From Streptomyces sp. NBC_01717 (lineage in GTDB: Bacteria; Actinomycetota; Actinomycetes; Streptomycetales; Streptomycetaceae), in NCBI RefSeq assembly GCF_036248255.1, contig NZ_CP109178.1:6510001-6574000 (forward strand): 64,000 nt of DNA, in the 5' to 3' direction. The position numbers and the translations under genes are program-made. The notes beneath the pieces are model-generated. The model was given only the letters and a program-made list of their open reading frames with translations. It searched no databases and was not told where the DNA came from. This document shows, in pieces, positions 1 through 64,000 of this stretch. Positions within the stretch are counted from its first letter, which is position 1. The number at the start of each line of letters is the position of its first letter.

Positions 1-364
1 GTACGCCGTTGACCAGCGCCCCGGCGAGCAACACCGCCAGGACGGTGGGCAGCACGGTCACCGAACCGCTGATCGCGCGGCCGGTGACCACCCGGGACGG
101 GTCGAGCGGGGTGATCCGCAACTGCTGGAGCCAGCCGAGGGACTTGTCGGACGCGACGCCCGTACCGATGGACATGGCTGCGCCCAGTGCCCCGTACGCC
201 GCCATGCCGACCATGGACATGACCTTCCATTCGGCCGCGTCGTCGCCGCCGGCACCGATGTTGGTGAAGAGCAGATACATCAGCACCGGCATCCCGATCC
301 CGAAGATCATGAAGAATCCGTCGCGCAGGGTACGGCGGATCTCGAGCACGATGTAGGGAAACAT
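1..364 (-). CDS. ABC-2 type transporter permease, N-terminal part (runs off the left edge)
   Basis: About 120 residues of a membrane protein read leftwards out of the window. The start MFPYIVLEIRRTLRDGFFMI is typical of ABC-2 exporter permeases: a cytoplasmic helix ending in R-R-T, then the first membrane segment. A second hydrophobic stretch (VLPTVLAVLLAGALVNGV) reaches the window edge. Its ATG overlaps the stop of the upstream ATPase by one base (TGATG), so the two are translationally coupled. The role is export of a drug, lipid or similar hydrophobic substrate across the cytoplasmic membrane; the substrate cannot be told. Incomplete only because of the window edge. Confidence 0.85.
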   Translation of the reverse strand, partial: MFPYIVLEIRRTLRDGFFMIFGIGMPVLMYLLFTNIGAGGDDAAEWKVMSMVGMAAYGALGAAMSIGTGVASDKSLGWLQQLRITPLDPSRVVTGRAISGSVTVLPTVLAVLLAGALVNGV

Positions 365-1299
365 CAGACGGTCTCCTTCTCCGAGATGGTGGCTGGGGTG
401 GTCAGCGAGAGGAACGCGTCTTCGAGCGTGGGCCGGGAGACCTGGAGATCGCGGACCCGGCCGAGGCGGGCCAACTCGATCACCGTGGCGTCCGAGTCGT
501 CCGTACGCAGCAGGGCACGGTCCCCGCGGACCTCGACGGCGTTGACGCCGGGCAGCAGTTCCAGGCCCTCGGTCGGTCCTCCCGCCAGGTCGAAGGAGAC
601 GCGGCTGCCGCCGACCGACTCCTTGATCCGCTCGGCACTGCCGTCGGCCACGATCCGGCCGTGGTCGATGACGACGATCCGGTCGGCGTTCTCGTCGGCC
701 TCCTCCAGATAGTGGGTGGAGAAGAGGACCGTGTTGCCGCGCCGGGCGTAGGCCCGCATGGCGTCCCAGAACGCCCGCCGGGCCTCGACGTCCAGGGCGG
801 CGGTCGGCTCGTCCAGGACGATCAGTTCCGGGTTGCCGGCCAGCGCGACGGCGAACCGGACGCGCTGGACCTGCCCGCCGGAGAGCTTGTCGACGCGCCG
901 GTCGGCGTACGCGCTGACGCCCGCCAGGGCGAGCGATTCGGGGACCGGCATCGGGCTCGGGTAGGTGGAGGCGACGAAGGCGATCAGTTCGCGGACCGTC
1001 ACCCGGGGGATGGGCTGCCCGTCCTGGAGCATGGCGCCGACCCGGCCGGCCCGTACCGCCTGCTCGGGGGTCCGGCCGAGCAGCTGCACGCCACCGGAGT
1101 CCGGCTCGTCGAGTCCGAGCAGAAGGCTGATGGTGGTGGACTTGCCCGCACCGTTGCGGCCGAGCAGGGCGACGGTCTCGCCGCGTTCGACGGTCAGGTC
1201 GATCCCGTCGACGGCGCGTACGGTCTGTGCCGCCCGGCCGAAGGTCTTGACTGCCCCGGTGAAGATCACCGCGGGCCCGCTCCCCGTTGTCTTTTCCAT
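364..1299 (-). CDS. ABC transporter ATP-binding protein (DrrA/CcmA-like exporter ATPase)
   Basis: A 311-aa ATPase that powers the adjacent ABC-2 permease. Visible motifs are Walker A GRNGAGKST (about residue 48), the Q-loop, the signature LSGGQVQRV (about 138) and Walker B LIVLDEPTAALD followed by the H-loop FSTHYLEEAD. The length and the C-terminal beta-rich tail ending in SRPTLEDAFLSLT are typical of drug- or antibiotic-export ATPases of the DrrA type. It is the first gene of a leftward operon. A 7-2-7 inverted repeat 60 bp upstream may be its operator. Such pairs are often followed by a DesK-type kinase and a LuxR-type response regulator; that part would lie outside the window. Confidence 0.93.
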   Translation of the reverse strand: MEKTTGSGPAVIFTGAVKTFGRAAQTVRAVDGIDLTVERGETVALLGRNGAGKSTTISLLLGLDEPDSGGVQLLGRTPEQAVRAGRVGAMLQDGQPIPRVTVRELIAFVASTYPSPMPVPESLALAGVSAYADRRVDKLSGGQVQRVRFAVALAGNPELIVLDEPTAALDVEARRAFWDAMRAYARRGNTVLFSTHYLEEADENADRIVVIDHGRIVADGSAERIKESVGGSRVSFDLAGGPTEGLELLPGVNAVEVRGDRALLRTDDSDATVIELARLGRVRDLQVSRPTLEDAFLSLTTPATISEKETV

Positions 1300-1358
1300 G
1301 ACCCCGACGTTACGGAGTCGGGTGGCAGTCCCGGCAGAGGCGCATGTACGAACTCCGG

Positions 1359-1374
1359 GATGACAAATGTCATC
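1359..1374. promoter_or_regulatory. Inverted repeat GATGACA-AA-TGTCATC, candidate operator of the ABC operon
   Basis: A perfect 7-bp inverted repeat with a 2-bp centre lies 60 bp upstream of the ABC ATPase start, in the region shared with the divergent hydratase operon. ATGACA-N2-TGTCAT dyads resemble sites of NarL/DesR-type response regulators that control ABC exporters. The assignment is inferred from shape and position only. Confidence 0.5.
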
Positions 1375-1429
1375 GCCGGCCCGTCGTCATGCGTTGCCCG
1401 GTACGGCTTCTGACGGAATGTCAGCAGTC

Positions 1430-1458
1430 TTCACAACTGCTGGGAGCTGCGTTATACA
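1430..1458 (+). promoter_or_regulatory. Sigma-70 (HrdB)-type promoter of the hydratase operon
   Basis: TTCACA at 1430-1435 and TATACA at 1453-1458 are separated by 17 bp, close to the vegetative consensus. The predicted start is near 1465, just before the operator at 1472-1487. It leaves a leader of about 118 nt ahead of the hydratase gene. Confidence 0.65.
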
Positions 1459-1471
1459 TAGGGCCAACCGG

Positions 1472-1487
1472 CTAGAACGCGTTCTAG
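1472..1487. promoter_or_regulatory. KstR-type operator, 16-bp perfect palindrome
   Basis: CTAGAACGCGTTCTAG is a perfect 16-bp palindrome. Its core TAGAACGCGTTCTA fits the KstR consensus TnnAACnnGTTnnA of actinobacterial sterol regulons. A second, overlapping palindrome GTTCTAGAAC occupies 1481-1490. The site sits just downstream of the predicted -10 box, where a bound TetR-family repressor would block transcription. The downstream genes resemble KstR targets, which supports the reading. Another TetR-family repressor with a similar site is possible. Confidence 0.65.
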
Positions 1488-1582
1488 AACGAGCGCGCCG
1501 GCCGGCCCCGCACGACCTCGGTGCGGCCGACGGTGCGGACGGCCGTGCCGAGGTCTTCCCACCATCAAGGAGCAGCTTTCCC

Positions 1583-2437
1583 ATGCCCATTGATGCCGCA
1601 AAGGCGGTCGCCGCCGAACCCCGGACCGCCGAGATCTCCTGGGACCACAAGGACGTCCAGCTCTACCACCTGGGACTCGGTGCGGGCGCCCCCGCCACCG
1701 ACCCCGCCGAACTTCGCTACACCCTCGAATCCCGGCTCCATGTCCTGCCCAGCTTCGCCACCGTCGCGGGTGCGGGCACAGGCGTCGTCGGCGGGCTGTC
1801 CTCGCCCGGGATCGACGTCGACCTGGCCGCCGTGCTCCACGGCGGCCAGGCCGTAAGGGTGCACCGGCCGATCCCGGCCGAGGGCAGGGCCGTCCAGACG
1901 TCGAAGGTCGCGGCGGTGTACGACAAGGGCAAGGCGGCCGTCCTCGTCCTGCGCACCGAGGCTGCCGATGACGAGGGCCCTCTGTGGACCAACGACGCCG
2001 AGATCTTCGTCCGCGGCGAGGGAGGCTTCGGCGGCGAACGCGGGCCGTCCGGGCGGCGCGCCGACATGGCCGCTGTCCCGAACCACACGGTCGAACGGCC
2101 GGTCCGTGAGGACCAGGCGCTCCTCTACCGGCTCTCCGGGGACCGGAACCCGCTGCACGCCGACCCCGAGTTCGCCCGGAAGGCCGGCTTCGACCGGCCC
2201 ATCCTGCACGGGCTGTGCACCTACGGCATGACGCTCAAGGCCGTGGCCGACACGCTGCTCGGCGGTGATGTGGCCCGCATCCGCTCGTACCGCACCCGAT
2301 TCGCCGGGGTGGTCTTCCCCGGCGAGACCCTCCGCATCCGGATGTGGACCGGGGACGGCCGCGTCCGGGTCGTCGTTACCGCCGTCGAGCGGGACGAGGC
2401 ACCGGTCCTGGCCGACACGCTCGTCGAACACTCCTGA
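1583..2437 (+). CDS. MaoC-family 2-enoyl-CoA hydratase (Hsd4B-like)
   Basis: A 284-aa double hot-dog hydratase that adds water to trans-2-enoyl-CoA to give (3R)-hydroxyacyl-CoA. The hydratase-2 motif is clear near residue 195: YRLSGDRNPLHADPEFA, then GFDRPILHGLCTYG, with the catalytic Asp and His. The length and two-domain layout match the hydratase of mycobacterial sterol side-chain oxidation (Hsd4B) and the C-terminal part of peroxisomal MFE-2. The ATG at 1583 is chosen because AAGGAG lies about 10 nt before it; earlier in-frame starts precede the predicted transcription start. It heads a three-gene operon with the alcohol dehydrogenase and the SDR, under the KstR-like site. Confidence 0.9.
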   Translation: MPIDAAKAVAAEPRTAEISWDHKDVQLYHLGLGAGAPATDPAELRYTLESRLHVLPSFATVAGAGTGVVGGLSSPGIDVDLAAVLHGGQAVRVHRPIPAEGRAVQTSKVAAVYDKGKAAVLVLRTEAADDEGPLWTNDAEIFVRGEGGFGGERGPSGRRADMAAVPNHTVERPVREDQALLYRLSGDRNPLHADPEFARKAGFDRPILHGLCTYGMTLKAVADTLLGGDVARIRSYRTRFAGVVFPGETLRIRMWTGDGRVRVVVTAVERDEAPVLADTLVEHS

Positions 2438-2483
2438 ATCGCCCAAGGACCGACACACGCCACGACGTGAGGGGAGCCGCACC

Positions 2484-3560
2484 ATGCGCGCAGCCGTACT
2501 GCACGAGATAGGTCAGGACAAACTGGAAGTCCTCGACGACGTCGAGGCGGTGGGCTTCGGCCCCGGCAAGGTCAAGCTCCGAGTCCGGGCCACCGGACTG
2601 TGCCACTCCGACGTCTCGGCGATGAGCGGCGTGCTGCCGCAGCCCGCGCCCTTCATCCCCGGCCACGAAGGGGCCGGCGAGGTCATCGACATCGGCGACG
2701 GTGTGACCGGGCTGAGCGCGGGGGACCGGGTGCTGGTCTGCTGGCTGCCCGCCTGCGGGACATGTCCCGCCTGCAGGCGCGGCCAGACGCAGCTCTGTCT
2801 GGCCGGCTTCATGAATGCGGGTACGCCCAACTTCAAGCGCCCCGGCGGCGATGTCTTCGGCTTCGCCGGGACCGGCACCTTCACCGAGGAGGTCGTCGTC
2901 GACGCGGGCTGCGCGGTGCCGATCCCTGACGACGTGCCCTTCGAGATCGCCGCGCTGATCGGCTGCGGAGTCACCACCGGACTCGGCGCCGCGATCAACA
3001 CGGCGCAGGTGGAGGCCGGTTCGTCGGTGGCCGTGATCGGCTGCGGCGGTGTCGGCATCTCCACCATCCAGGGCGCCAGGGTGCAGGGCGCCGCCCAGAT
3101 CGTCGCGGTCGACCCGGTCGCGTCCCGGCGCGAGGCGGCTCTGCGGTTCGGTGCGACCGAGGCGGTCGCACCGGACGGACTCGCCGACGCCAAGCAGCGG
3201 ATCACCGCCGGTGAGGGTTTCGACTACGTCTTCGAGGTCGTCGGCAAGTCGGTCACGGCCCGCACGGCGTACGAGAACACCCGGCGCGGCGGCACACTCT
3301 GCATCGTCGGCGCGGGTGCGATGGACGACAACTTCCAGGTCAACATGTTCGAGTTGTTCTTCGACGAGAAGCGGATCCTGCCCTCCATGTACGGCGGAGG
3401 GGACGTGCTCCGGTCGTACGAACGGGCCATCGCACTCTGGCGTGCGGGCCGGATCGACCTCGAATCGATGATCACCCACCGGGTGCAGCTCGCCGAGATC
3501 AATGACGCCCTCGACCAGATGAGGACCGGCGAGGCGCTGCGTACCTGCATCGAACTCTGA
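2484..3560 (+). CDS. Zinc-dependent alcohol dehydrogenase, class III-like
   Basis: A 358-aa medium-chain dehydrogenase that oxidises an alcohol with NAD(P). It shows the catalytic-zinc residues C-H near GLCHSDVSAM, GHEGAGEVIDIGDGV, the structural-zinc cluster CGTCPACRRGQTQLC and the nucleotide fold VAVIGCGGVGISTIQG. It most resembles the AdhD / NDMA-dependent branch of actinobacteria. It lies 46 bp after the hydratase with a GAGGGGAG ribosome site. Operon position suggests it oxidises an alcohol intermediate of the same acyl or sterol pathway; the substrate is inferred. Confidence 0.9.
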   Translation: MRAAVLHEIGQDKLEVLDDVEAVGFGPGKVKLRVRATGLCHSDVSAMSGVLPQPAPFIPGHEGAGEVIDIGDGVTGLSAGDRVLVCWLPACGTCPACRRGQTQLCLAGFMNAGTPNFKRPGGDVFGFAGTGTFTEEVVVDAGCAVPIPDDVPFEIAALIGCGVTTGLGAAINTAQVEAGSSVAVIGCGGVGISTIQGARVQGAAQIVAVDPVASRREAALRFGATEAVAPDGLADAKQRITAGEGFDYVFEVVGKSVTARTAYENTRRGGTLCIVGAGAMDDNFQVNMFELFFDEKRILPSMYGGGDVLRSYERAIALWRAGRIDLESMITHRVQLAEINDALDQMRTGEALRTCIEL

Positions 3561-3571
3561 CTGTCAGTCAG
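3557..3571. repeat. Inverted repeat CTGACTG-T-CAGTCAG between dehydrogenase and SDR genes
   Basis: Perfect 7-bp arms around a single T start inside the dehydrogenase stop codon and end 32 bp before the SDR start. TGAC-N5-GTCA dyads are common TetR operators, so an internal regulatory site is possible. A small mRNA hairpin is the alternative. Confidence 0.4.
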
Positions 3572-3603
3572 TCACCGTGCCCCGAGAGGACTCCGAGGTT
3601 CCG

Positions 3604-4551
3604 ATGTCACAAACCCTTCCCCTGGACGGGCTGTCCGCGGTCGTCACCGGCGCGGGCCGTGGGCTCGGGCGCGCCGAGGCGCTGGAACTGGCCCGGCTCG
3701 GCGCGTCCGTCGTCGTCAACGACTACGGGCAGCCGGGCCGCGACGGCTCCGGTGAGGCGTCCGCGGCACCCGCCGAGGAGGTCGCCGAGGAGATCCGCGC
3801 GGCCGGCGGCCGCGCGGTCGCCCACCTCGGCGACGTCTCCGACCACGAGCAGGCCCGCGCCCTGGTCGAACTGGCCGTCAGCGCGTACGGCAAGCTCGAC
3901 ATCCTGGTCAACAACGCGGGGATCCTGCGCGACCGGATGGTCTTCTCGATGACCGAGGACGAGTGGGACTCCGTCATCCGGGTCCACCTCAAGGGCCACT
4001 TCAACACCACCCACTTCGCCGCGTCCCACTGGCGCGCCCGATCCAAGGAGTCCGGCTCCCCGGTCTACGGCCGGATCGTCAACACCTCGTCCGAGGCGTT
4101 CCTCGCGGGCTCGGCGGGTCAGCCGAACTACGCGGCGGCCAAGGGCGGCATCGTCGGGCTCACCACCTCCACCGCCCTGGCCCTCGCCAAGTACGGCGTC
4201 ACGGCCAACGCGATCTGCCCACGGGCCCGCACTCGCATGACGGAGGACGTCTTCGCGGGCTTCGAGAAACCGACGGACGGCCGGCTCGATGCGCTGGCCC
4301 CCGAGCATGTCTCCCCCCTGGTCGGCTATCTGGCCTCGCCGGCGGCCGCCAAGGTCAACGGACAGCTGCTCGTGGCGCACGGCGGGATGGTCGCGATCGT
4401 GGAACGCCCCAGGGTGGCGGCGAAGTTCGACTCGTCCAAGGAGACCTTCTCGTTCGACGAGCTGGACGAGCTGATCTCCCCGTACTACGAGGACCGCCCG
4501 GCGAACGAGACGTTCGCGGCGGCGGAGGTGCTGGGACTCAAGCGGGACTGA
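3604..4551 (+). CDS. SDR-family 3-hydroxyacyl-CoA dehydrogenase (Hsd4A / MFE-2 type)
   Basis: A 315-aa short-chain dehydrogenase of the long MFE-2/Hsd4A class. It has the cofactor motif TGAGRGLGRAEALELA, NNAG near residue 100, and the catalytic Ser with YAAAKGG. The insertion after VVNDYG (GQPGRDGSGEASAAP) is characteristic of this class. It would oxidise the (3R)-hydroxyacyl-CoA made by the hydratase two genes upstream. The start at 3604 has GAGGT 5 nt before it; the ATG-like start at 3577 has no site. Third gene of the KstR-like operon, followed by a strong terminator. Confidence 0.9.
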   Translation: MSQTLPLDGLSAVVTGAGRGLGRAEALELARLGASVVVNDYGQPGRDGSGEASAAPAEEVAEEIRAAGGRAVAHLGDVSDHEQARALVELAVSAYGKLDILVNNAGILRDRMVFSMTEDEWDSVIRVHLKGHFNTTHFAASHWRARSKESGSPVYGRIVNTSSEAFLAGSAGQPNYAAAKGGIVGLTTSTALALAKYGVTANAICPRARTRMTEDVFAGFEKPTDGRLDALAPEHVSPLVGYLASPAAAKVNGQLLVAHGGMVAIVERPRVAAKFDSSKETFSFDELDELISPYYEDRPANETFAAAEVLGLKRD

Positions 4552-4572
4552 CGCTTCCGGGCCAGCGCACGA

Positions 4573-4616
4573 GGAAGGGCCTCCGCAGCACATGAGGGTG
4601 CTGTGGAGGCCCTTCC
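4573..4616. terminator. Strong bidirectional hairpin terminator
   Basis: A 19-bp stem with one mismatch (GGAAGGGCCTCCGCAGCAC against its complement) and a 6-nt loop sits between the convergent SDR gene and the leftward 57-aa ORF. It can end transcription from both sides. Confidence 0.85.
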
Positions 4617-4639
4617 TTCCCTCGTCGTTTTCGATGCGG

Positions 4640-4813
4640 TCAGGCCGCCCTGCGGCCCCCCTCGGAGGGGCGCCGGTGGCGACCGTGCGGCTGCGCGTCG
4701 GTGCTGTCCATCGACACACCGCCTCGGTGCTTTCCGGAGCCGCCGGCTTCGGCCCGTTCGGCGTCCGCCCCCGGCGGGCGCGTCTGGGTCGTGTCGGTTC
4801 GGGCTTCAGACAT
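4640..4813 (-). CDS. Small hydrophilic 57-aa protein
   Basis: The ORF starts MSEARTDTTQTRPPGADAER and carries two basic His-Arg motifs, SGKHRGG and PHGRHRRPSEG, near the C terminus. GGGGTGA lies 8 nt before the ATG, a good ribosome site. It begins 124 bp after the stop of the leftward 460-aa gene and may be its co-transcribed partner. No membrane segment, signal or cysteine is present. I do not recognise a function. The charged, Pro-rich composition could suit a disordered nucleic-acid or protein binder. The site and codon use support it as real, but short ORFs in GC-rich DNA are risky. Confidence 0.5.
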   Translation of the reverse strand: MSEARTDTTQTRPPGADAERAEAGGSGKHRGGVSMDSTDAQPHGRHRRPSEGGRRAA

Positions 4814-4937
4814 GTGGGAAGTCACCCCGTTGTGATCGCTTACGTGTGTGTCACCGGGACCATCGCGCCACCGCCACCCGAAGCGGTCACCGTCGGCAAC
4901 CGCGCCGATTTGCTGTGTAGCCCCCAGGCCCGGAATC

Positions 4938-6320
4938 TTAACCAGGAGCCGTACGCCCCACGAGAGGCGCCTGCCCCAGTGGAACCGGCTTGCACACTGC
5001 AGGAGGCGTGGCAGCCGCGGACGGTTGCATACCGCTTTCCGTGGCCGCCGCCCATGCCGGCCCGACGCCGCGTTCCTCGTCCACCGGTGCCTCCACCAGG
5101 GCCACCCCGCACGGCACGTCCCCGTTCGCGTACGGAAGCTTGAGCACACCGTCCCTGGTCCACAGCCCGGACCCGGCCAGCCACCCTTCGGGAGCGGCGA
5201 GTTGATGCAGCCGGCGTCCCGTCGGCCGCCACACCCCGACCCAGCTGCCGGCCGCACCGTCGATCCGCAGCGCCACCGCACAGCTCTCCGGCATCAGCAT
5301 CTGCCCCGGCTGCACGGCGAACGGCGTCACCGCCACATCCGCCGGACGCAGGCACTCGGGGAAGCGCACCGGCAGACAGCTGCCGAGCACCCCCCACCCG
5401 AGCCGGTCGTGGCCCGGCGCGTCGGAGCGGATCAGCAGCAGCCCGCTGTCCGCATCGGCGAGCAGCAGCCGGTCGTTGCTGTCCGGCGCGATCTGCAGCA
5501 GCGGCGTCACCTCGCCGCCCCGTCCCAGGTCCACGGCGACCGCCTTCACCGGACCGCCGCCCACGGGCTCCCGGTCCAGAGCAAGCAGCCGCCCGGCCCG
5601 GTCCAGCCAGACCCCGCCGGAACACCGCCCCGGCACGTCCGCGACATGAACCGGTCCGAACGCGCCGCCCGCCACCAGCCAGACGGCGGTGGAATGTTCC
5701 CCGACCGAAAGGGCGTACGCACTCGCACCGTCCGGCGAGGGCGGCAGCAGAGTCAGGCGCGCGCCGTCCGCGCACTCGAGGGCGCCGAGCGGCAGTTCGC
5801 CGGTGCCGGGTCCGGTCGGATAGAGCAGCGAGAAGGTGTGACGGTCCGCCACCTGGCGCCGGATCAGTACGCGACCGTCGGCGAGCGGCAGCACATCGGA
5901 GTCGAGCTCCTCCGGCTGGCCGAGCGGAAGCGGCACGGCGTACGGCTCATGCCCGTCGAGCGTCCAGCGCTCGGGGAACCAGGCCGCGGCGTCCACCGCT
6001 CCGGAGAGCGTGAGCCGTGCGGCGTACGAACCGTCGGCGGCGATGGTGAACGCGGCCGCGCCTGTGGTGGCCCTGACGCCACCACCCGGCTCACCGGACT
6101 CATCAGGCACGAGCGGATCAACGACCCCGTGGGACTTCGCCGGTTCGTACGGCACCCAGACGCCCTCCGGCCCCCGGGCTGCCTCCGGCCTCTCGGGTTC
6201 CTCCGGCTCCTCCCGGCCCCCGGGTCCTTCCGCTTCTCCCGCTTTTCCCGCTTCTCCCGGCACGGGGTTCACCGTCGCGGCGGCCCCGGTGGTGTCACCT
6301 TCGATGGCACAGGCAGTCAT
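4938..6320 (-). CDS. Conserved hypothetical protein, probable beta-propeller fold
   Basis: A 460-aa protein not assigned to a named family. The first 65 residues are low-complexity Pro/Glu/Gly; the rest is a series of short beta-like units (ADGRVLIRR, LLLADADSGLLLIRSD, LDRAGRLLALDRE) suggesting a WD40-like or YVTN-like propeller. There is no signal peptide or membrane segment. The ATG at 6320 is preceded by GGAGGTGA at ideal spacing, which fixes the start. It diverges from the siderophore-binding lipoprotein, and the shared region holds an iron box, so iron control is possible but the box is nearer the other gene. Confidence 0.75.
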   Translation of the reverse strand: MTACAIEGDTTGAAATVNPVPGEAGKAGEAEGPGGREEPEEPERPEAARGPEGVWVPYEPAKSHGVVDPLVPDESGEPGGGVRATTGAAAFTIAADGSYAARLTLSGAVDAAAWFPERWTLDGHEPYAVPLPLGQPEELDSDVLPLADGRVLIRRQVADRHTFSLLYPTGPGTGELPLGALECADGARLTLLPPSPDGASAYALSVGEHSTAVWLVAGGAFGPVHVADVPGRCSGGVWLDRAGRLLALDREPVGGGPVKAVAVDLGRGGEVTPLLQIAPDSNDRLLLADADSGLLLIRSDAPGHDRLGWGVLGSCLPVRFPECLRPADVAVTPFAVQPGQMLMPESCAVALRIDGAAGSWVGVWRPTGRRLHQLAAPEGWLAGSGLWTRDGVLKLPYANGDVPCGVALVEAPVDEERGVGPAWAAATESGMQPSAAATPPAVCKPVPLGQAPLVGRTAPG

Positions 6321-6464
6321 GGACTCGTCACCTCCAGCAACCGAAGCTAGTTTTCGCACTTCCTGCCGAACAACACGAGAACCGTCACTTCACACATAAG
6401 GGTGGTGATGCCCGGATTCACCTGAGGGGGTGGGGGCGGTTGTGCTCCCCGTAAAGCCCGCAGC

Positions 6465-6483
6465 TAAGGTTAGGCATCCCTAA
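6465..6483. promoter_or_regulatory. Iron box (DmdR1/IdeR operator)
   Basis: TAAGGTTAGGCATCCCTAA agrees at 15 of 19 positions with the iron-box consensus TTAGGTTAGGCTAACCTAA. It lies about 50 bp upstream of the siderophore-binding lipoprotein gene, the expected place for repression by iron-loaded DmdR1. Confidence 0.85.
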
Positions 6484-6532
6484 GCGTTTCCTGTGGGGCC
6501 CTATTCCCTCAACTGGAGCAAGTGAGTACGTG

Positions 6533-7570
6533 ATGTCCATACGACGCCGCAGCACCGCCGCCGTCGGCCTGGCAGTGGCCGCCGCCCTCTCCCTCTCCGC
6601 CTGCGGCAGCGGGGCATCGGACGACTCGGCCGAGTCCGGGGCCGGCAGCGACAAGAAGGCAGCCGTCGCGACCGGCGGCAAGGACTTCGCCGACGCGGCC
6701 AAGAAGACGGCCGCGTACGGGACGGACGCCAAGGCGGGTCAGTTCCCCCGGACCCTCACGCACGCCATGGGCACGACCGAGCTCAAGTCCGCGCCGAAGC
6801 GCGTCGTCGTGCTGGACGTCGGCGAGTTCGACAACGTCGTCTCGCTGGGTGTGAAGCCGGTCGGCTACGCCCCTTCCGAAGGTGACGCGGCCATCCCCTC
6901 GTACCTGAAGAAGGACGCGGGCAACCCGAAGAACGTCGGCACGATCAACAACCTCAACCTCGAGGCGATCGCGGGCCTGAAGCCGGACCTGATCCTGGGC
7001 AGCCAGCTGCGCGCCGCCGACAAGTACGACCAGCTCTCCAAGATCGCGCCGACCGTGTTCTCCATCCGTCCGGGCTTCACCTGGAAGGAGAACTACCTCC
7101 TCAACGCCGCGGCGCTGGACAAGACCGCCAAGGCGAAGAGCGAGCTCGACGCGTACGAGAAGAAGGTCGCGAAGCTCGGCGAGGACATCGGCCCCGACAA
7201 GCCGACCATCTCGATGGTCCGCTACCTGCCGGACCGCATCCGCCTCTACGCGAAGGCGTCGTTCATCGGCACGATCCTTGAGGACGCAGGTCTGCCGCGG
7301 CCCAAGAACCAGCAGATCAACGACCTCGCCGCCGAGATCAGTCCGGAGAAGATCGACGAGGCGGACGCCGACTGGATCTTCACCGGCGTCTACGGCGACC
7401 CGAAGGCGACCAAGCGCGACACCGCCCAGTCCAACCCGCTGTGGAAGAACCTCAAGGCGGTCAAGGAGGGCCGGGCGAAGGACGTCCCGGACGAGACCTG
7501 GTACCTCGGCCTCGGTGTCACGGCGGCGAACCTGGTCCTCGACGACCTGCGCGCGGACCTCGTCAAGTAG
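6533..7570 (+). CDS. Iron-siderophore ABC transporter substrate-binding lipoprotein
   Basis: A 345-aa lipoprotein with a classic signal (MSIRRRSTAAVGLAVAAAL, lipobox L-S-A-C) and a class III periplasmic-binding fold of the FepB/FhuD type: APKRVVVLDVGEFDNVVSLG, then LKPDLILGSQ, a long helix, and WIFTGVYGD. It should capture a ferric siderophore outside the membrane and hand it to a permease. No permease or ATPase gene is adjacent, so it is an orphan receptor using a transporter encoded elsewhere. A GTG directly precedes the ATG at 6533 and is an alternative start. The iron box upstream predicts induction by iron starvation. Confidence 0.9.
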   Translation: MSIRRRSTAAVGLAVAAALSLSACGSGASDDSAESGAGSDKKAAVATGGKDFADAAKKTAAYGTDAKAGQFPRTLTHAMGTTELKSAPKRVVVLDVGEFDNVVSLGVKPVGYAPSEGDAAIPSYLKKDAGNPKNVGTINNLNLEAIAGLKPDLILGSQLRAADKYDQLSKIAPTVFSIRPGFTWKENYLLNAAALDKTAKAKSELDAYEKKVAKLGEDIGPDKPTISMVRYLPDRIRLYAKASFIGTILEDAGLPRPKNQQINDLAAEISPEKIDEADADWIFTGVYGDPKATKRDTAQSNPLWKNLKAVKEGRAKDVPDETWYLGLGVTAANLVLDDLRADLVK

Positions 7571-7585
7571 CGGACCGGATCAGCA

Positions 7586-7614
7586 GGGCCCGGGCCGGAC
7601 AACGGCCCGGGCCG
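7586..7614. terminator. Hairpin terminator after the siderophore-binding gene
   Basis: A perfect 10-bp stem GGCCCGGGCC (7587-7596 with 7604-7613) and a 7-nt loop begin 16 bp after the stop codon. Confidence 0.8.
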
Positions 7615-7722
7615 AACTGCGTGTAAGGATCCGTGACCGGCTGTCGCCGGTTGTCCAGTGAGTCCTCACAGGTCATCGCAGTCATGGGCGGCGGGGCACG
7701 GACGGAAGGTAGCCTTTCCTCC

Positions 7723-8568
7723 GTGCCCCGTCTGTCTGAAGTCCTCGCCGCGCTCGACGCCCTCTGGCCTCCCGAGCGGGCCGAAGGTTGGGACGCGGTC
7801 GGCACGGTCTGCGGAGACGTCGACAACCCGGCCGCCGAGGTCGACCGTGTGCTCTTCGCCGTCGACCCCGTCCAGGAGGTCGCCGACGAGGCGATCAAGC
7901 TCGGCGCCCAGCTGATCGTCACCCATCACCCGCTCTATCTGCGGGGTACGACGACGGTCGCCGCCACCACCTTCAAGGGCCGGGTCGTGCACACCCTCAT
8001 CAAGCACGACATCGCCCTGCACGTCGCGCACACCAACGCCGACACCGCCGACCCCGGCGTCTCCGACGCCCTCGCCGGCGCCCTGGACCTGCGCGTCACC
8101 GGACCCCTCGTACCGGACCCGACCGACCCCAAGGGCCATCGCGGCCTCGGCCGGATCTGCGAGCTGGACCACCCCGAGACCCTCCGCGACCTCGCCGCCC
8201 GCGCCGCCGCCCGGCTGCCCGCCACCGCGCAGGGCATCCGCATGGCGGGCGACCCGGACGCCGTCGTCCGTACGGTCGCGGTGAGCGGCGGCTCCGGCGA
8301 CAGTCTCTTCGACGCGGTGCGTGCCGCGGGCGTCGACGCCTTCCTCACCGCGGATCTGCGCCACCACCCGGCCTCCGAGGCCGTTCAGCAGTCCGCGATC
8401 GGCCTGATCGACGCCGCGCACTGGGCCACCGAGTGGCCCTGGTGCGAGCAGGCCGCCGCGCAGCTCGACGCGATTTCCGACCGCCACGGATGGGGCCTGC
8501 GGGTCCATGTCTCGAAGCAGGTCACCGACCCCTGGACCACCCACCACTCTTCTGGAGCCCCCAACTGA
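7723..8568 (+). CDS. Nif3-like dinuclear metal-centre protein
   Basis: A 281-aa Nif3/YbgI/DUF34 family protein, a hexameric ring-forming hydrolase-like protein with a two-metal site and poorly defined function. Metal ligands are visible in VTHHPLYLRG, AHTNADTADPG and the C-terminal AAHWATEWPWCEQ. The GTG at 7723 starts directly at the conserved VPRLSEVLAALDALWPPE; an ATG 90 bp earlier would add unconserved residues. It heads a three-gene operon with the zinc-ribbon protein and RNase H/phosphatase, the order also known from mycobacteria (Rv2230c-Rv2228c). Confidence 0.9.
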   Translation: MPRLSEVLAALDALWPPERAEGWDAVGTVCGDVDNPAAEVDRVLFAVDPVQEVADEAIKLGAQLIVTHHPLYLRGTTTVAATTFKGRVVHTLIKHDIALHVAHTNADTADPGVSDALAGALDLRVTGPLVPDPTDPKGHRGLGRICELDHPETLRDLAARAAARLPATAQGIRMAGDPDAVVRTVAVSGGSGDSLFDAVRAAGVDAFLTADLRHHPASEAVQQSAIGLIDAAHWATEWPWCEQAAAQLDAISDRHGWGLRVHVSKQVTDPWTTHHSSGAPN

Positions 8569-9308
8569 ACGCCGCGCCCGCCGACCAGATCCGACTTCTC
8601 GACGTCCAGGCCCTCGACGTACGGCTGTCGCAGCTTGCGCACAAGCGCAAGTCGCTCCCCGAGCACGCCGAGATCGAGTCGCTCACGGCCGACCTCGCAC
8701 AACTGCGTGACCTGCTGGTCGCGTCGCAGACCGAGGAGAGCGACACCGCCCGCGAGCAGACCAAGGCGGAGCAGGACGTGGACCTGGTGCGCCAGCGCGC
8801 CGTCCGCGACCAGCAGCGGCTGGACTCCGGCGCGGTCAGCTCGCCGAAGGACCTGGAGAGCCTCCAGCGCGAGATCGCCTCGCTGGCCAAGCGCCAGGGC
8901 GACCTCGAGGACGTCGTCCTCGAGGTCATGGAGCGCCGCGAGTCGGCGCAGGAGCGCGTCACCGAGCTCACCGCACGGGTCTCGGCCGTCCAGGCCAAGG
9001 TCGACGACGCGACGGCCCGCCGGGACGCCGCGACGCAGGCTCTCGACGACGAGACCGCGACCGTCACGAAGGAGCGCGAACTCGTCGCCGGCTCCGTGCC
9101 GGCGGACCTGCTCAAGCTGTACGACCGGCTCCGCGCCCAGTCGGGCGGGGTCGGCGCCGCGCGCCTCTACCAGCGCCGCTGCGAGGGCTGCCGGCTGGAG
9201 CTGAACATCACCGAGGTCAACGACGTGAAGGCCGCGTCCCCGGACACGGTGCTGCGCTGCGAGAACTGCCACCGCATCCTGGTCCGTACGGCGGAGTCGG
9301 GCCTGTAA
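8565..9308 (+). CDS. C4-type zinc-ribbon coiled-coil protein
   Basis: A 247-aa protein: a long heptad-like helical hairpin (residues about 10-180, rich in Glu, Arg, Ala, Leu) followed by a zinc ribbon with CEGCRLELN and CENCHRI (CxxC twice). This is the zf-RING_7 / CT398-like family found beside Nif3 genes. No ATG, GTG or TTG lies near the conserved start LNAAPADQIRLLDVQALD; the only fit is CTG at 8565, overlapping the Nif3 stop by 4 bp, with GGAG 9 nt upstream. A rare CTG start with translational coupling is therefore proposed. Its last base begins the next gene. Confidence 0.85.
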   Translation: MNAAPADQIRLLDVQALDVRLSQLAHKRKSLPEHAEIESLTADLAQLRDLLVASQTEESDTAREQTKAEQDVDLVRQRAVRDQQRLDSGAVSSPKDLESLQREIASLAKRQGDLEDVVLEVMERRESAQERVTELTARVSAVQAKVDDATARRDAATQALDDETATVTKERELVAGSVPADLLKLYDRLRAQSGGVGAARLYQRRCEGCRLELNITEVNDVKAASPDTVLRCENCHRILVRTAESGL

Positions 9309-10531
9309 TGACGCAGCCCCGCCAGTTCGTCATCGAGGCCGACGGCGGGTCCCGGGGCAACCCCGGGCCCGCCGGTTACGGCGCGGTCGTGATCGACCCG
9401 GTGACAGGGGAGACGCTCGCCGAAGCCGCCGAGTACATCGGTGTCGCGACGAACAACGTCGCCGAGTACAAGGGCCTCATCGCGGGCCTGAAGGCCGCGA
9501 AGGCACTCGTGCCGGACGCGTCGGCGGAGGGCGCGCTGCAGGTGCGCGTCCGGATGGACTCCAAGCTGGTAGTGGAACAGATGTCGGGCCGCTGGAAGAT
9601 CAAGCACCCCGACATGAAGCCGCTCGCGGCGGAGGCGGCGCGGATCCTGCCGGCGTCCGCGGTCACGTACGAGTGGATCCCGCGCGAGAAGAACAAGCAC
9701 GCGGACCGGCTCGCCAACGAGGCGATGGACGCGGGCAAGAGGGGCAGGCAGTGGGAGCCGTCGGCATCGACGGCCGCCCTCGACCTGCCCCCGGTCTCCG
9801 GTCCGCCCGGGGACGCGGCGGCGGGCGCCGCGAAGGCACGGGCGGCGATGTCCACCCGCGGGGAAACCGCGGCCACCCCGCAGGTCGGCTGGGGCGCCGC
9901 CGACCTCGGGGCGCCGGCCACATTCGTCCTGCTCCGGCACGGCGAGACGGCCCTCACGCCCGAGAAGCGGTTCTCGGGCAGCGGCGGCAGCGACCCCGAA
10001 CTCTCGGCGGCCGGCCGCCACCAGGCCGAACGGGTGGCGGAGTCCCTCGCCGCCCGGGGCACGATCCAGGAGATCATCAGCTCCCCGCTGCGCCGCTGCC
10101 GCGAAACAGCGGCGACGGTGGGTGCCCGCCTGGGTCTGCCCGTGCAGATCGAGGAGGGGCTGCGCGAGACGGACTTCGGGGCCTGGGAGGGTCTGACGTT
10201 CGCCGAGGTCCGTGAACGGTACGGCCCCGACCTGGACGCCTGGCTCGCCTCCACGCGAACGCCCCCCACCGGCGGCGGAGAGAGCTTCGCCGAGGTGGCC
10301 CGCCGGGTCTCGGCCACCAGGGACCGCCTGACCACCCGCCACGCGGGCCGCACGGTGCTCCTGGTCACCCACGTGACCCCGATCAAGACCCTGGCCCGGT
10401 TGGCCCTGGGCGCCCCACCGGAGTCCCTGTTCCGCATGGAACTCTCGGCGGCGTCGCTGTCGGCGGTGGCGTACTACGCGGACGGCAACGCGTCACTGAG
10501 ACTGCTGAACGACACGTCGCACCTGCGGTAG
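9308..10531 (+). CDS. Bifunctional RNase HI / histidine acid phosphatase
   Basis: A 407-aa two-domain enzyme. Residues 1-145 are RNase HI, which cuts RNA in RNA-DNA hybrids; the four acidic catalytic residues are visible in EADGGSRGNPGPAGYG, NNVAEYKG, RMDSKLVVEQM and KHADRLANEAMD. A linker of about 55 residues leads to a phosphoglycerate-mutase-like phosphatase domain with LLRHGETALT (catalytic His), SPLRRCRETA, ETDFGAWEG and VTHVTPIKT. This CobC-like half may act as an alpha-ribazole-type phosphatase. The ATG overlaps the previous stop (TAATG). Matches Rv2228c in layout. Confidence 0.93.
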   Translation: MTQPRQFVIEADGGSRGNPGPAGYGAVVIDPVTGETLAEAAEYIGVATNNVAEYKGLIAGLKAAKALVPDASAEGALQVRVRMDSKLVVEQMSGRWKIKHPDMKPLAAEAARILPASAVTYEWIPREKNKHADRLANEAMDAGKRGRQWEPSASTAALDLPPVSGPPGDAAAGAAKARAAMSTRGETAATPQVGWGAADLGAPATFVLLRHGETALTPEKRFSGSGGSDPELSAAGRHQAERVAESLAARGTIQEIISSPLRRCRETAATVGARLGLPVQIEEGLRETDFGAWEGLTFAEVRERYGPDLDAWLASTRTPPTGGGESFAEVARRVSATRDRLTTRHAGRTVLLVTHVTPIKTLARLALGAPPESLFRMELSAASLSAVAYYADGNASLRLLNDTSHLR

Positions 10532-10555
10532 GGAGCGGAAGCCCCCGCGGGGAAA

Positions 10556-11179
10556 TCAGCCGCGCAGTGCCGCAGCCTCGCCCGCCAGCCGCTCCACCCG
10601 TACCCAGTCCTTCGCCGCCACCGCATCTCCAGGAACCATCCAACTGCCGCCCACGCAGCCGACGTTCGGCAGCGCCAGGTACGTCGGCGCCGACGCGAGC
10701 GTAATGCCGCCCGTCGGGCAGAACCGGGCCTGGGGGAGCGGTGCGGACAGTGCCTTGAGGTACGCCGTACCGCCCGCCGCCTCCGCCGGGAAGAACTTCA
10801 TCTCGCTGACCCCGCGCTCCAGCAGCGCCACGACCTCGGACGTCGTCGAGACCCCGGGCAGGAACGGCACCTCCGACGCCTTCATCGCGTCCAGCAGCGG
10901 ATCCGTCCAGCCCGGACTGACCAGGAACCGCGCCCCGGCCGCCACCGTGTCGGAGACGTTCCGCGCGGAGATCACCGTGCCCGCCCCCACCACCGCACCC
11001 GGCACCTCCGCCGCGATCGCCTCGATCGCATCCAGAGCAGCAGCCGTCCGCAGCGTCACCTCGATGGCAGGGAGCCCGCCCGCGACGAGGGCCCGGGCGA
11101 GCGGCACCGCGTCAGCGGCGTCCTCCAGGACGACAACGGGCACAACGGGGGCAAGGTCCAGCACGGAGGAGGAGGTCAT
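10556..11179 (-). CDS. eda: 2-dehydro-3-deoxy-6-phosphogluconate (KDPG) aldolase
   Basis: A 207-aa class I aldolase that splits KDPG to pyruvate and glyceraldehyde 3-phosphate (Entner-Doudoroff or hexuronate route). Diagnostic motifs: PVVVLEDAADAVPLARAL, IEVTLRTAAALD, GAGTV, FLVSPG, the Schiff-base lysine in KFFPAEAAGG, and CPTGGI. The ATG at 11179 starts MTSSSVLDLAPVVPV; an earlier in-frame ATG would place coding through the palindrome upstream. It is convergent with the RNase H gene, 24 bp away. No edd partner is adjacent. Confidence 0.9.
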   Translation of the reverse strand: MTSSSVLDLAPVVPVVVLEDAADAVPLARALVAGGLPAIEVTLRTAAALDAIEAIAAEVPGAVVGAGTVISARNVSDTVAAGARFLVSPGWTDPLLDAMKASEVPFLPGVSTTSEVVALLERGVSEMKFFPAEAAGGTAYLKALSAPLPQARFCPTGGITLASAPTYLALPNVGCVGGSWMVPGDAVAAKDWVRVERLAGEAAALRG

Positions 11180-11210
11180 GGCCTCATCTTGCCGCGCCCA
11201 CCGCACTGCA

Positions 11211-11226
11211 CGCAACGCGCGTTGCG
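11211..11226. promoter_or_regulatory. 16-bp perfect palindrome upstream of eda
   Basis: CGCAACGCGCGTTGCG is a perfect palindrome 31 bp upstream of the aldolase start, and a further TTGC half-site follows at 11230-11233. The position suits an operator of a GntR- or LacI-type sugar-acid regulator; the regulator is unknown. Confidence 0.5.
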
Positions 11227-11245
11227 CATGTTGCAATCGCCTCGG

Positions 11246-12046
11246 TCAGTGGATCTCCGTCACGACCACATCGAGTGCCCACGGCCGTCCCGGCCGCCCG
11301 GGAGCCTCCGCCTCCACCACGTACCCCAGCCCCCGCAACGCCTCCACCAGCTCCGCGGGCCCTTTCGGCCGGGCCCCCGACTGCAGCAGGTCGCGGACCA
11401 TCCGCCCCTTCGTCGCCTTGTTGAAGTGGCTGACCACCGACCGCTTCTCCACCCCGTCCACCATCTGGGAGTGCAGCACCCGCACACTCGCCGTGCGTTC
11501 CGCCACCGCACCCTTCGGCTTCCACGCCACCGCGTACGCGGACGACCGCAGATCCAGTACCAGCCCGTCCCCGGCCGCCTCCGGCATGACCTCGGCCATC
11601 GGCGCACGCCAGTACGCGCCCAGTGCACCGAGACCCGGCAGCTTCACCCCCATCGAGCAGCGGTACGACGGAATCCGGTCGCCCACCCGCACCGCGCCCC
11701 ACAGCCCGGAGAAGACCAGCAGGGACTTCCCGGCCCGCCGCCGGGCCGCCGTGTCCAGGGACGCCAGGTCCAGCGCGTCGTACAGCACCCCGGTGTAGAT
11801 CTCCCCGGCGGGCCGCGTCCCCGCCGTCCGCAGCTCGACGTTCTTCGCGATCTCGCCGCGCAGGCCCTCGCTCAGGCCGAGCGTCTCCCGGGCCTTCTCC
11901 TCGTCCGCCACGCACAGCTCGACCAGTTCGTCGAGGACCGCGGCCCGCGCCACGGCCAGCCCCGGCAGCGACAGCGACTCCGGCTTCAGGGGTGCTCCGC
12001 GCCCCGAGGCGGCCTTTCCTTCGGAGGGCGGCAACAGCACGAGCAA
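11246..12046 (-). CDS. yaaA: YaaA-family peroxide stress protein
   Basis: A 266-aa member of the YaaA/DUF328 family; the E. coli protein lowers intracellular free iron and DNA damage during peroxide stress. The N-terminal family signature LLPPSEGKAASGRG is clear, as are IYTGVLYDALDL, LLVFSGLWGAVR and the C-terminal KATKGRMVRDLL. The start is TTG at 12046 with AAGGAG 7 nt upstream; it gives the conserved beginning LLVLLPPSEGK. It is a monocistronic leftward gene. Confidence 0.9.
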   Translation of the reverse strand: MLVLLPPSEGKAASGRGAPLKPESLSLPGLAVARAAVLDELVELCVADEEKARETLGLSEGLRGEIAKNVELRTAGTRPAGEIYTGVLYDALDLASLDTAARRRAGKSLLVFSGLWGAVRVGDRIPSYRCSMGVKLPGLGALGAYWRAPMAEVMPEAAGDGLVLDLRSSAYAVAWKPKGAVAERTASVRVLHSQMVDGVEKRSVVSHFNKATKGRMVRDLLQSGARPKGPAELVEALRGLGYVVEAEAPGRPGRPWALDVVVTEIH

Positions 12047-12232
12047 GGCGGTTCTCCTTCGTACGAACAGGGAAAGCGGCCCCCACAACTGCCCAAGGCC
12101 CCGCCTGCCAGCGTACGGGGACACCCGGACCGCCCGGGCCCGGCACCCGGTCCGCAGGACCACCCGCCCCGGGTCCGCAGGACGACCGGCACCCGGGATG
12201 CCGGTCGCCCCGCCCCGCCATACGCTCGGTCC

Positions 12233-13675
12233 ATGCCCCGCCGCCATCTCCACATGACCGGCGCAGCCGACACCCCGCTGCGGGCGGCCCTGCGCAATCT
12301 GCGCACCTCGCTGGCACTGCCCGCAGACTTCCCGCCCGAGGTCCTCGCCGAGGCGGCACAGGTGGCGAAGTCCCTCGTCCTGACCGGACACCAGGATGCG
12401 ACCGACCTGCCCTTCTTCACCATCGATCCGCCCACGTCCACCGACCTCGACCAGGCGATGCACCTCGAACGCCGCCCGCACGGCTTCCGCGTGCACTACG
12501 CCATCGCCGACGCCGCCGCCTTCGTCCGCCCCGGCGGCGCACTCGACACCGAGGCCCACCGCCGGGTGACGACCCTCTACTTCCCCGACGGCAAGGTGCC
12601 GCTGCACCCCACCGTGCTCTCCGAGGGCGCCGCCAGCCTGCTCCCCGGGCAGATCCGCCCCGCCCTGCTCTGGCGGATCGACCTCGACACGGAGGGCCGC
12701 GCGGTCGCCACCGACGTACGCCGGGCCCTGGTCCGCAGCCGGGCCAAGCTGGACTACGCGGGCGTCCAGCGGCAGATCGACGCGGGCACCGCCGAGGAAC
12801 CCCTCGCCCTGCTGAGGGACATCGGCCGGCTCCGCGAGGAGCAGGAGGTCGCCCGCGGCGGGATCTCGCTCGACGTGCCCGAGCAGGAGATCGTCCGGCG
12901 TGACGGCGCATACGGCCTGGAGTACCGCGCCCCGCTGCCCGCCGACGGCTGGAACGCCCAGATCTCCCTCCTCACCGGCATGGCCGCGGCCCATCTGATG
13001 ACCGAGGCGGGCACCGGCATCCTGCGTACGCTCCCGGTCGCCCCGGACGGCGCCGTCGCCCGTCTGCGCCGCTCGGCCGAGGCCCTGCACATCGACTGGC
13101 CGCACCACGTCCCGTACGCCCAGGTGGTCAGGTCGCTCGACCCGAAGAAGGCGAGCGACGCCGCGTTCCTCCAGGAGTGCACCACCCTGCTGCGCGGCGC
13201 CGGCTACACGGTCTTCGACCACGGCGAACTTCCCACCCCCGCCGTCCACGCCGCCGTCGCCGACCTCTACACGCACTGCACCGCGCCGCTGCGCCGCCTC
13301 GTCGACCGGTACGCGGCCGAACTGTGCCTGGCGGCGGTCGCGGACCGGGAACCGCCCGAGTGGGTGATGGCCGCGCTCCCCGGTCTCCCGAAGGAAATGG
13401 CCGAGGGAACGCGCCGCGCCAACACGGTGGAACGCGAGTGCGTCGATCTGGTCGAGGCGGCACTCCTCAGTGACCAGGTGGGCGAGGTCTTCGACGCGTA
13501 CGTGGTCGACGTGCAGGACCAGGAACCCACCATCGGCACGGTCCACATCGAGCACCCGGCCGTCGTCGCCCGGATCGACGGCGGCACGACGAAGCTCCCG
13601 CTGGGCGAACGGTTCCGGGTGCGCCTCACCCAGGCGGACCCGGGTGCGGCGAAGGTGCTCTTCGCCCCCGCGTGA
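12233..13675 (+). CDS. RNB-domain exoribonuclease (RNase II/R family, short form)
   Basis: A 480-aa 3'-5' exoribonuclease. The RNB signature is FFTIDPPTSTDLDQAMHL, carrying the magnesium-binding aspartates, followed by YAIADAAAFVRPGG, LYFPDGKVPLHP and LYTHCTAPLRRLVDRY. It lacks the N-terminal cold-shock domains and a clear C-terminal S1 domain of RNase R, as is common for this actinobacterial form. The start is the first ATG after a promoter-like gap. It would help degrade RNA fragments or repair-linked RNA; a specific substrate is not evident. Confidence 0.88.
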   Translation: MPRRHLHMTGAADTPLRAALRNLRTSLALPADFPPEVLAEAAQVAKSLVLTGHQDATDLPFFTIDPPTSTDLDQAMHLERRPHGFRVHYAIADAAAFVRPGGALDTEAHRRVTTLYFPDGKVPLHPTVLSEGAASLLPGQIRPALLWRIDLDTEGRAVATDVRRALVRSRAKLDYAGVQRQIDAGTAEEPLALLRDIGRLREEQEVARGGISLDVPEQEIVRRDGAYGLEYRAPLPADGWNAQISLLTGMAAAHLMTEAGTGILRTLPVAPDGAVARLRRSAEALHIDWPHHVPYAQVVRSLDPKKASDAAFLQECTTLLRGAGYTVFDHGELPTPAVHAAVADLYTHCTAPLRRLVDRYAAELCLAAVADREPPEWVMAALPGLPKEMAEGTRRANTVERECVDLVEAALLSDQVGEVFDAYVVDVQDQEPTIGTVHIEHPAVVARIDGGTTKLPLGERFRVRLTQADPGAAKVLFAPA

Positions 13676-13958
13676 GCGCGACGACGTCGGCGCGCGGCCC
13701 GTGGCCCCGCGGCGCACAGCCGCCGCAGGACGACGGCCTGCACAGCGAGCGCGGCCGGAACAAGGGCCTCGGCGCTCCCTTGGACCGCACCCCGGCAGCG
13801 TGGGAACCCTGACGCGGCCGCAAGGCGGACACGCCCGGACCGGTTGCCGCGCCGGCCCCTCCCATCTCGTAGGATCACGCCTTCGGATACGGGCTCCGAC
13901 GGCTCCACGGACTTCCGGCGCACCCCGGCGGACTCCGTACGAAGGAAGGCTTTCCAGC

Positions 13959-14525
13959 GTGACTGAACGTGTCACCGCCCCCACGACGGACCGCGTCACG
14001 GGCCACGTGACGGACCGGGCCCGGCAGATCATCGCCGCCGCCCGCACCCTCCTGGAGACGGAAGGCCCGGAAGCCCTCACCATGCGCCGGCTCGCCGACA
14101 GCATCGGGATCACGGCACCGTCCCTCTACAAGCACTTTCCGGACAAGTCCTCCGTGCTGACGGCCCTGGCCGGCGAGGTGCTGCGGGAGACGGCCGAGAC
14201 GCTGGAAGCGGCGGAGTCCGTGGCGCCCGGGTCGTTCCCGGCCCTCGCCACCGCGTACCGCGCCTACGCCATGGCCCACCCCCATCTGTACCGCCTCACC
14301 ACCGAGCACCCCGTGGACCGGACATCCCTCCCGCCGGGCCTGGAGCAACGTGCCGCGGCCCCGCTCTTCAGGGCCGTGGGCGGTGACCAGGAGCGGGCCC
14401 GGGCCGCCTGGGCCTTCGCGCACGGGATGGTGGTCCTGGAACTCAACGGCCGCTTCCCTCCAGGAGCCGATCTGTCGGCAGCCTGGTCGGCCGGCATCGC
14501 CGCCTTCGGCACGGTCCGCCTCTGA
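13959..14525 (+). CDS. TetR-family transcriptional regulator
   Basis: A 188-aa repressor with an N-terminal helix-turn-helix (TMRRLADSIGITAPSLYKHF, residues about 44-63) and a C-terminal ligand/dimer domain of the WHG type (AYRAYAMAHPHLYRL, ARAAWAFAHGMVVLELNGRF). GTG start with GGAAGG about 10 nt upstream. No divergent target lies next to it: the upstream neighbour is the RNB gene and the downstream neighbour is rnpB. The target and ligand are unknown. Confidence 0.88.
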   Translation: MTERVTAPTTDRVTGHVTDRARQIIAAARTLLETEGPEALTMRRLADSIGITAPSLYKHFPDKSSVLTALAGEVLRETAETLEAAESVAPGSFPALATAYRAYAMAHPHLYRLTTEHPVDRTSLPPGLEQRAAAPLFRAVGGDQERARAAWAFAHGMVVLELNGRFPPGADLSAAWSAGIAAFGTVRL

Positions 14526-14532
14526 CCTGCCC

Positions 14533-14557
14533 GCCGGTCGGGCCTCGTCCGACCGGC
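14533..14557. terminator. Hairpin terminator of the TetR gene
   Basis: A 9-bp perfect stem GCCGGTCGG / CCGACCGGC with a 7-nt loop directly follows the stop codon and precedes the rnpB promoter. Confidence 0.75.
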
Positions 14558-14583
14558 CCCGCTCCGCCGGGTAGCATGGTCGA

Positions 14584-15000
14584 CACGGCAGACGAGCCGG
14601 CCGGACGGCCGCGTGAGGATCTTCGGATCCTCCCGAGGAACGTCCGGGCTCCACAGGGCAGGGTGGTGGCTAACGGCCACCCGGGGTGACCCGCGGGACA
14701 GTGCCACAGAAAACAGACCGCCAGGGACTTCGGTCCTCGGTAAGGGTGAAACGGTGGTGTAAGAGACCACCAGCGCCTGAGGTGACTCAGGCGGCTAGGT
14801 AAACCCCACCCGGAGCAAGGTCAAGAGGGGCCGTCGTAAGACGGTCCTGCGCGAACGCTCGAGGGCTGCCCGCCCGAGTTCGCGGGTAGACCGCACGAGG
14901 CCGACAGCAATGCCGGCCCTAGATGGATGGCCGTCTCCCCGGCCGCCGCGAGGCGACCGGGTGACAGAACCCGGCGTACAGGCCGACTCGTCTGCCGTCT
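14584..15000 (+). ncRNA. rnpB: RNase P RNA (M1 RNA)
   Basis: The catalytic RNA that trims the 5' leader from precursor tRNAs. Conserved type-A elements are visible: the closing helix P1 (14586-14596 with 14987-14997, 11 bp), the universal core GAGGAACGTCCGGGCT just inside, ACAGAAA, GGTAAGGGTGAAACGGTG, and the 3' core with GATGGATGG and ACAGAACCCGGCGTACAGGC. A -10 box TAGCAT at 14572-14577 predicts a start near 14584. A short hairpin at 15002-15019 may mark the 3' end. The exact ends are approximate. Confidence 0.95.
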
Positions 15001-15545
15001 CTGACTGCCGTAAGTCAGGACGCGTTTCTTCCGGGCAATGATGGGCCGTCAGACCGGGCCGGGCTGCGCGGCCTTCCGGGCCGGCCTCGGAGCGGCAGCC
15101 TGCGCTGAGCCGCTCCGTGGCCAGGGGCGGCGTCGGAAACGGTGCGCGGGCGAGACTCCCGTCGGCGTTGTCGAGCCGCAGGACGTGATCAGCCCCCCAC
15201 GGCCACGTACGGACGGCGCACGTCCAGCCCCTCGATTGCTCGTCTTCGGCCGCCGCCGGACCCTGCCTGACAGGCGGTCAGGAAGCCCTTTCGCGGCTCG
15301 TCGCCTCCTCGCCGAGCGGGCGTGACCAGTCCCTGGCGAGGATCTCCGGAGGGGGTGACCGGCCTCGCGCCCGAGCAGCCGCTGCGTCGTTGTCGTGCCC
15401 CTGGTGCGGGGCGCCGTTCCGTACGCGTGATGATCGCGCCGGCGGCGGCCGGATTCGTGGCTGCCAGGTCCTGCTGACGGCGGACCAGGTCCTTCTCCCC
15501 TGTCGGCGCATCACCACCTCGATACGCCTTCGTCACACCTTCGTC
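15001..15545. other. Non-coding stretch between rnpB and the FG-GAP remnant
   Basis: Apart from a small hairpin at 15002-15019 (CTGACT / AGTCAG), which may end rnpB transcription, I see no supported gene, RNA or repeat. Open frames here have no ribosome sites and no recognisable protein sequence. It may be decayed upstream sequence of the pseudogene that follows. Confidence 0.5.
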
Positions 15546-15862
15546 GTCGACTTCACGGGTGACGGTGGGGATCACCTCGGCGGTGTCGGGACGTCGATCG
15601 GGACGCTTTACCTGTACAAGGGTCATGGCGTCGGCGCCATCGATGGCGGTTCCCCCTTGGGGAGATCGGTTCCGGTGGCTGGAACGGGATCTCGGACTGC
15701 GCCGGCGGTGACTTCACCGGTGACGGTACGGGTGACCTGGCAGCCGATCGAGTTCCAGCCGGGCGCCACCGGAAAACCCCTACCTCTACAAGGTCGACGG
15801 CACAGCGGCTTCAACGTCCGCATCGAAATCGGCATCGGCGGCTGGTGGCGCCCCACCAGGCG
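15546..15862 (+). pseudogene. Decayed C-terminal fragment of an FG-GAP/VCBS repeat protein
   Basis: The translation shows DFTGDGGDHLGGV and LYLYKGHGVGAIDGGS in one frame, then after a shift the equivalents of SGGWNGISD, DFTGDGTGDL and the terminal ISSGGW in others. It aligns piece by piece with repeats near 17545-18006 of the neighbouring intact gene, but lacks a start, has frame changes and ends in a Gly-Gly-Trp-Trp read-through. It looks like the tail of a tandem duplicate whose front part was lost. Confidence 0.75.
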
Positions 15863-15957
15863 GGTCCGAGTTCACTGCGGCCCTGCCCCGCCTCTGTGCG
15901 CTCCCGCGCCCCGACCGCGCCGGCCGTGCCCCATCGGCCCAACTCCGGGAAGAGAGA

Positions 15958-18006
15958 ATGAAGATCCGACATCTGCGCCGTTCAGCTTCTGCCTTCATTG
16001 CCGCCATCGGACTGACCGCCATGTTCCAGCACTCCGCTACCGCTACGGCAGCGGAGTCGCGGACCCACGTCGAGTACGGGGGACTCTCCATCGACGTCCC
16101 GGCCGGGTGGAGGCTGGTGGACCTGGAGAAGGAACCGAACGCCTGCGTACGACTCGATCAGCACACCGTGTACCTGGGGCATCCGGGAGCCCGCCAGTCC
16201 TGCCCCACCCACCTGGTCGCCGCGAAGACCGAAGCGATCGTGCTGGAGCCGTTCACCGGAGCTGCGCCCCGAGAGGATGTGCCCACCCTGAACGTCCCGG
16301 CGGGCTCCCCCGCTCCCAGGACCCTCCCGGCCGGGGACTCCCGCGAAGTACGGCTGGCCTTCGAAGGCGCAGGCGTCTACGCGACCGTCAGTTACGGGTC
16401 GTCGACGGCAGCGATCGAGGAGATCCTGGGCTCCGCCACCACCGGAAGCACGGCCGAGCCGCAGACGGTTCCGACGCCCCGGGCGCCGACTTTCACGGCA
16501 GCCCCTACCGCCATCCCGAGCACCGGCTACACCGGCAAAGCCTTCGATGCCTGCTCGGCACCCTCCTCGGGCGCCATGGCGGACTGGGCTTCCTCTCCCT
16601 ACAGAGGGGTGGGCATCTACATCGGCGGACCGAGCAGGGCCTGTTCCCAGCCGAACCTCACCGCTTCATGGGTGGCCGAGCAGAGCAGCCGTGGCTGGCA
16701 TCTGCTCCCCATCTACACGGGCCTCCAAGCCGGGAGCATCTCGTCGTCGAGCGCGACCAGCCAGGGCCGGTCGGCCGCCGATGCGGCTGTGGATCTGGCA
16801 CAAGCGCTCGGATTCGTCCCCGGCACGGTGCTCTACATCGACATGGAGGCGTACTCCTCGGGCTACCGCACCAACGTCCTCAACTACCTCTCCGGCTGGT
16901 CCGCCCGTCTGCACGAACTGCGGTACCGGTCAGGCGTGTACAGCTCCTCCTCCAGTGGCATCAAGGACCTCGCCTCCGTCTACTCGTCCACGACGCTGGT
17001 ACGTCCGGACGTGGTCTGGGTCGGCAACTGGAACGGTGTGGCCAACACCGCCGACGTGAACATCCCGGCCGGGTACTGGGCCAACCATCAGCGTGTTCAC
17101 CAGTACTCGGGCAATGTCACCGAGTCGTACAGCGGGACGACGATCAACATCGACCGGAACTACGTCGACGTCGGCGCCGCTGCGACCACGGGCGACCCGG
17201 GTATGACAAACCTGACGGCCGGTGACTTCAACGGGGACGGCAGGAAGGACCTGGTGGCCGTTCAGGTGGCGACGGGCAACCTGTGGCTGTATCCCGGTAC
17301 GGGCACGGGCAATCTGACGTCGCCGCCGCTGCTGATCGGCAAGGGCGGCTGGAACGGCATGGCGAATCTGGCCGTCGGTGACTTCAACTCGGACGGCAGG
17401 GACGACATCGTCGCCACGGAGAAGTCGACCGGGAAGCTCTACCTCTACAAGGGCCACGGCAACGGCACCATCGACGGCGGCCCCTCCCGGACGGAGATCG
17501 GTTCCGGCGGCTGGAACGGGATGAGCAACATCTTCGTCGGTGACTTCACGGGTGACGGCAGGGATGACCTCGGCGGTGTCGAGAAGTCGACCGGGAAGCT
17601 CTACCTCTACCGGGGCCACGGCAACGGCACGATCGACGGCGGCTCCTCCCGGACGGAGATCGGCTCCTACGGCTGGAACGGCATGGACAAGATCGTCAGT
17701 CCCGGTGACATGAACAGGGACGGCAGGGACGACATCGTCGCCACCGAGAAGTCCACCGGGAAGCTCTACCTCTACAAGGGCCACGGCAACGGCACCATCG
17801 ACGCCGGTCCCTCCCGCACCGAGATCGGCTCCCGTGGCTGGAACGGCATCTCGGACTACGCAGGCGCCGACTTCACCGGTGACGGTACGGGTGACCTGAT
17901 GGCCGTCAAGTCCGAACCGGGTGCCACCGGGAAGCTCTACTTCTACAAGGGCACCGGCAAGGGCGGCCTCAACACCCGCGTCGAGATCAGCTCGGGCGGC
18001 TGGTGA
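15958..18006 (+). CDS. Secreted DUF1906 glycoside-hydrolase-like protein with FG-GAP repeats
   Basis: A 682-aa exported protein. Residues 1-33 are a Sec signal ending A-T-A-A. Residues about 34-150 are an unassigned N-terminal domain. Residues about 190-410 are a DUF1906 (Rv2525c-like) TIM barrel: YTGKAFDACSAPS, GVGIYIGGP, LYIDMEAYSSGY, GVYSSSSSGI, VWVGNWNGVA. Residues 415-682 form five FG-GAP/VCBS blades with calcium loops such as DFNGDGRKDLV and DFTGDGRDDLG, likely a beta-propeller for binding cell wall or carbohydrate. The role is probably peptidoglycan or polysaccharide processing outside the cell. GGGAAGAGAG precedes the ATG. A hairpin terminator follows. Confidence 0.87.
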   Translation: MKIRHLRRSASAFIAAIGLTAMFQHSATATAAESRTHVEYGGLSIDVPAGWRLVDLEKEPNACVRLDQHTVYLGHPGARQSCPTHLVAAKTEAIVLEPFTGAAPREDVPTLNVPAGSPAPRTLPAGDSREVRLAFEGAGVYATVSYGSSTAAIEEILGSATTGSTAEPQTVPTPRAPTFTAAPTAIPSTGYTGKAFDACSAPSSGAMADWASSPYRGVGIYIGGPSRACSQPNLTASWVAEQSSRGWHLLPIYTGLQAGSISSSSATSQGRSAADAAVDLAQALGFVPGTVLYIDMEAYSSGYRTNVLNYLSGWSARLHELRYRSGVYSSSSSGIKDLASVYSSTTLVRPDVVWVGNWNGVANTADVNIPAGYWANHQRVHQYSGNVTESYSGTTINIDRNYVDVGAAATTGDPGMTNLTAGDFNGDGRKDLVAVQVATGNLWLYPGTGTGNLTSPPLLIGKGGWNGMANLAVGDFNSDGRDDIVATEKSTGKLYLYKGHGNGTIDGGPSRTEIGSGGWNGMSNIFVGDFTGDGRDDLGGVEKSTGKLYLYRGHGNGTIDGGSSRTEIGSYGWNGMDKIVSPGDMNRDGRDDIVATEKSTGKLYLYKGHGNGTIDAGPSRTEIGSRGWNGISDYAGADFTGDGTGDLMAVKSEPGATGKLYFYKGTGKGGLNTRVEISSGGW

Positions 18007-18051
18007 GGGATCGGCCTCTCGACGAAGGCAACCCGGGGGCAGCCCGGAGCA

Positions 18052-18087
18052 GGCAGCGCCGGACCCGGCATTCGGTCCGGCGCTGCC
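18052..18087. terminator. Strong hairpin terminator
   Basis: A perfect 14-bp stem (GGCAGCGCCGGACC with its complement) and an 8-nt loop separate the DUF1906 gene from the convergent MauE operon. Confidence 0.85.
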
Positions 18088-18137
18088 GCCGCGCTGTGCT
18101 CCGGAGGTCTGCGCGGGCCGGCGAGCCGGCCGGGGCG

Positions 18138-19037
18138 TCAGCCCGCCATCGGCAGGATCCTCCGCGACGGCGCCGCGCGCAGTTCGTCCACGGCCACCGC
18201 CTCCCCGCTGTCCGCGTCGACATAACTGACACGGACGATCGGGTCGTCACCGGTGTCGCGGCCCGCCGTGGCGTCGAGTGCGAACACCACCGCGACCGGG
18301 CGCGCGTTCTCCCGGTCCCCGTACACCCCCGAGTACTGGAGAATGCGCCAGCCGTCGTCCTCCCAGTGGTCCAGCAAGGCGGACCGGACCACTGGTGCGG
18401 CGGCCTGCCAGGCGAGGGAGTTCTCCAGGAGTTCGACGCTCGCCGCGACCGGCACCTGGTCGGTGGCGGTGCCGAGGAGCGGGTGCCCGAAGACACGCAG
18501 CCTCGTCCGGCGCAGTGGCAGCAGCCACCACCGGTCGAGGTCGGCCGAGAGGGCGACCAGAACCGCCGCCGCCCCGGCCAGGAAGGCCAGGGCACCGGCA
18601 GGCCGCTCGGTGACCGCCGGCCACCAGGTGTCCTGTGCCACCGCCACCGTGGCCCCGCCGATGAGCACGACCGCCGCCCGCGCGAACGCCCGCCAGGTGA
18701 TGGGGGTGTCCTCACTTGCCGAGCAGCCGCAGGAGGACTCCGGTGCCACGGCCCGGCCGTAGCCGAGGTAGCCGAGGAACCCCGCCCCGAGGACCGCGGC
18801 GGCCGCCCCCGGCACCGGGTTCGCCGGGACGACCAGCAGACCCGCGGCGATCAGGAGTTCACCTGCGCCGGTCGCACGCAGTACCGTCGTGGCCCGCTCA
18901 CTGCTGCGCAGCATGCGGGCCAGCGCCGTCTTCGGCGCCTGCTGTGCGGTGCCCCGGCTGAACACCTTGACCGCACCGGTCCACCCGAGCAGGCCCGCGA
19001 GGACCAGCGGGGCGAGGCCCGTTGTCAGTGACAGCAT
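18138..19037 (-). CDS. MauE/DoxX-like integral membrane protein
   Basis: A 299-aa protein. The first 180 residues hold four to five membrane helices typical of MauE, the quinone-linked thiol-oxidase fold related to DoxX and VKOR: LAPLVLAGLLGWTGAVKVFS, LLIAAGLLVVPANPVPG, GFLGYLGYG, then a CxC pair in ESSCGCSASED, and AVVLIGGATVAVA. The C-terminal 100 residues form a soluble domain of unknown role. It is the last gene of a three-gene leftward operon, 31 bp after the Tat protein. By family it could supply disulfide-forming power to the Cys-rich protein encoded first in the operon; that link is inference. Confidence 0.8.
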   Translation of the reverse strand: MLSLTTGLAPLVLAGLLGWTGAVKVFSRGTAQQAPKTALARMLRSSERATTVLRATGAGELLIAAGLLVVPANPVPGAAAAVLGAGFLGYLGYGRAVAPESSCGCSASEDTPITWRAFARAAVVLIGGATVAVAQDTWWPAVTERPAGALAFLAGAAAVLVALSADLDRWWLLPLRRTRLRVFGHPLLGTATDQVPVAASVELLENSLAWQAAAPVVRSALLDHWEDDGWRILQYSGVYGDRENARPVAVVFALDATAGRDTGDDPIVRVSYVDADSGEAVAVDELRAAPSRRILPMAG

Positions 19038-19068
19038 CTCTACCTCTCTCTGTGTCCTTGGGCCTGTA

Positions 19069-19683
19069 TCAGTGCCCGACGGAGATGCGGACGACGTCCA
19101 CGGAGTTGTCGGACGGCCGCCAGGCACCGAGCACCTGGGCGCTCTGCCCGATGCGCAGCCGGGACAGGTCGGACGTCAGCGCGCGGCCCGCGTAGGAGGC
19201 GCTGGCGTCCGGGGCGACGTGGCCGACCAGTTCGTGCTGCCCGTGGGCGAGGTGCAGCCGGTTCTTCGCGATGCCGCGGATCTGCGTGTCCAGATTCACG
19301 ATGTTCACCCACACCGCGTCGGCGGCCACGGTGCCGTCCGGCATCTTGACGCCGCGTGCGTAGAGCCCGTCGCCGACCTCGATCACTTCGGCTGTGGTGG
19401 CGCGCACCTTCCACACGCTGGTGACGTTGGTCATCTGCACCCGGGAGTGGCCGCCATTGGATCCGGCCACCTCCAGGATGCTGCCGGTGATGCCCGTGAT
19501 GCGGCCCTCCACGAAGGTGGACTTGGCTATCGCGGGGTCGAGCGAGGGTTCCGCGGCGAAGGCGGCCTCGGCGTCGAGGCCGCCGAGCGCGGTCGCGCCG
19601 ATGATGGTCGCGCCGCCCAGGGCGGCATTGGTGAGGAAGCGCCGGCGGCGCATCCCGTCGGCCCGGTCGTGTCGTACGGTCAT
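19069..19683 (-). CDS. Tat-exported protein of unknown function
   Basis: A 204-aa protein with a twin-arginine signal (RRRRFLTNAALGGATIIG) ending near AAFAAEP. The mature part is beta-rich and begins STFVEGRITGITGSILEVAG, resembling DUF5666-like/OB-type units that recur as GRALTSDLSRLRIGQSAQV. No cysteine or enzyme motif is seen in the mature part. GAGGAGG gives a strong ribosome site 6 nt before the ATG. It lies 11 bp after the Cys-rich gene and 31 bp before the MauE gene, so all three are co-transcribed. Confidence 0.75.
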   Translation of the reverse strand: MTVRHDRADGMRRRRFLTNAALGGATIIGATALGGLDAEAAFAAEPSLDPAIAKSTFVEGRITGITGSILEVAGSNGGHSRVQMTNVTSVWKVRATTAEVIEVGDGLYARGVKMPDGTVAADAVWVNIVNLDTQIRGIAKNRLHLAHGQHELVGHVAPDASASYAGRALTSDLSRLRIGQSAQVLGAWRPSDNSVDVVRISVGH

Positions 19684-19694
19684 GTCGGTCCTCC

Positions 19695-20117
19695 TCACTC
19701 GTAGATGTAGACCGGCAGCTTGCCCGAGCTCAGGTTGCCGATCGCCGAGAAGGCGGCCGGCGTCAGGTCGAGGACGCGGTTGGTGCGACAGGTGCCGTTG
19801 CAGCAAGTCGCCTCGCCGCACCAGTCCTTGGTGCGCGGGCCGCAGTCGGTGATCGTGATGCACACCGTCGCGCCCGAGCACTGGTGCTTGACGTTCATCA
19901 CCGCGCCGCAGCCGCGTCTGGGGATGTTCTCGCCGCAGAGGTCGGGCCGGGTGATGTTCCAGCACGCCTGTGAGGCATTGGGCCATGCGCCGTGGTGTGC
20001 GCTGGACTGGCAGTTGCCGCAGGCGCCGCCGCCGGCACTGGAGCATGGCCCCCAGGCGTTGCCGCAGCAGAACCAGCTGGTTTCACCGGCCCACAGGCTG
20101 GTTGATCCGCAAGCCAT
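19695..20117 (-). CDS. Cysteine-rich double-psi beta-barrel (RlpA/expansin-like) protein
   Basis: A 140-aa protein with 16 cysteines (11%). The C-terminal half has the barwin/RlpA pattern: TVCITITDCGPRT, then CNGTCRTNRVLDLTPAAFSA and a final KLPVYIYE. Expansins and RlpA use this fold to loosen or cut cell-wall polymers. The N-terminal half (CCGNAWGPC, GACGNCQ) is a Cys/Gly/Trp-rich module. No signal peptide is visible at either possible start; AGGAGGGG lies 8 nt before the ATG at 20117. So many cysteines suggest a disulfide-rich protein that needs export and oxidation, and the next two genes encode a Tat protein and a MauE-like redox membrane protein. Confidence 0.75.
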   Translation of the reverse strand: MACGSTSLWAGETSWFCCGNAWGPCSSAGGGACGNCQSSAHHGAWPNASQACWNITRPDLCGENIPRRGCGAVMNVKHQCSGATVCITITDCGPRTKDWCGEATCCNGTCRTNRVLDLTPAAFSAIGNLSSGKLPVYIYE

Positions 20118-20324
20118 CGTGTTGCCCCTCCTAGGAAGTGACAAGTGCATGACAAACACTGGACCGGCCGTCGACGCGCACATGTGAAGCGGGGATGCCC
20201 GTGTTGCGGCCGGGGATGGTTGTGCGAGCGAAGCAACCCAATGATGCGCGTAGACAAGCGGGTTGCATAGATGGCCTCGTTCCGCATCACCGATGGCCTC
20301 GTCGGCCGGATGGCGAGCCGGTGA

Positions 20325-20978
20325 TCAGCCTTCCGGCCCTGCTCGATGACCCAGGTGTCCGGCGAACCACTCTCCGGCCAGCTCCGCCACCTTCCCGAGA
20401 GCACCGGGCTCCTCGAACAGGTGAGTGGCACCGGGGACCACGGCGAGCCGGTTCTCGCAGCGCAGCAGCGCCTGGGCCTGGCGGTTGAGGTCCAGCACCA
20501 CCTCGTCATCGCCTCCGACGATGAGCAGCGTGGGCGCGGTCACCGCCGGCAGCCGTGGCCCGGCCAGATCGGGCCTGCCGCCACGCGAGACGACCGCCAC
20601 GGCCGGGGAGTCCGGCTCCGCCACCGCCCACAGCGCGGCCGCCGCACCGGTGCTGGCCCCGAAGTAGCCGACCGCGAGGCCCTGGGTCTCGGGCCGGTCG
20701 AGCAGCCAGCGGGTGGCGCCGGTCAGGCGGCCGGCCAGCAGGGCGGTGTCGAAGGTGTTGGCCCGGTCCAGTCCCTCCTCCGCCGTGAGGAGGTCGAACA
20801 GCAGGGTGGCCAGCCCGACCGTGTTCAGTGAGGTCGAGACGGAGCGGTTGCGCGGGCTGTGCCGACTGCTGCCGCTGCCGTGGGCGAACACCACGATGCC
20901 TGTGGCCCCTTCGGGGACCGTCAGCTCCCCGCCGAGCCGGACCGGTCCGGCGTGCACGACGACATCCGCGGCCGCCAT
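20325..20978 (-). CDS. Alpha/beta hydrolase (dienelactone-hydrolase-like)
   Basis: A 217-aa serine hydrolase. The order is an oxyanion-type FAHGSGSSRHSPRN, the nucleophile elbow GYFGASTGAAA (Ser), the acid GGDDEVV and the catalytic His in PGATHLFEEPGAL. This matches the small DLH-like family that in Streptomyces often sits with stress or phosphoribosyl-transferase genes. The ATG at 20978 has GGAGGAGC 8 nt before it. It lies 280 bp downstream of rtcB in the same direction and probably has its own promoter. Substrate unknown. Confidence 0.85.
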   Translation of the reverse strand: MAAADVVVHAGPVRLGGELTVPEGATGIVVFAHGSGSSRHSPRNRSVSTSLNTVGLATLLFDLLTAEEGLDRANTFDTALLAGRLTGATRWLLDRPETQGLAVGYFGASTGAAAALWAVAEPDSPAVAVVSRGGRPDLAGPRLPAVTAPTLLIVGGDDEVVLDLNRQAQALLRCENRLAVVPGATHLFEEPGALGKVAELAGEWFAGHLGHRAGPEG

Positions 20979-21258
20979 CCCCGCTCCTCCCGCAGCTCCC
21001 ACGGTTGCTGCGTTTTCGTGCCGCTGCTCGATTCCCTCGAGAAGGTGGGCATTCCGCCCGACATTGTTCGCAGGCCAGGACGTCCAGCTGTCGTCACCGC
21101 TCGCGGCTCACGACCGGACTCCCCGACAACATTGCACCTACGTTCCACGCTACTCGCGTTCAGCCGTGGTGCGAGCGCCGGACGACTTCACCGCCGGAGC
21201 CCACCGTGGCCGCCGTCCCGGCCCCGGAGAAGCTGCGCCTCTCTCGCTCCGTACCGGC

Positions 21259-22686
21259 TCATCCTTTGACGACGCCCAGCGGCACCAGTCGGGCGACCAG
21301 CCGGGCGAGTCCGGCGCCCTCGGTGACCGCGGTGACCGCGTCGACATCCTTGTACGCCTCCGGCGCCTCCTCGGCGAGACCACGCCACGAGGACGGGCGT
21401 ACGGCGATGCCCCGAGCCTCCAGCTCGCCGCGAAGCTGCTCCCCGCGGACCATGCGCAGCGCGTGATGGCGGCTCCAGACCCGGCCGGCGCCGTGGCAGG
21501 CGGAGTGGAAGGCTTCGTTTCCGGGCAGGCCGACCATCACGTACGAGGCGGTGCCCATCGTTCCGGGGACCAGTACCGGCTGGCCCGCCCGGACGAGGTC
21601 CTCGGGCAGGCTCGGGTCGCCGGGCGGCAGCGCCCGCGTCGCGCCTTTGCGGTGGACGCACAGTGGACGTGCCACACCGTCCACTTCGTGGGTCTCGAGT
21701 TTGGCCGTGTTGTGCGAGATGTCGTAGACCAGCTCCAGGCCGACTCCCGCAGCCGTCGCGAAGGCGTGGCGGGCGGCTTCGGACAGCAGCTGGCGGTTGG
21801 CCCGGCCGTAGTTGGCGGCTGCCGCCATCGCCCCCAGGTAGGCGTGGCCCCGCGGCGACTCCACCGGCGTGCAGGCCAGCTGCCGGTCCGGGACCTGGAT
21901 GCGATGCCGGTGCAGTTCCTGGTCCATCAAGCGGACGTGGTCGGTGCACACCTGATGTCCCAGGCCGCGTGAGCCGCAGTGGATCATGACGCACACCTGG
22001 CCCACCCGCAGCCCGAAGGCCGCCGCGGTGGCCGTGTCGAAGATCTGGTCGACGGCCTGGATCTCCAGGAAGTGGTTGCCCGAGCCGAGGCTTCCCACCT
22101 GGTGGAGGCCGCGTTCGACGGCGCGCCTGCTCACCTGCCCCGGGGCCGCGCCGTCCAGGACGCCGTAGTCCTCGCAGCGCGCGAGGTCGCGCGGCACACC
22201 GTGCCCGTGCTCGACCGCGTACCGAGCGCCGCCGACCAGCAGCTCGTCGATCTCCCCGGCGCCCGAGAGCTTCCACAGGCCGCCGCGCCCCATGCCGCGC
22301 GGGATGGTGCCGTCGAGGATGTCCATCAGCCGCCGCAGCCGGTCGTGGCCGAGCGCCTCATGGTCGATGTCGGCGGCCAGCAGCCGTACGCCGCACGAGA
22401 TGTCGAACCCGACGCCGCCGGGCGAGATCACCCCGCCGTGGGAGATGTCGGTGGCGGCCACTCCGCCGATCGGGAAGCCGTAGCCCCAGTGGATGTCGGG
22501 CATGGCGAAGGAGGCGCGGACGATGCCGGGCAGCGTGGCCACGTTCGCCACCTGCTCCAGCGCCTTGTCCCCGGCCGCCTGTGGCAGCAGCGCCCGTGAG
22601 GCGAACACCATCCCGGGTACCCGCATCGGCTCCCGCTGCTCGATACGGAAGCGGTACGGGCCCTTCTCCACCAGTGCGATGTCCAC
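21259..22686 (-). CDS. rtcB: RNA-splicing ligase RtcB
   Basis: A 475-aa GTP-dependent RNA ligase that joins 2',3'-cyclic-phosphate or 3'-phosphate ends to 5'-OH ends. Metal- and GTP-site motifs are present: [63 protein letters not shown], the guanylation region [15 protein letters not shown] and [17 protein letters not shown] start with GGAGGTGAG upstream, 4 bp after the CapA stop. It is the third gene of an archease-CapA-rtcB operon, so a healing/sealing RNA repair role under damage is likely. Confidence 0.95.
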
Positions 22687-22690
22687 GTCC

Positions 22691-23674
22691 TCACCTCCAG
22701 TCGACCGTCAGCCGACCGGTCCGATCGGCGACGGCGGTGCCGAACTCGGCGCAGGCGGCGGTGAGCCGCTCACGGATCCACTCCCGGTCCTCGCCGCGCG
22801 CCAGGCGGGTGTGGCAGTAGTCCAGGGTCAGCGGCATCACCTCCACCCGGGCGGGAACCAGGTGCGCGGCATCCGGGCCGTCCAGGGTCACCAGGAAGAG
22901 GAGCCCCAGGTCGTTGCGGAGGACCGGGTCCACGGCGTAGTCGTCGACGAAGTCGCCCAGGTCGTACAGGATCCGGTCGGCGATCCCGTGGAACACATGG
23001 GCGGAGTGCCCGGCGACGAGCGTCGCTCCCGCCGCCAGCAGCTCAGGGGCAGCGGCCGAGACGTGACGCGGCGGCCGCGAGGTCATGTTGGGGCCCCAGT
23101 GCGGAGTGACCAGCACGACATCCGCCGCCGCCGCGGCCCGGCCCACCGACTCCGTCAGCCAGTCGGGCACCCCCGAGTAAAGATCTGCCCAGGCCGCACC
23201 GGGACTGTCCGCCCCGGCCGCGTACTCCTGCGGGTGGTCCGTGACGCCCACCACCGCAAGCCGCACACCGCCCGCCTCCAGCACCGCGAACTCCCGGGCC
23301 GCGCGTGCGTCCGCCCCGGCGCCGACCACGTGCACCCCCGCCCCGGCCAGCAGGGTGCGGGTATCAGCCATGGCGTCGAACCCGTAGTCCAGAGCGTGGT
23401 TGTTGGCGAGCGTCACACAGTTCACGCCCAGTTCGGCCAGCACCATCGCGGCGGCGGAGGGGGCGCGGAAGAAGAAGGCCTTCTGCGGGTCGGGCCAGCG
23501 GTGCCCTCGGTCGGAGACACAGCACTCCAGGTTGAGCACGAACAGGTCCGCCTCCGCGATCGCCTCCCTGACCCCTGCGGAGACCAGCGTCCCCGGCGTC
23601 GGCGAGCGGCGCAGTTCCTCGGCGACGCCGCGCCCGAGCATGGTGTCGCCTGCCAGTGCCACCGTGAGCGCCAT
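22691..23674 (-). CDS. CapA-family metallophosphoesterase-like protein
   Basis: A 327-aa protein of the CapA/PgsA family (calcineurin-like phosphoesterase fold), known from poly-gamma-glutamate synthesis but mostly uncharacterised. Motifs: [68 protein letters not shown] and [12 protein letters not shown]. It lacks the N-terminal membrane anchor of true capsule CapA and is therefore probably cytoplasmic. It is sandwiched between archease and rtcB with gaps of 26 and 4 bp, so a role in RNA-end processing for the ligase is worth testing. Confidence 0.88.
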
Positions 23675-23700
23675 GATCCCGTCCCTTCCCCGTCCCGCAC

Positions 23701-24162
23701 TCAGACGTCGAGGGTCACCCGGCAGGTCCAGCCGCCGGGGCCGCCCCGCAGGTGCAGGTCGTGCAGTGAAACGGCCTTCGGCACCGCACCGACCGGCACG
23801 GCGGTGCCGGCGTCGGCCATCCGGAAGCGGACCGATACGCCCCGGCCGGCCCCCGCCGACCGGATGGACCCCACCTCCACATCGAGCGGGATCTCACCGT
23901 CGGCGTCCATCCGGTAGACGACCTCCTCCAGGACGGACACCAGCAGATCCGCGTCGGACTCCGCCGTGACCACGTACGCGCGTTCGCCGACAACCGCGGT
24001 CCCGGACGTGTCGGCGAAGCCCTCCACCATGGCGCGCACCGCCTCGCCGATGCACCCCTCGGCCGTCGGCGACCACGCCTCCAGCTGCATGTCCGCGGTG
24101 TGTGGCACAGCCCGGTGTCCGCTCGCGCCAGGCTGCTTCCCCACGGGTTCCCGACCGTCCAC
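23701..24162 (-). CDS. Archease, RtcB activator
   Basis: A 153-aa archease-family protein, which in archaea and humans accelerates RtcB guanylation and turnover. The family start GHRAVPHTADMQLEAW is clear, as are AVRAMVEGF, DADLLVSVLEEVVYRMD and the C-terminal KAVSLHDLHL. The start is uncertain: GTG at 24162 has GGAGAGG 9 nt upstream and gives the usual length; GTG at 24144 and an ATG at 24255 are alternatives. First gene of the operon with CapA and rtcB. Confidence 0.88.
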   Translation of the reverse strand: MDGREPVGKQPGASGHRAVPHTADMQLEAWSPTAEGCIGEAVRAMVEGFADTSGTAVVGERAYVVTAESDADLLVSVLEEVVYRMDADGEIPLDVEVGSIRSAGAGRGVSVRFRMADAGTAVPVGAVPKAVSLHDLHLRGGPGGWTCRVTLDV

Positions 24163-24473
24163 GGGCCGGCGCCTCTCCGTCGTCTCCGGATGCACAGCCT
24201 GATACCGGGTTTCCCGAGCCGCAGGCGATGCCTCCTCCAGAGTCGTCCCGTACACCGCTCCGGGGCAACCTGCGCGAGGCGGCGCACGCTGTCACCGGGC
24301 GCGGGGCCATCGGCGACGGTGTCCGGGTTTCGGCCATGAAGGCCTCGAGGCCACCTGTCGGCCACGGGTCGGCGCCGCACACTTTCAGCCGCCGATGCCG
24401 GCCTCATTGACCACCGGCAATCGAAAGGTGACATACGGTAGTTGCCTCGCCGTCCTCGTGAAGGAGTGCACGC
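24163..24473. other. Divergent intergenic region between archease and LLM oxidoreductase genes
   Basis: About 310 bp holds the promoters of two divergent units. Candidate -10 TACGGT occurs about 35 bp before the oxidoreductase start. If the archease starts upstream at 24255, part of this is coding. No clear operator was found. Confidence 0.4.
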
Positions 24474-25403
24474 ATGCCGGTCTCGCTCGGTCTCGGTCTT
24501 CCGCAGATGAAGCAGTACGACATCGGCCGCGACGTGGCCACGGTGGCACGCGCGGCGGAGGACGCCGGGTACGAGAGTCTGTGGGTCTTCGAGCGCGTGC
24601 TCTTTCCCGAGCCGGCCACCCAGGGGCTGTACGGCGTACCGGGGCTGCCGTGGCCCGATGAGTACCGCAGCGTCGCCGACCCGCTGGTCACCCTCACCCT
24701 GGCCGCCGCGGCCACCGGCCGGGCCCGGCTCGGCACCAGCGTCCTGATCGCCCCGCTCCACGTACCGTTCCAGCTGGCCCGTTCGCTCGCCTCGCTCGAC
24801 GTCGCGAGCGGCGGCAGGGTGGTCGCGGGCCTCGGAACCGGCTGGTCACTCGACGAGTACGCGGCCGCCTCGGTCGCCCCCTTCGAGAAGCGCGGCGCGG
24901 TCCTGGACGAACTGCTGGACGTCTGCGCGGCCGTCTGGGGCCCGGACCCGGTCTCGTACCGGGGCGAGCTGACCACCATCGCACCGGCCGAGGTCGGCCC
25001 CAAGCCCGTTCGCCCCATCCCGGTCTATCTGCCGGCCAACAGCCCGCGCTCCACCCGCCGCCTGGTGGACCGGGCGGACGGCTGGATGCCCGTCGCCATG
25101 GGCGCCACGACACTGGCCGAACAGTGGCGGAAGGTGCAGGACGTGGCTGCCGAGCGCGGCAGGGACCGGCCGATCGGCGTGTGCGTCCGCGCCAACGCGA
25201 GGTACAGCGCCAAGCCGTTCGAGGGCGCGGACCGGCAGCCTTTCCGGGGCAGTGTGGCCCAGATCGTCGAGGACCTGGTGGCACATGCCGCAACGGGCGT
25301 GCCCGAGATCCTGCTGGACTTCCAGGCGACGACGCGTGACGCCGCCGAACTCGTCGACGTGGCGGCCGAGGTGTATCAGGAGGCCCGAGCGGCGGGCGTC
25401 TGA
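24474..25403 (+). CDS. LLM-class (luciferase-like) F420- or FMN-dependent oxidoreductase
   Basis: A 309-aa TIM-barrel oxidoreductase of the bacterial-luciferase superfamily. Typical features: SLGLGLPQMKQYDIGRDVA, ARAAEDAGYESLWVFERVL, LARSLASLDVASGGRVVAGLGTGWS, then EYAAASVAPFEKRG. The sequence class (TIGR03619-like) mostly uses F420H2. It is monocistronic with GAAGGAG before the ATG. Substrate unknown. The window also has an F420:NADPH oxidoreductase, consistent with F420 use in this organism. Confidence 0.9.
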   Translation: MPVSLGLGLPQMKQYDIGRDVATVARAAEDAGYESLWVFERVLFPEPATQGLYGVPGLPWPDEYRSVADPLVTLTLAAAATGRARLGTSVLIAPLHVPFQLARSLASLDVASGGRVVAGLGTGWSLDEYAAASVAPFEKRGAVLDELLDVCAAVWGPDPVSYRGELTTIAPAEVGPKPVRPIPVYLPANSPRSTRRLVDRADGWMPVAMGATTLAEQWRKVQDVAAERGRDRPIGVCVRANARYSAKPFEGADRQPFRGSVAQIVEDLVAHAATGVPEILLDFQATTRDAAELVDVAAEVYQEARAAGV

Positions 25404-25423
25404 CGGTCGCACCGGAGGAGTAC

Positions 25424-25446
25424 CGGTCCGCCGTCCGGCGGGACCG
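25424..25446. terminator. Probable hairpin terminator
   Basis: CGGTCCGCC pairs with GGCGGGACCG with a one-base bulge and a GTCC loop, 20 bp after the oxidoreductase stop. Confidence 0.5.
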
Positions 25447-25569
25447 ATCGCGGCGGCCGACAGCACGCCGCTGCATCCCCCTCATCAGTGCCGGTCACCT
25501 GCGCCCGGTCCGTCCATGTCCGCCGCGGACCATGGGGGGACCGGCGGACCGCATGTACGGGGCGCCGCC

Positions 25570-25960
25570 TCATTTTCCGGGGAGCAGTCGAGCCTCCGCG
25601 CTCGGCAGCTTGCTCCACCAGTGGCCGTAACGGCGATAGACCTCCGGTTCGCGGTCGGCGAGGAAGGCCGTCAGTGACCGCGCCTCGGCGGCGAGTTGCT
25701 CCCAGACGCCGTCCGGCAGGTGGTGGAAGGCGGTCGCCTCGACCCCTCCCTCGGCCGGACGCCATACGCCGGCGACGTACCCGTCGACCAGCAGGGTCGG
25801 CAGCGCGTCTCCGTTCCTGCGGATGACGAGCGTGCGGTAGTCCGGTGGGATGACACGGCTGCGGTCGGAGAAGGCCAGCAGGATGCTGTCCCACATGGCC
25901 ATCAGCCGGGGCGGTGCCGTGACCGTCTCATTCCCCATGTCGTGAACCCGGCGCCGAGGA
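25570..25960 (-). pseudogene. 5'-truncated winged-helix (HTH_42 family) protein remnant
   Basis: About 120 residues match only the C-terminal third of HTH_42 / winged-helix DNA-binding domain proteins: PRLMAMWDSILLAFSDRSRV, IPPDYRTLVIRRNGD, LVDGYVAGVWRPAEGG. Intact members are about 350-400 aa. Upstream in any frame no family sequence remains. An ATG at 25938 has no ribosome site. It is most simply the stump of a deleted gene. Confidence 0.7.
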
Positions 25961-27157
<1,197 letters not shown>

Positions 27158-27231
27158 GGCATCGAGCCCTGACGATCCGCACCACCTGCACAGCCCTCCC
27201 TCCCCCTACGACACCCGCCAACGGAGGATTT

Positions 27232-30021
27232 GTGTCGATATCACGTAGAACATTCAGTACTGCCTTGAGTGGCAGCCTGATCGCGATGGGTCTGACCCAG
27301 GGCACCGCCGTGGCCAAGCCCACCACCCCGACGGGCGAGGGCGCCCGTGCCGCGGCTGCCGACGACCCGTACACCCAGGCGTTCCTCACCCAGTACGGCA
27401 AGATCAAGGCGGCGGGAAACGGCTATTTCAGCCCGGACGGCCTTCCGTACCACTCGGCCGAGACGCTGATGGTCGAGGCGCCGGACCACGGTCACGAGAC
27501 GACCTCCGAGGCCGTCAGTTTCTGGATGTGGCTGGAGGCCGCGTACGGCCGGGTGACAGGGGACTGGGGCCCCTTCAACGAAGCCTGGGCGATCGCTGAG
27601 CGCACGATCATCCCGCAGCACGCCGATCAGTCCACCGCCGACGCGTACAACCCGAGCTCCCCGGCGACCTACGCGCCCGAATGGCCGCTGCCCGACAACT
27701 ACCCGTCCGCCCTGAACAGTTCGGTGCCGGTCGGCTCGGACCCCATCGCCACGGAACTGGCCTCGTCGTACGGCACGATGGACGTCTACGGCATGCACTG
27801 GCTGATGGACCTGGACAACACCTACGGCTACGGCAACAAGCCGGGCACCGGCGGCGAGTCGGGACCGGGACCCGGACCGTCGTTCATCAACACCTACCAG
27901 CGCGGCGCACAGGAATCGGTGTGGGAGACCATCCCGCAGCCGACCACCGATCTCTTCAACTACGGCGGGCCCAACGGCTTTCTCGACCTGTTCGTCGACG
28001 ACGCCAGTTATGCCAAGCAGTGGAAGTACACCAACGCCCCGGACGCCGACGCCCGCGCGGTGCAGGCCGCCTACTGGGCATACCGCTGGGCCTCCGCCCA
28101 GGGCAAGGAGGGCGAGATCGCGGCGTCGGTGGCCAAGGCCGCCAAGATGGGCGACTACCTCCGCTATGCCATGTTCGACAAGTACTTCAAGCGGATCGGC
28201 AGTTGCACGGATCCCAACTCCTGCCCGGCCGCGTCCGGCCGTGACTCCCAGCACTATCTGCTGTCGTGGTACTACGCCTGGGGAGGCGCGGCCGCGGGCA
28301 GCGGCGGCGGCTGGGCCTGGCGCATCGGTGACGGCGCCTCCCACCAGGGCTACCAGAACCCGCTCGCCGCATGGGCTCTTTCCAATGTCCCGGCGCTGAC
28401 ACCCAAGTCGGCGACGGCGCGCACCGACTGGGCGAAGAGTCTGACCAGGCAGCTGGAGTTCCTGCAGTGGCTGCAGTCCGCGGAGGGCGCTTTCGCCGGG
28501 GGCTGCACCAACAGCTGGGACGGGAAGTACGGAACCCCGCCGGCCGGCACGCCGACGTTCTACGGCATGGCGTACGACTGGCAGCCGGTCTACCACGACC
28601 CGCCGAGCAACAACTGGTTCGGCTTCCAGGTGTGGGGCATGGAGCGCGTCGCCGCGTACTACTACGTCACCGGCAACGCGACCGCCAAGGCCGTGCTGTC
28701 CAAATGGGTCGCCTGGGCCTCCGGGAAGACCACCGTCGGCGCCGACGGCAGCTACCGCTTCCCCTCCACCCTCAACTGGACGGGCAAGCCGGACACCTGG
28801 AACCCCACATCCCCCGGGAACAACTCGGGACTGCACGTCTCGGTCGTGGACTACTCCAACGATGTCGGGGTGGGCGCCGCATACGTCAAGACACTGACCT
28901 ACTACGCCGCCAAATCGGGCGACGCGGCCGCCGGAGCCCTGGCCAAGGCCCTGCTCGACGCGATGGCACTGAACGCCGACGACAAGGGCATCGCGGTACC
29001 GGAGACCAGGGCCGACTACAACCGGTTCGACGACGAAGTGTTCGTACCCGACGGGTGGTCGGGCGAGATGCCCGGCGGCGACACGGTCGAACCGGGCGTC
29101 ACCTTCATCGGCATGCGGTCCTGGTACCGGGACGACCCGGACTGGCCGAAGGTCCAGGCCTACCTGGACGGCGGACCGGCACCCACCTTCACGTACCACC
29201 GGTTCTGGGCCCAGGCGGCGCTCGCGCTCGCCTTCTCGATCTACGCCGAACTGCTGGTGGAGGGGGACGGCGGCGGTGACACCGAACCACCGACGGCGCC
29301 GACCGGGCTGACGGTCACCGCTACGACGAACAGCAGCGTGTCGCTGTCGTGGTCCGCATCGACCGACAACGTCGCCGTCACCGGCTACGACGTGTACCGC
29401 AACGGGGTACTCACGGGCAGCGCGACGACGCGAGCGTTCACGGACCAGGGCCTCGCCGCCGCCACCGCGTACAGCTACGCGGTGGCGGCGCGCGACGCGG
29501 GCGGCAACACCTCGGCGCTCTCCACGGCCGTGTCCGCCACCACGAAATCGGGCGGTGGTGGAACAGGCTCGGTGAAGGTCCAGTACAAGAACACCGACTC
29601 GTCGGCCACCGACAACCAGATCCGGCTCGGACTGCAGATCGTCAACACGGGCAGCGCCCCGGTCGATCTGTCCACGGTCAAGGTCCGGTACTGGTTCAGC
29701 TCCGAGGCCGGTGCGAGCACCTTCTCCACGTACTGCGACTACGCCGCACTCGGATCGTCGAACATCAACCACACGGTGGTGACGGTCAGCAGCCCGAAGA
29801 CCGGTGCCGACCACTACCTGGAGGTCGGTTTCACCGGCGGCGCGGGCAGCCTGGCCGCGGGCGCCTCGACCGGGGAGGTCCAGTTGCGACTGAACAAGTC
29901 CGACTGGTCGAACTTCAACGAGGCCGACGACTACAGCCGCGCCACCAACACCGCGTACGCCGACGCACCCCGCCTCGCCGCCTATGTGGGCTCGGCTCTC
30001 GCCTGGGGAGTGGAACCGTGA
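27232..30021 (+). CDS. GH48 reducing-end cellobiohydrolase with FN3 and CBM3
   Basis: A 929-aa processive exocellulase acting from reducing ends of cellulose. Tat-type signal with SISRRTFSTALSGS, cleaved near AVAKP. Residues about 45-680 are GH48: DDPYTQAFLTQYGKIK, the catalytic acid in DHGHETTSEAVSFWMWLEA, GTMDVYGMHWLMDLDNTYGY, and AYDWQPVYHDPPSNNWFGF. An FN3 module (about 690-780) and a C-terminal CBM3 (about 785-929, KVQYKNTDSSATDNQIR) follow. GTG start with GGAGG 5 nt upstream, 74 bp after the xylanase pseudogene, so it is likely transcribed through that pseudogene from the CebR-controlled promoter. Confidence 0.95.
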   Translation: MSISRRTFSTALSGSLIAMGLTQGTAVAKPTTPTGEGARAAAADDPYTQAFLTQYGKIKAAGNGYFSPDGLPYHSAETLMVEAPDHGHETTSEAVSFWMWLEAAYGRVTGDWGPFNEAWAIAERTIIPQHADQSTADAYNPSSPATYAPEWPLPDNYPSALNSSVPVGSDPIATELASSYGTMDVYGMHWLMDLDNTYGYGNKPGTGGESGPGPGPSFINTYQRGAQESVWETIPQPTTDLFNYGGPNGFLDLFVDDASYAKQWKYTNAPDADARAVQAAYWAYRWASAQGKEGEIAASVAKAAKMGDYLRYAMFDKYFKRIGSCTDPNSCPAASGRDSQHYLLSWYYAWGGAAAGSGGGWAWRIGDGASHQGYQNPLAAWALSNVPALTPKSATARTDWAKSLTRQLEFLQWLQSAEGAFAGGCTNSWDGKYGTPPAGTPTFYGMAYDWQPVYHDPPSNNWFGFQVWGMERVAAYYYVTGNATAKAVLSKWVAWASGKTTVGADGSYRFPSTLNWTGKPDTWNPTSPGNNSGLHVSVVDYSNDVGVGAAYVKTLTYYAAKSGDAAAGALAKALLDAMALNADDKGIAVPETRADYNRFDDEVFVPDGWSGEMPGGDTVEPGVTFIGMRSWYRDDPDWPKVQAYLDGGPAPTFTYHRFWAQAALALAFSIYAELLVEGDGGGDTEPPTAPTGLTVTATTNSSVSLSWSASTDNVAVTGYDVYRNGVLTGSATTRAFTDQGLAAATAYSYAVAARDAGGNTSALSTAVSATTKSGGGGTGSVKVQYKNTDSSATDNQIRLGLQIVNTGSAPVDLSTVKVRYWFSSEAGASTFSTYCDYAALGSSNINHTVVTVSSPKTGADHYLEVGFTGGAGSLAAGASTGEVQLRLNKSDWSNFNEADDYSRATNTAYADAPRLAAYVGSALAWGVEP

Positions 30022-31592
30022 GCGGACTCCTCACGAACACGGCGGCCCGTCACCGCAGCCGCTGGTTCCCGCCCCTCGCCGCCACCGCCGCGGCGCTGCT
30101 GCTCGCCGCCGCATCCATGCTCACCGGCGCCGCTCCGGCCGTGGCCGCCCCGGTGACCGACTGCACCGCCTGGGGGACGACCGAGCTCCAGGGTGGCGAG
30201 TACATCTACCAGCAGAACGAGTGGAACTCCACGGCCCGGCAGTGTGTGAGCGTCGACCCGGAGACCGGGGCCTGGAGCGTCACGGAGTCGTCCTTCGCCC
30301 TCCCGACCAACGGCGCCCCGGCCACGTACCCGTCCAGCTACAAAGGCTGCCACTGGGGTGCGTGCACGACGGACAGCGGACTGCCGCTGCGCGTCGACGA
30401 ACTCGCCGGTACCCGCACCTCCTGGTCCACGACCCAGGTCGCCTCGGGTGCGTACAACGTCTCGATGGACCTCTGGTTCAACTCGACTCCCGTCACCGAC
30501 GACCAGCCGGACGGGACCGAGGTGATGATCTGGATGAACCACCGCGGCGGAGCCCAGCCGATCGGGTCCCGCACCGGCACGGTGCAGCTCGACGGCAAGG
30601 CGTGGGACGTCTGGACGGGGCCCGGTGCCTCCGGCTGGAAGGTCATCTCGTACGTACTGCAGCAGGGCGCCACCGAGTTCGCCGATCTCGATGTGAAGAG
30701 CCTGATCGACGACGCCGTCACACGCGGCCAGATCGATCCCGCGCACTATCTGATCGACGCCGAAGCCGGGTTCGAGATCTGGCAGGGCGGCCAGGGCCTC
30801 GGCACCAAGAGCTTCTCCTTCACGGCGAGCGCGGACAGCGGCGGCGGGGGCGACACCGTCGCCCCGTCGGCGCCGACGAACCCCCGGGTCACCGGGACGA
30901 CCAGCACCACCGCCGCCTTGTCCTGGACACCGTCGACGGATGACACCGGCGTCACGGCGTACGACGTCTACCGGGATGGCGTGAAGGCCGGCACCACGGC
31001 CATCACGTCATTCACCGACACGGGGCTCACCGCCTCGACGGCGTACAGCTACACGGTCAGGGCCCGGGACGCCGCCGGGAACACTTCGGCGGCCTCCGCC
31101 GCGGTCGCGGCGACGACCGGGCAGGGCGGCGGCACCGGGAGCGGCACGCTGAAGGCGCAGTACAGGAACAACGACTCGGCCCCCGGGGACAACCAGATCA
31201 GGCCCGGCCTGCAGCTGGTGAACACCGGCACGCAACCCGTGGATCTGTCGGACGTCACCGTCCGCTACTGGTTCAGCGGCGAGTCCGGCGCCACCACGTA
31301 CAGCACCAACTGTGACTGGGCCGCGATCGGCTGCGGCAGTGTGACGCATCGCGTGGTGTCCTCCGCCGGCGCCGGACAGGGCGCCGACCACTACCTGGAG
31401 GTCGGCTTCGGCAGCGGCGGCCTGGCCGCGGGCGCCTCGACCGGTGAGATCCAGCTGCGGCTCAACAAGACCGACTGGTCGAACTTCAACGAGGCCGACG
31501 ACTACAGCAGGGCGACCAACACCGCCTATGCCGACGCCTCGAAGGTGGCCGTGTACGTCGACGGAACGCTCGCCTGGGGCACCGCCCCCTGA
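30018..31592 (+). CDS. GH12 endo-1,4-beta-glucanase with FN3 and CBM3
   Basis: A 524-aa secreted endoglucanase that cuts inside amorphous cellulose chains. Sec signal to about AAPAVAAP; GH12 domain with ELQGGEYIYQQNEWNSTA, nucleophile in GTEVMIWMNHRGG and acid/base in AGFEIWQGGQG; then FN3 (APSAPTNPRVTGTTSTTAAL) and CBM3 (LKAQYRNNDSAPGDNQIRPG). Its GTG overlaps the GH48 stop by 4 bp (GTGA), showing translational coupling and fixing the start. It complements the two exo-enzymes by making new chain ends. Confidence 0.95.
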   Translation: MSGLLTNTAARHRSRWFPPLAATAAALLLAAASMLTGAAPAVAAPVTDCTAWGTTELQGGEYIYQQNEWNSTARQCVSVDPETGAWSVTESSFALPTNGAPATYPSSYKGCHWGACTTDSGLPLRVDELAGTRTSWSTTQVASGAYNVSMDLWFNSTPVTDDQPDGTEVMIWMNHRGGAQPIGSRTGTVQLDGKAWDVWTGPGASGWKVISYVLQQGATEFADLDVKSLIDDAVTRGQIDPAHYLIDAEAGFEIWQGGQGLGTKSFSFTASADSGGGGDTVAPSAPTNPRVTGTTSTTAALSWTPSTDDTGVTAYDVYRDGVKAGTTAITSFTDTGLTASTAYSYTVRARDAAGNTSAASAAVAATTGQGGGTGSGTLKAQYRNNDSAPGDNQIRPGLQLVNTGTQPVDLSDVTVRYWFSGESGATTYSTNCDWAAIGCGSVTHRVVSSAGAGQGADHYLEVGFGSGGLAAGASTGEIQLRLNKTDWSNFNEADDYSRATNTAYADASKVAVYVDGTLAWGTAP

Positions 31593-31829
31593 GCCTCCAC
31601 CGGTCACGCACAGCACAACCGCGCACTCCCGATGGCGGGATGCCCACCCCGCTCCTCCCGTCATCGGGGCACCGTCCCGACCACGCACCTGCCCAGGAAC
31701 GTCCTCCCAAGCTCCCCTGACGAGAAAGGGACACCGAGCCGCAAGTACCGCGGAGCCCCCGGAACAACCCCTGAACCCGCCCCCGGGGAGTGCCCGGAGG
31801 CGTATGTACGAAAGGAATACGGAGCCGCA

Positions 31830-33947
31830 ATGAGATCACGAAGTTCCACGCTGCACGGGATACGCAGAAAGTTCGCCGCGCTCTCCGCGCTGGCGATCGG
31901 AGCGGCCCTGGCCGTGGCCGTCCCCACCCCGGCCTCCGCCGCGGCCGGCGTCGACAACCCGTACGTCGGCGCCAAGGCGTATGTGAACCCGCAGTGGTCC
32001 GCCAAGGCCGCCGCGGAGCCGGGCGGCAGCGTCATCGCCGACGAGCCTTCGTTCGTCTGGATGGACCGCATCGCGGCCATCGAGGGCGCGGGCGACGCGA
32101 TGAGCCTGCGCGAGCACCTCGACGAGGCGCTCGATCAGGGCGCGAACCTCTTCCAGGTCGTCATCTACGACCTGCCTGGACGTGACTGCGCCGCGCTGGC
32201 CTCCAACGGTGAGCTCGGTCCCACCGAACTCGACCGGTACAAGACCGAGTACATCAATCCCATCGCCGACGTCCTCGACGACCCGGCCTACGCGAGCCTG
32301 CGGATCGTCGCCGTCATCGAACCGGACTCGCTGCCCAACATCGTCACCAACGCCGGCGGCGAGGCCGGTGCCACCGAGGCGTGCGCGGTGATGAAGGCGA
32401 ACGGCAACTACGAGAAGGGCGTCGGCTACGCCCTGCACACCCTGGCGGCCATTCCCAACGTCTACAACTACATCGACGCGGCGCACCACGGGTGGCTCGG
32501 CTGGGACACCAACCTCGCCCCGGCGGTCGACGAGTTCAAGAAGGCCGCCACCAGTGAGGGTGCGACCGTCGCCGATGTCCACGGTTTCATCGTGAACACG
32601 GCGAACTACTCCGCCCTCCAGGAGCCGTACGTCAAGGTCACCGACTCGGTGAACGGTACGACCGTGCGTCAGTCGAAGTGGGTCGACTGGAACCAGTACG
32701 TGGACGAGCTGACCTACGCCCAGGGACTGCGCTCGCTCCTGGTCAGCCGCGGCGGCTTCGATTCCGGGATCGGCATGCTCATCGACACCGCCCGCAACGG
32801 CTGGGGCGGCAGCGCCCGGCCCTCCGGCGCGGGACCGACGACCAATGTGGACGACTATGTCAACGGTGGACGCATCGACCGGCGCATCCACGCGGGGAAC
32901 TGGTGCAACCAGAAGGGTGCGGGCATCGGCGAGCGGCCGAAGTCGGCCCCCGCGGCCGGCATCGACGCCTACGTCTGGGCCAAGCCCCCGGGTGAGTCGG
33001 ACGGCAACAGCCAGCCCATCGAGAACGACGAGGGCAAGGGCTTCGACCGGATGTGCGACCCGACGTACACGGGCAACGGGCGCAACGGCAACAACCTGAC
33101 CGGCGCGCTGTCCGGCTCGCCGCTGGCGGGCCACTGGTTCTCGGCCCAGTTCCAGGAGTTGGTACGTAACGCGTACCCGCCCCTCGACGGCGGCGGCAGT
33201 GACGACGACACCCAGGCGCCCTCCGCACCGACCGGCCTGACGGTCACGGGGAAGACGAGCGGCAGCGTCTCGCTGTCCTGGTCGGCCTCGACCGACAACA
33301 CCGGAGTGACCGCCTACGACGTGTACCGCGCAGGGGTGCAGGTGGGCTCCTCGGCCACGACCTCGTTCACCGACACGGGGCTCACCGCCTCGACGGCGTA
33401 CAGCTACACGGTCAAGGCCCGGGACGCGGCCGGGAACGTCTCGGCGGCCTCCGCCGCCGTCTCGGCGACCACGTCCGCGGGCGGCGGAACCGGCACCGGC
33501 ACCCTCAAGGTCCAGTACAGGAACAGCGACTCCTCGGCCACCGACAACCAGATCCGGATGGGCCTGCAACTGGTCAACACCGGGAGCACCGCGGTCAACC
33601 TGTCCACGGTGAAGGTGCGCTACTGGTTCACCCCCGAGGCCGGCGCGAGCACCTTCGGTACCGCTTGCGACTACGCGGTGCTGGGCTGCGGCGGTGTGAC
33701 CACCGGCGTGACGGCCTCCGGCAGTTCGGCTGCCGGGGCCAGCCACTACCTGGAGGTCGGCTTCGGCAGCGGCAGCCTGGCGGCGGGAGCGTCCACCGGG
33801 GAGATCCAACTGCGCCTGAACAAGAGCGACTGGTCGAACTTCAACGAGGCCGACGACTACAGCCGCACCACCAACACGGCCTACGCCGACGCGTCGAAGA
33901 TCGGTGTCTACGTGGGCTCCACCCTCACCTGGGGCACCGCCCCCTGA
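31830..33947 (+). CDS. GH6 exocellulase (non-reducing-end cellobiohydrolase, Cel6B-like) with FN3 and CBM3
   Basis: A 705-aa secreted cellobiohydrolase. Sec signal to PASAAAGV. GH6 barrel with FQVVIYDLPGRDCAALASNG (catalytic Asp), IVAVIEPDSLPNIVTN (acid Asp) and the long loops typical of the exo form (NPYVGAKAYVNPQWSAKAAA, GWGGSARP, DAYVWAKPPGESDG). FN3 and CBM3 follow and are very close to those of the two upstream genes. ATG chosen at 31830, after GGAG and with a clean signal peptide. The gap to GH12 is 237 bp without a CebR box; it may be read through or have its own promoter. Confidence 0.94.
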   Translation: MRSRSSTLHGIRRKFAALSALAIGAALAVAVPTPASAAAGVDNPYVGAKAYVNPQWSAKAAAEPGGSVIADEPSFVWMDRIAAIEGAGDAMSLREHLDEALDQGANLFQVVIYDLPGRDCAALASNGELGPTELDRYKTEYINPIADVLDDPAYASLRIVAVIEPDSLPNIVTNAGGEAGATEACAVMKANGNYEKGVGYALHTLAAIPNVYNYIDAAHHGWLGWDTNLAPAVDEFKKAATSEGATVADVHGFIVNTANYSALQEPYVKVTDSVNGTTVRQSKWVDWNQYVDELTYAQGLRSLLVSRGGFDSGIGMLIDTARNGWGGSARPSGAGPTTNVDDYVNGGRIDRRIHAGNWCNQKGAGIGERPKSAPAAGIDAYVWAKPPGESDGNSQPIENDEGKGFDRMCDPTYTGNGRNGNNLTGALSGSPLAGHWFSAQFQELVRNAYPPLDGGGSDDDTQAPSAPTGLTVTGKTSGSVSLSWSASTDNTGVTAYDVYRAGVQVGSSATTSFTDTGLTASTAYSYTVKARDAAGNVSAASAAVSATTSAGGGTGTGTLKVQYRNSDSSATDNQIRMGLQLVNTGSTAVNLSTVKVRYWFTPEAGASTFGTACDYAVLGCGGVTTGVTASGSSAAGASHYLEVGFGSGSLAAGASTGEIQLRLNKSDWSNFNEADDYSRTTNTAYADASKIGVYVGSTLTWGTAP

Positions 33948-33979
33948 CCCTGCCCGCCACCCCTTGCGCCACCAGTTCC

Positions 33980-34022
33980 GTCGCTCCTGTTGCCGCTTCC
34001 GTGTCGCGGCGGCGGGAGCGAC
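33980..34022. terminator. Terminator of the cellulase cluster
   Basis: A 17-bp stem (33980-33996 with 34006-34022, including G-U pairs) and a 9-nt loop lies just beyond the GH6 stop. Confidence 0.8.
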
Positions 34023-34044
34023 GGGCGTCTCGCCGCATCACACT

Positions 34045-34419
34045 TCATCTGCGCAGCATGTCGGGGGCGCGGTGGGGGCGAAGGTCTCTGAGGACCGACT
34101 CGACCTCACGGAGGAAGGACTGGTAGGAAGTCAGGCGTTGCCATTCGGAGTCAGGGATGCCGGGTACCGTAGCGGAGCTTGCGGTCCAGCTTGCGACCAG
34201 TTCGGCGTACAGCGGTGTCTCGCTCGCCGCGTCGGTGTACGTCTGACCCGCCACGAACGCGCCGGCAAGCTGCCCCCGTGAGGTGCGTGCTCCGTGCGGC
34301 GCATCCAGCTGGGGCCGCGGACGCGGCCGGGCATGAGATGCGCGGGGGGCCTGCGAAGGGTGCGGAACGGATGTCGCGGTGCCTCTGCCGGTAGCGGTGG
34401 CGGATGTGGGTGCGTTCAT
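34045..34419 (-). CDS. Small hypothetical protein
   Basis: A 124-aa ORF. The first 45 residues are Pro/Arg/Ser-rich, and the last 75 look folded: SETPLYAELVASWTASSATV, PGIPDSEWQRLTSYQSF, LREVESVLRDLRP. That block resembles small Streptomyces proteins with LVAxW...TVPGxxDxEW. No signal, membrane segment or known catalytic motif. The ATG at 34419 lacks a good ribosome site, so the start may differ. It diverges from the next gene across a region with a 12-bp palindrome. Confidence 0.5.
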   Translation of the reverse strand: MNAPTSATATGRGTATSVPHPSQAPRASHARPRPRPQLDAPHGARTSRGQLAGAFVAGQTYTDAASETPLYAELVASWTASSATVPGIPDSEWQRLTSYQSFLREVESVLRDLRPHRAPDMLRR

Positions 34420-34438
34420 GACGGTGGTAACGATCAGC

Positions 34439-34450
34439 ACCCATATGGGT
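34439..34450. promoter_or_regulatory. Palindrome ACCCATATGGGT in a divergent promoter region
   Basis: A perfect 12-bp palindrome lies 20 bp upstream of the leftward small gene and 100 bp upstream of the rightward one, in AT-richer DNA than its surroundings. Its place suits a shared operator; the regulator is unknown. Confidence 0.4.
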
Positions 34451-34551
34451 AACTAGAGCGCAGCACAGAATGATTAGATGGCGTTTCACCTTTCTTGATG
34501 CCTTTAGATCGAATATCGCTTCAAATCCGTAACAGAGACGTTGCTCCAGGC

Positions 34552-35361
34552 ATGGAACCGAGGGAGATGTGGGAGCGCCATGCCGTACTGGCGCGGGCCT
34601 ATTTCGGGAATGACGAGGATGTACGCCGTGCGCAGGGGGACCTTGACGAACGAAATGCGGACCGCATGCGGACGCTGGCCGCGTTCGCGGTGACGCTGGG
34701 CAGCGACGGGACCGTCGCGGAACTCCTCGGCCTCCATGAACGCGAAGTACGGCTGGCCCGCCGCACCGTGGGCAAGGACGACGCCCGGGCCATCGCCAAG
34801 GCGCTCCTGGACCATCACGCTGCCGATGCGTACAAGCCCCCTCCCGAAGACCCGGACGGATGCCCGCCGTACCCGGAACCGGAGGAAAGACATGTCTCCC
34901 ACGAGGCTCCGGCCGCACCTCCAAGTCCCCCTCATGCTCCAGTCGTTGACGAACCGGTCCACGTGACGGCGTCGTCGACAGCCGTGGACGCGGTCCTGGT
35001 CGGAGCGTGGAGCACCGGGACCGACCTTGCCGTGCTGGCAAGCGAGCTCGGTCTCGATCTCCCCCGCCTCGTCGCACGCACCCGGTACCTGGAGGCACAG
35101 GGCCGCCTCACACATGCCTCGCCGTCGCTGGACCGTTCCGGCCGGCATCGCCGCGTCGACGGCGCGGAGGCGCCCGCCATGCCCCAGCCCCGGCAGTGGT
35201 ACTACCCCAGCCAGCCTCGCCCGCCGCACCAGGAAGCGGTATGGGACCAGCAGTCCTCATCCACCACTTTCGGCTCCGCGCCGATGCACGACTGGGACGG
35301 CATCCTCGACCAGTGGCAGGTTTCGACCGCCCCCGCGGCCTCCTGGCAGGGATTCGCATGA
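34552..35361 (+). CDS. Hypothetical protein with two helix-turn-helix-like segments
   Basis: A 269-aa protein of no recognised family. TVAELLGLHEREVRLARRTV (about residues 62-81) and TDLAVLASELGLDLPRLVAR (about 175-194) both look like helix-turn-helix units, joined by a Pro/Glu-rich linker; the C-terminal 60 residues are low-complexity Gln/Pro/Trp. It could be a small DNA-binding regulator. The ATG at 34552 is preferred over the one at 34498 because upstream codons (RISLQIRNRD) are AT-rich and atypical. Neither has a strong ribosome site. Confidence 0.65.
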   Translation: MEPREMWERHAVLARAYFGNDEDVRRAQGDLDERNADRMRTLAAFAVTLGSDGTVAELLGLHEREVRLARRTVGKDDARAIAKALLDHHAADAYKPPPEDPDGCPPYPEPEERHVSHEAPAAPPSPPHAPVVDEPVHVTASSTAVDAVLVGAWSTGTDLAVLASELGLDLPRLVARTRYLEAQGRLTHASPSLDRSGRHRRVDGAEAPAMPQPRQWYYPSQPRPPHQEAVWDQQSSSTTFGSAPMHDWDGILDQWQVSTAPAASWQGFA

Positions 35362-35492
35362 GAGCGCCCGCCGGCCGCGAGTGCGCCACCGGCGTGGGGA
35401 TTCCGGCGAGCAACTCGTAGCCGGTCCGGCGCCCGCGCCTACGTGCCGGAAGGCTTCGCCCCCACGGGGAGGGGGCGGGCCCGCGGCGCACA

Positions 35493-36395
35493 TCAGATGA
35501 CCGGCGGCCGCCCCAGCATCGTCATGCGCCACACCGTGCGCCACCGCATCGGCTGCCGTCGGCCGCACGGGGTGCGGACGCCTTCGGCGAAGCCGCCGGC
35601 CCAGGCGCGCAGGCCCGCGGCCGAGCGGGTGCGGGCCACGGTGAGGAGGGTCCAGATGCCCAGGTAGGCCGGGACCAGGGGGAGAGGCAGGTTACGGCGG
35701 GCCAGCCAGACCCGGTTGCGGGCCGTCATCCGGTAGTAGACCGAGTGCCTGGCCGGGGACGTCTTGGGGTGCTGGAGCAGCAGGTCGGGTTCGTACAGGA
35801 TCTTCCAGCCCGCATCGAGGGCCCGCCAGGACAGGTCCGTCTCCTCGTGCGTGAAGAAGAACTCCGCGGGCCACGGGCCGGTTTCGGCAAGCATCCTCAT
35901 GGAGAGGGCGTGACCACCGCCGAGGAACGCCGTGACCGGGCCGCGGCGCATCGGGTCGGTGGAGCGCAGCCGGGGGACATGGCGGCGCTGCGTCTCGCCG
36001 TGCTCGTCGGCGATGCGGAAGCCGACGATGCCGAGCTTCGGGTCGGCGGCGTACATCTCCTGGACCTTGCGCAGCACACCGCTGTCGACGAGGAGCCCGT
36101 CGTCGTCCAGCTCGACGACGACGTCCACGTCGCCGAGTTCCGCGAGTCGGCGGATGGCGACGTTACGGCCGCCGGGGCAGCCGAGGTTCTCGTCGAGCTC
36201 GATCGTGGTCACACCGCCGGCCAGGCCGGACAGGCCGGGGACGGCGGTGAAGTCCGGCAGCGAGGTGCCGTTGCCCACGATGACCAGGCGGGTCGGCAGG
36301 ACGCCCTGTATGGCGATCGAGGCCAACAGGGCTTCGACCTGCTGCGGGCGGTCGCCCATGGTCACGATGGATACGCCGATGCGTGGTTCGGACAA
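35493..36395 (-). CDS. Family 2 glycosyltransferase
   Basis: A 300-aa GT-A fold transferase that moves a sugar from a nucleotide donor. It shows RIGVSIVTMGDRPQQVEAL, ELDENLGCPGGRN, the metal-binding VVVELDDDGLLVD, AFLGGGHALSMRM and the acceptor-loop EFFFTHEETDLSWRALDAGW. The C terminus holds one hydrophobic segment (LVPAYLGIWTLLTVA) and may be membrane associated. The start is a choice: TTG at 36395 has AGGAG 8 nt upstream and begins next to the conserved domain; an ATG at 36473 would add 26 residues. Probably cell-wall or exopolysaccharide decoration; acceptor unknown. Confidence 0.88.
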   Translation of the reverse strand: MSEPRIGVSIVTMGDRPQQVEALLASIAIQGVLPTRLVIVGNGTSLPDFTAVPGLSGLAGGVTTIELDENLGCPGGRNVAIRRLAELGDVDVVVELDDDGLLVDSGVLRKVQEMYAADPKLGIVGFRIADEHGETQRRHVPRLRSTDPMRRGPVTAFLGGGHALSMRMLAETGPWPAEFFFTHEETDLSWRALDAGWKILYEPDLLLQHPKTSPARHSVYYRMTARNRVWLARRNLPLPLVPAYLGIWTLLTVARTRSAAGLRAWAGGFAEGVRTPCGRRQPMRWRTVWRMTMLGRPPVI

Positions 36396-36596
36396 GGTCA
36401 GCACTCCTGGGCTCGCTGCGGTGCCCGTGATCGTAGTCGCTTGGTGTTCAGGTTCCGGCTGCCGCCCTGTCACGGCGGGTTGACCGGTGTCCGGTACATG
36501 ACGTCGGGCCGTCGGGAGCCGGGCGTGGCGTCGGGCATTCGTCGCCGCGAAACGCCGGCGCCCGGTCCGTCCGGGCGACGCACGCGGCCGGCGGCC

Positions 36597-37745
36597 TCAG
36601 GCGTCCGCCGCGTACTGCCAGAAGTCCCGCATCAGCGCGGGCGGCTTGGGCCCCGTCATCTCCAACTGGCTGAGCATGATCATGACCGTTCCGGTGGACG
36701 GGACGAGGTGTCCCGTCGTGCCGGTGCCGCCGATCCAGCCGTAGCGGCCCGCTACGTTCCACGGCTCGGCCGTCCCGATATCGACCGAGCCGCCGAAGCC
36801 CCACCCCTGCCCCTCGATGAACAGTCCACTGGCCTCGCGCTGGGCCGGGGTCAGATGGTCGGTGGTCATCCGGCGCACCGATGCGGGTGACAGCAGCCGG
36901 CGGCCGTCGAACGTCCCGTCGGCGAGCATCATGCGGGCGAAGGCCAGCCAGTCGTCGAGGGTCGAGACCAGCCCGCCCGCGCCGGACGGGAACGCGGGCA
37001 TGCTGCTCCACTGGCCGCCGGGGGCGTCCACCAGCTGGGGATCGCCGTTCGGATCGATGCGATAGAGGCTGGTGAAGCGGTCGAGCTTCGCGGCCGGCAC
37101 CGCGAAACCGGTGTCCACCATGCCCAGTGGCTCGAACAGCCGCTCGTCCAGGAACTCAGGCAGCGAACGGCCCGAGACCCTGGCGATCAGCACACCCTGG
37201 ATGTCCGAGCAGGTGTTGTACAACCAGGCTTCGCCCGGCTGGTTCAGCAGCGGGATACGGGACAGCTTCGCCATCCATTCGTCCGGCGCCGGGACGTCCG
37301 CCGGCTCCGGTCCCTGCTTCAACTCGCTGAAAAGCGGGGCGACTCCCGGAAGCGCGAAGTCGGACGGGAAGCCGTACCCGGCGCGGAAGGTGAGCAGGTC
37401 GAAAACGGTGATGGGACGGGTCGCGGGGACCACGTCGTCGAGCGGACCGGACGGGGTGCGGAGCACCTTCGGCGAAGCCAGTTCCGGCAGCCATCGACCG
37501 ACGGGTTCGTCCAGCGCGATCCGGCCCTCCTCGACCAGCATCATGACCGCGGCGGCGACGATCGGCTTGGTCATCGAGGCGATGCGGAAGATGGAGTTCC
37601 TGGCCATCGGGGCTGTGCCCTCGACGTCGGCCGAGCCGGCCGCCTGCACCTCGGTGCGGTCGCCCTTGACCACCAGGCCCACCGCGCCCGGCACCGGCCC
37701 CTTGCTGACGTGCGCGTCCAGAATCCCGTGCAGGTCGGTCGTCAT
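36597..37745 (-). CDS. Serine hydrolase, class C beta-lactamase family
   Basis: A 382-aa beta-lactamase/transpeptidase-like esterase. The nucleophile motif SMTKP (SxxK) follows NSIFRIA near residue 60; LYNTCSDIQGVLIARVSG carries the Tyr-x-Asn motif; the third motif region is GWIGGTGTTGHLVPS. No signal peptide, so it is likely a cytoplasmic esterase or D-amino-acid hydrolase rather than an antibiotic resistance enzyme. The ATG at 37745 follows AAGGTGG. Monocistronic and adjacent to the butyrolactone receptor. Confidence 0.88.
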   Translation of the reverse strand: MTTDLHGILDAHVSKGPVPGAVGLVVKGDRTEVQAAGSADVEGTAPMARNSIFRIASMTKPIVAAAVMMLVEEGRIALDEPVGRWLPELASPKVLRTPSGPLDDVVPATRPITVFDLLTFRAGYGFPSDFALPGVAPLFSELKQGPEPADVPAPDEWMAKLSRIPLLNQPGEAWLYNTCSDIQGVLIARVSGRSLPEFLDERLFEPLGMVDTGFAVPAAKLDRFTSLYRIDPNGDPQLVDAPGGQWSSMPAFPSGAGGLVSTLDDWLAFARMMLADGTFDGRRLLSPASVRRMTTDHLTPAQREASGLFIEGQGWGFGGSVDIGTAEPWNVAGRYGWIGGTGTTGHLVPSTGTVMIMLSQLEMTGPKPPALMRDFWQYAADA

Positions 37746-37938
37746 GGGTCCACCTTCTCGATTCGTGCGGTCGCAACCAAGACTTCCGCCGCCGCCCCGA
37801 ATCATCGGACCGTTCACATCGATTACGCCCGATCGGCCCTGTGAGGTCGGTGCCGGGACCGTTCCACCGGCTCTGCCGTCGGCCGTCATGGACGACCGTC
37901 CGGTACGGTTCCGGGCCGGACGGGCCAGTTCCGGATGG

Positions 37939-38601
37939 TCAGCCGGTGGCGGCGGCCTGGCCCGGTACGGACTCGAGAGAGGCGTACAGCCGTTCGCCGC
38001 GGTCCTCGGCCATGTCGAGGGTGGCCAGCACGGCGGGCGTCGAAATACTCGGCAGGATGTAGTGCAGCAGGACGGAGATCCGGTGCCCCAAGTCCTCGCG
38101 GTTGCACAGGACCTGGGACATCACCTGCACGCCGGAGAAGGCGCCCGCCAGCAGCTCCGCGGTCTCGCCCGGCTGGACGTGCGGCAGGAGCTCGCCCTGG
38201 TTCTTCGCCGCGCTCAGCAGATGTTCGAGCCGATCTATCCAGGCCCGGAACGGGGTGCCCCGGTCGAGGCCCTCGACCCCCTGGTCCATCGCCAGTCCGA
38301 CACTGGCCCGCACCAGCGGTTCATTTCGGAGCTGGTGGGCGAGCAACATCCCCTGGTCGACGAGTTCCTGGAGTTTCGTCAGCTGAGGCGGCAGCGGAAC
38401 GATGTCCAGCTGGAGGTCCATCACGCCGAGCGCCAGCTCTTCCTTCGAGTTGAAGTGGAAGTACAGCGCGCCCTTGGTCACCCCTGCCCGCGCGAGGATC
38501 TCGCTGATGGTGGCGCTGCTGTAGCCGCGCTCGTCGAAAACGGCGGCGGCCGCCACCAGGATCGACCGTCGAGTCTGGATCGCGCGCGCCTGCTGTGCCA
38601 T
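37939..38601 (-). CDS. Gamma-butyrolactone receptor, ArpA/ScbR-type TetR repressor
   Basis: A 220-aa repressor of the butyrolactone receptor class. The N-terminal helix-turn-helix is ISEILARAGVTKGALYFHF, near-invariant in ArpA/ScbR/FarA. The ligand domain keeps the tryptophan (FRAWIDRLEHLL) that packs on the autoregulator in true receptors. It should bind ARE sites and release them when a gamma-butyrolactone binds, switching on antibiotic or developmental genes. It is divergent from the synthase gene, with an ARE-like sequence between them, the standard layout for auto-control. Confidence 0.92.
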   Translation of the reverse strand: MAQQARAIQTRRSILVAAAAVFDERGYSSATISEILARAGVTKGALYFHFNSKEELALGVMDLQLDIVPLPPQLTKLQELVDQGMLLAHQLRNEPLVRASVGLAMDQGVEGLDRGTPFRAWIDRLEHLLSAAKNQGELLPHVQPGETAELLAGAFSGVQVMSQVLCNREDLGHRISVLLHYILPSISTPAVLATLDMAEDRGERLYASLESVPGQAAATG

Positions 38602-38660
38602 CAGCTACGTGTCTCTCTAGTCGTGGCGTGGTCAGCGCCACAGGGTTCTGGCTGGAAAGG

Positions 38661-38682
38661 AAAACCGGGCTGTCAGTATCTT
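38661..38682. promoter_or_regulatory. Candidate autoregulatory element (ARE) for the butyrolactone receptor
   Basis: On the minus strand the site reads AAGATACTGAC then AGCCCGGTTTT, an imperfect 22-bp dyad like known AREs (AGATAC...CCGGTT). It lies 51 bp before the AfsA start and 60 bp before the receptor start. Assignment is by resemblance and position. Confidence 0.55.
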
Positions 38683-38732
38683 ACTGCGGGGGGTGATCGG
38701 CCTCCTGCATGGATCCTCTGGGGGGGAACTTC

Positions 38733-39716
38733 ATGGTTCTGCTCGTCTCACGCACCGCTTCGGTGCCACTCAAAGGCAGACAGGCGGCATTTCCACGGCA
38801 GTTGGTCCACCGGTCCGATCCCGAGGACGTCTTCCCGACCGGCTGGACCAGACAGACCGACACCCAGTTCTCGGTGTCGGCCCGCTGGCCGCGTGCGCAC
38901 CGCTTCTTCGCCCCCGTGACGGGCCGCTACCAGGACCCACTGCTGATCGCGGAAACCATGCGGCAGACGACGATGCTCCTCGCTCACGCGGAATTCGACG
39001 TTCCGGTTGGGGATCAGTTCGTGATGTGGGAGCTGGGATACATCTCCTCGCCCGAACGCCTCGCCCTGGGCGCGCGCCCCGAGCACCTGGACCACCCCGA
39101 CGGATCCTGGGACATCACCGTGGACGTCTCGTGCTCCCGGATCAAGCGGCGGGGCCGGGGGCTCGGCTCCATGAGCCTGGAACTGCTCCTGCATCGCAGC
39201 GGCAGCCGGATCGCAACCGGCGGCGGCCGGATCAGCTGCACGTCGGCCAAGGTGTACGAGCGGCTGCGGGGAGACCGCCGCGCCGGGATGGGCATACCCG
39301 TACCCCTCCTTCCGTCCGTCGCACCGCGCGAGGCGGGCCGGGCCTCGGAGCGCGACGTCGTGCTGGCGCCGACTCCGCGTCAGGGTCTCTGGCGGCTGCG
39401 GCTCGACACGGGACATCCGACCCTCTTCGGCCGGCCCAACGACCATGTGCCGGGAGTCCTGTTGCTGGAGGCGGCCCGGCAGGCCGCCAATGCCGTCCGC
39501 CCTGGGCGCGACTTCCTGCCGGTGTCGCTGGAGGCCGCCTTCCTCCGCTACGTCGAGCTCGACCGCCCCTGCTGGATCGAGGCCTGGATCGTCCCGGCGG
39601 ACACCCGGTCGACGACCAGGGTGCATGTCCGGGCCACCCAGGACGGCGAACCGGTCTTCACCAGCACGCTCGACTCGCCGGACCGCACCGAAGAGGCGCA
39701 GGGCATACGGTCGTGA
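38733..39716 (+). CDS. A-factor/gamma-butyrolactone synthase (AfsA/ScbA family)
   Basis: A 327-aa enzyme that condenses a beta-ketoacyl chain with dihydroxyacetone phosphate, the first step of butyrolactone autoregulator synthesis. It has two hot-dog-like AfsA repeats: residues about 20-160 with VHRSDPEDVFPTGW and QDPLLIAETMRQ, and about 220-310 with GHPTLFGRPNDHVPG, VLLLEAARQAANAV. Start at 38733 after GGGGGGA; an ATG at 38709 has no site. GTGA overlap couples it to the next gene. Divergent from its likely receptor. Confidence 0.93.
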   Translation: MVLLVSRTASVPLKGRQAAFPRQLVHRSDPEDVFPTGWTRQTDTQFSVSARWPRAHRFFAPVTGRYQDPLLIAETMRQTTMLLAHAEFDVPVGDQFVMWELGYISSPERLALGARPEHLDHPDGSWDITVDVSCSRIKRRGRGLGSMSLELLLHRSGSRIATGGGRISCTSAKVYERLRGDRRAGMGIPVPLLPSVAPREAGRASERDVVLAPTPRQGLWRLRLDTGHPTLFGRPNDHVPGVLLLEAARQAANAVRPGRDFLPVSLEAAFLRYVELDRPCWIEAWIVPADTRSTTRVHVRATQDGEPVFTSTLDSPDRTEEAQGIRS

Positions 39717-40738
39717 CGGCGCCGCGCATCCTCATCACCGGAGCGACCGGATTCATCGGCAGCCATGTCGTGGCGGCCGCGCGCCGGGTCCCCGGGGCCC
39801 GCCTGCGCCTGATGACGCACCGGACGGCGTTCGACGGTGGTCGCGACTTCGTGACCGGCATCGGGGCCCGCGTCGAGACCGTGTTCGGTGATCTTGCCGA
39901 TCCTGCGTCCCTGCACAGCAGTTGCGACGGTATCGACGCCGTGATCCACTGCGCCTCGCAGATCGGCGGCGACGCGGGGACGGCCACGACCGTCAACGAC
40001 CACGGCACCCGCGCCCTGGTCGAGGAGGCCGTCCGCAGCGGCGTCGCCCGGATCGTCCACCTGAGCACCGCATCCGTCTACGGGCGCGGCCCGTTCACGG
40101 AGTTGATGCCGGGCCGGGTGGCGCCGGCCCCCGCCTCGGCCACCAGCCGGACCCGTGCCGCCGCCGAGCAGCACGTCCTCGCGGCGGGCGGCGCCGTACT
40201 GCGTCCGCACATCGTGCACGGCGCCGGGGACCGCTGGGCGGTGCCCGGACTCGTCGCCCTGCTGGGGAAGTTGAGGGCAGGACTGACCGGGTGCGAGGCG
40301 CGGCACTCGCTCATCGACGCCGAGACGCTGGGCAGAGCGCTGCTCGGCGCGGCGCTCTCCCCGAAGGAGCCGACAGGCGTCTACCACGTCAACCATCCGG
40401 AGCCGGTGGCCTGTTCGGAACTGCTGTCGACGGTCATCGACGAACTCGGGCTGCCCTGGGCGGGTACGGGCATCGGTGTCGACACTGCCCGTACCCGGAC
40501 GGCTGGAGACCCCTACGCCCTGCACCATCTCGACATGCTCGCGGTGGACCACTGGTTCGCCGACGAGCGGGTCTGGCAGGACGTCGACTGCGAGCCGGAC
40601 GCAGGCTTCGCCGCCACCTTCGCCCGGCACGCCCCTTGGTACCGGCAGTTCCTGGGGCGGTACGTCACTCCGCCGGGATCCGCGTCCCCGTCCCGCTCAC
40701 CCTCACCCGTGCGTCGCCCGCCCGCAGTTCGACGGTGA
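39713..40738 (+). CDS. NAD-dependent epimerase/dehydratase, butyrolactone locus
   Basis: A 341-aa extended SDR. It has the Rossmann motif RILITGATGFIGSHVV, FGDLADPASL, and a region HLSTASVYGRGPF containing Thr/Ser and Tyr, but the usual YxxxK appears as SATSRTRAAAEQ, so the catalytic Tyr is not in its normal place. Translationally coupled to the AfsA gene, it probably modifies or reduces the butyrolactone precursor, as proposed for similar genes in other Streptomyces butyrolactone loci. The last 25 residues (PPGSASPSRSPSPVRRPP) are unconserved and overlap the opposite PhzF gene by 74 bp. Confidence 0.85.
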   Translation: MTAPRILITGATGFIGSHVVAAARRVPGARLRLMTHRTAFDGGRDFVTGIGARVETVFGDLADPASLHSSCDGIDAVIHCASQIGGDAGTATTVNDHGTRALVEEAVRSGVARIVHLSTASVYGRGPFTELMPGRVAPAPASATSRTRAAAEQHVLAAGGAVLRPHIVHGAGDRWAVPGLVALLGKLRAGLTGCEARHSLIDAETLGRALLGAALSPKEPTGVYHVNHPEPVACSELLSTVIDELGLPWAGTGIGVDTARTRTAGDPYALHHLDMLAVDHWFADERVWQDVDCEPDAGFAATFARHAPWYRQFLGRYVTPPGSASPSRSPSPVRRPPAVRR

Positions 40739-41540
40739 GCGTGCCGGGACGGCCCATGTCCTCGCCCTGGTGGAGGGTGACAACCGCGGCGTCCGGGACG
40801 AGGGCCTGCTCGCGCAGGTATGCCCCGAAGGCGGCGGCCGCCGCGCCCGTCGCCGGGTCCTCGACCACACCGCCGACCGGGAACGGGTCGCGGACGTGGA
40901 AGACGGTCGGCGACTCGCGCCACACCAGCTGAACCGTCGTCAGCTCGAGTCGGTGCATCAGCGCTTCGAGGCGCGCGAAGTCGTAGTCCAGGTCGGCCAG
41001 CCGCTCGCGGCTTGCTGCGGCCAGCACCAGGTGGCGGGCGCCCGCATAGGCGATACGGGGCGGCAGCGTCGGGTCCAGGTCGGCGGCCGGCCAGTCCAGG
41101 GCGGCCAGCGCCTCGGCCAGGTCGTCCGGAGCGACATCCGTGACGTGGGGCTCCACGCTCGTGAGGGTGGCGCGGAGCTCGGCGCCCTCCTGGGCGACGG
41201 TGACCGGGACGGTGCCCGCCTGCGTGGTGAAGACCAGATCGCCGAGGCCGTTGCGCTCGGCGAGGGCGATGGCCGTGGCAACGGTTGCGTGGCCGCAGAA
41301 CGGGACTTCCGCCTTCGGGCTGAAGTAGCGGATCGTGTAACCACGACCGGTCGATCCGCCCGATTCGCCCGGCCCGGTCAGGAACGCCGACTCGCTGTAG
41401 CCGAGCTCGGCCGCGACGGCGAGCATCGCCGCGTCGTCGAGACCGGATGCGTCGAGGACGACACCCGCCGGGTTGCCGCCCTCCGGGTCGGCGGAGAACG
41501 CGGTGTAGCGCAGGACCTCGGTGCCTGAAATCTGAGTCAT
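40665..41540 (-). CDS. PhzF-family isomerase/epimerase-like protein
   Basis: A 291-aa protein with the diaminopimelate-epimerase-like fold of PhzF. Signatures: YTAFSADPEGGNPAGVVLDA, the catalytic Glu in YSESAFLTGPG, FSPKAEVPFCGHATVATA, and VVEDPATGAAAAAFGAYL. PhzF of phenazine synthesis is an isomerase; most genomic homologues lack a known substrate. Start at 41540 begins at the conserved MTQISGTEVLRY; ATG at 41552 is possible. Its 3' end overlaps the convergent epimerase gene. Confidence 0.88.
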   Translation of the reverse strand: MTQISGTEVLRYTAFSADPEGGNPAGVVLDASGLDDAAMLAVAAELGYSESAFLTGPGESGGSTGRGYTIRYFSPKAEVPFCGHATVATAIALAERNGLGDLVFTTQAGTVPVTVAQEGAELRATLTSVEPHVTDVAPDDLAEALAALDWPAADLDPTLPPRIAYAGARHLVLAAASRERLADLDYDFARLEALMHRLELTTVQLVWRESPTVFHVRDPFPVGGVVEDPATGAAAAAFGAYLREQALVPDAAVVTLHQGEDMGRPGTLTVELRAGDARVRVSGTGTRIPAE

Positions 41541-41757
41541 GACGCAGGTCAACCCCGCTGCGGTTCAGGGCATTCCCGGCCGGGACGGCCGGCACCGCGA
41601 ACCGCGGCCGGGGCGCCGGCCCAGTGGCAGTTCTCGATGCCGTCACCCGCCTTCGTCCCAGCAGGAGCGGGTGCAGGTGGGTGGCAGCGCACACCCGCCC
41701 GTCCGGGTGGTGCCGAAAGCGGTCGGATGCGGCCCAGCGTTCGATACGCGTCGGCAG

Positions 41758-42531
41758 TCAGCCGCGGCCCACATACGGCATCGTCGTCGCCAGGACCGTC
41801 GCGAACTGCACATTCGCCTCCAGCGGCAGCTCCGCCATGTGCAGCACCGTCCGAGCCACGTCGTCCGCCGCCATCACCGGCTCCACGGCCAGTTCGCCAT
41901 TGGCCTGAAGGGTGCCCCTCTGCATCCGCTCGGTCATCTCGGTCGCCGCGTTGCCGATGTCGATCTGGCCGCAGGCGATCCGGTACGGGCGCCCGTCCAG
42001 CGACAGCGACTTCGTCAGCCCCGTCATGGCGTGCTTGGTCGCCGTGTAGGCCACCGAGTGAGGGCGCGGCGCATGGGCGGAGATCGAGCCGTTGTTGATG
42101 ATCCGGCCGCCCTGCGGGTCCTGCTCCTTCATCTGCCGGTACGCCGCCTGCGCGCACAGGAACGCCCCCGTCAGGTTCACCTCGACCACGGTGCGCCAGT
42201 CGTCGTACGACAGGTCCTCCACCGGGACGGAGCGCGGGCCGAACGTGCCCGCGTTGTTGAACAGCAGGTCGACCCGGCCGATCCACTCCCGTACGGAGGA
42301 GAACAGCGCGGTCACGTCCTCGGGGCGGGAGACGTCGGCGGGGACGGTGATCACCCTGGCCTTCTCCCCGGCCAGTTCCGCGGTCTCGGCAAGGGGTTCG
42401 GGGCGGCGCCCCGCGAGCGCCACCGACCAGCCGGCGCCGGTCAGGGCGAGAGCCACCGCACGGCCGATCCCGGAGCCCGCGCCCGTGACGACGGCCGTTT
42501 TCGCATCGGAGTTCAACAGTTTGTTGCTCAT
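41758..42531 (-). CDS. Short-chain dehydrogenase/reductase
   Basis: A 257-aa classical SDR with [30 protein letters not shown], the catalytic Ser in [11 protein letters not shown] and [11 protein letters not shown]. The cofactor site (AGRRPEPL) suggests NADP(H). The pattern matches the common serine 3-dehydrogenase / sepiapterin-like group of Streptomyces. It is monocistronic; substrate unknown. Confidence 0.88.
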
Positions 42532-42849
42532 GGTGCCGCAGCGTACGCCTCCCGGGTCAAAGGTCCCCGGCGGGCGGCCGGTTCGGGTTCGGCGGAATCA
42601 TTTCTTGATCATTCTTCGGCGATTCCAGCGCCGCCGGGACCGCTTGACGATGATCATGTTCCTGCGACTGCGTACCTCTCTGTCTGCGTACCTCCGTGTC
42701 CGCGGTACCCCAGCGCAATTCGTCCCCCGAGGGGCGATCCCGCCGCACTCCTCATCAGCGCGATGCCTGCGCGACGCCACCACGACAGCCACTCGATGTG
42801 CGGGACCGGTGGACTTCCACGCGTACACCGCCAGTCAGGGGAGGGACAG
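42532..42849. other. Divergent intergenic region before phoD
   Basis: About 318 bp separate the SDR and PhoD genes. It contains an imperfect pair of 16-bp tandem repeats (42668-42699). No clear PHO box (GTTCACC repeats) or RNA was found. Confidence 0.4.
42668..42699. repeat. Two tandem 16-bp repeats upstream of phoD
   Basis: CTGCGTACCTCTCTGT is followed directly by CTGCGTACCTCCGTGT, 14 of 16 identical. They lie 150 bp before the PhoD start. Direct repeats upstream of a phosphatase could be a regulator site, but the unit does not match the PhoP box. Confidence 0.5.
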
Positions 42850-44478
42850 ATGACGTACTCATCGCACCAGCAGGAGATGCGCGACGCCGCACGCCACGTC
42901 GGCCGCCGCCGCTTCCTCACAGTCACCGGTGCCGCCGCCGCGCTTGCTTTCTCGGTCAACCTGCCGGCCGCGGGCGCCGCGAGCGCCGCCGAGCTGGACG
43001 CCAGGAAGATCAGCGAGGACCCGTTCACTCTCGGCGTCGCCTCCGGTGACCCGCTGCCCGACTCGGTCCTGCTGTGGACGAGACTCGCGCCCCGCCCGTA
43101 CGAACCGGACAGCGGACTGCCGAACGCCCGCGTCCAGGTGCGCTGGGAGCTCGCCCGCGACGAGCGCTTCACCCGGATCGTCCGGCGCGGCACCGCCACC
43201 GCTCACCCGGAGTTCGACCACAGCGTCCACGTCGAGATCAAGGGCCTCGACGCCGACCGCGTCCTCTACTACCGCTTCCGCGCCGGGAAGTGGGTCAGCC
43301 AGGTCGGCCGGACCCGCACCGCTCCCGCCCGGCACGCCCGCAACAGCGCGCTGTCCCTCGCCGCCGTCTCCTGCCAGGCGTACCACGACGGCTACTTCAC
43401 CGCGTACGGCCACCTCGCGCAGGAGGACGTCGACGTCGTCTTCCACCTCGGCGACTACCTCTACGAGTACGCCGTGACCGCGACCGGCGGAGCCCGCAAC
43501 TACACGGACCGCACACTCCCCGCCCACTTCAACCGGGAGACGGTCACCCTGGAGGACTACCGCCTGCGGTACGCCCTCTACAAGTCCGACCCGGATCTGC
43601 GCGCCGCGCACGCCGCGCACCCCTTCGTCGTCACCTGGGACGACCACGAGACCGAGAACAACTACGCGGGCGACACCCCGGAGAACGACGTCCCGCCGGA
43701 GGAGTTCCTGCTGCGGCGCGCCGCCGCGTACCGCGCGTACTGGGAGAACCAGCCGCTGCGCACCCCGCAGCGGCCGACCGGCCCCGACATGAGGCTCTAC
43801 CGGCGCCTGCAGTTCGGCCGGCTCGCCCAGTTCGACATCCTCGACACCCGTCAGTACCGCAGCGACCAGGCGTACGGGGACGGCTGGCAGAAGCCGGGAC
43901 CGGAGTCCGAGGACCCGTCGCGCACCCTGACCGGTGCCACCCAGGAGCGCTGGCTGCTCGACGGGTGGAAGGCCTCCCGGGCCACCTGGAACGTCGTACC
44001 GCAGCAGGTCACCTTCGCCCAGCGGCGGGATGTACCGACCGACGCCTTCAAGCTGTCCATGGACTCCTGGGACGGCTACCCGGCCTCCCGCGACCGGATC
44101 CTGAAGGGCGCGGAGGCCGCCGGGATCGACAACCTGATGGTGCTGACCGGCGACGTCCACGTCGGCTACGGCTTCGACCTGAAGAAGGACTTCAACGATC
44201 CGTCGTCGCGCACACTCGGCACGGAGATCGTCGCCACGTCGATCGCGAGCGGCAAGGACGGCTCCGACAAGCCGGCCAGCTGGAACAACCAGATGCAGGC
44301 CAACCCGCACATGAAGTTCTTCAACGGACGGCGCGGATACGCGGTCGTCACGCTGGGCCAGGACCAGGCACGCGCCGACTTCCGCACGGTGTCGGCCGTC
44401 ACCACGCCCGGTGCGCCCGTCGCGACGGCCGGATCGTTCGTCACGGAGGTGGGCAACCAGGGCCTCACGCCTGCGTGA
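42850..44478 (+). CDS. phoD: PhoD-family secreted alkaline phosphatase/phosphodiesterase
   Basis: A 542-aa Tat-exported enzyme that releases phosphate from phosphomono- and diesters with calcium and iron. Signal VGRRRFLTVTGAAAALAFSV; an N-terminal Ig-like domain with FTLGVASGDPLPDSVLLWTR; then the metallophosphatase core with FHLGDYLYEYA, VVTWDDHETENNYAG, and VLTGDVHVGYGF. Start at 42850 after GGGGAGGG. Such genes are normally induced by phosphate limitation through PhoP; no PHO box is evident here. Convergent with the Gfo/Idh/MocA gene, 19 bp apart. Confidence 0.93.
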   Translation: MTYSSHQQEMRDAARHVGRRRFLTVTGAAAALAFSVNLPAAGAASAAELDARKISEDPFTLGVASGDPLPDSVLLWTRLAPRPYEPDSGLPNARVQVRWELARDERFTRIVRRGTATAHPEFDHSVHVEIKGLDADRVLYYRFRAGKWVSQVGRTRTAPARHARNSALSLAAVSCQAYHDGYFTAYGHLAQEDVDVVFHLGDYLYEYAVTATGGARNYTDRTLPAHFNRETVTLEDYRLRYALYKSDPDLRAAHAAHPFVVTWDDHETENNYAGDTPENDVPPEEFLLRRAAAYRAYWENQPLRTPQRPTGPDMRLYRRLQFGRLAQFDILDTRQYRSDQAYGDGWQKPGPESEDPSRTLTGATQERWLLDGWKASRATWNVVPQQVTFAQRRDVPTDAFKLSMDSWDGYPASRDRILKGAEAAGIDNLMVLTGDVHVGYGFDLKKDFNDPSSRTLGTEIVATSIASGKDGSDKPASWNNQMQANPHMKFFNGRRGYAVVTLGQDQARADFRTVSAVTTPGAPVATAGSFVTEVGNQGLTPA

Positions 44479-44497
44479 AGCCCTGCCTCCGTCCCGC

Positions 44498-45499
44498 TCA
44501 GCCGATGCCGTCCACGGGGTAGCGGACGCCGATGCGGTCCCGTACCGCATCGAGCGTCCGCATCACCGCCAGCGAACCGTCCAGCGGCACCAGCGGCGAC
44601 TCCGTCTCGCCCGCCCGCAGTGCCCGTACCACCTCGGCCTGCTCGAACTGCATACCGCTGAGCCCCTCGCCCGACGACCCCGCGGTGAACTCCTCCGGGT
44701 CGTGTCCCGGCCGGTGCAGTACGAACCGCTCCGGGTAGAAGAAGCCGCGCGGGAAGTCGATCCGGCCCCGGGTGCCCGTGATCGAGGCGGTCTGCGGGGT
44801 GTCCGCGACCAGCGAGCAGCTGAGCAGCGCCGTGGCGCCCGATTCCCAGCCCAGCAGCATGCCGGTGTTCAGATCGACGCCCTCCGGGGAGAGCAGCGCA
44901 TCGGCCTGGATCCGGTCCGGCTCACCCAGCAGCAGCTGCGCGAACGACACCGGGTACACCCCCAGGTCCAGCAGCGCACCGCCGCCCAGCGCCCGGTCCC
45001 GCAGCCGGTGGTCGGGGTCGAACGGGCCCGCGAGCCCGAAGTCGGCCTGCACGGTGCGGATGTCGCCGATGGCACCGTCGGCGATCAGCGCGGTCAGCCG
45101 CCTGATGACCGGGTTGCAGTACGTCCACATCGCCTCCATCAGGAAGAGGCCACGGTCCCGGGCGAGCGCCACGAGTTCTTCCGCCTCCCGGGAGTTGAGC
45201 GTGAACGCCTTCTCGCACAGCACGTGCTTCCCGGCCTTCAGACAGAGCGCGGTGGCCTCACGGTGCGCGGAGTGCGGGGTGGCCACGTACACCACGTCGA
45301 CCTCGTCGTCCGCGGCGAGCTCGGCCCAGCTGCCGTACGCCTTGGGTATCCCGAACCGCTCGGCGAACGCCTTGGCCGACGTGTCCGTGCGCGAGGCCAC
45401 GGCGACCACTTCCGTGCCGGGCACCGCCTGAAGGTCAGCGGTGAAGGTCGCGGCGATGCCACCCGTAGCCAGCACGCCCCAACGCACGGTCCTGCTCAT
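44498..45499 (-). CDS. Gfo/Idh/MocA-family oxidoreductase
   Basis: A 333-aa NAD(P)-dependent sugar or diol dehydrogenase. N-terminal Rossmann fold VRWGVLATGGIAATFTADL, the cofactor/substrate motif LKAGKHVLCEKAFTLN (EKP-type, here EKA), and the C-terminal GGGALLDLGVYPVSFAQLLL. Start at 45499 after GGGAGC, beginning MSRTVRW. Likely acts on a cyclitol, aldose or dihydrodiol. Divergent from the drug exporter gene. Confidence 0.9.
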   Translation of the reverse strand: MSRTVRWGVLATGGIAATFTADLQAVPGTEVVAVASRTDTSAKAFAERFGIPKAYGSWAELAADDEVDVVYVATPHSAHREATALCLKAGKHVLCEKAFTLNSREAEELVALARDRGLFLMEAMWTYCNPVIRRLTALIADGAIGDIRTVQADFGLAGPFDPDHRLRDRALGGGALLDLGVYPVSFAQLLLGEPDRIQADALLSPEGVDLNTGMLLGWESGATALLSCSLVADTPQTASITGTRGRIDFPRGFFYPERFVLHRPGHDPEEFTAGSSGEGLSGMQFEQAEVVRALRAGETESPLVPLDGSLAVMRTLDAVRDRIGVRYPVDGIG

Positions 45500-45578
45500 G
45501 CCTGCTCCCAAAAAAGGTCTCGACCACTCCGGCTGAGCTGAGAGCATAGAGGGCGGATTCAACTATTTGGAGATGAGA

Positions 45579-46883
45579 ATGCCGGAGAGTGGCGTGAGCC
45601 GAGCCCAGCACACCCACATACCGACCGACCGGACCGGCATCCCTGCCGCGACCGGTCCGACCGCCACCGCCGCGGCCCGGCGCACCGGACTCCTCGTCAC
45701 CCTTGTCCTCGGCGGTCTCACCGCACTTCCGCCGCTCTCCATGGACATGTACCTCCCGGCACTCCCCGCGGTCACCGACGCCCTCCACGCCCCCGCCGCC
45801 ACCGTCCAGCTCACCCTCACCGCCTGCCTCGGCGGCATGGCGCTCGGCCAGGTCGTCGTCGGCCCGATGAGCGACCGCTGGGGCCGGCGCCGGCCGCTCC
45901 TGCTCGGCATGGTCGTCTATGTACTCGCCACCGCGCTCTGCGTCTTCGCGCCCACCACGGAACTCCTCATCGGCTTCCGGCTCCTGCAGGGACTGGCCGG
46001 TGCGGCCGGCATCGTCATCGCCCGGGCCGTGGTCCGTGACATGTACGACGGCGTGGAGATGGCCCGGTTCTTCTCCACCCTGATGCTGATCTCCGGCGTC
46101 GCACCGGTCGTCGCGCCACTGATCGGCGGACAGGTGCTGCGGTTCACCGACTGGCGGGGCATCTTCGCCGTCCTCACGGTCGTCGGCGTGCTGCTCACCC
46201 TGGTCGTCTGGAAGTGGCTGCACGAGACGCTGCCGCCCGAGGAACGGCACACCGGCGGGGTCGGCGACGCGCTGCGCACCATGCGCGGACTCCTCGGCGA
46301 CCGCACGTTCACCGGCTACATGGTCGCGGGCAGCCTCGCCTTCGCGGCCCTCTTCGCGTACGTGAGCGCCTCGCCGTTCGTCGTGCAGGAGATCTACGGT
46401 GCCTCGCCGCAGACCTTCAGCCTGCTCTTCGGCATCAACTCGATCGGCCTGATCACCGTCGGTCAGATCAACGGCAAGGTACTGGTGGGCCGGATCAGCC
46501 TGGACAAGGCGCTCGGCTTCGGGCTCGGGGTCATCGTGCTGGCCGCGACCGCGCTGCTGCTGATGACGTCAGGGGCCTTCGGCGACGTCGGTCTGGTGCC
46601 GGTCGCCGCCGGGCTCTTCGTACTGATGTCGGCGATGGGGCTGGCGATGCCGAACACCAACGCCCTGGCCCTGATGCGTACCAAGCACGCCGCGGGTTCG
46701 GCCTCGGCGCTGCTCGGTACGTCGTCGTTCCTGATCGGGGCGATCGCCTCACCGCTCGTGGGGATCGCGGGGGACGCGACGGCCGTACCCATGGCGGTCG
46801 TCCAGCTGGTGTGCGCGGTCGGCGCCATGGCGTGCTTCCTGGGCCTGTGCCGGCCCTGGCAGCGCGGTGGCGCATGGGCTTGA
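45579..46883 (+). CDS. Bcr/CflA-family drug-resistance MFS transporter
   Basis: A 434-aa, 12-helix proton antiporter of the bicyclomycin/chloramphenicol export group. The Bcr/CflA hallmark PPLSMDMYLPALPAVTDAL lies in helix 1, followed by MFS motif A (GPMSDRWGRRRPLLLG), helix 5 VIARAVVRDMYDG, and LFGINSIGLITVGQIN. Start at 45579 after GGAG with 6-nt spacing; ATG at 45573 and GTG at 45594 are alternatives. Exports a small hydrophobic toxin or metabolite. Confidence 0.92.
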   Translation: MPESGVSRAQHTHIPTDRTGIPAATGPTATAAARRTGLLVTLVLGGLTALPPLSMDMYLPALPAVTDALHAPAATVQLTLTACLGGMALGQVVVGPMSDRWGRRRPLLLGMVVYVLATALCVFAPTTELLIGFRLLQGLAGAAGIVIARAVVRDMYDGVEMARFFSTLMLISGVAPVVAPLIGGQVLRFTDWRGIFAVLTVVGVLLTLVVWKWLHETLPPEERHTGGVGDALRTMRGLLGDRTFTGYMVAGSLAFAALFAYVSASPFVVQEIYGASPQTFSLLFGINSIGLITVGQINGKVLVGRISLDKALGFGLGVIVLAATALLLMTSGAFGDVGLVPVAAGLFVLMSAMGLAMPNTNALALMRTKHAAGSASALLGTSSFLIGAIASPLVGIAGDATAVPMAVVQLVCAVGAMACFLGLCRPWQRGGAWA

Positions 46884-46935
46884 GCACGGATCCCCGGGCC
46901 CAGGGGGTGCCCGGCCAGGATCCGCCCGGCGGACC

Positions 46936-48288
46936 CTAGCGGTCGGCGCGCGGGTAGCCGAGCAGATGCAGCCGGTCCAGCTCGTCCGTCCACCGGAACA
47001 CGCCGACGCCCTCCGCGGCCTCCGTGGCCGGCAGCCGCACATTCGTGGGCAGCGCCTCCGGCACCCCACTGGTGACCTCGACCTGGACCGGACGGCCGCC
47101 GCCGTCCAGCACGTCCGCCGCGTTGCGTCCGGGCGTCGCGCCGTACGCGATGCCCTCGTCCGTCACGGAGACCAGGGTCAGCGGCTTCGAGCCGTCCGTC
47201 GCCTCGAGACAGAACCCCTTCTTCGTCTCCAGGTCGAAGGCGAGGTTCCCGGCCACCAGGTACGTCCGCGAGGGCGACATGACGGCCTGCGGATACTGGC
47301 CAGGCTTGATCGCCACCTTGTGGCACTCCACCGTGGCCACCGGCTTCCCCGTCTCCGCGTCGTGCACCGCCCACAGGTCATGGGTCGTCGCCCGCTTCTG
47401 GCCCTTTGCGAGGTGCCACTTCGCCAGCACCCAGCCGGGGGCCACCGTGGTCGGGATCCCGCTGGAACGGTCGGTGCCCTTCGGGGCGACGTTCCGGCTG
47501 AACCAGCCGCCCTGCACCCAGAACTCCCGTGCCCCGCTGACCAGCAGGCCCTTCGTGGTCAGTCCGAACACCTCGGTGAGCTGCCTGCAGGACGGGCAGC
47601 CCTTCGGGTACTTCAGCGCCGTGGGGGCGATCTTCGTGATCCGGCCGCTCGCCGGATCGACCAGCACGCTGTTGGTGCGGCCGTCACTGATCAGGATGCC
47701 GGGTCCGCTGGTGTCGACGGTGGGTGCGGAGTTCCACGGCACCTCGATGCGCTGCCGGGAGCCGTCCGTCGCGTTGTACACATCGAGGGAGACGATCGTG
47801 TCGGCCGGGGTCAGCGCGTTCACACCGACCTTCCCGTACGCCCACGTGACGAAGTACTCCACGTCGTCCTTGGTGACCAGGAGCAGCTTAGGGAAGTGCT
47901 TCGAGGCCGGCGGCCGCCAGTTCGCGCCCTTCCAGCCGGCCTTCCCGGTCTCCGAGTCGATGGTCTCCAGCCGGTACTGGGTGTCGGAGACCCGCAGCAG
48001 ATAGGCGAGGCGTCCCGTCGTCCGGGAGATCGCGTAGTCGGGTGAGGTGTTGATGAGCTCCCAGCCGCGCCGGGTCGTGTACGCGGGCGGAACGGTGAGC
48101 TGTGTCGCCGGGCCCGCACCCGTCCGGACCGGCTTCTTCGGCCCGCCGTCGCCCTTGCCCCCCTCGCCCTTCTTCCCGTTCCCCCCGGCACCGCAGGTGG
48201 CCAGCAGAAGCAGCAGGGCAAGCACCAGCACCCCGGCGACCAGAGTCAGGCGCACGATCTTCTGTCGCATGGTCCCCTTGATGAGCAT
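46936..48288 (-). CDS. Membrane-anchored hypothetical protein, probable PQQ-like propeller
   Basis: A 450-aa protein. One membrane segment or lipoprotein-like signal (VRLTLVAGVLVLALLLLLAT, then C) is followed by a Gly/Lys-rich linker and a beta-propeller-like ectodomain with units such as YAISRTTGRLAYLLRVSDTQ and VSLDVYNATDGSRQRIEV and a CPSC pair (YPKGCPSCRQ). Such PQQ-like proteins are found outside the membrane; function unknown. ATG at 48288 has GAGG at 6-nt spacing; ATG at 48270 is possible. Convergent with the drug exporter. Confidence 0.78.
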   Translation of the reverse strand: MLIKGTMRQKIVRLTLVAGVLVLALLLLLATCGAGGNGKKGEGGKGDGGPKKPVRTGAGPATQLTVPPAYTTRRGWELINTSPDYAISRTTGRLAYLLRVSDTQYRLETIDSETGKAGWKGANWRPPASKHFPKLLLVTKDDVEYFVTWAYGKVGVNALTPADTIVSLDVYNATDGSRQRIEVPWNSAPTVDTSGPGILISDGRTNSVLVDPASGRITKIAPTALKYPKGCPSCRQLTEVFGLTTKGLLVSGAREFWVQGGWFSRNVAPKGTDRSSGIPTTVAPGWVLAKWHLAKGQKRATTHDLWAVHDAETGKPVATVECHKVAIKPGQYPQAVMSPSRTYLVAGNLAFDLETKKGFCLEATDGSKPLTLVSVTDEGIAYGATPGRNAADVLDGGGRPVQVEVTSGVPEALPTNVRLPATEAAEGVGVFRWTDELDRLHLLGYPRADR

Positions 48289-48463
48289 TCCCGACCTCAC
48301 GTGAGCATTCCTGACCTCGCGCCGATCAGCGTAGCAACTGGCCCAGGCGCCCCGGCAGTTCAGCTCGACGGTCGTGGTGCAGGGGTCGACTGCGGGCGAC
48401 GGTGTGCCGGACGGGACGGGCACCGGCCGGAGAACGGCCGGAGAACGGCCGGTCGGGTCCGCC

Positions 48464-48469
48464 TACAAT
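48464..48469 (+). promoter_or_regulatory. -10 box TACAAT for a probable leaderless transcript
   Basis: TACAAT ends 6 nt before the GTG of the Rsm22-like gene at 48476, so the transcript start would coincide with the start codon. Upstream are tandem 11-bp units (CGGCCGGAGAA) at 48424-48445; no clear -35 box. Confidence 0.6.
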
Positions 48470-48475
48470 TTATCG

Positions 48476-49474
48476 GTGAACGTCACCCTCTCCACCGCGG
48501 AAGCCCTGCGCGCGGCGCTGGCCGGACTCCTCGACGGACTGCCGCCCAAGCAGGCCGCCCAGGCCGTCGACCGGCTCATCGCCAATTACCGGGGGACCAC
48601 CCCGACCGATGCCCCGGTGCTCCGCGACCGCTCGGACGTCGCCGCGTACGCCGCGTACCGGATGCCCGCGACCTTCGAAGCGGTACGGTCCGCCCTCGCC
48701 GGGCTGCGCGAGGCCGCTCCGGAGTGGGCACCCGCCACCCACACCGACATCGGCGGCGGCACCGGAGCGGCGAGCTGGGCCGTTGCCGGGGCCTGGGAGG
48801 GGCACCGGACGACCGTCCTCGACTGGGCCGAGCCCGCCCTCGTCCTCGGCCGGGAACTGGCCGGGGCCTCCGGTGTCGAGGCCCTGCGCACCGCCGACTG
48901 GCGGCGGGCCCGGATCGGTGCGGGCCTGGAGCTCGACCCCACGGACCTGGTGACCGTCAGCTACGTGCTGGGGGAGCTGACGGCGGCCGCCCGCACCGCC
49001 CTCGTCGACACGGCCGCGGCCGTCGCACAGGCCGTCGTGATCGTCGAGCCCGGTACCCCCGACGGATACGCCCGCATCATCGAGGCCCGCGACCGGCTGA
49101 TCGCCGCCGGGCTGACGGTCGCCGCACCGTGCCCGCACAGCGAGGCGTGCCCCATCGAGCCGGGCACCGACTGGTGCCACTTCTCCGCCCGGGTCAGCCG
49201 CTCCTCGCTGCACCGGCAGGTGAAGGGCGGATCGCTGCCGTACGAGGACGAGAAGTTCAGCTATGTCGTGGCGACCCGCTTCGCCACCGAGCCGGTACTC
49301 GCCCGGGTCACCCGCAGGCCGCAGATCCGCAAGGGACAGGTGCTGCTGGACCTCTGCACCCGCGACGAGGCACTGAAGCGCTCCACGGTCACCAAGCGGC
49401 ACGGCGAGCTGTACCGGGCCGCCCGGGACACCGCGTGGGGCGACGCCTGGCCGCCCCCCGTCGACGATGCCTAG
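48476..49474 (+). CDS. Rsm22-family small-ribosomal-subunit methyltransferase-like protein
   Basis: A 332-aa protein of the Rsm22 group, mitochondrial and bacterial factors for assembly of the small ribosomal subunit. SAM-binding fold THTDIGGGTGAASWAVAGAW and SYVLGELTAAAR; then the conserved Cys cluster CPHSEACPIEPGTDWCHF plus LLDLCTRDEALKR, reported to hold an iron-sulfur cluster in this family. The GTG start fits the first conserved residues VNVTLSTAEALR; no ribosome site, consistent with leaderless translation. Monocistronic, convergent with ddaH. Confidence 0.88.
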   Translation: MNVTLSTAEALRAALAGLLDGLPPKQAAQAVDRLIANYRGTTPTDAPVLRDRSDVAAYAAYRMPATFEAVRSALAGLREAAPEWAPATHTDIGGGTGAASWAVAGAWEGHRTTVLDWAEPALVLGRELAGASGVEALRTADWRRARIGAGLELDPTDLVTVSYVLGELTAAARTALVDTAAAVAQAVVIVEPGTPDGYARIIEARDRLIAAGLTVAAPCPHSEACPIEPGTDWCHFSARVSRSSLHRQVKGGSLPYEDEKFSYVVATRFATEPVLARVTRRPQIRKGQVLLDLCTRDEALKRSTVTKRHGELYRAARDTAWGDAWPPPVDDA

Positions 49475-49494
49475 AAGAGCCTCTCTCTTCCGGA

Positions 49495-50340
49495 TCAGAC
49501 CTGGCCGCGCAGCTCCTGGGTGCAGCACTTCACGCTGCCGCCGCCCTTGAGCAGCTCGCTCAGGTCCATCGGGACCGGTTCGAAACCGCGCGCCCGCAGC
49601 GGGTCGAAGAGGCCTGCGGCGCCCTGGGGCACCAGCACATGGAGGCCGTCACTGACCGCGTTCAGCCCGAGCGCCGCGGCGTCCGCCTCCTCGGCCGTCA
49701 ACGCGTCGGGGAAGAGCCGCCTCAGCACGGAGCGGCTGCCCGGCGAGAAGGCGCCCGGGTAGTACATGATCTCGTCGCCCGCCTCGTCGAGCACACACAG
49801 CGCCGTGTCCAGGTGGTAGTAGCGCGGGTCCACCAGATCGAGCCCGATCACCGGCCGTCCGAAGAACTCCTGTGCCTCGTCGTGCGAGAGCGGACTGGAC
49901 CGGAAGCCGCGCCCGGCCAGCAGGTACGACGAGGTGACCGCGAAATCGCCCTCGCCCTCGTTGACGTGGGCCGGCTCATGGATCTCGGTGAAGCCGTGGT
50001 CCCGGAACCAGTCCCGGTGCGCCTCGGCCTCGGGGTACCGCTCCTGGTAAGCGAACCGGGCACCCAGCACCCGGCCGTCCACGACGGTGGCGCCATTGGC
50101 GGCGAAGACCATGTCGGGCAGGTCGGGACGCGGGGTGAGCAGCTCGACGGTGTGGCCGAGCGCCCGGTAGCGGTCGCGCAGGTCCTCCCACTGGGCCTGG
50201 GCCAGCTGCAGATCGACCGGCTTGCTCGGGTCCATCCACGGGTTGATGGAGTACGTGACCTGGAAATGGGTCGGGGCGCACATCAGATAGCGGCGCGGGG
50301 TCGCTTCACGAAGCGATGAGGGTGTGGCTTCACGAGGCAA
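49495..50340 (-). CDS. ddaH: Dimethylargininase (DDAH)
   Basis: A 281-aa amidinohydrolase that converts N-omega-dimethylarginine to citrulline and dimethylamine, or a related guanidino substrate. Motifs: YLMCAPTHFQVTYSINPWMD, DMVFAANGATVVDG, the catalytic His in EPAHVNEGEGDF, and the nucleophile Cys in GGSVKCCTQELRG at the C terminus. TTG start at 50340 preceded by GAGGAGCC. Convergent with the Rsm22 gene by 20 bp. Confidence 0.9.
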   Translation of the reverse strand: MPREATPSSLREATPRRYLMCAPTHFQVTYSINPWMDPSKPVDLQLAQAQWEDLRDRYRALGHTVELLTPRPDLPDMVFAANGATVVDGRVLGARFAYQERYPEAEAHRDWFRDHGFTEIHEPAHVNEGEGDFAVTSSYLLAGRGFRSSPLSHDEAQEFFGRPVIGLDLVDPRYYHLDTALCVLDEAGDEIMYYPGAFSPGSRSVLRRLFPDALTAEEADAAALGLNAVSDGLHVLVPQGAAGLFDPLRARGFEPVPMDLSELLKGGGSVKCCTQELRGQV

Positions 50341-50681
50341 TGGGGGCTCCTCACGGACAGCAGGGGTGGCCTGCGGACAGTCGGGGCTCGCACGGGTCTG
50401 TGCGTGAGCCCATGGTGCGCCGTCCGGGGCGACCGCGCAGTGAACCGATCGGGTGGTTGTACGGGCGGCTCGGTAACGACTACGCAGAGGCGTCGAGGTG
50501 CTACGTCCCGTCCCGCTGCACCGACGGACACTTCCTGAGCCACACCTGCCATTTCAGCCCAATTATCGGCATAGTGCCCAGCTCAGTGCGCCGGTCCTGG
50601 CACCCCGCTTGAGAACTCTGGCCACCCGAGGCGCAGGATGGTGGGACCATAGGCAGGGGCAACGCTGAGGTAAGGGGATTG
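50341..50681. other. Divergent intergenic region between ddaH and primase-like gene
   Basis: About 340 bp. The only small ORF (50316-50612, plus) lacks a ribosome site and any recognisable sequence. AT-richer DNA near 50545-50575 may hold the ddaH promoter; TAGGCA at 50651-50656 is a possible -10 for the rightward gene. No operator recognised. Confidence 0.4.
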
Positions 50682-51428
50682 ATGGGCGCCGATTTCGGCC
50701 GTTCTCGCGGCACAGAGAGCAAGTTTTCCCAATGGCTTCGCCGACGACCCAAATCGCAGCACAGCGAGGTCGACGACACCGCCCGGGAGGCGCTGCTCCT
50801 GGCTGTCGCCGAAGCCGGAATGCCCATCTCGCCCGCCGCCCACCCGGTCGGCTACCGATGTTCGTGCGAACGCATCGGCTGTCCCACCCCCGCCCGCCAC
50901 CCCATCTCGTTCGCCTGGCAGACGCAGTCCACCACCGACCGTGCCCAGATCGAGCGCTGGGCCCGCAGTCAGCCGCAGGCCAACTTCATCACCGCGACCG
51001 GCATGATCCATGACGTTCTCGACGTGCCGTTGACCGCGGGCAACCAGGCTCTGGAGCGGCTCCTCGCCGCGGACATCGACGTCGGCCCGGTGGCCGTCTC
51101 CGGCGACGACCGGATGCTCTTCTTCACCGCCACCCGCGGTACCCCCGAGGACGAGGACGAGTGGTGGCCCTGCGAGCTGGACTGCCATCCCGAGACCATG
51201 GACGAGCATCCGGGGATGCGCTGGCACTGCCGCGGAAGCTATGTACTCCTGCCGCCCGCCATGCTCCCCGGTGAGCTGGACGTGCACTGGGTCCGCGGCC
51301 CGGAGAACCCGCTGCCGGACCCGCTGACGCTGCTGGAGACGCTCACCGACGCCTGCGCGCAGTACGCCGACACGGCGGACCAGAGCGATCTCGACCACGA
51401 CTCGGTGGCCTGGCCGCTCAGCCGCTGA
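50682..51428 (+). CDS. Bifunctional DNA primase/polymerase-domain protein
   Basis: A 248-aa protein of the Streptomyces chromosomal group related to the prim-pol N-terminal domain. ALLLAVAEAGMPISPAAHPV, YRCSCERIGCPTPARHPISF (Cys-rich segment), then HDVLDVPLTAGNQALERLL and WHCRGSYVLLPPAML. In plasmid replication proteins this domain makes primers; these standalone chromosomal forms have no clear role and often lack key acidic residues. The ATG at 50682 follows AAGGGGA. Monocistronic. Confidence 0.75.
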   Translation: MGADFGRSRGTESKFSQWLRRRPKSQHSEVDDTAREALLLAVAEAGMPISPAAHPVGYRCSCERIGCPTPARHPISFAWQTQSTTDRAQIERWARSQPQANFITATGMIHDVLDVPLTAGNQALERLLAADIDVGPVAVSGDDRMLFFTATRGTPEDEDEWWPCELDCHPETMDEHPGMRWHCRGSYVLLPPAMLPGELDVHWVRGPENPLPDPLTLLETLTDACAQYADTADQSDLDHDSVAWPLSR

Positions 51429-51564
51429 AATCCGCTGCGGCGGAAGAACGGGCGAGCCCGGGATTCGGGGCCCACGAGCCCTGCGCCACGAGCAGCGCGA
51501 ACCCCGCACCCACGGGCGGCTCCCGGCAGAACGGGACGCCGCCCACGGCAGCGCAGGACCCCGC

Positions 51565-52560
51565 CTAGGAGCCCTTCGCCGCCGTGAGTCCCGGCAGCCG
51601 GTTCAGCACGATCACCTTGGCGCGGTTCCCGGCGCCCTTCTTCGGGACGTACACCAGCTGGCTGGAGACCCGCTCCTTGGTGAGGGTGGTCTTCACCTCG
51701 CCGGTCAGCAGCGCCTGCACATCCGAGTTGACCGGCGGGCGCAGTCCCTTCGCCGCGGTCTGTTGCTCGAAGTGCTTGCTGCTGAAGAAGACCAGCGCCC
51801 CGCCGTCCTCCGTCTCCAGGCCGAGCGGACCGAACGTACCGCCGTCCAGCGGCTGGTCGATGAACTGGAAGGAGAAGCCCGCCCGCCGGCTGTTCCTGCG
51901 CTCGACCCGCCAGGCCGAGGTGGCGACCCCGGGGGCGAACACGTCCGGCGTGCCCTTCTGCAGGTACTGCGTGTACGACGTGCTCAAGTCCTTCGGCGCC
52001 ACGGACAGTTCCGCACTGTCCGCGGTGACCGGCCGGGCCCGCCCGTCGGTGTCCTTCGCGAACGCGGGCAGCTCGGACGGCGTCACGACCGCGAGATACG
52101 ACGCCTTCCAGACCGCGTCGGGACCGGTCCGGACGAAGGCGATCAGCCAGCTGGTGTCCTGCTTCCCGCTGTCCTGGTCGCGGTTGGAGTCGGTGTTCGC
52201 GAGGAACCAGCGCGGCCAGCCGGCCTTCTTCGGGATGAGATACGTGGCGTCGGTCAGCTCCAGCGGCCGGTGGTTCGCGTTGCCGTCCGGGTTGTTCTTC
52301 TGCCGCGCTCGCAGACCGGCCTGGTTGATCGCACCGAGCGCCCCGGTGACCCGGTCCGCGTCCAACGCAGGGTCGTAGGCCTTGTCCGCCGCGTTGTACG
52401 CGGTGGTGAAGTCCGTAAGGGCCTTCGCGGCCTCAGACTTCGTCGCCGCCGGTACGACTTCCAGCTCGCCGTGCACCGTCACGCAGCCGCTCGCCGTCAT
52501 GCTCAGCACCATCGCTGTCGCGAGCCCCGTCGCCAGCCGAATCGGCCTCAGGCTTCTCAT
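51565..52560 (-). CDS. Hypothetical lipoprotein
   Basis: A 331-aa lipoprotein with signal LATGLATAMVLSMTASGC (lipobox T-A-S-G-C). The mature part has ALTDFTTAYNAADKAYDPAL and later beta-rich repeats; it resembles Streptomyces lipoproteins of unknown role. Its first 128 bp overlap the 3' end of efeU in another frame. The signal peptide and codon bias support this start, although no clear ribosome site is visible. Position at the end of the efe operon suggests co-expression with iron uptake genes. Confidence 0.8.
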   Translation of the reverse strand: MRSLRPIRLATGLATAMVLSMTASGCVTVHGELEVVPAATKSEAAKALTDFTTAYNAADKAYDPALDADRVTGALGAINQAGLRARQKNNPDGNANHRPLELTDATYLIPKKAGWPRWFLANTDSNRDQDSGKQDTSWLIAFVRTGPDAVWKASYLAVVTPSELPAFAKDTDGRARPVTADSAELSVAPKDLSTSYTQYLQKGTPDVFAPGVATSAWRVERRNSRRAGFSFQFIDQPLDGGTFGPLGLETEDGGALVFFSSKHFEQQTAAKGLRPPVNSDVQALLTGEVKTTLTKERVSSQLVYVPKKGAGNRAKVIVLNRLPGLTAAKGS

Positions 52561-53404
52561 CCGTTGCTTTCTGCGCCTTCTGATCCGTCGCCCCCACTGA
52601 CCGTCCGAACCCTACCGGGGCGAGGAACAGCGCGAGAGTGGGGATCAGATACAGCGCCCACACCGTGACCTGAAGAACGGTCGGATCGGGCTGGAAGTTG
52701 AAGGTGCCCTTCAGCAGCGTTCCGTACCAGCTGTCCGGCGGGATCGTGGCGCTGATGTCGAACGCCCGGTTCTGCAGACCGCCGAGGAACTCGGCCTCCT
52801 GCAGATCGTGGACGCCGTATGCGAGCACGCCCGCCGCGACGACCACCAGCATGCCGCCGGTCCAGGTGAAGAACTTCGCCAGGTTGATCCTCAGCGCACC
52901 GCGGTAGAACAGCCAGCCCAGCACCACGGCCGTGGCGATCCCGAGCAGCGCGCCGATCATCGGATGCCAGCCGTCGTCCGCGGCATGCACCGCACGCCAG
53001 ACGAACAACGAGGTCTCGAGCCCCTCCCGGCCGACGGCGAGCAGTGCCGTGGCGACCAGCGCGCCGGTGCCCATCGCGAGAGCCGCGTCGAGCTTGCCGT
53101 GCAGCTCCGCCTTCAGATGCCGCGCGGTGCGCCGCATCCAGAACACCATCCAGGTGACCAGGCCGACCGAGACGATCGACAGCGAACCGCCGAGCGCCTC
53201 CTGCGCCTTGAACGTCATCTCCTGCGAGCCGAATTCGAGACCCGCGCCGAACGCCAGGCTGACGACGACCGCGATGGAGACCCCGAGCCAGATCGGCAGC
53301 AGCTTGCTCCGGTTGCCCGTCTTCACCAGATAGGCGACGAGGATGCAGACGACCAGGCTGGCCTCGAGGCCTTCGCGCAGGCCGATCAGGAAGTTGCTGA
53401 ACAC
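52433..53404 (-). CDS. efeU: Iron permease EfeU (FTR1 family)
   Basis: A 323-aa membrane permease for iron, seven helices. The two REGLE motifs that carry iron are at LIGLREGLEASLVV (about residue 6) and AVGREGLETSLFVW (about residue 130). GTG start with AAGGAG 8 nt upstream. Third gene of efeO-efeB-efeU. The last 55 residues (DQKAQKATDEKPEADSAGDG and on) are charged and unconserved and overlap the next lipoprotein gene. Confidence 0.95.
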   Translation of the reverse strand: MFSNFLIGLREGLEASLVVCILVAYLVKTGNRSKLLPIWLGVSIAVVVSLAFGAGLEFGSQEMTFKAQEALGGSLSIVSVGLVTWMVFWMRRTARHLKAELHGKLDAALAMGTGALVATALLAVGREGLETSLFVWRAVHAADDGWHPMIGALLGIATAVVLGWLFYRGALRINLAKFFTWTGGMLVVVAAGVLAYGVHDLQEAEFLGGLQNRAFDISATIPPDSWYGTLLKGTFNFQPDPTVLQVTVWALYLIPTLALFLAPVGFGRSVGATDQKAQKATDEKPEADSAGDGARDSDGAEHDGERLRDGARRAGSRTGGDEV

Positions 53405-53437
53405 GTTTCGGTTCTCCTTTTTCCGCTTCGAGTCCCG

Positions 53438-54742
53438 TTACGAGAACAGCGCCCGGCCCCACCAGTCGTCCTTGGAGCGGACGCCCGGCGGGACGGCGAA
53501 GTGCGCCGAACCCACGTGCTGGATGTACTCGTTGAGTGCGTCGTGCGCCGCGAGGCGGCGCTGCAGAGGAATGAACGCCTTGCGGACATCGCGCTGGTAG
53601 GCCAGGAAGAACAGCCCCGCGTCGAGCCGGCCCAGGCCGTCCGTGCCGTCCGTGAAGGAGTAGCCACGGCGCAGGATCTTCGCACCGTCGTTGCTGTCCG
53701 GGTGGGCGAGCCGCACATGGGCGGTCGGCAGCATCGCCTTCAGGAACGGCTCGTCGCGCTCCTTCGCCTTGCCGACCGGGGCGCCCTCGCCCTTGTCCCG
53801 GCCGAAGACGTCCTCCTGCTCCTGGAGTCCGGTCCGGTCCCAGGTCTCGATGTGCATGCGGATGCGCCGGGCCACCAGGTACGAACCCCCGGTCATCCAG
53901 CCGGCGTCGTCCTTCTCGCCGGCCCACACGTGCTTGTCGAGGGCCGCGGTGTCGGTGCCGGAGATGTTCCGGGTGCCGTCCTTGAACCCCATCATGTTGC
54001 GCGGGGTCTGGGCGTCGGGCGTGGTCGACGACGTCTTGCCGAAGCCCAGCTGCGACCAGCGGATCGCGGTGCGGCCCATGCCGATCCTGGCGAGGTTGCG
54101 GATGGCGTGCACCGCGACCTGCGGGTCGTCCGCGCAGGCCTGGACGCACAGGTCGCCGCCGCTGCGGGCCGCGTCGAGATTGTCGCCGGGGAACTTCGGC
54201 AGATCGACGAGCGCCTCCGGGCGCCGGTCCTCAAGGCCGAACCTCCCCTTGGCGAACAGGGAGGGACCGAAGCCGATGGTCAGGGTGAGCCGGGAGGGCT
54301 TGAGTCCCAGCGCCTCGCCGGTGTCGTCCGGCGGTGCTTCGGCGAGACCGCCGTACGCCCCGTCGCCGACCGCGTGACCTGCAGTCATCCGCTCGGCCGC
54401 CCGCGTCCACTCCTTGAGCAGCGCGATCAGCTCGGCCCGGTCCTTCGTGGTCACGTCGAACGCGGCGAAGTGCAGCCTGTCCTGGACGGCGGTGGCGATA
54501 CCGGCCTGGTGCACACCGTGGAACGGCACCGCGGCGCCGCTGTCCGCGGCCGGCACGGCGTCGTTCTCCGTGCGCACCGCGGCGACCGCGCCACCGGCCG
54601 AGACCGCGCCGAGCGCCAGCCCGGCACCGCCCCAGCCGAGCAGCGCACGGCGCGACGGGGCGCGGCCGCCGGTGGCGTCCGGCTCGGCGGCGCCCGCGTC
54701 GGCGATGTCCGTCCCGGTGGTGTTCTGGCTCTCCTCGGACAT
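53438..54742 (-). CDS. efeB: Deferrochelatase/Dyp-type heme peroxidase EfeB
   Basis: A 434-aa Tat-exported dye-decolorising peroxidase of the iron system; EfeB is proposed to oxidise Fe(II) or release iron from heme. Signal APSRRALLGWGGAGLALG. Signature MMGFKDGTRNISG (GxxDG with catalytic Asp), heme-site LRRGYSFTDG and AGLFFLAYQRDVRKAF. It starts 20 bp after efeO and is followed after 33 bp by efeU. Confidence 0.95.
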   Translation of the reverse strand: MSEESQNTTGTDIADAGAAEPDATGGRAPSRRALLGWGGAGLALGAVSAGGAVAAVRTENDAVPAADSGAAVPFHGVHQAGIATAVQDRLHFAAFDVTTKDRAELIALLKEWTRAAERMTAGHAVGDGAYGGLAEAPPDDTGEALGLKPSRLTLTIGFGPSLFAKGRFGLEDRRPEALVDLPKFPGDNLDAARSGGDLCVQACADDPQVAVHAIRNLARIGMGRTAIRWSQLGFGKTSSTTPDAQTPRNMMGFKDGTRNISGTDTAALDKHVWAGEKDDAGWMTGGSYLVARRIRMHIETWDRTGLQEQEDVFGRDKGEGAPVGKAKERDEPFLKAMLPTAHVRLAHPDSNDGAKILRRGYSFTDGTDGLGRLDAGLFFLAYQRDVRKAFIPLQRRLAAHDALNEYIQHVGSAHFAVPPGVRSKDDWWGRALFS

Positions 54743-54762
54743 GACCGGTGCCTCCCCGCCCG

Positions 54763-55899
54763 TTACTTCGTCACTGCGGCGGCGAGCTGCGACAGCGGCT
54801 CGGCCAGCGCGTTGACGGCGTCCGACAGCTCCTTGCGGTCCGCCTTGCCGACCTTCTCGTACGAGGTGAACTCGTAGGAGTTCTTGTCCTCGCGGTACTT
54901 GTCCAGCAGCGTGTTCAGCGCCGCGAACTGCTTGTCCAGGGTGGTGGTCAGCGCCGCGTCGTTCTTCGACGCGATCGGCTTCAGGAGCTCGTACGACTTC
55001 TGCGCGCCCTCGACATTGGCCTTGAAGTCGATCAGGTCGGTGTGGCTGTAGCGCTCCTCCTCACCGGTGACCTTGCCGGTGGCGACCTCGTCGAGGAGCT
55101 CCTTGGCGCCGTTGGCCATCGAGGTCGGGGTGATCTCCGCCTTGCCGACCCGCTTCTGCCAGTCGACGAGGTCCTTGTAGAGGACCGGGGCGAGGGCCTT
55201 CTCCTCGGCGCCGAGCTTCTTGTCCTGCCACAGCGCCTTCTCCAGGCGGTGCCAGCCGGTCCACTTCTGGCCGTCCTCCAGGCCGTCCTCGCGGACGTCG
55301 ACCTTCGGGTCGATGTCACCGAACGACTCGGCGACCGGCTCGGTGCGCTCCCAGCCGATGCGGGAGTCGGCGTACGCCTTCTTCGCGGCCTCGATGTCAC
55401 CCGCGGCGACGGCGTCCGTGAAGACCTTGACCTTCGGCAGCGTCTCGTCGGCCTGCGCCTGCACATAGGTGCGGTAGCCGGCGACGGCCTTGTCCATCTC
55501 GGGGCTGCGCTTGACCGCGGTGCCGCCGGTGACCTCGATCTTCTGCCGGAAGCCGGCGCCCTTCATGCCGGGCTTGCAGACGACGTCGTACGAACCGGCC
55601 TTGACCTCGGCGGTGATGGTGGCCTTGGTGCCGGGGCCGATGTTCTCGCGCTCGGCGACGATGCGGTCGTCCGGGAAGAGGACGTAGACCTCGGTGACCT
55701 TGGAGCCCTTGTTCTCCACGGCGAGTGCGATGTGACCGGCCGGGAGCTTCGTCTTCGTCACCGCGCAGGAGTCGTCCTTCGCGGTGACCTTCACCGCGCC
55801 GTCACCCTTGCCGTCGCTCTTCTCGGCGCAGCCCGTGACGGCGGTCAGAGCCGCCGCGGTGGCGACAGCGGTGACGACGGAGAATCGAACGGCTCGCAT
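54763..55899 (-). CDS. efeO: Iron-binding lipoprotein EfeO (cupredoxin plus imelysin M75)
   Basis: A 378-aa lipoprotein (lipobox V-T-G-C). N-terminal cupredoxin domain (residues about 35-130: KDDSCAVTKTKLPAGHIALA, SYDVVCKPGMKGAGFR) and the helical M75 domain (about 140-378) with GWERTEPVAESFGDIDPKVD, WTGWHRLEKALWQDK, a GxHxxE signature. It binds ferric or ferrous iron outside the membrane and passes it to EfeU. First gene of the operon; an iron box lies 66 bp upstream. Confidence 0.95.
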   Translation of the reverse strand: MRAVRFSVVTAVATAAALTAVTGCAEKSDGKGDGAVKVTAKDDSCAVTKTKLPAGHIALAVENKGSKVTEVYVLFPDDRIVAERENIGPGTKATITAEVKAGSYDVVCKPGMKGAGFRQKIEVTGGTAVKRSPEMDKAVAGYRTYVQAQADETLPKVKVFTDAVAAGDIEAAKKAYADSRIGWERTEPVAESFGDIDPKVDVREDGLEDGQKWTGWHRLEKALWQDKKLGAEEKALAPVLYKDLVDWQKRVGKAEITPTSMANGAKELLDEVATGKVTGEEERYSHTDLIDFKANVEGAQKSYELLKPIASKNDAALTTTLDKQFAALNTLLDKYREDKNSYEFTSYEKVGKADRKELSDAVNALAEPLSQLAAAVTK

Positions 55900-55964
55900 A
55901 CGGGCTCCACAAAGGCTGAAGAGGATGAACAGGGCCGGAAAGGGGCGGGTGAGGCGGACCTAAC

Positions 55965-55983
55965 TTAACCGAGGCTTACCTCA
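55965..55983. promoter_or_regulatory. Iron box upstream of efeO
   Basis: The minus strand reads TGAGGTAAGCCTCGGTTAA, agreeing at 13 of 19 positions with the palindromic DmdR1/IdeR consensus TTAGGTTAGCCTAACCTAA. It lies 66 bp before efeO. Confidence 0.75.
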
Positions 55984-56211
55984 CCGGTACCCACCCGTAC
56001 AGTGATTCAGCTCTCACCTGCGGCGCCGGAGAACAGGGCGATCACGGACAGCCCATGGGTGCCCCATGGGCGGGTCAAGGGATGGTCAAGCGCCGCCTGG
56101 TGGTGCGAACGAGGGGCGCCTCGGTACCCGAGTCGTCACCGCGGCCCCGCCGCCGTACCGCCCGATCCGCTCCTGCGGCACCCCCGGGCCGCACGGTGCT
56201 TGAATGCGCAC

Positions 56212-56898
56212 GTGAGTGACTACGACGTACCCGCAGGCATCGACGTACTGCACGTGTTCTGCGGCCCGGACGGACGGCACGGCAACGCCCTCGGGGTCGT
56301 ACGCGACGGGCGCACGTACCCCGACGAGGCGTCCCGGCAGGCGCTCGCCGAGAAGCTCGGTTTCAGTGAGACCGTGTTCGTCGACGATCCCGAGCGCGGG
56401 CACGTCGACATCTACACGCCGGGACTCCGCCTGCCGTTCGCCGGGCATCCGCTCGTGGGCGCAGCCTGGCTGCTCGACCTGGAGATCCTGGAACTGCCGG
56501 TCGGCGACATCTACACCCGTCAGGACGGCGAGTTCAGCTGGATCGCGGCCCGCCCCGAGTGGGTGCCGCCGCGCACGCTGGAGCAGTACGCATCCGTCGC
56601 AGAGGTCGAGGCACTGACCGGGCCGCCCCCGGGGGAGGGCTGGCTGTACGTATGGGCGTGGGAGGACGAGGCGGCGGGACGGGTGAGGGCGCGGGCCTTC
56701 CCACGGCGGGACGACCGGATCGTCGAGGACGAGGCGACGGGTGCGGCGGCGCTGCTGCTCAGCGCGCAACTGGGCCGGGCCCTCAACATCAGGCAAGGGC
56801 GCGGCTCCCAGATCCTCACCGCACCCGCGCCGGACGGCACGGTGGAAATCGGGGGGCGCGTCCTGCTGGCGGGTGCAAGCCTGTCACCGGCGCTGTGA
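56212..56898 (+). CDS. PhzF-family protein (short form)
   Basis: A 228-aa PhzF/diaminopimelate-epimerase-fold protein. LHVFCGPDGRHGNALGVVRD, catalytic Glu in FSETVFVDDPE, LRLPFAGHPLVGAAWLL, and VEDEATGAAALLLSAQL. It is shorter than the usual 260-300 aa family members. GTG start without ribosome site; TTGAAT 6 nt upstream hints at a leaderless transcript. Substrate unknown. Second PhzF-type gene in the window. Confidence 0.85.
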   Translation: MSDYDVPAGIDVLHVFCGPDGRHGNALGVVRDGRTYPDEASRQALAEKLGFSETVFVDDPERGHVDIYTPGLRLPFAGHPLVGAAWLLDLEILELPVGDIYTRQDGEFSWIAARPEWVPPRTLEQYASVAEVEALTGPPPGEGWLYVWAWEDEAAGRVRARAFPRRDDRIVEDEATGAAALLLSAQLGRALNIRQGRGSQILTAPAPDGTVEIGGRVLLAGASLSPAL

Positions 56899-57013
56899 CG
56901 TCGGACGGGCGGCTTCGAGCCCGTCCGGCCGGCGATCGAGGACGAAGCGGCACGGGTGACCGGGCCCACCGTCGGAACCCCCCGGTCACCCCGCCCCCCG
57001 CACCGCCGGGGCC

Positions 57014-57679
57014 CTACGCGCTGCGGGGGAACGCCTCGCCCAGCTCCCGGAACACCGCCGTGTTCAGCGCGAACGCGCGCCGGCACTCGTCGACGATCCG
57101 CTTCTTCTCCAGCTCGTCCGCGTCCACCGCGTCCAGCAGCTCGCGGTAACCCCGCTTGAACAAGGCGGGGTTGGCTATCTCCTCGAAGACATAGAACCGG
57201 ACACCGTCGCCCTTGCGCGCGAAGCCCCAGGTCTTCTCCGCCCTGTCGCGGATGATCTGGCCGCCGGAGAGATCCCCGAGATAGCGGGTGTAGTGGTGCG
57301 CGACGTATCCGGCGGACCAGGTGTGCGCGCACTCGGTGACCCGGTCGGCGTACGCGGCCGTCGCGGGCAGTGGCTCCAGGCCCCTGCGCCAGTCCGCACC
57401 GCGAAGATGCGCCAGATCGCGTTCCAGCTCCGCGGTGCGCATCAGCTCCGGCTGTATGAACGGACCGGCGACCGGGTCGGTGCGCAGCGCCTCCGCGCCT
57501 TCCTCCAGCGCCCGGTAGACGAACCACAGTTGCTCGGTGTAGCGCGTGTACGCAACCACTCCGAGCCGCCCGCCCAGCAGGTCGCTCATGAAGGTCGAGG
57601 TCTCCGCCTCGGTGTGCTGCTCGTGCGACGCCGTGCGGATCAGTGTCGAGAAGGGCGTGGTGGCGGCTGTTGCGTCCAA
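57014..57679 (-). CDS. hmuO: Heme oxygenase
   Basis: A 221-aa biliverdin-producing heme oxygenase that opens heme and frees iron. The probable proximal His lies in RTASHEQHTEAETSTFM, and the distal-helix glycine motif is YLGDLSGGQIIRDRAE. TTG start at 57679 with GGAGG 7 nt upstream; the longer TTG at 57742 has no site. An iron box about 100 bp upstream predicts expression under iron starvation. It stands alone, without heme transporter genes. Confidence 0.92.
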   Translation of the reverse strand: MDATAATTPFSTLIRTASHEQHTEAETSTFMSDLLGGRLGVVAYTRYTEQLWFVYRALEEGAEALRTDPVAGPFIQPELMRTAELERDLAHLRGADWRRGLEPLPATAAYADRVTECAHTWSAGYVAHHYTRYLGDLSGGQIIRDRAEKTWGFARKGDGVRFYVFEEIANPALFKRGYRELLDAVDADELEKKRIVDECRRAFALNTAVFRELGEAFPRSA

Positions 57680-57778
57680 GGCGGGCCTCCGGGGACCGAG
57701 GAGGGAGGGAAGTCCGGAAGAAGACGGAAAAGCCGACAGCAACTGCGCTCGGCAGCCACTGTCGACATCTCCGATCCT

Positions 57779-57797
57779 CCAACTTAGGCTTACCTAA
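57779..57797. promoter_or_regulatory. Iron box upstream of the heme oxygenase gene
   Basis: CCAACTTAGGCTTACCTAA matches the consensus TTAGGTTAGGCTAACCTAA at 14 of 19 positions; the right half is nearly perfect. On the minus strand it overlaps the spacer of a possible promoter TTGACT-17-GAGGAT. Confidence 0.8.
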
Positions 57798-57881
57798 GTC
57801 AACAGCTTCCCGACGGTCCGTCGGTAAAACGATACGCCCGGTTCCGCCCGTTCGCCGGGGTTGCAGATCTCGTACGAAAGG

Positions 57882-58739
57882 TCAGGGAAGGGTCAGGATC
57901 TCGGCGCCCGTCTCCGTCACCACCAGCGTGTGCTCGAACTGGGCGGTGCGCTTGCGGTCCTTCGTCACCACGGTCCAGCCGTCGTCCCACATGTCGTACT
58001 GGTGCGTCCCGAGCGTCAGCATCGGCTCGATGGTGAATGTCATGCCGGGCTGCATCACGGTGGTCGCGTGCGGGCTGTCGTAGTGCGGAATGATCAGACC
58101 GGAGTGGAACGACGAATTGATCCCGTGCCCGGTGAAGTCCCGGACCACGCCGTACCCGAAGCGCTTGGCGTACGACTCGATGACCCGCCCGATCACATTG
58201 ATCTGGCGCCCGGGGCGGACCGCCTTGATGGCGCGGTTCAGGGACTCCTCGGTGCGCTCCACGAGCAGCCGGGACTCCTCGTCCACGGCACCGCAGAGAT
58301 AGGTGGCGTTGTTGTCGCCGTGCACACCGTTGATGTACGCGGTGACGTCGAGGTTCACGATGTCGCCGTCGCGCAGCACCGTGGAGTCCGGGATGCCGTG
58401 GCAGATGACCTCGTTGAGCGACGAGCAGAGCGACTTGGGGAAGCCGCGGTAGCCGAGTGTCGACGGATATGCGCCGTGATCGCACATGAACTCGTGGGCG
58501 ACGCGGTCGAGTTCGTCCGTCGTGACGCCCGGAGCGATGTGCTTCGCGGCCTCGGCCATCGCCTGTGCGGCGATCCGGCCGGCGACGCGCATGCGCTCGA
58601 CGGTGTCGGCGTCCTGGATTTCCGGGCCGGTGTACGGCGCAGGAGCCGGCTTGCCCACGTACTCGGGGCGCCGGATATTTCCCGGTACGGAACGGATGGG
58701 AGTGATCTCCCCTGGTGCGAGCAGCGACTGGCCAGACAT
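57882..58739 (-). CDS. map: Type I methionine aminopeptidase
   Basis: A 285-aa enzyme that removes initiator methionine from new proteins. Metal ligands are visible in [17 protein letters not shown] (Asp, Asp), [12 protein letters not shown] (His), [11 protein letters not shown] (Glu) and the final AQFEHTLVV (Glu). The N-terminal extension of about 40 residues with [20 protein letters not shown] is of the actinobacterial MapB type. Start at 58739: no ribosome site, but -10 TAGACT lies 7 nt upstream, so leaderless translation is likely. Confidence 0.95.
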
Positions 58740-58797
58740 GTCAGCGAGTCTAACCAGCGAGCTTGGGGCAGCATGGCTCAGAGGAAAGGAGCCGATG

Positions 58798-59028
58798 ATG
58801 GCCCTGTTCAAGAAGCGCACGGTCGGCAAGCCGGGCGAGTGGTACTACTGCCTGGTGCACCAGAAGGTCGAGGAAGGCCCTGAGTGCCCCGCGAAGGACC
58901 GGTTCGGCCCCTACGCCACCCGTGAGGAGGCGCAGCACGCGATGGACACGGCGAAGGAGCGGAATCTGGAGTGGGAGACCGACCCCAAGTGGCACGACAA
59001 CGCCACGCCTCCGGAGGCCGACGCGTAG
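58798..59028 (+). CDS. Small conserved protein (76 aa)
   Basis: A 76-aa charged protein: [20 protein letters not shown], then [20 protein letters not shown] and [20 protein letters not shown]. The beta-alpha-beta pattern with [10 protein letters not shown] resembles a SPOR-like or similar small fold. Two cysteines. AGGAG is 6 nt before the ATG at 58798. Divergent from map. Known in Streptomyces only as a hypothetical; function unknown. Confidence 0.8.
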
Positions 59029-59053
59029 GGTTCCGGCCCGTCCGGCAGCTGCC

Positions 59054-59071
59054 CCGGGGCTCCGGCCCCGG
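59054..59071. terminator. Bidirectional hairpin terminator
   Basis: CCGGGGC / GCCCCGG, a 7-bp GC stem with a TCCG loop, lies between the convergent 76-aa and MFS genes. Confidence 0.65.
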
Positions 59072-59081
59072 ACCCTGCTCC

Positions 59082-60374
59082 TCACACACCGGAGGGGCTG
59101 GACTGCCGGCGCCGCACCGCGTCCGCGTCCGTCTCGGAGTCGTACGTGAGGAGCTTCGGCAGCGCCGCAGCCAGCAGCGCGACCGAGGCCACGCACGCAA
59201 CCCCGCCCGTCCAGATCGCGGTCCGCGTGCCCGTCCAGCCCGCCATCGCGCCCGCCCGTACCTGGCCCAGCTGCGGTCCCACGCTGTACGAAAGCACCTC
59301 GATGCCCGCCAGCCGGCCGCGCAACTCCTCCGGGATGGTCTGGTTCCAGATCGTGGAGCGGCCCAGACCGCTGAGCATGTCGCCCGCGCCCGCCACCGCC
59401 AGGCAGACCAGCACCAGCCACACATTGCTGAACCACCCGGCCGCCGCGATAGCCAGCCCCCAGGCCGCCGCCCCGAACACCACGAACAGCCCGTGCCGCC
59501 GCACCCGTGACGTCCAGCCGCTGGTCAGGCCAAGCACCAGCGAGCCGACCGACCCCGCCGCGTACATCAACCCCAGTGACCATTCGGCGTCCAGCTCGTC
59601 CGCCAGGAACGGGAAGATCGTGTTAGGGAAGGCGAAGAACATCGCCGCCAGGTCGATCGCGTACGTCCCCAGCAGCACCGGCCGGCTCCAGGCGTACCTC
59701 GCCCCCTCGGCGATGCCCCGCAGCGACGGCTTCCGTGCGTGCTCGGCGGGCGGCGCGGGCGCAAGCCGCAGACAGAGGAGCACGGAGACGGTGAACGTGA
59801 CCACGGTGACCGTGTACGCCGTGGCGTGCCCCGCATAGGCCACCACCAGACCCGCCACCGCCGGGCCGGTGATCGCGCCGAACTGCCAGCGCAGCGAGTT
59901 CAGCGCGGCGGCCGCGGTGAGCTGGTCGTGCGGCACGATCCGGGCGATCAGGGAGTCCAGCGCGGGCCGCTGGAGCCCGGCGAGCGCGGAGACGCCGCCC
60001 GCGACGAGATAGAGCGGCCAGAGCATCGGGTCGGGCATCGCGGCATTCACCAGGAGGACGAGCGCGAGCAGCCCCAGCCCCGCCTCGGTGCCCAGGATCA
60101 CCTTGCGGCGGTCCGCGGAGTCGGCGAGCGCCCCGCCGTACAGACCGAAGACAACCAGCGGCACCAGCTCCACCGCACCCATCGCGCCGACGGCGAGCGG
60201 CGAACCGGTGAGCTCCTTGATCTGGAGCGGCAGCGCGATCAGCGCCATGAAGCTGCCGAAATAGGTGACCAGGCCCTGGACCCACAGCAGCCGGAAGTCG
60301 GCCGAGGAACGCCAGGGCGAGAGATCGGGCAGGAGTGCGGAGAGCCTGGCGGGCAGGGCGGTGGCAGAGGTCAC
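59082..60374 (-). CDS. MFS exporter (EntS-like)
   Basis: A 430-aa major-facilitator protein with about 11-12 helices. Family cues: WRSSADFRLLWVQGLVTYFG, ALPLQIKELTGSPLAVGAMG, the motif A region YGGALADSADRRKVIL, and TIWNQTIPEELRGRLAGIEV typical of the MFS_3/EntS group that exports siderophores or lipophilic drugs. Such proteins are often linked to iron, but no iron box is seen near this gene. GTG start. Convergent with the 76-aa gene. Confidence 0.9.
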   Translation of the reverse strand: MTSATALPARLSALLPDLSPWRSSADFRLLWVQGLVTYFGSFMALIALPLQIKELTGSPLAVGAMGAVELVPLVVFGLYGGALADSADRRKVILGTEAGLGLLALVLLVNAAMPDPMLWPLYLVAGGVSALAGLQRPALDSLIARIVPHDQLTAAAALNSLRWQFGAITGPAVAGLVVAYAGHATAYTVTVVTFTVSVLLCLRLAPAPPAEHARKPSLRGIAEGARYAWSRPVLLGTYAIDLAAMFFAFPNTIFPFLADELDAEWSLGLMYAAGSVGSLVLGLTSGWTSRVRRHGLFVVFGAAAWGLAIAAAGWFSNVWLVLVCLAVAGAGDMLSGLGRSTIWNQTIPEELRGRLAGIEVLSYSVGPQLGQVRAGAMAGWTGTRTAIWTGGVACVASVALLAAALPKLLTYDSETDADAVRRRQSSPSGV

Positions 60375-60448
60375 GAGGGGTCATGGTCCGGCGCCGTACG
60401 TGCCCTCTGCAACCGGTTTTACCGGGGGCTGCGCCGGCCTCGTCCTCG

Positions 60449-61051
60449 TCACCAGCGCGCGGGCGGCGGCGCGGTCAGCTGGTCGGCGAGCCGGGACAGC
60501 CGGTCCCGGAAGCGATGGCGGCCGCGTGGTGCGGGAACGCTGTTCTCCCCGGCCGCCGCGCTCACCAGATGCTGCACGGTGTCCAGGTCCACATCGTCTC
60601 GGCAGGTCACCGCGAGGGTCTCATGGGCGAGTCCCCGCACCTCCGGATCGCCGTTGTCCAGCGACAGCACCGTCGCCCCCGCCCGGCGCGCGTCGTGCAC
60701 CCGCTCCAGCAGCCCGTCCCCGGGCCGCTCCGGAGCCACCAGGAACAGCGTCTCGCCCCGCCCGGCCGCCTCGATCCGGCCCAGACCGACGGCCAGATGC
60801 GCCGGATCGCCCGGCTCCACCCGGTGCCGGACCAGCGTGGGCGTCAGCTCCGGCAGCCCGGACCAGGTGGACTCGTCGACCAGATGGGCCGCCAGGTGCC
60901 ACGGCTCGTACGCCGCCGTACCCACCAGCAGCAGCCCGCCGCCGTGCGGAACGACGGACGACCGGAGGGCCCCCGCGAACCGGCGGGCCGCCGCCGGCCA
61001 CTCGGTCCCGGCGAGCACTTCACGGAGCAGGGCGACGCGTACGGCATCCAT
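60449..61051 (-). CDS. Hypothetical protein, Rossmann/SIS-like
   Basis: A 200-aa protein with an alternating beta-alpha pattern: GGGLLLVGTAAYEPWHLAAH, GETLFLVAPERPGDGLLERV, AGATVLSLDNGDPEVRGLAH. The layout suggests a SIS-like (sugar isomerase) or Rossmann domain but no active-site motif stands out. It precedes and diverges from the F420:NADPH oxidoreductase gene. Function unknown; known as a conserved Streptomyces hypothetical. Confidence 0.75.
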   Translation of the reverse strand: MDAVRVALLREVLAGTEWPAAARRFAGALRSSVVPHGGGLLLVGTAAYEPWHLAAHLVDESTWSGLPELTPTLVRHRVEPGDPAHLAVGLGRIEAAGRGETLFLVAPERPGDGLLERVHDARRAGATVLSLDNGDPEVRGLAHETLAVTCRDDVDLDTVQHLVSAAAGENSVPAPRGRHRFRDRLSRLADQLTAPPPARW

Positions 61052-61178
61052 GGCCCGGCATCATGCCGCAGGACCCGTCCCCCGCACCGGCGAACGGCAC
61101 CGAACCAGCCGAACGGGCGCAGGCGCAGTGACGGATGTCGCAGGGCTGACACGCTGCGTTCCCCTCCATGGCGCGCAG

Positions 61179-61184
61179 TAGTGT
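61179..61184 (+). promoter_or_regulatory. -10 box TAGTGT of a probable leaderless npdG transcript
   Basis: TAGTGT (TAnnnT) ends 7 nt before the ATG at 61192, so transcription should start at the A of the ATG. No ribosome site is present. Confidence 0.6.
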
Positions 61185-61191
61185 CGGGCCC

Positions 61192-61902
61192 ATGACTACG
61201 AATGACAGCGGCAGCGCGCCCAAGCCCCCCGCCAAGGACCCCTGGGACCTTCCCGACGTATCCGGGCTGACCGTCGGCGTGCTCGGCGGCACCGGCCCGC
61301 AGGGCCGCGGTCTCGCCTACCGGCTCGCGCGCGCCGGGCAGAAGGTGATCATCGGCTCCCGCGCCGCCGACCGCGCCCGGACCGCCGCCGCCGAGCTGGG
61401 CCTCGGCGTCGAGGGCGCCGACAACGCCGAGTGCGCCCGCCGCAGCGACGTCGTGATCGTCGCCGTGCCGTGGGACGGCCACGCCAAGACCCTGGAGTCG
61501 CTGCGCGACGAGCTCGCCGGGAAGCTCGTCATCGACTGTGTCAACCCGCTCGGCTTCGACAAGCAGGGCGCGTACGCCCTGAAGCCCGAGGAGGGCAGCG
61601 CCGCCGAGCAGGCCGCCGCCCTGCTGCCCGAGTCCCGGGTCACCGCGGCCTTCCACCACCTCTCGGCGGTGCTGCTCCAGGACGAGGCGATCGAGGAGAT
61701 CGACACGGATGTGCTGGTGCTGGGCGAGGCCCGCGCCGACACCGATCTCGTGCAGGCGCTCGCCGGCCGGATCCCCGGCATGCGCGGCATCTTCGCGGGC
61801 CGGCTGCGCAACGCCCACCAGGTCGAGTCGCTGGTCGCCAACCTGATCTCGGTCAACCGCCGCTACAAGGCGCACGCCGGGCTGCGCACCACGGACGTCT
61901 GA
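61192..61902 (+). CDS. npdG: F420:NADPH oxidoreductase (NADPH-dependent F420 reductase)
   Basis: A 236-aa enzyme that moves hydride between NADPH and coenzyme F420, feeding F420H2-dependent reductases. N-terminal Rossmann motif TVGVLGGTGPQGRGLAYRLA, with the NADPH-specific GSRAADRA, then IVAVPWDGHAKTLESL, DCVNPLGFDKQGAYAL and AFHHLSAVLLQ. The start at 61192 gives MTTNDSGSA. Pairs functionally with LLM-type F420 enzymes such as that at 24474-25403. Confidence 0.93.
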   Translation: MTTNDSGSAPKPPAKDPWDLPDVSGLTVGVLGGTGPQGRGLAYRLARAGQKVIIGSRAADRARTAAAELGLGVEGADNAECARRSDVVIVAVPWDGHAKTLESLRDELAGKLVIDCVNPLGFDKQGAYALKPEEGSAAEQAAALLPESRVTAAFHHLSAVLLQDEAIEEIDTDVLVLGEARADTDLVQALAGRIPGMRGIFAGRLRNAHQVESLVANLISVNRRYKAHAGLRTTDV

Positions 61903-62000
61903 GCCCCGGGGCGCCCACGGCCGAACCCTGCGGAGAGCGGAACGGGGCATGAGGGACACTGGACGGGACCACGCGCCATCCCGGACAGGAGCCGCCCCCC

Positions 62001-62183
62001 ATGCCCCGCCTCGCTCTCTACGCCCTCGCCGTCTGCGTCCTGGCCGTCGGTGCGGCCGTGATCTCCTTCGTCCAGGGCACCTGGCTCGGGATCATCTGGG
62101 TGCTGCTGGCCGGACTCTCCTCCAACATGGCGTGGTACTACCTGCGCAAGCACCGCGCGGAGACCGCCGCCGGACACCTCTAA
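62001..62183 (+). CDS. Small two-helix membrane protein (60 aa)
   Basis: A 60-aa protein with two hydrophobic helices (LALYALAVCVLAVGAAVISF and LGIIWVLLAGLSSNMAWYY) and a basic C-terminal tail (RKHRAE). AGGAG lies about 9 nt before the ATG. Its stop overlaps that of the convergent protease by two bases. Conserved hypothetical; possibly an accessory to the adjacent protease, which is speculation. Confidence 0.75.
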   Translation: MPRLALYALAVCVLAVGAAVISFVQGTWLGIIWVLLAGLSSNMAWYYLRKHRAETAAGHL

Positions 62184-62974
62184 CCGGCGACGCAGGACGG
62201 ATTCGACTGCTGCCAGAACTGGTAGGCGTCGAAGCCGCAGTACGTGTCGAACTCGCTGACGCCCAGCGACTGCAACAGGCCGTGGATCGCATCGAAGAAG
62301 ACGGTGTTCACCTCGGGGATCCACAACAGCCCGAACACCGCGAACAGGCCGAACACGGCGAACGGCTCGACCTGGCGGCGGATCCGGTGCGACAGCCATG
62401 GCTCGATCACCCCGTACCCGTCCAGCCCCGGGACCGGTAGGAAGTTCAGGATCGACGCGGTGACCTGGAGCAGCGCCAGGAACGCCAGCGCGTACCGGAA
62501 CCCCAACGGGACACCGTCCAGCGCGTGCAGCCAGAACGGCGCCGTGCAGACGACCGCGAACAGTACGTTCGTCAGGGGGCCAGCCGCCGAGATCAGGCTG
62601 TGCTTCCAGCGGCCGCTGATCCGGCCCCGCTCGATGAAGACCGCGCCACCGGGCAGCCCGATACCGCCCAGGATCACGAACAGCACCGGCAGCACGATGC
62701 TCAGCAGCGCATGGGTGTATTTGAGGGGGTTCAGCGTCAGATAGCCCTTCGCCCCGATCGAGATGTCCCCGCTGTGCAGTGCGGTGCGCGCGTGCGCGTA
62801 CTCGTGCAGACAGAGCGAGACGACCCAGGCCGCCGTGACGAAGAGGAAGATCGCAAGCCCCGGCGGCTCGGCGAAGTCCGTCCACACCGCCCAGCCGGAG
62901 ACCGCCATGACGGCGGCGATCCCGAGGAAGATGGGACTGATCCGCCGGTCGCTGCGGGCAACTGCGGTGGTCAT
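62180..62974 (-). CDS. Site-2-type intramembrane zinc metalloprotease (M50)
   Basis: A 264-aa membrane protease of the Rip3/S2P-like group. The zinc motif HEYAH (HExxH) sits in VVSLCLHEYAHARTALHSGD; the third ligand is in LNFLPVPGLDGYGVIEPWLS (NxxPxxxLDG). About six helices. No CBS or PDZ domain. ATG at 62974 after TTGGAG. Usually cleaves a membrane anchor of a regulator; substrate unknown. Confidence 0.9.
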   Translation of the reverse strand: MTTAVARSDRRISPIFLGIAAVMAVSGWAVWTDFAEPPGLAIFLFVTAAWVVSLCLHEYAHARTALHSGDISIGAKGYLTLNPLKYTHALLSIVLPVLFVILGGIGLPGGAVFIERGRISGRWKHSLISAAGPLTNVLFAVVCTAPFWLHALDGVPLGFRYALAFLALLQVTASILNFLPVPGLDGYGVIEPWLSHRIRRQVEPFAVFGLFAVFGLLWIPEVNTVFFDAIHGLLQSLGVSEFDTYCGFDAYQFWQQSNPSCVAG

Positions 62975-63206
62975 CAGCGGACTCCAAGTGGCTCGGCGGC
63001 AGAAGGTGGAGCGCGTCACGGGCAGGACGAGTCCCGACCGTACAGGCGACACGGCGGAAACGACTCGCATCCGGGTGGTGGTTCCGGACAGGGTGGATAC
63101 ATGACGAGCGATACCGGAAAACCGTTGGGCGACGACGAGGGCCGGAACAGACCGCTGCTGCCGGGCGTCTGTCCGATTCCCGATTCCGGTCACGGAGAAT
63201 AGGGGC

Positions 63207-64000
63207 GTGCGCTACAGCATCCTCGGCACCACGCAGGCACTCCACGACGACGGCACGACCGTCGCCATCGGTGGGGCGCGGCTGCGCGCCCTGCTGACCG
63301 TTCTCGCGCTGAGCCCCGGCCGTGTGGTCCCGGCCGCGGTGCTCGTCGACGAGGTGTGGGACGGCGAGCCGCCCGCCGACGCGGTGGGTGCCCTGCAGGC
63401 GCTCGTCGGCCGGCTCCGGCGGGTTCTCGGCCATGAGGCCATCGCCTCCGCCGAGAGCGGCTACCGGCTTGCCGCCGATCCCGACGCGGTCGACCTGCAC
63501 CGCTTCGACCGGCTCACGGGGGAGGGGGTGCGGGCCCTGGACGCGGGCGATCCGGCCGAGGCCGTCACCGTCCTCGACGATGCGCTCGCCCTGTGGCGGG
63601 GCCCGGTCCTCGCCGATCTGCCCGACCGCGGCGCCGTCGCCGCCCGCTGGACGGCCCGCCGACTGGACGCCCGGCGCACCCGGCTCGCCGCGGCGCTGGC
63701 GCTGGGCCGCGCCGACGAGGTCCTGCCGGAACTGGTCGCGCTCTGCGCCGACCACCCGATAGACGAACCGCTCCAGGCGCTGCGCCTGCGGGCGCTGCGG
63801 GACGCCGGACGTACGGCGCAGGCATTGGCGGCGTACGAGGAGGTACGCACCGTACTCGCCGACCGCCTCGGCACGGACCCGGGCCCCGAACTGCGGTCTC
63901 TGCACGCGGAGTTGCTTCGCCAGGAACCGGCGCGGGCGCCGTCGAACCGAGCGGCCGGACAAGGCCGGGCGCCCGCGCCGGGCCGCACGTCCGGGCTCGA
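63207..64000 (+). CDS. AfsR/SARP-family transcriptional regulator, N-terminal part (runs off the right edge)
   Basis: At least 264 residues. N-terminal OmpR-like winged helix (ARLRALLTVLALSPGRVVPA, then AVLVDEVWDGEPPADAVGAL and LQALVGRLRRVLG) and a bacterial transcriptional activation domain BTAD (residues about 95-240, VLDDALALWRGPVLADLPD and PLQALRLRALRDAGRTAQAL). The frame is still open at the edge in a Pro/Ala-rich linker, suggesting a large AfsR-type protein with NB-ARC or AAA domain beyond. Activates secondary-metabolite genes. GTG start after AGGGG. Confidence 0.9.
   Translation, partial: MRYSILGTTQALHDDGTTVAIGGARLRALLTVLALSPGRVVPAAVLVDEVWDGEPPADAVGALQALVGRLRRVLGHEAIASAESGYRLAADPDAVDLHRFDRLTGEGVRALDAGDPAEAVTVLDDALALWRGPVLADLPDRGAVAARWTARRLDARRTRLAAALALGRADEVLPELVALCADHPIDEPLQALRLRALRDAGRTAQALAAYEEVRTVLADRLGTDPGPELRSLHAELLRQEPARAPSNRAAGQGRAPAPGRTSGL

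Follow-up and report, generated by a model that had tools for sequence, protein, structure and literature searches.

Three adjoining genes of Streptomyces sp. NBC_01717 encode a Cys-rich DPBB protein that has no signal peptide, a protein with a Tat leader and a membrane protein of the MauE family. They are conserved as a unit, and homologues of the first two occur elsewhere as a single fused protein. With middling confidence, these observations are taken here to describe an autonomous cassette in which a disulfide-rich, expansin-like DPBB protein would leave the cell by Tat hitchhiking on its leader-bearing partner and would be oxidized before or during export with the help of the MauE protein. 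The window is the whole stretch of 64,000 nucleotides that was analyzed, and the features of the cassette are collected in Table 1.

Table 1. The trio and its upstream elements, in coordinates of the window.
Feature	Position	Strand	Description and basis
DPBB protein gene	19695..20117	-	140 aa, 16 Cys; translation, PF03330
Tat-leader protein gene	19069..19683	-	204 aa, 0 Cys; translation
MauE-family membrane protein gene	18138..19037	-	299 aa, one CGC; translation, PF07291
Shine-Dalgarno AGGAGGGG	20125..20132	-	precedes DPBB start; sequence
Conserved upstream motif TTGTCATGCACTTGTCA	20139..20155	-	candidate regulatory site; sole exact match within window

Organization and distribution of the trio

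The genes form an operon-like run on the minus strand, in the order DPBB, Tat, MauE, with gaps of 11 and 31 nt. An earlier note on this DNA, which gave the trio no strand, had described such a run, made up of a 16-Cys barrel protein, a Tat protein and a MauE-like protein with a CxC pair (CGC); the translations and the Pfam matches confirm all three parts, and the order is kept at nearly all of the related loci examined.

A scan of species genomes for the DPBB protein gave 204 loci, the best 80 of which were examined: 75 from Streptomyces, near genera and a MAG, and five from Amycolatopsis, Herbihabitans and Kibdelosporangium. All of these best 80 also encode Tat and MauE homologues, so that the open reading frames cannot be products of chance, and the same-strand order is clean in 79, some of the MauE genes being cut by contig ends. 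At one Streptomyces violaceusniger locus (L041) the Tat gene lies in two frames, perhaps through an assembly error. Because the 80 loci had been chosen by their DPBB similarity, a second, separate genome test was run. Among 295 genomes of the same genus (Streptomyces, to judge by nearly identical loci), the DPBB profile found strong matches in 21 (E of 1.5e-60 or better), along with a further weak match that carries a stop (G431, 6.3e-4), and the Tat profile found exactly the same 21. The DPBB-Tat pair is accordingly sporadic, occurring in about 7% of the genus sample, with no split case among the 295 genomes. Phylum-wide, across 396 genomes, strong matches to the DPBB or the Tat protein appeared in the genome of origin only; class-wide, across 345 genomes, the DPBB protein was found in four, and in the three besides the genome of origin it adjoins Tat and MauE genes; in a sample of 130 genomes from another family it was found in eight, each time with both partners beside it. 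The earlier note had held that a lack of co-conservation would speak against its reading; the trio proves to be co-conserved at the examined loci and in the family sample, as does the DPBB-Tat pair in the genus sample. A signal-less protein beside a Tat-leader partner, in a conserved pair, is one mark of a Tat hitchhiker pair, and it is what is found here.

No gene family outside the trio is common among its neighbors, the most frequent occurring in 15 of the 87 records of a survey whose crude gene caller missed about one quarter of the trio genes, and for this reason the cassette looks self-contained. In the window it adjoins a gene (15958-18006, plus strand) whose product, of a family not common at the other trio loci in that survey, combines an Rv2525c glycoside-hydrolase-like domain with FG-GAP repeats. 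Near the trio also lies a gene for an RtcB RNA ligase (21259-22686, minus strand).

The 17-bp motif TTGTCATGnACnnGWCA is placed 32-190 nt upstream of the DPBB start. Of 81 upstream regions, each 220 nt long, 61 contain its GTCATG part, against 2.4 expected from mononucleotide shuffling; many of these regions come from related genomes, and they include 59 distinct 36-nt site sequences. A search of the genome of origin gave no clear regulon for the motif (seven sites, with four for the control), and the three-gene cassette contains no regulator gene. A copy with one mismatch at 61182-61198 of the window (minus strand) is probably due to chance.

Properties of the three proteins

The DPBB protein begins MACGSTSLWAGETSWFCCGNAW and has no signal peptide. 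This absence, already remarked in the earlier note, is borne out by a comparison of N termini among 93 homologues, in which a median of 15 residues precedes the conserved FCCG. Only two have more than 30 residues in this region (62 in P0006 and 42 in P0104), and in both the N-terminal stretch is charged and an internal Met stands at the usual start. As these two look like early start calls and the median is 15, the missing signal is real and not a start-site error.

A search identified 107 further homologues beyond the protein in the window. Membership in the DPBB_1/RlpA-like family (PF03330) is supported by a score above the curated Pfam cut-off (E = 1.3e-7, 32.2 bits versus 28.8) and by the DPBB fold of the AF2 model (mean pLDDT 87.9, with residues 21-28 below 50), whose closest folds are PA4485, loosenin, kiwellin and expansin domain 1. 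Two expansin-type Asp residues, the pair conserved in domain 1 of EXLX proteins, are kept in the split homologues, D91 in 93 of 93 and D117 in 92 of 93; a weak match to 4jcw (E 0.052) places D117 opposite the Asp of its LDLS, and D91 was equated by eye. The expansin-like reading of the earlier note thus gains from the expansin-, loosenin- and kiwellin-like model and from the two retained Asp residues, and its suggestion of a spore-surface role finds no support in the present data.

Closer assignments were tried and rejected. The protein is not a full expansin (EXLX), for it stops at the end of the DPBB domain, with the second carbohydrate-binding domain missing, and NCBIfam expansin_EXLX1 gives 15.5 bits versus a cut-off of 100. 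RlpA proteins are marked by a lipoprotein or Sec signal and, in Gram-negative members, by a SPOR domain. The DPBB protein shares PF03330 with them and is called an RlpA-type lytic transglycosylase by some sources, but this name was set aside for a protein whose 140 aa hold PF03330 with no further domain and neither kind of signal. In contrast to expansin domain 1, loosenin, kiwellin and the Streptomyces papain inhibitor, the present DPBB protein combines at least 14 Cys with the absence of a signal and of a second expansin domain, and its export, if any, would be with a partner.

Fourteen Cys columns are present in at least 87 of the 93 homologues. C84 or C86 occurs in 38 of the 40 sequences that have C3 and in none of the 53 that do not, a pattern of covariation suggesting that C3 and C84/C86 pair as a disulfide would. 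The link reflects about five changes on the tree, and in the three supported independent pairs that it offers, two agree and the third shows no difference, so that significance is unreachable.

The leader of the Tat protein, RRRRFLTNAALGGATIIGATALGGLDAEAAFAAEP, begins MTVRHDRADGMRRRRFLTNAALGGATIIGATALGG and ends AFAAEP, and RRx[FLV][LMV] is present in the leader of all 80 Tat protein sequences. In 46 of 47 divergent orthologues, the hydrophobic and cleavage region of the leader (residues 18-44) is conserved at least as well as the mature protein. The AF2 model (mean pLDDT 74.4, pTM 0.67, residues 1-51 below 50) consists of two OB-type barrels, for which OB-fold matches were found. Although an OB-type barrel is modeled, assignment to DUF5666 was rejected (E = 0.18, 12.6 bits versus the Pfam cut-off of 27). 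A search with the Tat protein gave 794 matches including itself, and among the matches listed many carry the source-given label "cell wall protein."

Assignment of the third protein to the MauE family (PF07291) rests on a score above the Pfam cut-off (E = 5.4e-12, 46.6 bits versus 27) and on about five hydrophobic segments; to these are added an SSCGC loop and a soluble C-terminal domain. Both Cys of the CGC are found in 95% of 81 MauE sequences, a set that includes cut or masked ones. From the charge and hydropathy profile, the CGC loop is predicted to lie on the positively charged, cytoplasmic side, in which case MauE would act before, not after, export. A cytoplasmic CGC could equally be compatible with reduction or metal handling.

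The fused form in Streptosporangiales

A second architecture, which surfaced as weak class-wide matches, is a single protein of about 320 aa in which an OB part resembling the Tat protein is followed by a Cys-rich DPBB. Profile comparison by hhalign relates both of its parts to the split proteins, the Tat profile at 96.7% (E 3.5e-10, 159 columns) and the DPBB profile at 95.5% (E 1.3e-8). A search with the fused protein gave 136 matches including the query, and the named ones among those listed we take to belong to Streptosporangiales (Nocardiopsis, Thermobifida, Streptosporangium, Nonomuraea, Actinomadura and others); the genome of origin of the window yielded no fused match. Scans of one fused protein against each of Pfam and NCBIfam returned no family name, and as the Pfam scan gave no domain it gave no anti-sigma domain either. 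The fusion of homologues that are separate elsewhere is good evidence of one shared complex, and it lends independent support to the partnership that the earlier note had proposed for the first two proteins.

The MauE protein follows the fused form as it does the split one. It adjoins the fused gene in the first three loci fetched and, among the best 30 fused loci, a MauE gene with CGCFG lies downstream on the same strand in all 30; upstream, all 30 have a divergent sigma gene. All 12 sigma proteins tested (those of L110 and L111 and ten from the 30 loci) score above the cut-off of the SigE family TIGR02983. In the fused family, the 33 MauE sequences show the same charge pattern as those of the split system, together with two extra invariant C-terminal Cys. 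The fused protein is present in 123 of the 130 genomes and 66 of the 68 genera of one family, which from its named proteins appears to be the Streptosporangiaceae in a broad sense; the match in G1037 has an internal stop. Fused OB-DPBB, MauE and divergent SigE-family sigma factor thus make up a near-core unit of this 130-genome family. All eight family genomes with the split DPBB protein also carry the fused gene, and therefore the two forms are not mutual replacements there.

Split and fused forms differ most in their N termini and in the expansin-type residues. The fused protein begins near an RRR(F/L/V)xAALLG-like stretch and so retains the arginines, but the alignment shows it to lack most of the leader's hydrophobic and cleavage region. 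When 80 split Tat proteins were compared with 118 fused proteins (two start-less rows of 120 having been dropped), the longest run free of R, K, D and E in the first 45 residues averaged 21.0 (17-24) in the split and 8.6 (4-17) in the fused form, and the best 15-residue hydropathy averaged 1.57 (1.26-1.83) versus 0.64 (-0.73 to 1.45), with an overlap from a few of the fused proteins. Among the sequences readable by pattern, out of 120, the fused form has Asp at the D91 position in 15 of 87 and at the D117 position in 4 of 115. Judged from these sequences, the fused form is probably not exported, yet it retains MauE. As it is without most of the hydrophobic part of the leader and has mostly lost the Asp residues, export cannot be the universal role of the module.

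A proposed export route and its alternatives

In the favored reading, the DPBB protein would be made without a signal and would fold in the cytoplasm together with its two-barrel Tat partner; MauE would support the many disulfides of this cargo from the inner face, ahead of transport; the pair would then cross the membrane via Tat, as MelC2 does on MelC1; and once outside, the DPBB protein would bind wall polysaccharide or act upon it. A probable shared complex, together with a signal-less cargo beside a Tat-leader partner, suggests the hitchhiking step, and the trio in the window is taken as the exported, wall-directed form because the split form has both the leader and the expansin-type Asp residues. 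Action of MauE before Tat would fit the preference of Tat for folded cargo. PhoA and antibody fragments passed through Tat only when their disulfides could form first, and some proteins cross without prior disulfides, according to one review (PMC6708511). With the CGC predicted inside and some Tat cargo pre-oxidized, oxidation before export would be the simplest scheme; reduction, isomerization and metal handling are possible alternative roles for MauE. The dedicated export and disulfide unit envisaged in the earlier note is supported in its anatomy and co-conservation and weakened by a CGC predicted to be cytoplasmic and by a fused family without a usable export signal.

The fused family also gives rise to a rather unlikely but substantial rival, a membrane-linked redox or stress-sensing module of the inner face. 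Its OB and DPBB parts would together make a cytoplasmic, Cys-rich receptor linked to the cytoplasmic CGC of MauE and, in Streptosporangiales, would serve the divergent sigma factor; the split form would have gained its Tat leader later, and with it a location outside the cell. The near-universal presence of the fused form in its family, with no usable leader in the homologues read, is consistent with such a role, as are the divergent sigma gene at all 30 loci examined, with its TIGR02983 matches, the two additional invariant Cys that fused-family MauE has in its C-terminal domain, predicted to be cytoplasmic, and the location predicted for the CGC loop in split and fused systems alike. It is opposed by the well-conserved Tat leader of the split form in the window, by the expansin-type Asp that this form retains and the fused form mostly loses, by the absence of a conserved sigma neighbor at split loci and by the lack of a Pfam domain in the fused protein scanned.

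Appreciably less probable is a role in metal chemistry, in which the DPBB Cys would bind zinc or copper, with cytoplasmic loading, Tat export and a MauE protein that supplies metal or thiol. The fold relatives of the DPBB protein, which we presume to act for the most part on the wall or as inhibitors rather than to carry metal, count against it, as does the joint gain and loss of C3 and C84/C86. In its favor, 30 of the 93 homologues have His at position 43 and 29 have Cys, but Ala (19) and Gly (14) also occur there. The total of Cys is odd in 42 of the 93, so that not every Cys can be in an intramolecular disulfide, and Tat does export proteins that are cofactor-loaded in the cytoplasm, according to PMC10924467. 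Least probable of all, and in our estimate a slim chance, is that the genes have unrelated functions and merely share an operon, the DPBB protein staying in the cytoplasm and not being the partner of the Tat protein. The DPBB protein indeed has no signal, and its partnership is read from sequence, but strict co-occurrence and order, and the fusion of homologues, argue otherwise.

Known systems offer partial precedents for the favored cassette. In the MauE/MauD system, MauE is needed with MauA, the small subunit of methylamine dehydrogenase, which is very disulfide-rich and has a Tat leader. The likeness lies in a MauE protein associated with a small protein of this kind; the Cys-rich protein here differs in having no leader and another fold, and a Pfam scan of the eight window neighbors found no mau genes. 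Reversed-topology VKOR, an archaeal enzyme, makes disulfides cytoplasmically. CyDisCo likewise forms disulfides before Tat transport (PMC6708511), but these precedents are engineered or archaeal, whereas a native, dedicated MauE is proposed here. The closest parallel comes from the Streptomyces tyrosinases described in PMC2758597, where MelC2, which has no signal, is exported with MelC1, where MelD2 of S. coelicolor is intracellular and its helper has no Tat leader, and where MelD1 of S. scabies is predicted to have one. To that extent the two share a small operon, a signal-less cargo, a Tat-leader helper and an intracellular sister system, with a sporadic exported and a universal internal form that correspond to the split and fused forms described here. 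They differ in that MelC2 is a copper enzyme and the present cargo a Cys-rich DPBB protein, in the two-barrel OB-type helper, in the presence of MauE in the cassette and in an internal form that is a fusion.

All parts of the cassette fall within known families or folds, and hitchhiking is itself an established principle. Among the open-access papers listed by the searches, none was found to describe the combination with a dedicated MauE, the OB escort or a fused sister system with a sigma gene. A bolder generalization, which we put forward as doubtful, is that MauE-family proteins of the present kind may be inner-face disulfide generators that oxidize a signal-less DPBB protein before it passes through Tat on an OB-fold escort, and that the fused leaderless module beside a SigE-family sigma gene may be an unrecognized, near-core redox system of Streptosporangiales. 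If true, this would be a native case of dedicated oxidative folding in the cytoplasm, coupled to Tat. The cassette bears on how disulfide-rich proteins are readied for Tat despite a reducing cytoplasm and on the roles of MauE beyond methylamine use, and it brings both questions together in a single compact unit that is strictly co-conserved and has a fused sister system lacking a signal.
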